Below, in pieces: positions 1 to 38,202 of a DNA stretch of 38,202 nucleotides. Made by a program: the position numbers and the translations under genes. The notes beneath the pieces are model-generated. The model saw only the letters and a list, made by a program, of their open reading frames with translations, did no database searches and was not told where the DNA came from. Every line of letters begins with the position of its first letter. The stretch's first letter is position 1. The stretch lies in the NCBI RefSeq assembly GCF_000485595.1, contig NW_014577337.1, positions 248,891 through 287,092 of the forward strand, given 5' to 3'. Source of the stretch: Priapulus caudatus. Taxonomy: Eukaryota > Priapulida > Priapulimorpha > Priapulimorphida > Priapulidae.

Positions 1-1825
1 CTCTAACCATAGCAGGAAGTAGCAAAGCTCTTCGTGATCTGAACTTGAGGCTTGGTCGTAGCGTCTTTATTTGCTCGTTCAGATGATGTTGTTATGGCAT
101 GCTTGCCCAAACCTTTCAAAATGCCTTCACAGATAGGAATTGCAGTGTTGGGGAATGCATGGCATCCACTTAGTGATTGTACTCTCAGTTGATCCACGCC
201 CTCGTGTCATGCCTGTAGAGGTTTCATCAGTCGCATTGCAGGTTTTGTTCAATGTTTTTAGTCTGTGAAGTCTTCCACTCCAAAACCTGATTCTGTCGTT
301 TCTTACAGTACAGTAGCACTCTCTAGTGAAATTGCCTTGCCTACTCAGTTTCAGTTCATATTTGGCTTCTAGTGACTCATTTTGTGAAGCATATTAGTCT
401 AGCAGACTTGGCATATGCAGCTGCCAGCAGCATGCGAAGGTATGCGAATCATTCTCCTGATGACCTGCAAACTTGTAATGTCCAATTTCACCGGTACGTT
501 CAGCAAGAGGAAACATCTTCATTTAATGGATACTTGTGTCGAGGTAGCTTGATCCATATCTTCTGTAGGACTTTTCAGTTTCTTCTTCATCTTGAGGTTT
601 GTTGTAGTGTCACAAAGTCCTGGAGGCAGCATCACTGAGAGATTATCAGTGCTGGACATTTCGCCATCCAGAATGGCGTTCTGTTAAAGATCTCAGTTGG
701 CGTCTTCTGATCTTCAGTGTCCTGTTCTGTGAGTAGTACGGCGAAAACAATGCAGCTCTGACAGTCAGGAAATGAGCTCTGACAGCGCCTAGCATAAGCT
801 GTGTCAGTCAATCGTTATGTATCACTGTTCCAGCTGCATAAACTGTTTTCCAGAGTGCTTCGTAGTTCCACTTGCTCCCATGATATATGCCGATTTCCCG
901 AGGTAAGACATGAGACCATGGGAAACCTCCTAATCTAGCTTGACATTAGGTAGATCTGCCAGATGCGTGCAACAATTTCAGCTGCCTCTGATATATAAAG
1001 GCTGGTCAAAGGTAACGAGCAAGTCTTTGAGGACCATGGAGCTCACATTGCTTTTTAGCGAAAAGACAGCCGTTATATGGTATTGGATTTGACGGATCCA
1101 GATTGATGAATGGAAGGACTTTCAATCCTTGTTTTCTCGTGGTTATTACTTCCTCACTGTAGTCTGCTATGATCCCTCCAAGAGGGACATGTGTCGCTGC
1201 GTCTGAAAAGTTTCTCATTCACAAGAGTCGAGAGACATGCCCAGTTGCTTGACTTGGCCAAGACTAATATCCAATCTCCTGCAGAGGTGACATAGCTTAG
1301 GCCAATATTGGTGGTTTCTTGTAAGGCTTTATAGGAATTTTTTCCAAAGTTTGCCAACTACTGCAGCCTTTAGTAGGTTTGTAGGTCGTTCATAAAGTAA
1401 TAGCCTTTTTGTGTCGCCAGCTGGTGTTACACATGCTTATACCACCCATTGTATGGATAGGTTATTGTGACCAGAAATGGTGGCCAGATTAAACTCTGGT
1501 TTTTATCAAACACAAACTGCTGAGACCAGTCCAAATGTATAATGGTGTGTCGTTGGACACAATTGATGGAAATGTAGCCTGCAGTACTTCCCTTGTAATC
1601 ATCAGAGAACCCATGCCTTACTAAGCCAGATGGCGGGCGTTTGTCGTTCAGGTTTACCTACAGCATATGTACTAGGTTAAGTTTTAGGTCCCCGTTAGTA
1701 ATGTATGTTTATATTTTTATACTAGCGGGATACCCGGCTTTTACCCGACGGGAATCAGTGCGTTCCTCATGGTGACCGCTTTGGTGGGCAAATGAAATAC
1801 TCCAAAAATCGAACTATCTATTATA

Positions 1826-2022
1826 TCCATTGCATGCATCCATCCATCGCATTCCATGCCTGCCATCCCAGCCCATCGCATGCCATCCATCGCATCCAGC
1901 AATGCCATCCCATTCCATCCCATCGCATCGCATCCATCCCATCCCATCATATCCCATGCCATCCCATGCATGCCATCCATCCATCCCCATCGCACTGCCA
2001 TCCATGCCCATCCCATTTCTAT
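1826..2022. repeat. Pentanucleotide microsatellite (CATCC/CATGC type)
   Basis: A roughly 200-bp array of five-base units of the form CATCC, CATCG and CATGC; on the other strand it is GGATG, CGATG and GCATG. Open frames exist in every register because the unit lacks stops, but the products are only low-complexity peptides. It lies inside the TIR element and has a counterpart at 23024-23222. Confidence 0.9.
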
Positions 2023-2299
2023 TCCCAACAGTAAAAATAATAAGAAATCAAATGAGAAAAAGTCATTACATATAAAAAAAGTCAAGAATTATAAATCAAT
2101 TAAAATGGCGAATTATATAGAAATATAAATATTTGATAATGTAACCTAATAGCGCTTCCTTTGAAGTGTTCTCGTTCAGTTTGCGCTATCATTATCATCT
2201 ACCAGTAGTTATTCTGGATTTTTTCTAAACGTGTAAATCTGGTAAAAAACAATTTGAAATTAACGGTGCAATACGCTAGAAGAAGTAATACTAAACAGC

Positions 2300-2374
2300 A
2301 TTTCAGAGATTCGAACCCCAGAATCAATGCGTTGAGGAGTCTGCATGCTTTATCCATTCGGCCACTGGGCCGTT
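2300..2374 (-). repeat. tRNA-like (Arg-type) SINE or tRNA pseudogene, left copy
   Basis: On the minus strand there is an A-box-like tggccgaatgg (2354-2364), an anticodon-region remnant around gactcctcaacg, and a B box ggttcgaatc (2308-2317). Spacing and sequence resemble a tRNA-Arg. The anticodon arm is disrupted relative to the right-arm copy, so it is not a working tRNA gene. It sits within the TIR element as part of that element's cargo. Confidence 0.6.
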
Positions 2375-2645
2375 ATGTTTATTACACCATGGAGTTCACA
2401 CGCTTACGTGATGTATAATGTTAATCTGCATACACCATCTATGACATTGAATAGAATTTTTATAAATTTTTTAACTTTTTTAACTGTTGAATATCTGGTT
2501 TGAATTTGTTTTCAGCCAGAACACTCCCAGACGTGCTGAATTCTGAAAATTATTTAGTTTCGTTCTAGGATGCGGAGTTCTCTAGTTAGCTGCGGCGACA
2601 CACAAATTTGGCTGAAACTTTAAGTATATAAGGCTGCAGGTTGTT

Positions 2646-2692
2646 TAGGGTTATTAGTTTAGAGTTAGGGTTAGTGTCACGGATTTAGGGTT
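2646..2692. repeat. Interstitial telomere-like TTAGGG variants, left copy
   Basis: Short degenerate run of TTAGGG, TTAGAG and TTAGTG units near one end of the TIR element. The counterpart in the right arm is at 22385-22430. The run is short and internal, not a chromosome end. Confidence 0.7.
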
Positions 2693-4154
2693 CATGTTCT
2701 GGTAGTAGAGTCGGACACTTTGGTTATGCATACATGTTGTTACTTGTGTACGATAAGTCTGTAGTACTGATTACGACCTTGAGCGCTGATAACGCATATC
2801 TATCATTCTCGAGAACCATACCTCTGGGATATAAACGGCAACTTGATAAAGGATGCGACGAAATGAACTGTCTTGGCCTACAAGCCAGAGAACTATCATT
2901 ATGCATCGACCTTATGGAGGTGCACGTCGTCTACAGATGCCTTTCTTTTATTCCTTTTGATCTTATGGGACTCCATGATAAGATCTATATTCAGACTGTC
3001 CAGGGGACAGAGGATCGTCCATTTCTGTCATTTCCATAGAGGTATTCAGAACAGTTGTAGTACCTGCGTTTGGATTTCGATCCCTGATAATTTGAGAGCT
3101 GCCATATTCAAAACTATTCCTCTTTCTCGTCAGAATGTCTGCCTTTCTTTTGCACGCTGCTCATTTCAAAAGTACCTGTGACCTCTGTCTGGAGCTAGTG
3201 GAAAGTAAACATTCTCTAACGACCCTTTCAGATTTGTGATGATGATTTGTTCTCCATTAGTTGTTGTTTCAGTTTTCCTTCTGTTACTTGCTTCTACTCA
3301 TCATCTCATCTATAGATAAGGATTCCATCCTTTCAGCAAAGTTAAGGTCAGAGGATATGGGCATTCATTCATTGTCATCCAGTATATGCCCCACAGTTTC
3401 TGAAGGGGACTTCTGCTCTCCTGATCATTCTGGAGGCCTCCCTTTTCTGGAGTAGATTCATTTCTTTGGCGGGACTGCCCCCTCTAGAACGGATGTGCAC
3501 ATCATGTTGATACTTTGCCTCAGCTGATACCAGATCACTCTTAGTTTGGTATACGAAGTAAGACTATCTACCCAGTCATCTCGCTGTCTTTGGCACAGGT
3601 ACAATGCTGTCAGATGGTCTGGAAGAGTTTCAAACACAGCCTAAAACTTTTCGACGTGTTTTGGTTGTTCCTAGTCTCATCCTATATGTTATCAGGCACA
3701 TACGACAGTCTGTTTTTATATCAAACAAACCGAGATTTTTGAGTCTGAGAATCACAGATCTGTCTTCTCACAGGATTTGATGCGTTTTTAGGCTGTAGTT
3801 TCTTCGTTTCAGAGATTCGAGAGATAGTTTTGGAATAGTTTTTGAACAGTCTCGATGAGACATTGTAGGGACATTTTCAGCCTCTTCTAGATGCTAATGT
3901 AGGTTTGTTCTTGTCAACTTATAGCTTGAGGCAGACGCAGTGTAAGATCTGACCGTTATTTCACCAATCATTTGAGAAGTTTTGTTGTTAGCAAAAGATT
4001 GTTTTTTACAAACATACAATCTTTGATGCATCATAAGTCGCTGCCTTGGAAAAATTAATTTGTATAAAAGCACAACTAAAAGGAATGCACTAGATTATAA
4101 CGAATTAGAGTTAAAAGGATGTACACGACGACTGACAGGACAACAATAATGTGT

Positions 4155-4365
4155 ACACCAGCTAGGTGGGTGTAACGTTCAAGGGAATAGAGAACATGAG
4201 ATCCAATAAAAACAATGTATTTAGATCAAGTGCTGAGCGGGGTAGACGTTTATGGTTAGCGTTACGCATTAGGGTTAGGGTTAAGCGTCATGAGGTAATT
4301 AGCCAAGCACATTGCTTTTTAGTTGGACCCATTTCTCTATCTTGGGCCGGGTAACCTACATAAAA
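4155..4365. mobile_element. Foldback MITE with telomere-like core, left copy
   Basis: The left end gggtgtaacgttcaaggg followed by atagagaacatgag is repeated in inverted form at 4327-4362 (cccatttctctatcttgggcc). The core contains attagggttagggtt. The matching element in the right arm (20795-20982) shows much cleaner inverted ends. Only a short spurious open frame is present. Confidence 0.65.
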
Positions 4366-4874
4366 CTTGCATTGATCATGCTTTATGGACCTGCCCCAGT
4401 AATAGTAATGATAAGTGATTAATAATACTTCTTAACCTGTTATGGCACTATATATTTAGCTTGTTTTACACTAGAATCTACGTGGCCGCTCTGACCTGCA
4501 TCAGCCCGTAACAATCTGTTTCACTAACATGTTGCTATCGTGCACATCATGACGCTCACCACAATTGTAGGCTATGACAGTTGGCATGTATTTGTTAACA
4601 TCACAAACGTGGAGGTACCGACTGATTATCTTTCTTAAAACAGCCTTCCTATGTCAATAATGTACTGTAGGATTAGGCCTGTCATGTTATGTACCAGGGG
4701 AATATTGCTTGACCTAAAATTTCACATTTTTTTTTTTATTTTTGTAGTGGTTTTTGACAGTTAGCTCCAGTGGAATTTTCTTGGCTGTTATGATCATGTG
4801 ATAAACAGATGATTTTAAAGAACTTGGTGTAAAAATCAAATCACTATAACATTTTTTTCTCTTTTTAATACCTT

Positions 4875-6735
4875 AAGCCTCCTGGACTAAGTATGCTGCC
4901 ACTTGATAAACGGCCGTTATGCAATGTTGCAGGAAGAGATGCCTCTGTACGGGGATGTTTTTCCAATGAATCTTTTGACTCCCAGTGCGAACAGAATGCT
5001 TTACTGGCTCTCGTTCCCAGTGCCAGTCAAACGCTCTGCTAACAGCCATACTGCTGAACCTTTTGGATGGTTTGCAGGTTGATCTCGATACCGACCTGTA
5101 GCACTGGTGTTGTTGACCAGACGGACAGAAGCGATTACTGTTCAGTCGATAAACCGTGCTGGTCCACACGTCCCAGCACGCTATTCTCTCCTGCGTCCAG
5201 AGAATTGATGAAACAGTGTCACACCAGTGAAGCTGTGCAATAGTGGAAGAGCCGAATGACTTTTGCTGCGCCGAGATTGATGAAATGGTCTATGGGTCCG
5301 ATGTGTACCGGAATGTTTCTGCTGCAAAAGTGCGATTCCACGTTCTTCGATGTGTAGGGGGTTGACTACTGCCACTGCAAGTACTACACATCGAGTGTCC
5401 ACTGCTTACGAAGTTCGGACTTTGTTGTATCCTTGAGTACGCGAATCAGCACGTAGCACATCATCGCGAGGTGTCTGCCCCTATGGGTGCATGGTTCGGC
5501 TTGAACGTGTCCTTGTCGACTCGTGTGCGCATTTCAACCTCATCGAATGTGACACTTAGTCTCCTTTCCATCTGGTAGGTGTTTCCCTCTCCAATGTGAA
5601 CAGGCCAATAAGTTTGAATGAGCTAGCTCTCCCTTGTTCGTATGACTTTACAGGAATGACGACCAGCTGGTTTGAAGCTGGTGTAGTCTTCGTAACCGTC
5701 TACGTTCTCCGAGATCTCTGGCCTTTCCCCTTGGTGCCCTGTTTCAGACTGTTATGACGGTACTTGATCCCACACTCAGTCAATGGCCGCTTCACTTTCT
5801 TCAGACGCGCGTCGGCATGTAGGGCATGAACCACACGCTCTGCGTGTCGTTTGAAGTTGGTCCTGACATCTTTAGGTGGGAGTAAAGTGTACAATGGCAG
5901 CACCATCCAACCTGCAGCATCTGACCACGTGGATGCACAATCGCGGACTACACGATCAGGTAAAAATTTGTTGCCTGAGGGCCAAACCCTCAAGTCTGAC
6001 TTTGTGAGTGTCGCAGGCCTTTCCATGTCTTAGAGTGTGGTTGGGTAGGCCTGGTCTTTGATGGGCAAAGAATTCGATTAGATTTGCCGCTGCGTGGACT
6101 GACAATGATATGATATAATCTTCGTGGAACAGAGCACAGTTTGCCTTGAGAGAGGCCCCCTGAGGCCTGCCTGCTTACCTGTTGTCTGTGTCTTCTTTGG
6201 TGCTGCTCCGAATTAGTGAGATGTGTTCTTCGATATCTGTGCCAGTCAGTGGTTTCTTACACATGACAAGGTCTCCTGTACAAATGTGTCATTATTGTTT
6301 TTGACCAAATGGCTTTGTGACAGTTTGTATGGTGTGAATCACTGCGAGGCCTATCACAATTTTCCTCTGTGTTCAGGTTGTGATTTAGCCTATTTACATC
6401 ATCAGATAGAATGGGTTGTATGCCCTTGTAGCTACTTCAGTCCAGCATGACATACATTTTTCCGAACTCTGGCTTGTAACCTCTCGACTGTGTCTATGAA
6501 TGTCTTCTCCGTCTGGCTTATCACGTTGTTACGCAATTCCGTTTACCAGTCTGGTAATTTCGGGGCCCAGCATTCATTCAACCGAAATAAGGGCCAGCTG
6601 GATTTTTCGGTCAGACCCACGGCCCTTCCATCTCCGGTGATGGTTCAATTCAGCTGTTCGTGGATTTTTGATCCAATGCCATTGATAGAAGGCATGTCCG
6701 TTTTTTGCACTGCGAAATGACCTTGTGGAGACTTA
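4875..6735 (-). pseudogene. Gene A relic, left copy (uncharacterised family, 3' half)
   Basis: This minus-strand counterpart of the gene at 18450-20311 is recognisable from matching islands. The segment 5181-5402 carries VVLAVAVVNPLHIEE and LPLLHSFTG, and 5700-6026 carries SDLRVWPSGN followed by VLPLYTLLPPKDVRTNF and HAERVVHALHADARLKKVKR. The segment 4873-5169 covers the C-terminal end. Multiple frameshifts and stops separate the islands, and 5403-5700 needs several frame changes. It lies upstream (on its own strand) of the gene B relic, the same order as in the right arm. Not functional. Confidence 0.8.
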
Positions 6736-7640
6736 CGGCATACACTTGGTATGTTTGCGTCTTCAACTGTGTCTATGTCTCGGTGATTGACTGGCAGTAT
6801 CTATCTTGAGTAGCTGTGTTCGCGTCATCGCAAAGAACCATGGGGCTGGCTTTCCCAGTCTCTTACATACTGTTGTATAGTACTATATACTATATTTACT
6901 ACCTGTACTGTACTATTGCAAAGCCATACAACATACTATTGTAACACATTAATGATATATCCAAACGATATATGTTACTGACGATACTGAGGTGTTACAT
7001 GTTGAAGGTCGCATTATCATGGCCGTTGTCGTTATTTTGTGTAGTGATTTGGACTTTAGTTATATGTATACACAACATTAAGTTGCAATACGAATGACGT
7101 ATTTGTTCATCTCCCTATGCTTATCACTCTAGGAGTACCCACAGACATTTACAATAAGATACACGATATCATGATACGACGATATATATAAACTAGGTCA
7201 TTTTATTATAGTATTATATAGTTCTTTGTGCAAGTGTGTGTTGCATTCGACTAGTCATATATATATATATATCTATATATACTATACCAAGCATTCACAA
7301 TCAATCAGTTGCATAAGCTTTTTGTAGGGTGATAAAACGATGTTCCCTGACAGACAAACGACTTTACATAGTAGCCGCCAGAGGGAAAAACTGATCAGCA
7401 GTATGCGGGTCAACCTCGTTCAATTGTCGCCATGATTGATTATGACTTTATGCCAATTTAGAAGTCTTATGGATGAAAGCTGAAATATCTAGCTAATTAT
7501 TACTAAATAAACTAATTTTTATTGGATTTAACTACGAACATATTTGTTATCGATTTCCTTGATTATGAGTATGGACGGCTGATGAAATATAATGAGTGCT
7601 CTATCGTTTATTGAACAACCTAGCACGACACTGTCATCAG
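6736..7640. other. Non-coding part of left arm
   Basis: AT-rich sequence matching the right arm at roughly 17690-18540 in inverted orientation. It contains tatatagtac-type repeats near 6880-6910 and a (TA)n tract at 7257-7280. I see no coding frame. Confidence 0.6.
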
Positions 7641-8192
7641 CATTAACGAGAAGATAACATTTGTTTGGCGTCAATTAGCTTACTTGCAATACCTTACGGA
7701 ATACAGCAGCAGCAATTGCATGACTTACTCCAGCGCGGGAAGTCTTTGCCACCACTCGCCCAGCAGGAAGAACGTTGTGAACGTTTCCCATTGCGAGCGT
7801 AGGCAGCTGCCTCCATTGTCATAACGTAGTTAGAGTCACTCCCGCGTCTCAATCCATTCAGAGGCTGCTCCACACTTTACAGACGATACACTACTGAATT
7901 GTCCTACGTTGCAATGTATTAAGCCATATCAATTGGAAAAACGCGACGTAGCATTCCGCGATGACTGCTACTGTATAGCAGCTTCCATTACAGTTCGGTG
8001 ATAAAGATAGTAAATGGCGTACGAGTAGGACAAACACGCCGTTACATGCAAGCAAGTGTAGCAGCCGCCATTGTTTTTTGTCCGCCTCCATGTGAAGTTC
8101 TTCACTCACAACTGTGTCCACTTTCGAAGCCAAGCACAGGTGATCTTCGTTGCATCTAATTTCTCGCAAATTCCTTTACGTGTTCATTCGGT
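7640..8192 (-). pseudogene. Unidentified conserved block at inner end of left arm
   Basis: On the minus strand 7891-8169 reads SKVDTVVSEELHMEADKK, closely matching the plus-strand frame at 17211-17591. Downstream both arms share a segment that reads SHAIAAAVFRKV in another frame. I do not recognise a family. The open frame conserved in both arms, apart from small indels, suggests a decayed exon rather than chance. This block ends the similarity between the arms at about 8192. Confidence 0.45.
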
Positions 8193-8345
8193 CATAGGCC
8201 GCCACTATGAAGGTCTTTTTTGTCGTTTATCTGGAGCCGAATCTAAGATTGAGTTTTCGCTTTTGTGTCGGCTGGCATTTTGGAAAATGTGATCTACGCC
8301 GAGACAATGTTGAGAGTCTGCAATCGCCCTGCTAACCCGCCGGCG

Positions 8346-8600
8346 TGTAATTTTATTGTATTCCTATGGTTCAAGTCAAGAACATAGGCGTTAGTGAGTC
8401 AGCACTCAGTTCCACTGCTATTGGCTTAAGCTGTTCGCGAGCGTGTACGACGCATGCGTCACGCATGCGCCGCGGGAGTGCCTGCAAGAATAAAAGCCGG
8501 AGCGCGGGCGGAATCGAGGACTCCGCTCAGCAACCGGGCGACTAACAGGCACGACCGCGGCATTGTAACTCAAACAATAAACGAAAGCACATCTAGTCAT
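8346..8600 (+). promoter_or_regulatory. Possible solo LTR or promoter upstream of the hAT gene
   Basis: A GC-rich island unlike its AT-rich surroundings. It contains tandem GCATGC palindromes (8450-8470), an aataaaag TATA-like box near 8490, a GC-rich stretch, and an aataaa polyadenylation-like signal near 8574. It can be framed as TGTAAT...AGTCA and is followed by TGG, as an LTR and primer-binding site would be. No flanking target duplication or second LTR was found. It could instead be the promoter of the downstream transposase, about 100 bp away. Confidence 0.35.
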
Positions 8601-9203
8601 GGTAAAGATCTGACTTCTATTCTTATCTATGTATTTTGGCTTCACATACATTCTACTTCAATAGCTCAACACAGTAACGTTAAAACTAACATTACATTTG
8701 CACAAGATGGATGATGCATTATTCAATAGACTATGCAAACTCTTTGACTGGGCATATGTAATTGCCAAGAATGAAGTGCCATTCACCAAGTTTGCCATAC
8801 TTGTGAAAACAGAGGTAAAACATGGAAGTGATGTGGGCACTAGATACATAAACGACAAAGCCTGCAGAGAGTTCATAATGGCATTTGCTGAAACTCTCAC
8901 AGACGATCTGCACCTCTTGTTTGAAAAGACGCCCTTCTACTGCTCCATTTTATTTGATGGTACTTCGGACAAAACTTTAGGAGAGAAAGAGGCTATCTGC
9001 ATCAAGATAGTGGAGAATAGCACAGGAAGGATCAAAACTCTTGGGTAAGAACTGATTAAGAATTTAAGACAGGGGCTTAATGGTAACCTGGCTTTATAGT
9101 AACTTTTTATTGTATTATTCATTTTCCAGCATTGTTTTAGCACATAGATGTTTGTGACAGAATTGTGATGAAACTGATAGAGCGTACGTGATGAAACTGA
9201 ACA

Positions 9204-9206
<3 letters not shown>

Positions 9207-9260
<54 letters not shown>
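9207..9260. repeat. (GA)n microsatellite in intron 1 of the hAT gene
   Basis: An uninterrupted GA dinucleotide run of 27 units followed by a short imperfect tail. Confidence 0.98.
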
Positions 9261-9263
<3 letters not shown>

Positions 9264-9438
9264 GAGAGTTGAACAATATATAGAAACAGATACAATAACA
9301 GGCTCTAATTTTTAAGAGGCGCGATCGCGTTTGCGCTCCGCTGCGCACCCGAAATTGTGCCCTGGTGCGTGCATCATCGCGCCTCATAAAAGTACCCATA
9401 TATATATTAGATATCCATCGGCATATGTTTCCATTAAA

Positions 9439-9741
9439 ACAGAGTATCCGCGTGACGTCAGTGTACGTCACGCACGAACTCGGCTATCTCCGAAGTTAAT
9501 TGCATACAGCCTGCTGATGATGGTTGCTGATGATGGTTGCTGATGGTGGTTGCGCATGGTCATATTCTATACTATGCATATCAACTTCCGCATCAGACAT
9601 TCCGTATATCAAGGAATGATGCAAAAACCCTAACCCTAACACTAACTATAAACCGACTTGGCTATCTTATATACTATCTATGGTATCCCAAACACTATAC
9701 ATGGTGTATAGATAACCACTGACGTCACGCAAATACTCTGT
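9439..9741. mobile_element. 303-bp MITE with 25-bp inverted ends, in intron 1
   Basis: The left end 9439-9463 (acagagtatccgcgtgacg...) is the inverted counterpart of 9717-9741 (...cgcaaatactctgt) with few mismatches; both contain the palindrome tgacgtca. The interior includes a ccctaaccctaacac telomere-like patch followed by aaccgacttggctatctta, which recurs at 32615-32690. No coding capacity. A clear target duplication was not found, so the superfamily is unassigned. Confidence 0.75.
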
Positions 9742-9946
9742 TAAGGTAACTCGGTACTCGGTTAGGGTTGTATTAGGTTGGTTTACAGTTAATACATGTA
9801 CATTGTATTTTCTTTTCAAATTCAGAGAGACTGTTCATGTCATGTCAGAATAAATAAAACAAGTTTATTTTTTACATCCGATCAACTCTTTTATTAATCT
9901 GTGTGCTAGTGTTGGTTTGTTAGATGAAAAGAATGTAATCATGATG

Positions 9947-10255
9947 CAGGGTTCTGCCCAGGATTTTTTAGTGCCGGGCGCATCCAGTTGCGACGAAGTC
10001 GCAAGATGCAAGCGCCGTAGGCACGAAGCCAATCTAGGGGGGTCCGGGGGCATGTCCCCCAATAAATTTTTGATTTTGGATAGTCTGAAACTCAATTTCC
10101 TGCATTCTGAGCAATAAATAGCCCATATATCACTTTCTTTTTTTTTTAATCAAAAATTAGATCCGGGCGGAGATAAGACTCGTTTATAGTGCCGGGCGGC
10201 TACCGCGAGTGCCGGGCACGCCCGCCCACCGCCGCCTACCGTGGGCAGAACCCTG
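9947..10255. mobile_element. 309-bp GC-rich MITE with CAGGGTTCTG ends
   Basis: Starts cagggttctgccca and ends gggcagaaccctg, an inverted pair. The interior carries the gtgccgggcg motif near both ends and a ggggggtccgggggcatg block, a sequence I recall in dispersed repeats of many invertebrates. CAGGG-type ends fit a hAT-type MITE, but the flanks do not show a clean 8-bp duplication. Inserted in intron 1 of the hAT relic. Confidence 0.75.
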
Positions 10256-10386
10256 ATGACGAAGCCATTGTATGAATGAAGGTGAAGATGAATGATAATC
10301 AGTGGATTGACATGACATCCCAATTTTCGTTTTTGATTTCACTCTAGACTGAGGATTGGTCCTGATTCCATCATCACACCCCAAGA

Positions 10387-10524
10387 GGCATGATGGAGAG
10401 CCCTCAAGGAGCTCTCCATCATCCCTTTTAAGGGTGTGATTTTTAGTGGAGCTCTCCATCATGCCTCGTAAGGGTGATATTTTAGTGGAGCTCTCCATCA
10501 TGCCTTTTAAGGGTGTGATTATGG
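10387..10524. repeat. Short tandem repeat, about 40 bp period, three copies
   Basis: gagctctccatcatgcc followed by an AAGGGTGTGAT-like segment starts at 10409, 10449 and 10488. A partial inverted copy (aggcatgatggagag) lies at 10387. Non-coding. Confidence 0.85.
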
Positions 10525-12302
10525 AGCGTGAAAATACCCCCTATGGTGTCCTAGGGGAGTCATTAGTAGTCCTCCTGTACTTTTCAAATTTGAAAGCCTG
10601 CAATAAACAGTGATTTCTTTCCTAATGATTTTTAATTGAAGTAAGATTTACGTAGAAAATATATACATATGATATATTGAGTTATTGACAATATTATACA
10701 TATATTATTATTTCATTCATTCAGCATTGCATAGCCCACGCGTGGAAAGGCAGAAGATGTCCATGCATCTTTGGTACAGAAGTGTGAAGAAAAAGGCCTT
10801 GACATAAAGACATCGTGCACAGCAGCAGCAGCTGATGTAGCCACTGTAAACTTCGGATCTCGAACCGGTGTGCTAACTCGGATGAAAGAAGATATGCCGT
10901 GGCTCATATCTGTTTACTGTGTGGCCCATCGTCTGGAACTTGCATTAGCAGATGCGTTTAAAGGAACATACTTTAAAGATACGGTAATGTTTGATGTTTC
11001 TACCTACCTTACAGACTGCTTTATCTATAGACCATGTGCATTTACTGCATTACTTGCATTATAGTGGCACGCATAAAGATCAATTATTAAAATTACTATA
11101 ATTCAATTAATTACTACAATAATCTGACCCAGCTCTTATATAATATACTGTTTTATTGTCTGAAGACTCTGAACTTGTCTAATCTATGTGAGACTCTCGT
11201 CTTTTTAAAGTTCATATTGTTTTCTGTATGTCCTTTCAGATAGACGACTTGATGTCTAGCTTGTACACTCTTCAGAAGATCGCCGAAAAAGTGGGCAGAG
11301 TTTAAAAGACTAGCTAATGCAATGGAAGAAGACGTACTAAAACCAGTCCGGGCTTCTGGTACAAGATGGATAGCCCACCGAGAAAATGCTCTCAAAACAC
11401 TTGGCACTATGTAGCATTGTGTACTGCATTTGAAGAGTGGAGGTCAGGTGAGAGGAGGAATGTGAGTGCTATAGATGCAACTAAAATGAAAGGCTACCTG
11501 AACATGCTAAAAAGCCAGAACTACGTCCTCCATCTAGCTGCGTACCAAGATATTATTGAAGATCTCAGCAGTTTGTCACTTGCCTTACAATCAGACATCC
11601 TACTGGTAACTTAGGTAAGAGAAACGATAGAGACCAGCAATACATCACTGCGATCCTTGCTTGAAGAACCCGGAAGTAATGTCAGAAATGTGCTGGAAAA
11701 GTGCACAGCAACAGAAGAGAATATGCAAAGCTTCAGCACAAGCATGCGTTCAACTGTGGAGTCCTTGCTAGAGTGCATAGAAAGCAGGTTTGAGTCATTC
11801 ACAGAAGATGAAGTTCTGCTGGCTTTTGACATTTTTAATCCAGCAAATTTGCCACTAACCAAAGAAGGTCTGGCGAATTATGGCAACAAGCAACTGCGCC
11901 TATTAACCAGGCACTTTCCAACTCTCCTTCAAAGCCAGGGGTGTGAGTTAGACCTTATTGAGGAGTGGTTGACTTTGAAACTTGACATATATAGACATCA
12001 CAAGGACATGAATCTTCGAGAACTCTGGATGAAGATGTTAACAACTCCAGAAAAAAGCACAGCAGTTCCAAAACGTCCTTCACCTGGTGCACATTATGCT
12101 TGGACTGTAGCAACTGAACAAGTAGAGAGGCAGTTTTCATTTACCAAGAGATTTCTTGGTGATTGGCGACTTAGCTTGGACCCAGAGACAATTGAAGCCC
12201 TTCTTAAAATTTGTGTAGATGGCCCATCATGTGAAGAGTTCGATCCCAAGAACACCATTGCCAAGTGGCGATCTCAAGCTGTACGTCGACCTACTGACTG
12301 AT

Positions 12303-12350
12303 GGCTCATTGATAGACTCCTCTAGGCTCATTGATAGACTCCTCTAGGCT
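12303..12350. repeat. 22-bp direct duplication
   Basis: ggctcattgatagactcctcta occurs twice in perfect tandem (12303-12324 and 12325-12346), directly after the hAT stop codon. Confidence 0.95.
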
Positions 12351-12688
12351 TTAAGAACTTAATTGATGATGCTCTATAATGTCTGACTCTGAACATTTCA
12401 TCCTTTTATGTTAATTTTCTCATTTTGAATTTGCTACACATCAATTTACATGTAAGTTTTATGATACAATCACTGTACATTAGCAACTAAAATAGTTAAT
12501 AATATGTCAACTTTTCATCAGAAGTTCAGAACTAAAATTGCAGTCGTAACTGTTAAAGTGATTACGTTAAACCGTAAATAGCAATAGCAAAAAAAATATT
12601 TCCAATTTGTCACAAAATGTAAGTAATTCTGTTCACTTTTTATGGTTAAACGTTTTTGTTTTTACTGGTTACTTTTTCATTGGTAACG
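12351..12688. other. AT-rich non-coding sequence
   Basis: No frame, repeat or RNA gene that I can support. It could be the 3' untranslated region of the hAT relic. Confidence 0.5.
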
Positions 12689-12868
12689 GTGATAACATTG
12701 GTTATCCAATTTTAGCTTTATATGTATCCTAACTCAATAATGAATGACTGTGGACACCGAATTATGTACATAATTATGTACAATTTGTACATAATTCGGT
12801 GTACACAGTCATTCATTATTGAGTTAGGAATACATATAAAGCTAAAATTGGATAACCAATGTTATCAC
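12689..12868. repeat. Near-perfect palindrome with 81-bp arms
   Basis: Arms 12689-12769 and 12787-12868 are inverted copies differing by about one substitution and one inserted base, around a 17-nt loop. The outer sequence gtgataacattggttatcc and the inner sequence gaattatgtac are exact. The loop itself is palindromic (gtacataattatgtac). It could be a foldback MITE or a hairpin RNA source. No coding frame. Confidence 0.95.
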
Positions 12869-13229
12869 TGCGTTGTATTTACATAGTAGCAGGCTAGCAG
12901 CCTATGATTTTATTTCCAAAGAAAATGATTTGCTGATTTGCTGACAAAACATTATTTTAAAGTCTAGATCTATGCAAATAGCATTGCAAATTATGTTAAA
13001 CTGGGCCTACTATTTTGTACATTAAAAGCAAGACGATGTTGATGTATTAATTTGTTATGAGTTCCCCTATATTACAAAAAAGCCCCGGGGCCCCCCTCAA
13101 AAAGTGAGAGTCGCCTTGATGCCTTTTAAAATTGCCTTGGTGCCCATCCATTTTAGAGAAAATACAAGGCAATTTCTTACATGCCCCCCAAAAATTGCCT
13201 TGCCCCTCTCGTCGATTAATTCGAGGCCT
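12869..13229. other. Non-coding; duplicated CCTTG-type motifs
   Basis: Contains repeated aattgcctt and gcccc motifs (13125-13205) leading into the GC-rich hairpin. The small frames here on both strands are low complexity and unsupported. Confidence 0.5.
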
Positions 13230-13347
13230 GCCCCCTACAGCGCCCGCCTGTTCTGTGTGTACTGGCGCATTGTATACAGCTGGTAACCCCCCCCCCCGCG
13301 CATACGCTGCGCCAGTACACGCAGTACAGGCGGGAGCGGTAGGGGGG
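13230..13347. repeat. GC-rich imperfect hairpin with oligo-C loop
   Basis: The left arm 13230-13275 (gccccctacagcgcccgcct...) pairs imperfectly with 13302-13347 (...aggcgggagcggtagggggg). The loop holds a run of 12 or more C residues. It resembles a small foldback element. The GC content stands out from the surroundings. Confidence 0.8.
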
Positions 13348-14034
13348 TTCGGAGTCGGGCGGTTCAAACATCTAATCATCTGTAATTCACCTCCAAGGAA
13401 TATCTGCATTGGGCACCACCTCTAATAATTATAAACCTGCCATAAGCTACAACTGTGCCAAGTTTGAGACTTTTGTCACTCCTGTAACGATTCGGCCCAT
13501 ATTTTGCACTAAGGGACCAGGACCTGACTAATATGAAGTTGACCTGTTAGGCAACACACCACTCCCTGCAGATTAGCCACATAGGTAAAAGGATGCTCAA
13601 TGGAGTGATTAAAGATAGATTTCCCACAAATTCTAGTAAGATGCTAAAAATCTTCAGATGTGCTCAAGATATGAGTGATGTATCAAAGATTGCCGATGTG
13701 AAGTATGAATTGGAAGGGGATGTTGTATAGAGCCGTCCGTATCATTATACAGATGGGATAGATCTATGAAACAGTCAAAGCCAAGTCTTACACTCATGGG
13801 TAATTTATGGAAGATTTCAAGATAATATTGTCAAGAATTTCGCAAATTGCATAAAATTGCCAAATCCGTAGCCTTTCAGTGTGATTTGATCATGCACGTC
13901 TAAGTTTTCTCAACCGTACACCCTGACCAGGACCTAGAGCATGCTATGCTGATCACAGAGGTGCAATCTATGCACAGGTTGAGACTCGAGCGATACATTA
14001 ATCATTTCATCACTTCTATGTAACACTAACGGAA
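13348..14034. other. Mostly unexplained; small frame of 45 codons
   Basis: An ATG-initiated frame of 45 residues runs 13593-13730 (contains FRCAQDMSDVSKIADV). I recognise no family and cannot tell it from chance. The rest shows only short interrupted frames. Confidence 0.3.
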
Positions 14035-14182
14035 GTGCGCTGTCCATCGCAGGGACATTTGGGTTTTCGCTCTGCTTCGATGAGGGCAATCAATGAGTTT
14101 TTGTTAGGCACCAATCAACCAAGTGAAAAGCACAAAACGCAATTTCACATGGTACAAGCTTATTCTACAATAGACTGGATTC

Positions 14183-14959
14183 ATGGACACAACAACGAAA
14201 CATACGAAGAGAGCCACCCAAGGCAAACCAGAGTCGCTTACTCTGAAACATACTCTGACATTTCGCGGAGGGCCAGAAACAACCCAGGACATAGCAGCCG
14301 TTTTTGGTGAAAGTAACAACATTTATCGACTTGAAAGCTCACCAGCACAAGATACACGTAACAGTTTGCCGGATCTATCTTACTAAGGACAACCTGATCT
14401 TTCCGAATACGGAGAACCTGTAGATAACCACAGCCGCTGTGCAAGTAATCGCCCGCACTTACAATGTCAAGACAGTCCGCCACCCCCATTTCCGGAAAGC
14501 CCTCTGCTGGTTTCAGCAGAAAGTCCACTGTTGGTGCCGCCAGAAAGTCCACTCGCTGTACCGCCAGAAAGTCCACAGCCCATGCGACCAAAAAACCCAT
14601 CGTCTCGGAGACCGGAAAAATCCCACCTCCAATCATATAGTGTTCAAAGTAAAGATGAAGCAGTATCACCAGGACTACCTCCTAAAATTCTGCTGTGAAT
14701 AATTAGGGAAACCCTATCTCTTGATATGGGAATGATTGGCGGATTCAATCATGTTTCCACAACATTCAGGGAGCTAACAGCATCCGTGGATTCATCACTG
14801 CACATTACATAGTATCTTGCAAACGAACTCCATATTGTTGGCTGTCACGAGAAAGTTGTAAGCATCCGCAAATTATACAGGACCGCAGGCAAAGGAAGTG
14901 GCATTTCTCTTAGACTGAGTGGTTCGGATCTAGATCCAGCTGGATTAATGCCTGGTTGA
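14183..14959 (+). pseudogene. Proline-rich protein frame with three in-frame stops, unidentified
   Basis: A single reading frame of about 259 codons is kept without indels from an ATG at 14183 to TGA at 14957, but is interrupted by TAA at 14384, TGA at 14696 and TAG at 14810. The middle (about 14460-14610) is a degenerate proline-rich repeat of the type ESPLLVPPESPLAVPPESP. The last part (14720-14959) looks globular, with GMIGGFNHVSTTF and SIRKLYRTAGKGSG. An overlapping frame 14035-14310 may represent an upstream part in another frame. I do not recognise the family. It could be a retroelement ORF1/gag-type protein or a decayed host gene. Confidence 0.45.
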
Positions 14960-15073
14960 TCTTAACCACGGCCAGGTTCTCGAGATTCGTGATCACAGAT
15001 GTGTATTGGAAGAAATAAGTACAATACATTGTGACTCTGATTGTTTTTTTGTTTTTTTTAATATGAGGAGTTA

Positions 15074-15284
15074 TGGGCCCGAATTCACAACGGTGGTTTA
15101 ATTCAAATACATGGTTTAAATTTAGTCCATGGACTAAAATAAGCGTGAAATAAGCGTACCTTGCACCTGCGCATGTTTATTATTGGACCTCTGTTTGTGC
15201 ACGCGATGAATCACGCGCATTTACGCGATCAAAATCTGCATAATCCATGGACTAAATTTAAACCACCTTTGTGAATTCTGGCCA
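15074..15284. mobile_element. 211-bp PIF/Harbinger-type MITE with TTA target duplication
   Basis: The ends tgggcccgaattcacaacgg and the inverted ctttgtgaattctggcca define the element. Exact TTA duplicates flank it (15071-15073 and 15285-15287), the 3-bp TWA signature of PIF/Harbinger insertion. An internal inverted pair around tttagtccatggacta lies near both ends. Non-coding. Confidence 0.8.
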
Positions 15285-17166
15285 TTATTTTTAGGAGCCT
15301 CTGATTATATACCTATAACATATTATTCGTGAGGATTGTTTGTAAGGCCATTTTTAGCGTCAAACTTAAAAAAAACGGTTCGTTTGAAATACCGGAGAAG
15401 TACAGATACATTGTATATCCGCCATTTTTCCATGTGATGAAAATTAGTTGGTCTTAATTTTGTTTGCTTGCCAAACATAAAAAGTATCGCATCAATTCTG
15501 TTGATATTTACACCGAAAACAGAGAAAGGATAATAAATTCACGATTTTTATCTTCTGAATAGTTTTTGGTCTTTGGTAGTAAATCAATAATCATGATTTA
15601 TAAAAGCAGTTTTCACTTTATAGAAAATGATTCAAAAGAACGTGTACTCTTCAGATGCATGTATAGACACTGAGCGCGAACACAATATTATTGTATGCAT
15701 ATTTCATAAAGAATAGTGAAACCTCTACTATTAAACCAGCTGAGATTTCGATACACTATTATTGTAGCACACACACGCTGAGACGCCCGCGCACATCCAT
15801 GCACACCCGTTGACACCGTGGAATTTTTCTAAATTATTCGGAGTTCTGAATTGATTAGGGCAATATATAAAAGAGGGGGTTATGACAAAATTACAACCAT
15901 CAAATTGTAATCGCTTTGAAAAATTGCAGCACTGTCACCTGTTAAAAAGTTATTTTTATGCAAACTGTGATCGAATACTTAAAACATATGTTGAATACTT
16001 GTTAGCAATTGAATTAAGAACGACGTTACAGTACTGGGGTAGCGGTAATTGATCATAATATTCGCATCCTGATACACACTTGTCCTTACTATAGACACTG
16101 TTCTTTGTTTTTTTTAATTCATCTGTTACTATAAAAACGTGAAAACGTGTGGTCATTATTAACCATGCAGCAGCTGGTTCTTTTGTAACAGTCCGCTGTT
16201 AACTAATTATTTAAATTACTACCTGCACGAGTCGCGTGTATATTTCTCGCATTTACTACCTGCGCGAGTCGCGTGTATATTTCTCGCATAGTAACAGGCG
16301 CCAAGGTCACTCGTCATGGCTGCTCAGTACTCTAGCAGGGACGCGCCCTAGCTATGGTTCCCCTTAAAGTGTGCCTCCAGCATTGTCAGTTACAAGAAGG
16401 TGTATTATATGTCAAGTAAACCTTCGTGCATCAACATCAACTTCGACTCTTTATAGTTTTATTCTGCTCGTGACTTCTTCAAGTGGCTCTTTAGCTAGCG
16501 CGAGATAATCTGCGGCTACAAGAAACACATCGCAAGAAACAGCCTCATTATACAAGACTAACTAAACAATACACTATACGATCACACTCCATTTGACTTT
16601 CATGTATTGCAATTGTGAGTGTAAAGGTCACAGGCAAAGGTTTAACGACTACTGCATTAAATGGGGGGGGGGACGTCATAACTGGGTAGAGATACAACAT
16701 ATGATTCTATTTTCATATCGACAGAAAATTTTGTACCTTTAATTCTCTAAAAAAATTTAAATCTTGATGTTAATTCCGAAGTGAACCCGATCTCAACAAT
16801 ATAGTTAGGGTTACTGCCACCAGGGGCGCGCGTTGTCGCGTGACGTTAAATATGACATTCCCTTCTGTATGATCTCAAGGATTTACACAACAACGTTGTT
16901 GTGTATATCCGTGTTATTGTGTGTTGTTGTGTATATCCTTGATGATCTGTAGTGTAGACTGTGCAAATGGCCCCAAATAATATAGATTGGGATGATTTGA
17001 AAGTGTAAACGAGAGCAGTTCAGCCGTATGAATATGAGTCAAGGGGTCATTCTGCAGTTGGTGGTTTCGGTGGAGAAAGTGAATTGTTGGATGATGACTG
17101 CCTGTGGCGATGTGGCGACTAGCCGGCGGCTGTATTTTTCCGTTAAATGGTAGGGGCAGATAGAAC
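15285..17166. other. AT-rich non-coding spacer
   Basis: No supported gene. It holds a 37-bp direct duplication (16216-16289), an oligo-G run near 16662-16671, and a duplicated acaacaacgttgttgtg-like palindrome with gtgtatatcc near 16884-16938. The 16300-16440 stretch is less AT-rich, but I cannot identify it. Confidence 0.5.
16216..16289. repeat. 37-bp direct tandem duplication
   Basis: ttactacctgcacgagtcgc and the following gtgtatatttctcgcat occur twice in tandem with one substitution (cacgag versus cgcgag). Confidence 0.95.
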
Positions 17167-17171
17167 ACGTA

Positions 17172-17640
17172 AAGGAGATTTGCGAGAAATTAGATGCAAC
17201 GAAGATCACTGTGCTTGCTTCGGAAGTGGACAAGGTTGTGAGTGAAGAACTTCACATGGAGGCGGACAAAAAAATGGCGCTGCTACATTCCTTGCATGTT
17301 AACGGCGTGTTTGTCATACTCGTATGCCATTTACTATCGTTGTTCACCGAACTGTATGGAAGCTGCTATGCAAAGCGGTCATCGGAACGCTACGTCGCGT
17401 TTCAATTGGATTGGTTAAACAATGCAACGTATGCATTCAGTAATGTATCGTCTGTAAAGTGTGGAGCAGCCTCTGATGTGATTGAGACCGGGAGTGCCTC
17501 TAACTACGTTATTGAAATGGAGGCAGCTGCTACGCTCGCAATGGGAAACGTTCACAACGTTTTTTCCTGCTGGCCGAGATGGTGCAAATGACTCCCGCGC
17601 AGTAGGTCATGCAATTGCTGCTGCTGTATTCCGTAAGGTA
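17172..17640 (+). pseudogene. Unidentified conserved block at inner end of right arm
   Basis: The frame 17211-17591 carries LASEVDKVVSEELHMEADKK and then a hydrophobic stretch VFVILVCHLLSLF that could be a membrane segment or chance. It is shared with the left arm (7891-8169, minus strand). The last part matches the left arm better in another frame (GHAIAAAVFRKV). Unknown function; possibly a decayed exon. Confidence 0.45.
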
Positions 17641-18449
17641 ATTGCAAGTAATGCTATTTGACCAACAAATGTTATCTTCCTCGTTAATGCTGATGACGGT
17701 GTCGTGCTAGGTTGTTAATAAACGATAGAGCACTTCATTATATTCATCACAGGTCATATCATAATCAAGGAAACGATAACAAATATGTTCGTAGTTAAAT
17801 AATAAAAATTAATTTTATTAGTAGATAATTAGCTAGATATTTCAGCTTTCATCATGACTTCTAATTTGCATATAAGCATAATCAATATGGCGACAATTGA
17901 ACGAGGTGACCCCGATACTGCATGACAGCTTTCCCTCTGGCGGCTAACTATGTAAGTTGTTTGTCCTGTCAGGAAATGGTTTATCAACACTACAAAAGCT
18001 TTTTGCAACTGATTGATGTGTATGCTTGTATATATATATATATATATATATGACTAGTCGAATGCAACACACACTTGCACAAGAACTATATTAATACTAT
18101 ATTAAAGTGACCTAATATCGTCGGTATCATGATATCGTTGTATCTATTGTAATGTCTGTGTGTACTCTATGAGTGACTAAGCATAGGGAGATGAACAATA
18201 CGTCATCGTATTGCAACTTAATGTTGTGTATACATATAAACTAAAGTCAAATACTACACAAATGAAGACAACGCAGGCTAATTTCGATTCACATCGTAAC
18301 ATCAGTATTGTCAGTAACATGATATCGCTAAATATACATTAATGTGTACAAGTAGATGTTGTATGGCTGCAAGTACATACAGTAGTATATAGTATATAGT
18401 ACATACAACAGTATGTAGAGACTGGGAAAGCCAGCCCCATGGTTCTTTG
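17641..18449. other. Non-coding part of right arm with (TA)n
   Basis: Matches left arm 6830-7640 in inverted form. Contains (TA)n at 18029-18051 and a series of agtatatagtacata repeats near 18380-18410. No gene seen. Confidence 0.6.
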
Positions 18450-20311
18450 CGATGGACCGAACACACTACTCAAGATGGATACCAGTCCATATCCGAGACA
18501 TGACACAGTTGAAGACCAAACATCCAAGTGTATGCCGTAAGTCTCCACAGTCATTTCGCAGTGCAAAAAAACAGGACATGCCTTCTCATCAATGGCATTG
18601 GATCAAAATCACGAACAGCTGAATGAAGCCATCAAGGGAGATGGAGGGGCCGTGAGTCTGACCGAAAATCCAGCTGCCCTTATTCGGTGAATGATTGCTG
18701 GCCCCGAAATTACCAGACTGGTAAACGAATTTCGTAAACACAGTGATAAGCAGACGGAGAAACATCAAGAACAGTCGAGAGGTGTACAAGCAGAATTCGG
18801 GAAAGATGTATGTATGCTGACTGAAGTACTACAGGGCAACAACCCATTCATTGATGACGGTAAATAGCTAATCACCCTGGACACAAAGATTGTGATGGAC
18901 CCTGCAGTGATTCGCACCATACAAACTGTAGAAGCATTTGGTCAAAAACAATATGAAACATTTGTACAGGAGAGACTTGTCATGTGTAAGAAACCACTGA
19001 CTGACACAATATCGAAGAACAATCTCCCACTATTTGGAACAGCACCAAAGAAGACACAGACAAAGAACCAGCATCAGGTGGCCTCTCTAAAAGCAAACGG
19101 TGCTCTGTTCTCGAGATTATACATATCGTGTCAGTCACGCAGCGGCAATCTAACTGAATTCTTTGCCCATAAAAACCAGGCCTGCCCACCATCACTCTCA
19201 GACATGAAAAGCCTGCGACACTGCACAAAGTCAGACCTTGTGGGTTGCCTGCAGGCAACAAATTTTACCTGATCGTGTAGTCCCCGATTGTGATCCAGTG
19301 GTCGATGCTGAAGTGTTGGATGGTGCTGCCATTGTACATTTACTCCCACCTAAAGATGTCAGAACCAACTTCAATGACTACGCAGAGCGTGTGTTCATGC
19401 CCTACATCCGACGGCATCTGAAGAAAGTGAAGCGCCTTGACGTAGTGTGGGATCGTTACCTTGATAACAGTCTGAAGCAAGGCACAAGGGAAAGCAGAGG
19501 ATCTGGAGAACGTAGACGGGTTACGAAGACTACACCACTTCCAACCAACTGGTCGTCATTCCTTAAAGTCGATACCAACAAGGGAGAGCTAGCTATTCAA
19601 CTTTCTGGCTGTTCACATTGGAGAGGAAACACCTGCAGATGGAAAGGAACTAGTGTCAACATTCGGATGAGGTGTGAAATGCACACGAGTCGACAAGGAC
19701 ACGTTCAAGCTCGAGCCATGCACCCATGAAAAGGCAGACACTCGGATGATGATCTACGTGGCTGATTGCGTAGCTCAAGGATACACAAAAGTTCCCATTC
19801 GAACAGTGGACACTGATGTTGTAGTACTTGCAGTGGCAGTAGTCAACCCCTTACACATCGAAGAACTGTGGATCGCCTTTGGCACAGGAAAGGCATTCCG
19901 GTACATCGGAGCCCATGCCATTTCATCTAATCTCGGGCAGCAAAAGTCATCGGCTCTTCCACTATTCCACAGCTTCACTGGGTGTGACACTGTGTCATCA
20001 TTCTCTGGACGCGGGAAGAAGACGTGCTGGGACGTGTGGAACACGTTTGATCGACTGACAGTATCGCTTCTCCATCTGGTCAAAACACCAGTGCTACAGG
20101 TCGGATCAGACGACCTGCAAACCATCCAGAGGTTCACAGTATTGCTGTATGCAGAGCGTGTGGACTGGGCACTGTGAACGAGGCCAGGAAGCATCTGTTC
20201 GCACTGGGATCAAGATCATTGGAAAACATCCCCCCGACAGAGGCATCACTCATGCAACATTGCAAACGAGCCGTTTATCAAGTTGGCCACATATTAGCCC
20301 AGGAGCATTAG
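18450..20311 (+). pseudogene. Gene A, right copy: uncharacterised invertebrate repeat-protein family, C-terminal half
   Basis: One protein can be followed through three frames. Positions 18460-19257 carry MALDQNHEQLNEAIKGDGG, AGPEITRLVNEF and LFSRLYISCQSRSGNL, with an in-frame TGA at 18688 (family Trp position by context) and TAG at 18865. Positions 19258-19590 carry VLDGAAIVHLLPPKDV and VKRLDVVWDRYLDNSLKQ. Positions 19674-20177 carry HEKADTRMM (19725), RTVDTDVVVLAVA (D at 19809 and 19815) and HSFTGCDTVSSFSGRGKK (CDT at 19983). After a further shift the C-terminus ends with TAG at 20309. From memory this arrangement recurs in anonymous proteins of cnidarians and molluscs. The spaced Asp/Glu motifs suggest a PIN/FEN-like nuclease fold, but that is inference. 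Not functional here. Confidence 0.7.
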
Positions 20312-20794
20312 GTATAAAAAAGAAAAAAAGGTTATAAAGCTGATTTTTTTACACCAGTTCTTTAATATCATCTGTTATAACATATCAAAAGCCCAAGAAA
20401 ATCCACTTGGAGCTTAACTCAAAAATCACTACCAAAATATGTGAAATTAGGTCAAGCAATATTCCCCTGATACATACATAACAGGCCTAATCCTACAGTA
20501 CATTATTAAATAGGAAGCTGTTTTTAAGAAAGATACAGTGGTACTAACTGTTGGTGATTTAACAATACATCCACTGTCATAGGCCTTCAAATTGTGGTGA
20601 CGTCATGATGTGCACGATACAACATTTTTAGTGTAAACAGATTGTTATGGGTCTGATGCAGGTCAGAGCCAGCTTAGATTTTCTAGTGTAAACACAGCTA
20701 ATATATAGTGCATAACAGGGTAAGAAGTATTATTATTATTATCATTACTATTACTGGGCAGGACCATAAAGCATGATCAATGCAAGTTTTTATG
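20312..20794. other. Non-coding intergenic part of right arm
   Basis: AT-rich sequence between genes A and B, matching left arm 4380-4870. Contains a (TAT)n-like patch near 20730-20745. Nothing coding. Confidence 0.6.
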
Positions 20795-20982
20795 TAGGTT
20801 ACACCGGCCCAAGGATAGAGAACATGGGTCCCAATAAAACCAATGTGCTTGGCTAATACCTTGACCTTAACCTTAACCCTAACCATAAACCTAACCATAA
20901 ACCTACCCCCACATTAATCTAAATGACATTGGTTTTATTGGGACTCATGTTCTCTATCCTTGAACCGTTACACCCACCATAG
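20795..20982. mobile_element. Foldback MITE with telomere-like core, right copy
   Basis: The left side aaggatagagaacatgggtc continuing into ccaataaaaccaatgt is mirrored at 20924-20961 (acattggttttattggga continuing into ctcatgttctctatcctt); similarity extends into the flanking gtaacggttc / gttacaccgg. The centre is ttaaccttaaccctaaccata repeats, TTAGGG-like on the other strand. A counterpart is present at 4155-4365. Confidence 0.85.
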
Positions 20983-22384
20983 CTGGTGTGTACACATTAT
21001 TGTTGTCTGTCAGTCGTCGTGTACCTCCTTTGTAGACTCTATTTGTTATCAATCTAGTCATTCTTTTAGTTGTGTTTATACAGATTATTTTTTCCAGGCA
21101 GCTGACTTATGATGGCATCAAGATGTATGATTTGTAAAGAACCAAATTTTGCTAACACAAACTTCTCAAAATGTTCGTGAAAAAGGTCAATCTTCACTGG
21201 TCTCCTCAAGTAAAGTTAGACAAGACAACCTACATTTAGATCTAGAAGAGGCTGAAAAGCCCTACAATGTTCATCGAGACTGTTTCAAAAACTATTCCAG
21301 GAAACTATCTCTCGAATCTCTGAAACGAAAACAGCCTAACCCATCAGAATCCTGTGATGAAGACAGATCTGTGATTCTCAGATCAAAATCTCGTTGTTTT
21401 GATATAAAAACAGATTGTCTGTATTGTGCTGATAACATATAGAATGAGACTAGAAAACCAAAATCACGTCGAAGAGATTCTAGCTGTGTTGAAACTCTTC
21501 CAACCATTGACAGCACTGTGACCTGTGCCAAAGACAGCGAGGATGACTGGGGTAATAGTCTTACTTCGTATCCAAACTGAGAGTGATCTGGTATCAGCTG
21601 AGGCAAAGTATCACCATGATTGTGCACTCCGTTTTAGAGCAGTCCGCCAAAGAAATGAATCTACTCAGAAAGGGAGGTCTCCAGATGTCAGGAGAGCAGA
21701 AGCCTTCCAGAAACTGTGCATATATGGATGACAATGAAGAATGCCCATATTCTCTGACTTAACTTGCTGAAATGATGGAATCCTTTCTAGATGGAGATGA
21801 TGAGTATGAAACAAAGTATCTAGAGGAAAAACTGAAACAACACTATGGAGAACAAATCATCATCACAAATCTGAAGGGTCGGTTAGAGAATGTTGTTACT
21901 TTCCAAGACAGAGGTCACCAGGTACTTTGTGAAATGTGGCAGCGTGAAAAAAAGCAGACATTCTGACAGAGAAAGAGAGAATAGTTGATATGGCAGCCTC
22001 AATTATCAGGGATGAAATCCAAACCCAGGTCTACAACTGTTCTGAATACCTTCCTATGGAAATGACAGAAGATGGACGTTCTCTTGTCCCTGACAGTCTG
22101 AATATATTCTTACATGGAGTCATAAAGTCAAAAGGAAAAAAGAAGGCACCTGTAGAACGACGATGCACCTCCATAGGTCATGCATATCATTTCTGCTTGT
22201 AGGCCAAGATCGTTTATTTCGTCGATCCTGTTATCAGTTGCCGTTTATATCACCAGAGGTATGGTTCTCGAGAATTGATAGATATGCTTAGTAGCGCTGA
22301 AGGGGTCGTATCAGGTACTACAGATATGTACCCGAGGTATGTATATATATACACAAAGTGTACCAGACTTGTACTACAGAAGTG

Positions 22385-22430
22385 TACCCTAATCCTAACA
22401 CTAACCCTAACTCTAACTATAGCCCTAAAC
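22385..22430. repeat. Telomere-like CCCTAA variants, right copy
   Basis: Degenerate accctaatcctaacactaac units inside the TIR element. Counterpart at 2646-2692. Confidence 0.75.
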
Positions 22431-22677
22431 ATACCTCATCTATATATATAAAGTTGTTCAGCCGAATTTGTGTGTTCGCGCATAACTAGAGAACTCCGCA
22501 GCCTAGAGAAAAACTAAATATATTTTCAGAATCAGCACGTCTGGGAGGTGGTTCTGGCTGAAACAAAATTAAACAAATTTCAAAAGTTAAAAAGTTAAAA
22601 ATTTATAAAAATTCTATTCATAAATAGATGGCGTACAGATTAACATTATACATCACGTACGTGTGAATCCATGGTGT

Positions 22678-22752
22678 ATAAACATAACGGCCCACTAGCC
22701 GAATGGATAAAGCATCGGACTCCTAAACCATTGATTCTGGGTTTGAATCTCT
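22678..22752 (+). repeat. tRNA-Arg(CCT)-like SINE head or tRNA pseudogene
   Basis: An A-box-like tagccgaatgg (22686-22696), an anticodon loop ctcctaa with CCT at 22712-22714, and a B box ggtttgaatc (22740-22749) give a recognisable tRNA-Arg layout. The acceptor stem does not pair properly and the T-stem is weak (ggtttgaatct followed by ctggaa), so it is unlikely to be a functional tRNA. Sequence 3' to it is AT-rich and shared with the left copy, consistent with a SINE body. A POL III promoter could remain active. Confidence 0.6.
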
Positions 22753-23023
22753 GGAAATGCTGTTTAGTATGTACTTCTACCGTATTCACCGTTAATTTCA
22801 AAATTTTAATTTTTTTTACCAGATTTAAACGTTTAGTAAAAATCCAGAATAAACTATGGTAGATGATAATGATAGCGCAAACTGACGGGAACACTTCACG
22901 GAAGCCTATGTAGGTTACATATCAAATATTATATTTTCTATATAATTCCATTTTATTATTTATAATTTTTTACTTTTTTATATTAATGACTTTTATCTTT
23001 TGATTTCTTATTAGTTTTTACTG

Positions 23024-23222
23024 TTGGGATGGAATGGGATGGGATGGGATGGCATGCGATGGGATGGGATGGGATGGCATGGCATGGGATGGCATGGGAT
23101 GATGGGATGGGATGGGATGCGGTGCGATGGGATGGAATGGGATGGCATAGCCTGGGATGCGATGAGATGGCATGCGATGGGATGTGATGGGATGGGGTGC
23201 GATGGAATGCGATGGATGGATG
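23024..23222. repeat. Pentanucleotide microsatellite (GGGAT/GGCAT), right copy
   Basis: Array of GGGAT, GGCAT, GCGAT and GGAAT units, about 200 bp, within the TIR element. Open in all frames because the unit lacks stops; not a gene. Counterpart at 1826-2022. Confidence 0.95.
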
Positions 23223-25457
23223 CATGCATGGATAAATAGATAGTTCGATTTTTTGGGGTATTTTCATTTCAACCAAGCGGTCACCAACTGAGGAACGCCA
23301 CCGATTTCCCCGGGCAACGCCGGGTATCCCGCTAGTATAAAAATATAAACATAATACTAAACAACCTAAAACTACCTCGAGTACATATCTGTGGTACCTG
23401 ATACGACAACGACCCCATCTGCCTTAGTAGCATGGGTTTCTCTGATGATTACAAGGAAGTACTGCAGCTACATTCATCAATTATGTCAACTGACACACCA
23501 TCATACAATTTGGATGGTTTCTCACAGTTTGTGTTTGATAACGCAGATGTTAATACTGCCACCATTTCTGGTCACAATACCTTCCATGCAATGGGTGGTA
23601 TAGCATGTGTAACACCAGCTGGCGACCCAAAAGGTATTACCTTAGAACGACCTACAAACCTACCTAAGGCTGCAGTAGTTGGCAACTTTGGAAAAATTCC
23701 TATAAAGCCTTACAAGAAACCAACCAAGATTGGCCTAAGCTATGTCACCCTGAACTCTCTGCAGGAGATTGACATTAGTCTTCCAAGTCAACAACTGGCA
23801 ATGTCTCTCGACCTCTTGTGGATGAGAAACTTTTCAGTCCAGGACACATGTCCCTCTTGGAGTGGATTTATGCAGACTGCAGTGAGAGGTAATAACCACG
23901 AGAAAACAAGGATTGAAATCCTTCCATTCATCAATCTGGATCCGTCAAATCCAAGTACCATATATACTGCCTTGTCTTTCGCTAAAAAGCAATGTGAGCT
24001 CCATGGTATCAAGACTTGCTTCGTTACCTTTGACCAGCCTTTATATATCAAGGCAGCTGAAATTGTTGCAGCATCTGCAGATCTACCTAATGTCATAGTT
24101 AGATTAGGAGGTTTCCATCGTCTCATGTCTTATCTCGGGTCAATCGGATATATCATGGGAGGCAGTGGACTAGAAACACTCTGGAAAACAGTTTATGCAG
24201 CTGGAACAGTGATACATACGATGACTGGACACGCTTATGCTAGGGCTGCCAGAGCTCATTTCCTGACTGTCAGAGCTGCATTGTTTTCCCTACTACTCAC
24301 AGAATAGGACACTGAAGATCAGAGACAGCAACTGAGATCTTTAACTGAACGCCTTCTGGATGGCGAATGTTCCACTGATAATCTTCTCAGTGATGCTGCC
24401 CTCCAGGACTTTGTGACACTACAACAAACCTCATGGATGAGAAGAAACTGAAAAGTCCTACAGGAAGATTATGGATCAGCTACCTCGAACAAGTATCCAT
24501 TATGAAGATGTTCCTCTTTGCTGAACGTACCGGTGATTGGACATTACAGTTGCAGGTCATCAGGAGAATGATTCCATACTTCCATGCTGCTGGGCACTTG
24601 GCATATGCCAAGTCTGCTAGACTATATCTTCAACAAATGGAGTCACTAGAACCAAATATGACTGAAACTGAGTACAAGCAATTCACAGAGAGTGGCTACT
24701 GTACTGTAAGAAGACAAGATCGGTTTTGGAGTGGAAACTTCACAGACTAAACTATTGAACCAAACCTCATGCGACTGATGGAAACCTCTGGAGGCATGAC
24801 ACGAGGGCGTGGGATCACTGAGAGTACAATCACTAAGTGGATCCATGCATTCCCACACTGCATTCCTATCTGTGAAGCTTTTGAAAGGTTTGCAAGCATC
24901 CATACAACATCATCTGAACAGCATAAAGACCTACGACCAAGCTCTCAAGTTCAAGATCACAAAGCCTTTGCTACTTTTCTGCTATGGTTAGAGGCACATT
25001 CTCCTTTCACATGCTCAAATGAGACATCAGTAATTGCTGTTTCAACAGGTCTCGTGGCTGATGCATCTGTAAACTGCGACAAAGCCTACGAAGTTGGTAA
25101 TGCTGCTGCATCTGCAGTAGATGGTAAAACATTCTCTGATGTGAAGCTGAAACGCAATGACAGAGTCAAAACTATAAGTGGAAGTAAAAATACAGTGAAG
25201 ATCCGTGGTCAATCTGTAGTCGTCAACCCCACATTGCTGTTCAACAGAATAACCTGTGTTATGAAGAGCAGTTCAGAGATGGAGAACTATTTGGCTTATG
25301 AACTGGCACCACAGCCAACATCCCTATTTCATAAAGGGTTGATGAGGAAAACGACAAAGAGTGTGCTTGGCCAGCTGCTGAAGTCGAAAGTGAAACCAGA
25401 GACAGTTTCCAGAAGAAAGCATCTTTGTAGTAGATGGAGGCTACTTTCTTCGTGCTG

Positions 25458-25960
25458 TTGTGTGTTTGGGGTGTCAGTGTGGGCAGATAGGCCACATGGC
25501 TCGTGATTGCGCAGTCCGTCGAAATCAGCAACAGGGAAACCTGAGAGGCGGACGAGCCTAAATAGGACGAATGCTCTTCCAAAACCCACAGATTTCCCCT
25601 ATATATTAGCATCCCGCGCACTAACTGCTAATAGTGCGCTGGGTTGTAATGTAGAGAGAGGGTAGGCGTGTTAACGCGCTTATTGATACTGGCGCGGATA
25701 TCTCGTTACTAGATGCGAGACAATGGCGTGCAATCTCACTTTCGCGGCTCACGACAGTAGTTAATACACAATTTCCTACACCACTGTCGGCTAGTGGGCA
25801 TTATTTATCCGTTTTGGGAGCGATTAGACTCTCGCTTGTAATAGCAGGACGGAAATATTTTGTTGTTTTTCATGTAGTGGCTGAGTTACCTAGACAGTGT
25901 GTATTAGGAGTAGATTTTTTGCTAAGCAGCATCGGTGTATACTACACTTCTTAGAATCAA
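25458..25960 (+). pseudogene. Ty3/gypsy-like gag zinc knuckle and protease fragment
   Basis: Directly after gene B, the frame continues as CLGCQCGQIGHMARDC, a CCHC knuckle with slightly irregular first spacing, ending at TAA 25559. A protease domain follows at about 25665-25952: LIDTGADISLLDA with the catalytic DTGA, then CVLGVDFLL near the end. It ends at a stop near 25951. There is no LTR between gene B and this fragment, so the element is 5'-truncated or was joined by recombination. Retroelement proteases of this kind cleave the Gag-Pol polyprotein in particles. Confidence 0.8.
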
Positions 25961-26012
25961 ATGCTGATGCGTTTGCAACTTCTGAGAAGGAAATAGAGAG
26001 GCGTTTGTCCTC

Positions 26013-27531
26013 ATGCAGTCTCATATAAATACGGAAAATAGTCGACCGATTCGTACAAAACCATATCATCTATCAGCAGCACAATCACAAATAGTACAAT
26101 CAAAGATTGACGAACTGTTAGCAGCAGGAATAACAGAGGCGTCTCAATCTCCGTGGGCGGCAGGCGTCTTGTTAGTGCCTAAGAAGAATGGAGATTAGAG
26201 GATGTGTGTTGATTTTTGTCGATTAAACGCCATTACGGTTAAGGATAATCACCCACTCCCATAAATAGACGACGTGTTGCACTAGCTGTGTGGAGCGCAT
26301 GTGTTTTCTACCTTAGATTTGCGGTCGGAATATCATCAATTACCCATTGCGCCGCAAGTTAGACATAAGGCTAGCTTTGTTACTATGGAGGGACAATGGT
26401 CTTATTGTTCTCTGCCATTTGGATTATGCAACGGGCCTTCTGCGTTTCAGAGACGTATTCATTCCGTGCTGCAGGGATTTGTAGGTAAATTTGTCATTGT
26501 ATATATTGATGATATCGTTGTCCATAGCGTCGATTTCGATTCACACATTACACATTTGTTGCAGGTCTTCACGAGGTTACAATCTGCTAATTTGAAATTG
26601 AAACTTACAAAATGTTGTTTCCTTCGAAAATCTATCCAATTTCTAGGCCATGTAATAGATAGCACCGGAATTACATCCGATCCGGGGAAGACTCATGCCA
26701 TACTCGATTTACAGCCTCCCACGACGCCTACGAATGTTAGACGCTTCCTTGCGCAAAGTGGTTATTATCGTAAGTTTATACGTGGCTATGCTGCCATTGC
26801 TCGCCCTCTCACGCTGCTTACTGGTAAATCAACGTTTACTTGGTCATCAGAAGAACAGAAGGCGTTTGAGATGCTTAAATCTGCTCCGATTCTAGCTTTA
26901 GCCTCACCCGACCGAGACTTTTCTTTGTATTGTGATGCTTCAACTCATACAATAGCTTCTGTTTTGACGCAGATTGCAGAGGATGGTGAGGAGCATGTCA
27001 TTTTATATCTTAGTAAACAGTTAGTTGGAGCGCAACTACAATGGGCCATTGTTGAGAAAGAGGCTTACGCAGTTGTTTATTCACTAATACGATTGCAACA
27101 CTTTCTAACTAAGTCGCCGGATGATAATTTACGTTAACCATAAACCTCTCCGTTTTCTACTAACAGCTAAAACATTAACTAACGCCCACTTGCAGAGACG
27201 GGCAGTAGTTTTATCCGAGTATGATCTGCATATAGAGTACACAGAGGGCAAGTACAATGTCCGGGCTGACGCTCTCAGTCGGCTGCCCACAAACCCAGCT
27301 CAGGAGTCTAACCACGAGAGTGCATGTGTGGGAGATGCATGTTTAGCGATCGAGGCGGTCCCAGCTAGAAATCAGGTCAATGACCCGGAGCATGCTATTA
27401 ATACCGACCCACCGTCTTGCGCGCCCTCGGGTGTTACAAATCGAGCGGAATTTCGTAACTTGCAAAGACAAGACGTTGAACTGGCCAGTATTATTAATGT
27501 CTTGGCCCAACCGCATGTGTCATTGCGCTAA
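26013..27531 (+). pseudogene. Ty3/gypsy-like reverse transcriptase and RNase H
   Basis: The RT fingers motif EASQSPWAAGVLLVPKKNGD (about 26139-26195) is followed by three in-frame stops (TAG 26196, TAA 26262, TAG 26283). The palm then runs open from 26301: FSTLDLRSEYHQLPI, LPFGLCNGPSAFQR and the catalytic YIDD at 26502-26513. The connection has FLGHVIDSTGI and FLAQSGYYRKFI. RNase H has LYCDASTH and ILYLSKQL. A frameshift near 27115 moves the frame to 27121-27531, which carries VNHKPLRFL and the tether-end motif RADALSRLP. All catalytic residues that I can check are present, but the stops make it inactive. Confidence 0.93.
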
Positions 27532-27599
27532 ATTTAATTGATAGAGGCATATTATGAGGATATACATTGTAATTGACCTCCACTACTAACCCCCCCTTT

Positions 27600-28187
27600 C
27601 ACAAGTCGTTATTCCGCGGTCGTTAGTAAAGGCTGTTATGTATGCATGTCACTCATCGCTGCATGCTGCGCACCTTGAGTTTGATAAGACATACCGTAAA
27701 ATAGCGGATCGATATTTATGGCCACGCATGTATCAGCAAATTCATAGGTATGTTAAAAAATGTGTGCCGTGTAATTCTAGGAAGTTATGTAAAGTTAATG
27801 CTCCACTGCATGCAGCCCCTTTGCCGACAGCGGTGAATGAGACAGTGAGCATAGATGTTGTTGGCCCATTGCCAATGTGAGGAAGGGTATAGGTATATAG
27901 TAACATTTGTAGATCTCTACTCCTCGTACCCAGAATGGTATTGCACTACTAATAAATCGTCGGCGACAATTGCTAATCTGATTCTTAATTCCTATATCCC
28001 AGCACATGGCTGCCCACTTCGTTTTCTTACAGACCGAGGGTTAGAATTTTGAATTTTAAAACTCGTTAATGAATCGAATTTCAGAAGTCTTTCGCATACA
28101 TCATGTGACTACAGCGCCATTTCATCCAGCAGTATGCGAACGGTTTCACAAAACGATGAATTCGATGTTAGCATGCCTAGTAACAGA
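27600..28187 (+). pseudogene. Ty3/gypsy-like integrase, truncated
   Basis: The zinc-binding HHCC region is visible at 27638-27800 (HSSLHAAH ... CVPCNSRK). The catalytic core begins with the first Asp in SIDVVGPLP (about 27850). A frameshift near 27880 precedes FVDLYSSYPEW and the second Asp in FLTDRG (about 28030). A further shift brings TAPFHPAVCERF with the expected Glu, then a stop near 28187. The sequence breaks into an unrelated repeat at 28189, with no chromodomain, 3' LTR or polypurine tract. Confidence 0.88.
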
Positions 28188-28188
28188 A

Positions 28189-28445
28189 TGAGTGTCAATG
28201 ACACTGTAGCTTACCACAAAAAAAGACACAAATGAGTGAGTGAGAAGTCAGTTTTAATTGAGCAACCATCGACGTACATTATAGAAACAAAGAGTATATA
28301 TGGGAGAACTCCCATTATATACTCTTGATAATTATGTGTAATTTTTTATGTGAAAATAAATGTTTGAGATGTGAAAGTCTGAGATGTGTGCGAGTGATGG
28401 CATTACACCTAAATGATCGCCATTTAACGTTTTTATAATATTCAG
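28189..28445. repeat. Dispersed repeat, copy 1 (unsplit)
   Basis: Begins gtgtcaatgacactgtagct, has the palindromic block gggagaactcccattatata near 28301-28320, and ends around acacctaaatgatcgccatt. The second copy, split by an insertion, is 28766-28855 plus 30084-30215. It starts right where the gypsy integrase is cut off. Confidence 0.8.
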
Positions 28446-28765
28446 ATTTAGGCACTGCCTAAAAGACAAACATCTTTCAAGACAACACTCTGATGTACTG
28501 TGCTGCTGGTCCACATAATTAATATAGGGAAACCTGACAATGTTACACTAGGGGCCATAATGTTGCTTTTTTCTCAGATAACTTCACAGAGGTGGCAGTT
28601 ACAAGGAAAATTGGAAAAGCATGTGAAAATCCGTTCTTGCCTGATGTCAAGGTCAGCGAATAAAGCAACATTGAAGTGAATAATAATACGGTTACAACAA
28701 AAATATTTTATGCAAATCATGTAAGCAGAAGATATTGATTGCTCTCGTATGATTTTAAAGATGAA
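28446..28765. other. Non-coding sequence between the two repeat copies
   Basis: AT-rich, without a supported frame or repeat. Confidence 0.5.
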
Positions 28766-30215
28766 AGTGTCAATGACACTGTAGCTCACCTTGGGTGTGA
28801 TAGAAGAGGGAGGGGGATATATAAAGCAAGAGTATATATGGGAGAACTCCCATTAGGCCAAACCAAAAAATACCTTTGGTTCAGGTCACATGGATTGTGA
28901 AAATTAGGGTAGGTAGGTAGGCATAACATGATTATTATGTTTTTTTTCCTGCAAAAACATGGGTAGGCAGGAATATAATTTTTCCCTTCACAAGTTAAAT
29001 ATATGGTATACAGCTTGAAATGCAGGAGCCACGAGATGCAAATGACTTGCAGTTGCATGTACCATTGCTGCAAGTCATGCCATTGTTTTTATGACAGCCA
29101 AAAAAGACAGAGGACAAAAAATGTAAACTTCACAAGGAATGGAAAGGGTAGCCAAGTCCCAAGTCTGGGAAAAATGAGGGCTACCATTATAGTCTTTCTT
29201 CAGGACAGAAGATTCAGGAATGCCAATTTGAATCCCACAACCTGATATGGTGTAATCTTGGTGTCATCTGGAATCAGAGATTGCGAAGGAGAGGACGAGA
29301 CTCGTTTGTCAAGACCTGCCAAACCAAAAACACTAGATCCCCAAAATTGTGGACTGGCAGATCCAGAAGAGCAGGAACAATAAATACATGGACACAGACA
29401 AAATTCTAAATCTGAAAATACTCTGTGGATATTGTGTATTCTCTTGATGAACATCCATACATAGTACTACATGGACATTTTCAAATGTGTAAACTTTCTT
29501 TCTGTAGGGCATCTCATTTCAATACATTTTTATTAGGGGTGTAACGATGCATCAAACTATCAATAACTATCAATATTTTTTGTCTTGATGGCAATGCATC
29601 GATGGTAAAGTGAAACACGATATTTATCGCCGATAGTATACTAAACAATCGATATTTTTCGATTGTTGCAAAATGTGAACACCTGGATAGTAGTGTTAGG
29701 AATCGCTCCAAAAACGGAGTTCGATTAATCGTCCCTTTGAACGAGCGAGTAACCGAAGTGTAAACGGCTCTGCGGCCGCTTATCGCACGGTAGCATGCGT
29801 ATACTATATAGCTGGCGATCGATCGCGTACATCAAAGCCGGCCGCCGCGCCATACGACCTTCAGGCTCTGTTTATGAAGTAGCCGAGGCTCTATACAACT
29901 GTTTCACGCTGTTAAAAATATTTTAGAACTCTTTTTAGGTAAATAAAATGACAAGAGTGGGATATTTGAATATGTATGATCGGCAGGCGGTATCTTTAAA
30001 TTATATTTTTTCTTGCACCCCTCTGAAAGTGACCGCAGTCGGGCGGGTGACCCAAACCAAAGGTAATTTTTGGGCTGGCCTTATATAGCATATCTCCCGT
30101 TATATACTCTTGATAATGATATATGCATAAGTTTTGATGTGAAATTAAATGTTTCAGATCTGAAAGACGAGAGATGGCGCTACACCTAAATAATCGGCAT
30201 TTTGGTTTTCGAATA
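28766..30215. repeat. Dispersed repeat, copy 2, split by a Harbinger-like element
   Basis: 28766-28855 matches copy 1 from gtgtcaatgacactgtagct to ggagaactcccatta. 30081-30215 resumes with ttatatactcttgataatga and acacctaaataatcggcatt. A 17-nt extra segment is present at the rejoin. Non-coding. Confidence 0.8.
28856..30080. mobile_element. 1225-bp PIF/Harbinger-like non-autonomous element with TTA target duplication
   Basis: The left end ggccaaaccaaaaaatacct (extending ttggttcaggtcac) is the inverted partner of the right end gtgacccaaaccaaaggtaa (extending tttttgggctggcc), about 35 bp each. TTA flanks both sides (28853-28855 and 30081-30083). The host repeat is known uninterrupted at 28189-28445, giving a near empty site for comparison. 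No transposase is encoded. Internally 29536-29660 holds a ggggtgtaacgatgcatc block typical of hAT-element ends, possibly a nested remnant. Confidence 0.85.
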
Positions 30216-30359
30216 TCACGCAAATAAAAACAATAAAATATTCCAGTCAAATTACTGTAACGAAGAATCTAAAACACAATATTACACGTATATAGGTATG
30301 ATTGTAGAGTTGTTAACCAGTTAAACGAAATAAGCTTAATAGAACGTTGTCATCTCTCC

Positions 30360-31010
30360 CATAGGAGTAACAACTGTTTTGGAGCTAGCCTTACACATTC
30401 ATATTATATACCAAAATTTAACAAAATCGAATGAATCTAGATAGCCATTTTCATTTTTGCCAAAAAGTGGGCGTGGCTCGAAAGTAGGTCGACTAGCGTG
30501 CTCCAAAATAGAACGTTCAAATCTCTCCCATAGGAGGAACAACTGTATGCAATTTGAAACATGTGAGTCAAACGGTTCTTGAGTTATCGTTGACCGTAGG
30601 CAAACACTGAAATGCATAGTGAAATTGCCAAAATCTACCTAATTTGCATAATTTAAAAAAAATATCAAAACCTGTGTGATATGTTTTGGGGCCAGTCGTC
30701 ATTCATTCACATACCAGAAATGAACAAAATCCCTTGAACCTGAACTGACTTATGGCCATTTCCATTTTTGCCAAAAAGGGGACGTGGCTCGAAAGTAGGT
30801 CGACTGGCGTGCTCCAAAATAAGACGTTCAAACCTCTCCCATAGGAGTAACGACTATATGCAATTTGAAACATGTGGGTCAAACGGTTCTTGAGTTATCG
30901 TTGGCCGTAGCCAAATGTGGACGGAAGGACGAACGGACGTACGACGGACGACACCCCATGGCAATAGCTCATCTTGACGATGTCACATGTTTCAAAATGA
31001 TTTAAATTAC
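30360..31010. repeat. Dispersed repeat with two diverged direct units of about 310 bp
   Basis: Unit 1 (about 30425-30600) and unit 2 (about 30735-30915) share tttgccaaaaagtgggcgtg-type, ctcgaaagtaggtcgact and gtcaaacggttcttgagtta segments. The downstream gacggaaggacgaacggacg and catggcaatagctcatcttg motifs are, from memory, common in dispersed repeats of marine invertebrates. Non-coding. Confidence 0.8.
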
Positions 31011-31954
31011 ACAGTTAAGTGGCTTCCTGAGACGCACGCACCCACGCACGTATGCTACTAATATATAGAGTAGGGATTGCCTAAAAGAGGAGAAGAAAGA
31101 AATGTTTCAACTGGTAACGAGTCGGGATACCGTTATGTTGTAAATTCCCAAACTCCACGACAGATGGCGCTCTCGCTCTGGCTCAATTCTACCACTGCCA
31201 CAAGCTGATTTCCGTAAGAATTTCTTACGCTTTTTTATTATAAGTTTTACAGCGACCCCGTTACTCCTGTCCTATGTAATACGGTGTGTACTTATAAGAA
31301 AAGCTGCAAAGATAATAAAAGTCGGACCATTATTTCATGAGAAATTTGATAAAATAGTGATACGAAATAGTGCGCCCATTTACTACTTTCAAATCAGTAC
31401 GCTGTTTACTAAAGTAAGTTCACGTATTTATCATGAATTTTCGGGATGCTTGCCAATATACCTAATTCTCGAACATTGTCTTTGATACATTTTTGCGTAT
31501 TCAGCTTAAAACATCTAAATTTGTCCACCAACAAACATGCAAATCATAGAAATTTCTAATGTTTTGTTCAGCGGCGACTTCGCGGCCGTTGGCTTGCCAT
31601 TTGCTAAATTTCCCCGGAGCTCCGCCCACTTTAAAAATAGTGCTAGCTTTGTGGCAGTGGTATATCCTGAGTGTGGGAAGGGGGCGCTGCATGCAGTTTC
31701 GTAAATTCCATCAGAAATTCCCATCCTCAAGAAAATTATCAGTATACTGAATTTCGTGTAGGAGCTGTGTCTGCTATTCGGCAACAGACTTTTGATTAAC
31801 AATATACGTTTAATTAACATTCAAGGTTCCTTTAACTAGCGTATTATATTCAGGAAACAATTTTAACAATGCCTCTTAAGAAATGTCGGCATGTACTCCA
31901 AAAAATGGCAGCCCAACATCCCTGAGATAATGTATGAAGCCTGCGAACTCCTCC
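31011..31954. other. Non-coding sequence
   Basis: No supported gene. Small frames on both strands around 31501-31820 overlap each other and match nothing I know. Confidence 0.5.
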
Positions 31955-32290
31955 CTATAGGAGTTGGTGGTGATGAATTTGGTGCATGTAATGGAGAACC
32001 ACAGCAGTCACCAGATCACGTGTCACACATACATCACACAGCACACAGGTCGCACTGATATGATTTCTCTCCCGTGTGAGTTCCCGTGTGTGTCCCTTCA
32101 CGTAACTTGACTTCGAGAAGTCAGCATCATACAGATCACACTTATTCGGTTGCTCTCCCGTATGAGTTCTCATGTGTTTCTTCACACTACTTAGAAAGGA
32201 GAAGGAAGCATCACACAGATTACACTTATACGGTTTCTCTCCCGTATGAGTTCTCATGTGTTTCTTCACATTATTCATTATTCAAATGCC
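31955..32290 (-). pseudogene. C2H2 zinc-finger protein fragment
   Basis: The minus strand reads the tail of one finger (VKKHMRTHTGEKPYKC), a complete finger CNLCDASFSFLSSVKKHMRTH, the canonical linker TGEQPNK, and then a degenerate finger with CDLY in place of CxxC. Further fingers dissolve after a frameshift. Such KRAB-less C2H2 arrays bind DNA in the nucleus. It has neither start context nor effector domain, so it is a fragment of an expanded zinc-finger family, inserted or left behind. Confidence 0.85.
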
Positions 32291-32499
32291 TATCACTCTA
32301 ACTGGTACATCATACACTACAAAACAGTATCATACATCATATAACAGATACATTTTTTGCAGTTACAGTAACATATGTTGTATACCTGTGTTACATGGAA
32401 CATTATATATCAAAATAACTGATGAAAAAAATGTTTAAAAGACATTACAATGGTACAGCGAAAAATAATGCATCAAAATGTGATAATGGCCAGATAACC

Positions 32500-32700
32500 T
32501 GTCACACTGTACTTCCAGTGCTCGAAATAAGCGTTGTCCGGTTGTCCGAGACAACCGGAATTTGCGCCGGACAACCTAACCAATCTGAGACATTGTCCGG
32601 TAGACAACCAAGAAACCCTATCCCTAACCCTAACACTAACTCTAAACCGACTCGGCTATCTTATATATGCGTGGTACCCAATTAATCTAATAACATAGGT
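32500..32700. repeat. Small repeat with GTTGTCCGG inverted motifs and telomere-like patch
   Basis: 32516-32615 contains cagtgctcgaaataagcg (a start resembling hAT-type MITEs) and inverted gttgtccgg / ccggacaac motifs. It is followed by ccctatccctaaccctaaca and aaccgactcggctatctta, which recurs at 9623-9680. No coding role. Confidence 0.6.
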
Positions 32701-32711
32701 ACCTGGGTACT

Positions 32712-32758
32712 GGGACACATAGGTACCGGGACACATAGGTACCGGGATACATAGGTAT
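32712..32758. repeat. 16-bp tandem repeat, three copies
   Basis: gggacacataggtacc occurs at 32712 and 32728, with a diverged third copy at 32744. Each unit holds the palindrome ggtacc. Confidence 0.9.
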
Positions 32759-33276
32759 GGACCTGGGGCAGATTACGTTAGTAAACACTTAAACAGTGAG
32801 CTGTAGTCAGGTCAGGTAGACTTTCGTCAATAGGTACCGCTATGATTTATTAGTTGTAGTAATTTGTTTAGTTTGTTAGCTAGTTAGTTATTTGTGTAGT
32901 AGTTATAGTTGTAAAGGGTAGAGTACGTGAGCTACGCTACTCAGTGGCATTGGCTAGAGTGCAAATGTGCATGAACAGTAAGCCTACTGCGCTATACTGT
33001 ACTAGCGTTGCTGCCGATAGCAACCACATCTGATTGCCATTCGCTTTCCTGTGCTATGATGAAGACCCAATTAATACATGAGCAAGTCTATATATTCTTT
33101 AAATTTATATTAGTACTTGTACTGGCCTGGTCGACAAATATTTAAGCCCATTATGCCTAGTCAGATTCCTTGTCTTTGCGTCATGTGAAGGCAAGTGACG
33201 TGATCTGCGAAGCATGCAAAGATCGTGACCGCTGATATAATTCCTCTTCGTACAGATGCACGCACGCACACACACA

Positions 33277-33278
<2 letters not shown>
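32759..33278. other. Non-coding sequence
   Basis: A tagttagttatttgtgtagt-type simple region near 32860-32915; otherwise nothing supported. Confidence 0.5.

Positions 33279-33323
<45 letters not shown>
33279..33323. repeat. (AT)n microsatellite
   Basis: An uninterrupted AT run of about 22 units, directly abutting the viral polymerase-like sequence. Confidence 0.98.
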
Positions 33324-33326
<3 letters not shown>

Positions 33327-34153
33327 GTACAGCAGCGTGGTCCACGAGGGGTTTTAACATGTAAGGCCGACAAGTTTGAGTTGACAACGAGAACTTTGAA
33401 GGGCAGTTGAATGCAGACAAGAGACGCTTTATTGACGGAGATCACACTCTGCGGTATATCACCGCTATGGCTAAGTATGAACGGAAAGTGAGTAGTGAAG
33501 CAGCGGTGAGACCTAAACCAAGGGTGATGCAGTATGCCCTAATTCCAGTGCGTGTGAACATGCTACGTGTTGTAGGGAAACTGTGGTCATTTGTCCTGTC
33601 AAATCATGACGCACTTCCATTTATGGCACCGCCATATGGACAGTTAGGTATGGGGCGTTATATTGAATCATTTTGGAGTGAACTAAAACACCCGGCAGCA
33701 GCCACAGACGATGTGTCTAGATGGGACGTGCGAATGGGTGCACCATACCTGACGTTGGAATGCGAAATGTTGTGTAGTCTCATACCTAATGAAATACTCT
33801 TCCTAGAGGAATATTATTCCATGTGGATTGATGGAGTAATTCTCACATCAGATGGACATATTTTCATTACTGATGGACAGAGAGGGAGAGGTATGTATCC
33901 AACATACTTTGGCAACTCAGTTTGCAACGCAGTCCAGATGGGAGTCAGGGCAGAGAAATCAGGAGTTTGTAGCATAGAAGATTTCCTTGATGGAAAAGTG
34001 CTCACTTCTTTAGTTTCTGGAGATGACTCGCTCGTGGGAGGAGAAATCGATAAAATTTTACAGTATGCGAATGAAACCATACACAGTAAAGAAAGTGGAT
34101 TCATCAGGAAAGGTGTTGGTGAAGCGGAACCTTCAACAGTGTGTAAGATATAG
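33327..34153 (+). pseudogene. Endogenous RNA-virus RNA-dependent RNA polymerase fragment
   Basis: The main frame is open for 248 codons (33407-34153) and has no ATG at its start. Similar-looking coding sequence continues upstream to about 33327 in a different frame, so at least one frameshift lies near 33400. Polymerase landmarks in order: a basic KPRV motif-F-like segment (codons 37-40), motif A as DDVSRWD (codons 101-107, 33707-33727), motif B as a glycine-rich segment (G157) leading to N170 and N174, and motif C as SGDD (codons 204-207, GDD at 34019-34027). A motif D/E-like region with K235 follows. GDD plus this A/B pattern is typical of positive-strand RNA viruses and differs from the YxDD of reverse transcriptases nearby. 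I lean towards a tombus/noda/sobemo-like lineage, weakly. The N-terminal fingers and all other viral genes are absent. Confidence 0.8.
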
Positions 34154-34169
34154 ATTTCTGCTCTCATCA

Positions 34170-34968
34170 GTATCGGAAAGTTAGTCGGAAACAAGTCTCT
34201 GTTCTTGCCAGTACGAGACTCAAGACGGATAATGGACACAATATATTGAGACTTGAGTCTAAGTAGGCCAAGTGATCCAATAGATAGACTCGATCTACTG
34301 AGCGGCACTGCAACCAGTATGCTCCTTCTATATCCACATTATCCATGGGTTCGGGCTCTAGCATTGGGAATTTTGAGGGCTCACAGTTCCACAAGGAGTG
34401 AGACATGGAGTAAGATGGATCGAGAGTTGAGGCGGACCAAAGGGAGCTTGGGAGAAAGCCTTTGGAGTAGAAATCGTTGACTATGCTCAGATTGGATATG
34501 ACAAGATGCTTCGAATTGTCCTGATGTCTTTCCCAGCAACCACCCATGTGACTTGAATGTGGGGAATTCAGAATGAACCGACACTGGTTGGTTTCCAGAA
34601 ATTTCTTCAACTCTTCATCCTTGATCTCTCTGAGCTCTCTATCTGCTCCCACAAAGTTCGAACCTTGATCACATATCATTGTCTGTATGGGACCTCTCAA
34701 AGCTATGAAACAATGCAGACCGTTGATGAACGCATCTGTCGTCATGTCGTCCAACAACTCAACATGAATCGCTCTAGAAGACATGCAAGTGATGATTAGG
34801 CCATACTTCATCAGTTCACGCCTGCCTTCCCTCACAATAAAAGGACCAAAACAGTCATGAGCACAATGCGTAAATGGCTAGATTGCCTCTAGTCTCTCAA
34901 TGGGGAGATCGGCCATTTTCTGCTTCAATGGTTGACCTCTAAGTCTTCTACATGTTATACATCGAAAA
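34170..34968 (-). pseudogene. BEL/Pao-type integrase fragment
   Basis: On the minus strand the zinc-binding end CRRLRGQPLKQKMADLP (about 34950-34900) is followed by an in-frame stop near 34880. The catalytic core then follows: HDCFGPF with the first Asp, YGLIITCMSSRAIHVELL, MICDQGSNFVGADRELRE with the second Asp, and PHSSHMGGCWERH with the Glu (near 34545-34585). After about 34540 the frame wavers and the C-terminal part towards 34170 is poorly preserved. It is the only minus-strand retroelement here and lies between the viral polymerase fragment and a plus-strand BEL/Pao piece. Integrases of this type insert cDNA with a D,D,E active site. Confidence 0.9.
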
Positions 34969-35032
34969 ATGCAGGAGGACACAGCTCCGCTGCATCCGAT
35001 CACCCAATGTATGTGTATGTGTTTTTCGTAAG

Positions 35033-36990
35033 CGGAGCAACTATTCAGTGAACAGTTGCAGAGACTTTATGAAGAAAGCGGCTTTGGAGAGAAGTGAATT
35101 AATTATGGCTAATGGATTGTGCTGCTCTTGTTTATTCCATGGGCATCTGTCTAGGGATTGTAAGGCCAAGCATAGCTGTGGTAAATGTGGTAAGATGCAC
35201 CCAATCTGTCTATGTGGTGACTTCGAGGCTTTGCACCCAAAGAAACTAACCGTAGAACAAGCTGCCGGGACAAGCATTTCATGTAGGGCTAAAACTACTG
35301 TGATATATCAAAGTCCCACATCCAGTATGATCGTTCTTGTTCTTGTCAGCTCCACAGGAAATCCAAGCGAAGAGATTCTTGTATATGCACTACTCGATAC
35401 GCAGAGTGATACGTCGTTCTATCTTGAGGAAACTTTAGACAAACTACAAACAGCAACAACACCCACCGTGCTACAACTGACTACCATGACCAACACTAGC
35501 AAAATAGACTCTACAAGGGCAGAAGGTCTGATGGTTAGGAGCATATGTTCACCTAACAAGCTACTCCTACAACGGTCTACAGTCGTGATAACATTCCTGC
35601 AAATTTAGAACACATTCCTACCAAGGAGGTTACTCAGAAGTGGCCTCATTTAGATTGTCTTGCCAGTAAAATACCAGCCAAACAGGATTGTGAAGTCGGA
35701 CTACTGATTGGTTACGATTACCCACAGGCACTCGCTCCCATAGAGGTAGTCAGAGGTAACGGGAACCAGCCCTTTGGAGTACTCACAGAGTTAGGATGGA
35801 GTATTGTTGGGAAAACTCATTGATCTGAAGATTCTGAACACTTGAATCACAGAGTTCTGACGAAGTCCATTCAAGAAGACTTACAGATACTGCAAGGTAA
35901 CTTTGTAGGAAGTGAAGTTGGCTTTGTATGTCAAGCAAAGGTTCGTGATGTATCCACACCCGAAATATTGAACATTCTCGAGTCTGATTTTCCAGAGAGA
36001 AAGGATAGTGACACTTGTGTCTCACAAGAAGACATCAAGTTGATTAAGACTATGAAAGATGGTATATGTCAAGACTCAGAAAAGTTCTACCAAATGCCTT
36101 TACCATTCAACAGTGACTCTCCTGTCCTGCCAGAAAGTTTGAGAATGGTGAAGAAGCGATTACGACATCTGAAAAGGAAATTAGAATCAAACGACAAGTA
36201 CTTGGCTGATTATAAGCAGTTCATGAACAACATTATTGAACACGGTAAAGCTGAAAAGTCCCATTAGAAGAAATAAGTGATGAGAAATCGTGGTGCATCC
36301 CACACCATGGGGTTTATCGCCAACGAAAACCGTAGAAGTTCAGAGTGGTATTTGACTCAGTATTGATTGACTTAGAGTAGTATTGAGTAGATTGACTTAG
36401 AGTGGTAGTGCTCAGAGCAGTGGGTCTTCTCTGAATGATGTATTACTTCAAGTACCGGCCTTATTAAACTCTCTAGTTGGGATCCTCTGTAGATTCCGTG
36501 AACGACCGTTTGCAATAGTCGGAGATATTGAAAGGATGTTCCACCAGTTTCGGGTAGATCCCAAAGAACGAAACTACCTTCGATTCTTATGGTGGAAAGA
36601 TGAACTTAGTGGTCGTGAGCCCACAGCTTACAGAATGTGCACTTGTTTGGTGCCAAAAGCTCACCAGATTGTGCTAACTATGGATTGAAAAAGCTTGCAG
36701 CAGATCACAAGAACAGTCTTACTAAGGCAGCAGATTTCGTCACAAACAATTTCTATGTAGATGATGGCCTGGATAGTTTTGCCACTGAGATAGAGGCAAC
36801 AAGTCTTGTTGGAGATTTGAGACAGCTGTGTGCAAAGGGTAAGCTCCATTTACACAAGTTTATGTCATATAAATCAGCTGTAAGCAGTGAACCTCAAGGC
36901 GTATTCTTCATTTCATAATCTACTACGGCGACTGAACTTGTCCAGGAAACCCCTGGGGCAGTTACAGTCAACGCCTGTGGACCGTCTTCA
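35033..36990 (+). pseudogene. BEL/Pao-type gag end, protease and reverse transcriptase
   Basis: Gag-end zinc knuckles CCSCLFHGHLSRDC and CGKCGKMHPICLC lie at 35118-35216. The protease has ALLDTQSDTSF (35388-35420), with DTQS at the catalytic site. A frameshift near 35590 leads to CEVGLLIGYDYPQALAP and TELGWSIVG, then TGA at 35821, SDFPERKDSD, QMPLPFNSDSPVLP and RLRHLKRKL. TAG at 36265 and a degraded segment (36270-36420) follow. The RT palm shows FAIVGDIERMFHQFRV (about 36509) and, after a frameshift near 36640, HLFGAKSSPDCANYGL and the catalytic YVDDG (36754-36768). Coding ends near 36920-36990. RNase H and the LTRs are missing. Many lesions; inactive. Confidence 0.92.
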
Positions 36991-37459
36991 TCTCATATCA
37001 AAACCTTCCTTCAAACGTTTGCTATTTCTCCCTTCTCGCCATAAGGTGTAAAAAGCTGATTACGTCATAATTATATGCATAGCATTTTTCACAAATTACT
37101 ACGCGGAACTATTAACATATGAACATGCCTGCAGTTACAAGGTGAACTATGCACCCAAGGGTAAATAAAATTTGAATTGGGGTGAATAGGCAAGATAGGG
37201 TCAATGGGGGTGAATGAGATTTAGGAACGGTCAACGACGTTATTTTTGCCTGATGAGTAGGCCACCCATTGCCCCTCCCCTAGTCTGAATTGATTGCAGA
37301 CCCTATATCGCGAATCGTGCCTCCGGATAATAGGGTTTGAAGCACGATTCAACATAACATGGTAGAGCCCCTTTTTTCCGAAACGAGCGCCGATCGTGTA
37401 CCTGTAAAGACTTCACTCTTTGACAAAATCCATTTTCAATTGTTCCTCATGTTCAAACA
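36991..37459. other. Non-coding sequence
   Basis: No supported gene. It includes a ggggtgaat-type duplication near 37180-37215. Confidence 0.5.
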
Positions 37460-37654
37460 AACTTCAAGTCGCATGGAGATGCCGACACTATCAGCCGAGC
37501 AATCACAGGCCTGATGAGCGAAAGGTTTGGGGAGGCATGGAAGCTTGTGGCCACCGTAACGGATGGAGCCTCTGTGATGATGAGAAAGAAGGCAGGCGTT
37601 GTTCAAAAACTGAAGGAGGCGATGCTGATGATTATGCAAGCTACAGAGATGTAA
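37460..37654 (+). pseudogene. hAT-type transposase fragment
   Basis: A 64-codon frame ending TAA at 37652. It reads SHGDADTISRAITGLM, then LVATVTDGASVMMRKKAGVV, the hAT core segment with the catalytic-region TDGA motif, and ends abruptly with MIMQATEM. It is a different lineage from the hAT relic at 8698-12301. An isolated exon-sized remnant. Confidence 0.65.
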
Positions 37655-37996
37655 CTGCCTTTCAAGAGAAGGCCTATGAAATGTTAATAAACCAAATGAT
37701 ATGTAAAAAAATCATGATCACTTTATTTGTTTTCTTATGATCCATATCAAAGTTAAGTATATTTTATACAATTGAAGGAGACCCCTTGTACCCTGGGGGA
37801 GACCCCCTGTACCCCCTAGCAGAAGGGGGGCTCCACCCTCTTACCCCACTTACCTCCTGGCAAATCACAATGCTCGTCGCTTTGCGCCTAGTAAGAGTCC
37901 TTCGGCAGGACTAGTAGAATCTTGAAAGGACTAGTACATTTTTGCTTTTACTAGTCCTGTGGACTAATAAACTAAAATGGTTAGTATCTAACCATG
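37655..37996. other. Non-coding sequence with short duplications
   Basis: ggagaccccttgtaccctgg and gagaccccctgtacccccta form a short direct duplication (37779-37820). ggactagta motifs recur at 37908-37965 in both orientations. No gene. Confidence 0.6.
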
Positions 37997-38202
37997 GAGT
38001 ACATGTAGATAACGAGATAAAAGTACATGTAGATAACGAGATGAGAGTACATGTAGATAACGAGATGAGAGTACATGTAGATAACGAGATGAGAGTACAT
38101 GTAGATAACGAGATTAGAGTACATGTAGATAACGAGATGAGAGTACATGTAGATAACGAGATGAGAGTACATGTAGATAACGAGATTAGAGTACATGTAG
38201 AT
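37997..38202. repeat. 24-bp minisatellite running off the window edge
   Basis: The unit gagtacatgtagataacgag plus atga repeats about 8.6 times with few variants (gataaaa, gattaga). Because 24 is divisible by three and the unit has no stop on one minus-strand frame, a spurious open frame of eight-residue periodicity (YMYSHLVI) results. The array continues beyond the window. Confidence 0.97.

Follow-up and report, generated by a model that had tools for sequence, protein, structure and literature searches.

Positive-strand RNA viruses are said to leave fossils only seldom, a statement made of vertebrates (PMC11089739). In the nematode Bursaphelenchus xylophilus a nodavirus-like endogenous viral element (EVE) was captured by a Bel/Pao LTR retrotransposon (PMC5177903), and the tick Ixodes ricinus carries an integrated jingmenvirus polymerase gene (PMC9501327). 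Flavivirid EVEs are described from a cnidarian and from fish, and those reported by Bamford et al. in 2022 include, according to the same two papers, a fish lineage (X2) that is sister to jingmenviruses (PMC9854234, PMC11089739). Jingmenviruses are described as segmented. Pestiviruses are described as having no methyltransferase (MTase) (PMC11410658).

The window, the whole 38,202-nucleotide stretch of the Priapulus caudatus genome analysed here (on contig C277 of our search set), contains a viral stretch at 33380-34494 that we call the window copy. This stretch is very probably an EVE, part of the polymerase gene of a positive-strand RNA virus related to flaviviruses that entered the germ line and then decayed. 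As in I. ricinus, the sequence is an NS5-like polymerase of a jingmenvirus-affine virus in an animal genome; unlike in the tick, there are seven groups of insertions, some with sequence from NS3-like to RdRp. Like the EVEs of Bamford et al., of which lineage X2 stands beside jingmenviruses, these are flavivirid fossils, although the host differs. The sister locus on contig C2016 resembles the B. xylophilus element as reported, in which positive-strand polymerase sequence and a primer binding site lie between two LTRs. However, that element is a nodavirus in a nematode with pol genes present, whereas the C2016 insertion is flavi-like and no pol gene was identified between its repeats. Among the literature matches listed there is no flavivirid record for this branch of hosts and no paper on priapulids, and an earlier report in Bamford et al. 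is possible.

The polymerase fragment in the window

An earlier note on this DNA had proposed an RNA-virus polymerase with motifs A, B and C and SGDD, in a 248-codon frame at 33407-34153 distinct from the YxDD of neighbouring retrotransposons. The frame is present in the open-frame list, where it starts with TTG at 33407 and its stop codon ends at 34153. The segments to which we assign the labels A, B and C (Table 1) occur in order and align with solved RdRps down to E 5.1e-10. The contrast with retrotransposons also holds, as a reverse-transcriptase frame starting at 26301 carries YIDD (26301-27137; RVT_1 5.6e-22). This frame is open over 278 codons, whereas the earlier note had described the elements nearby as full of stops.

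The best PDB matches of the window frame were 2cjq (5.1e-10) and 1s4f (1.4e-9), both of which we take to be NS5B of a bovine viral diarrhoea pestivirus, followed by 8wu3 (5.5e-8), Jingmen tick virus NSP1 (8wim, 3e-7) and classical swine fever virus NS5B (7ekj, 7.3e-7). Viral polymerases account for 16 of the 17 chains at E<=10, and the remaining chain is unrelated (E 0.57). A comparison with RdRp profiles, as the note had proposed, did return RdRP_3, at 17.8 bits and thus below its cut-off. The structure predicted from the single sequence has a pLDDT of 30.8. At the amino acid level the frame is 80% identical to the copies on C2016 and C1625, and over 148 residues it is 43% identical to P0001, a 459-aa protein from a 1,612-base NCBI contig. 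Within motif B the window copy has Arg (AGA, 33887-33889) at a position occupied by Ser in C2016, C1820, 2cjq, the jingmenvirus chains and P0001, and by Asn in C1625.

Table 1. Features of the window copy and its surroundings, and of the collinear set on C2016. Pfam cut-offs are 27 bits for RdRP_3 and Methyltransf_23, 25 for Flavi_NS5_thumb and 32.6 for rve.
Feature	Contig	Position	Strand	Basis or remark
(TA)n tract	window	33279..33324	.	directly left of viral stretch; from sequence
Open frame, RdRp fingers and palm, motifs A-C	window	33380..34150	+	257 codons stop to stop; PDB phmmer
Motif A, DDVSRWD	window	33707..33727	+	aligned with 2cjq and jingmenvirus chains
Motif B, GRGMYPTYFGNS	window	33884..33919	+	aligned with sister copies and PDB chains
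Motif C, SGDD	window	34016..34027	+	aligned with solved RdRps
Next RdRp piece, other frame, with FCSHQY (thumb start)	window	34147..34263	+	Flavi_NS5_thumb 14 bits, E 0.047, below cut-off
RdRp thumb piece	window	34250..34494	+	DNA identity to C2016 and C1625; thumb frame 34250-34477
Integrase fragment, cut off at viral junction	window	34495..34877	-	rve 28.7 bits, E 1.6e-6, below cut-off
NS3	C2016	26714-28450		part of collinear set 26714-32980
NS4-like frame	C2016	28973-30703		named from place only
MTase-like frame	C2016	30625-31440		
RdRp frame	C2016	31379-32980		PDB matches

The viral sequence does not end at 34153, as had been supposed: further viral homology, in other frames, reaches 34494. 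In DNA alignment with C1625 it extends from 34156, matches in 273 of 343 columns (80%), and stops at 34494; identity to C2016 is 74.8% over 34208-34321. The thumb piece has no Pfam match of its own, and its equivalent in C1625 reaches 21.9 bits with Flavi_NS5_thumb (E 1.8e-4), short of the cut-off. Relative to C2016, the end of the window copy has a 10-base gap, a 2-base gap, and the stops TAA and TGA in the C2016 frame. We infer that the window copy could not work as a polymerase.

The right edge of the viral stretch lies between 34494 and 34495, against an integrase fragment that we take to be of the BEL/Pao type. The sequence at 34495-34950 matches the genome in full only at its own position and, over a short part, on C502. 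The left edge is approximate, with DNA homology from 33392 and protein homology, judged by eye, from about 33380. To the left of 33392, no homology to the C1820 and C2016 copies was found in the 67 bases that follow the TA repeat; 449 and 421 of 500 shuffles reach the scores of their alignments. An early frameshift at 33327-33407, also part of the earlier description, is not supported and was rejected. No words of seven or more bases common to both edges were found in the window.

Three further observations concern the surroundings of the window copy. Its end at 34494 corresponds to about the same viral position as the start of the copy on C2436 (piece L032, 3728), which belongs to a different group, and this coincidence may be due to chance. 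A plus-strand frame at 34952-35608 is rich in Cys and His and resembles the gag/protease of a second retroelement fragment, with no Pfam match. Finally, a dispersed repeat downstream of viral copies is 87% identical between window 37621-37996 and C2016 (piece L012, 6315-6720).

Sister loci and insertion groups

Four viral query pieces (RdRp, NS4-like, MTase-like and NS3) were searched against the P. caudatus assembly (385,217,808 bases in 2,952 contigs), and the resulting counts are lower bounds. There were seven matches to the RdRp query (representing five loci), six to the NS4-like, eleven to the MTase-like and three to the NS3 query. Merged, they define at least ten loci on nine contigs: C277 (the window), C2016 (two loci), C1625, C1820, C1161, C678, C8, C165 and C2436. 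The identification of a polymerase fossil is borne out by the viral chains that dominate its PDB matches. Its integration is supported by these related loci and by two copies whose non-viral flanks were duplicated along with them; sister copies of this kind are inherited with the host genome. It is hardly credible that the locus arose by contamination, in which a viral contig was misjoined into a host scaffold. In favour of contamination, the locus is known from the assembly, with no recognised exogenous relative. However, the related loci are spread over nine contigs (one of 1.6 Mb), the copies carry lesions and were duplicated with non-viral flanks, and the C2016 insertion is bounded by repeats with matching TTGG.

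The order NS3, NS4-like, MTase-like, RdRp on C2016 is that of flaviviruses, present in pieces, while the window holds nothing upstream of RdRp. With the long C2016 RdRp frame, the jingmenvirus-type chains 8wim, 8wil, 8wu2 and 8wu3 are the best solved relatives (5e-27 to 3e-23). Two of these (8wu2 and 8wu3) are named only 'RNA polymerase' and are presumed to be jingmenviruses because they align alike. Individual matches include 8wu3 (5e-27), Jingmen tick virus (1.5e-23), 2cjq (7.6e-21) and tick-borne encephalitis virus (2.8e-7), and all 50 chains at E<=1 are, by name or by our assignment, flavivirid polymerases or polyproteins. As a measure of similarity and not of tree position, the best orthoflavivirus chain scores 32.7 bits versus 97.8 for 8wu3 and 77.4 for 2cjq. 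Pestivirus NS5B is the best match of the window fragment and follows the jingmenvirus chains for the long C2016 copy. Of the structures solved so far, those from jingmenviruses and pestiviruses appear closest to the RdRp, and orthoflavivirus NS5 does not appear to be the closest.

The NS3 piece on C1161 matches NS3 helicases from 1.6e-10 (5gvu, presumably a pestivirus NS3 helicase), including Zika NS3 (9.5e-7), as well as two bacterial HrpB chains (6e-4), among 53 chains listed; its Pfam match is DEAD at 36.1 bits. The NS4-like frame of C2016 has no Pfam family at E<=1 and one chance PDB chain at 1.1. The MTase-like frame matches NS5 methyltransferase chains weakly (12.8-12.9 bits, E 0.53-0.58). 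Its top chain, 8pjr (SAKe6AC-LB, 8e-8), is presumably a designed protein and was taken as a spurious repeat match, and an MTase-like profile returned only a de novo designed chain (E 0.39). Methyltransf_23 scores 15.9 and 15.8 bits on the MTase-like frames of two copies, below its cut-off.

Wider searches returned few relatives. In the protein database none was found with single-sequence queries and one with a profile. A scan of IMG/VR yielded no relatives of the viral copies, and the P0001 query retrieved one contig, which matches only the C-terminal tail of P0001. The P0001 record may be a chimera, since it is this C-terminal part that matches the IMG/VR contig.

In C1625 (piece L013, minus strand 5060-541) and C1820 (L014, 4164-6764) the RdRp comes first, followed by NS4/MTase, which gives these copies a head-to-tail or template-switched look. 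The breakpoints differ, and a common viral breakpoint was rejected for this reason. A frame of 2,241 codons on C8 was also rejected, as it spans a run of N. Downstream of the long C2016 copy is a PIF1-like helicase frame (L012 7768-8538; 20.9 bits, E 3e-4, below cut-off). A second dispersed repeat, also downstream of the copies, links C2016 (L012 6721-7374) with C1820 (L014 9203-9899) at 92% identity over 697 columns.

We compared the copies by the proportions of silent (pS) and replacement (pN) differences, leaving out codons that touch gaps or stops. In the RdRp region nine of ten pairs have pS of 0.646-0.826 and pN of 0.075-0.135. The tenth, C1820 with the left C2016 copy, has pS 0.030 and pN 0.038 over 93 codons, and the non-viral flanks of these two are common (98% over 436 columns, 95% over 618). 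This is the pattern of a segment that was duplicated in the host and evolves neutrally. For the MTase region, pS is 0.638-0.884 and pN 0.062-0.364 in 20 of 21 pairs, the lowest pS and highest pN coming from an overlap of 25 codons. The exception is C1625 with C8 (pS 0.054, pN 0.016), where eight differences are too few to make a call and the ratio is not neutral. Once C8 (97%) and C2436 (93%) are joined to their duplicate C1625, and the left C2016 copy to C1820, seven insertion groups remain. Six of them are told apart by the MTase test, and by the RdRp test the window is distinct from those three groups that have a comparable piece. The window copy and C1161, C678 or C165 may derive from the same virus strain.

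Saturation of silent sites between groups, with replacement sites still conserved, points to purifying selection during their divergence, for which replication as viruses is the simplest setting. Divergent viruses would thus have entered this genome repeatedly. That the host instead amplified a single ancient insertion is very unlikely. Duplicates do exist, in the C1625 and C1820 groups just described, and dispersed repeats lie downstream of groups (window with C2016, and C2016 with C1820). However, these repeats are about 0.7-3 kb from the viral edges, and a neutral process cannot give saturated silent sites together with conserved replacement sites.

The earlier note had attributed the intact frame to either recent insertion or selection. 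Neutral simulations (2,000 runs each, with two thirds transitions and an assumed 0.1 indels per substitution) left the 257-codon frame intact with P of 0.64, 0.39, 0.18, 0.075 and 0.01 at 0.5, 1, 2, 3 and 5% divergence, respectively. A young insertion therefore suffices (P 0.39 at 1%), and nothing shows host selection on the window copy. Over 217 codons, private changes (synonymous/non-synonymous) number 22/12 in the window, 21/20 in C2016, 18/20 in C1625 and 19/12 in C1820. By these counts the window copy does not appear to have decayed more than the others. This fits a young insertion and would also be compatible with constraint; we regard a young age as the probable reading. Retention by the host of a co-opted RdRp fragment, whether for its protein product or for antiviral small RNA made from it, is improbable. 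It would agree with the open frame, with the lower share of non-synonymous private changes (12 of 34, compared with 20 of 41 in C2016 and 20 of 38 in C1625), with long open frames in other copies (533 codons on C2016 and 630 on C1161), and with the pN/pS below 1 of C1625 and C8, which rests on eight differences. Against it stand the change from Ser to Arg in motif B and the damaged end of the window copy, with its two deletions and two stop codons. Moreover, evolution as a virus would already lead one to expect conservation between groups, and the duplicate pair of C1820 and left C2016 changes neutrally (pN/pS 0.038/0.030).

Other contigs carry viral or organellar sequences of separate interest. 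C991:60000-69900 (piece L015) contains an RdRP_3-type frame (276-1619, 190.8 bits), presumably tombus-like, and a parvovirus NS1-like frame (3881-5029, Parvo_NS1 38.3 bits). These viral fossils, about 2.3 kb apart, are unrelated to each other. C56:726285-726485 encodes a 99-aa RdRp fragment (RdRP_3 29.7 bits; classical swine fever virus NS5B, 5e-4) that is perhaps another flavivirid-like fossil outside the family of the window copy. C2952 is a mitochondrial genome of 14,919 bases with 10 internal TGA codons in COX1; at conserved sites AGA presumably encodes Ser and ATA Met. Read from the frames, the order nad2-cox1-cox2-atp6-cox3-nad3 is as in arthropods and the block nad1-cob-nad6-nad4L-nad4-nad5 is inverted. 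This arrangement and length probably correspond to those of P. caudatus and speak for a priapulid host. The mitochondrial gene order of P. caudatus is described as being among the candidates for the ground pattern of Ecdysozoa (PMC5856267).

Retrotransposon-like sequence at the viral junctions

The viral region on C2016 lies between direct 217-base repeats (25381-25597 and 32976-33192) that differ at two positions (99% identical), start with TGTGA and end with TCACA(T), with TTGG immediately outside both. In this they resemble two LTRs flanked by a target-site duplication of 4 bases, a structure not found in the window. We recognised no polypurine tract at this locus. The bases that separate the RdRp break from the right repeat are GGCCCCACGTTGGGCG, and the same 16 bases occur at the viral break of C1161; their complement contains CGCCCAACGTGGGGCC. 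Among 170,973 bases from 19 sources this word has two exact sites, and three in all at up to three mismatches, compared with an average of 0.0 in three rounds of shuffling. On the minus strand of both C2016 and C1161, an LTR ending in CA is followed after one or two bases by TGRCGCCCAACGTGGGGCC and then by antisense virus. We take TGRCGCCCAACGTGGGGCC to be a primer-binding-site-like motif.

With the exception of one motif site with three mismatches, neither the 16-base motif nor repeats similar to those of 217 bases (scanned in 18 sources) were found at the other loci covered, including the window. No long direct repeats were found around the C678, C165 and C1161 copies in the pieces scanned, and the left side of the C1161 copy is a run of N.

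An RNA virus has no DNA stage, so a DNA copy requires a reverse transcriptase. This part of the earlier proposal agrees with established knowledge, and the repeat pair and motif of C2016 and C1161 point to an LTR retrotransposon. A host reverse transcriptase would copy the viral RNA into DNA, which would enter a germ-line chromosome and then decay. The repeat pair at C2016, together with the motif shared with C1161, points to template switching during reverse transcription of an LTR retrotransposon, from retrotransposon cDNA to the viral plus-strand RNA. Such switching is likely, and its structural basis lies at these two loci. Plus-strand strong-stop DNA terminates after the primer-binding site has been copied. 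If it switched template at this point, it would leave the LTR end, the motif and antisense virus, in the order seen at C2016 and C1161. In the window, the retroelement strand reads integrase and then antisense virus, the same relative orientation, without the motif or repeats. For this locus template switching has somewhat less than an even chance, the integrase fragment at the junction being the only hint.

Significance of the insertions

At C2016 a flavivirid-type RdRp and, upstream of it, an NS3 helicase appear in one order. The segmented arrangement of jingmenviruses is not apparent there; instead, NS3-like, NS4-like, MTase-like and RdRp sequences are collinear over C2016:26714-32980, assuming that integration joined no segments. 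As judged from these sequences, the source lineage would be diverse and apparently unsegmented. It would differ from pestiviruses as described in that an MTase-like frame, identified by a weak match, precedes the RdRp.

A broader possibility, which we put forward tentatively and consider unlikely on present evidence, is that LTR retrotransposons in this genome repeatedly captured RNA of an unsegmented neighbour of jingmenviruses, switching right after the primer-binding site and carrying the virus in antisense. If true, this would be a recurrent and mechanistically legible route of endogenisation, the virus-carrying retrotransposons could be a source of antisense transcripts directed at the virus, and the gene order would show the unsegmented state behind the segmented jingmenviruses. 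With seven groups in one genome, a single virus clade is represented by a series of fossils. Junctions at the primer-binding-site-like motif would show the route of entry from RNA to DNA, and the collinear order is relevant to how segmentation arose in jingmenviruses.
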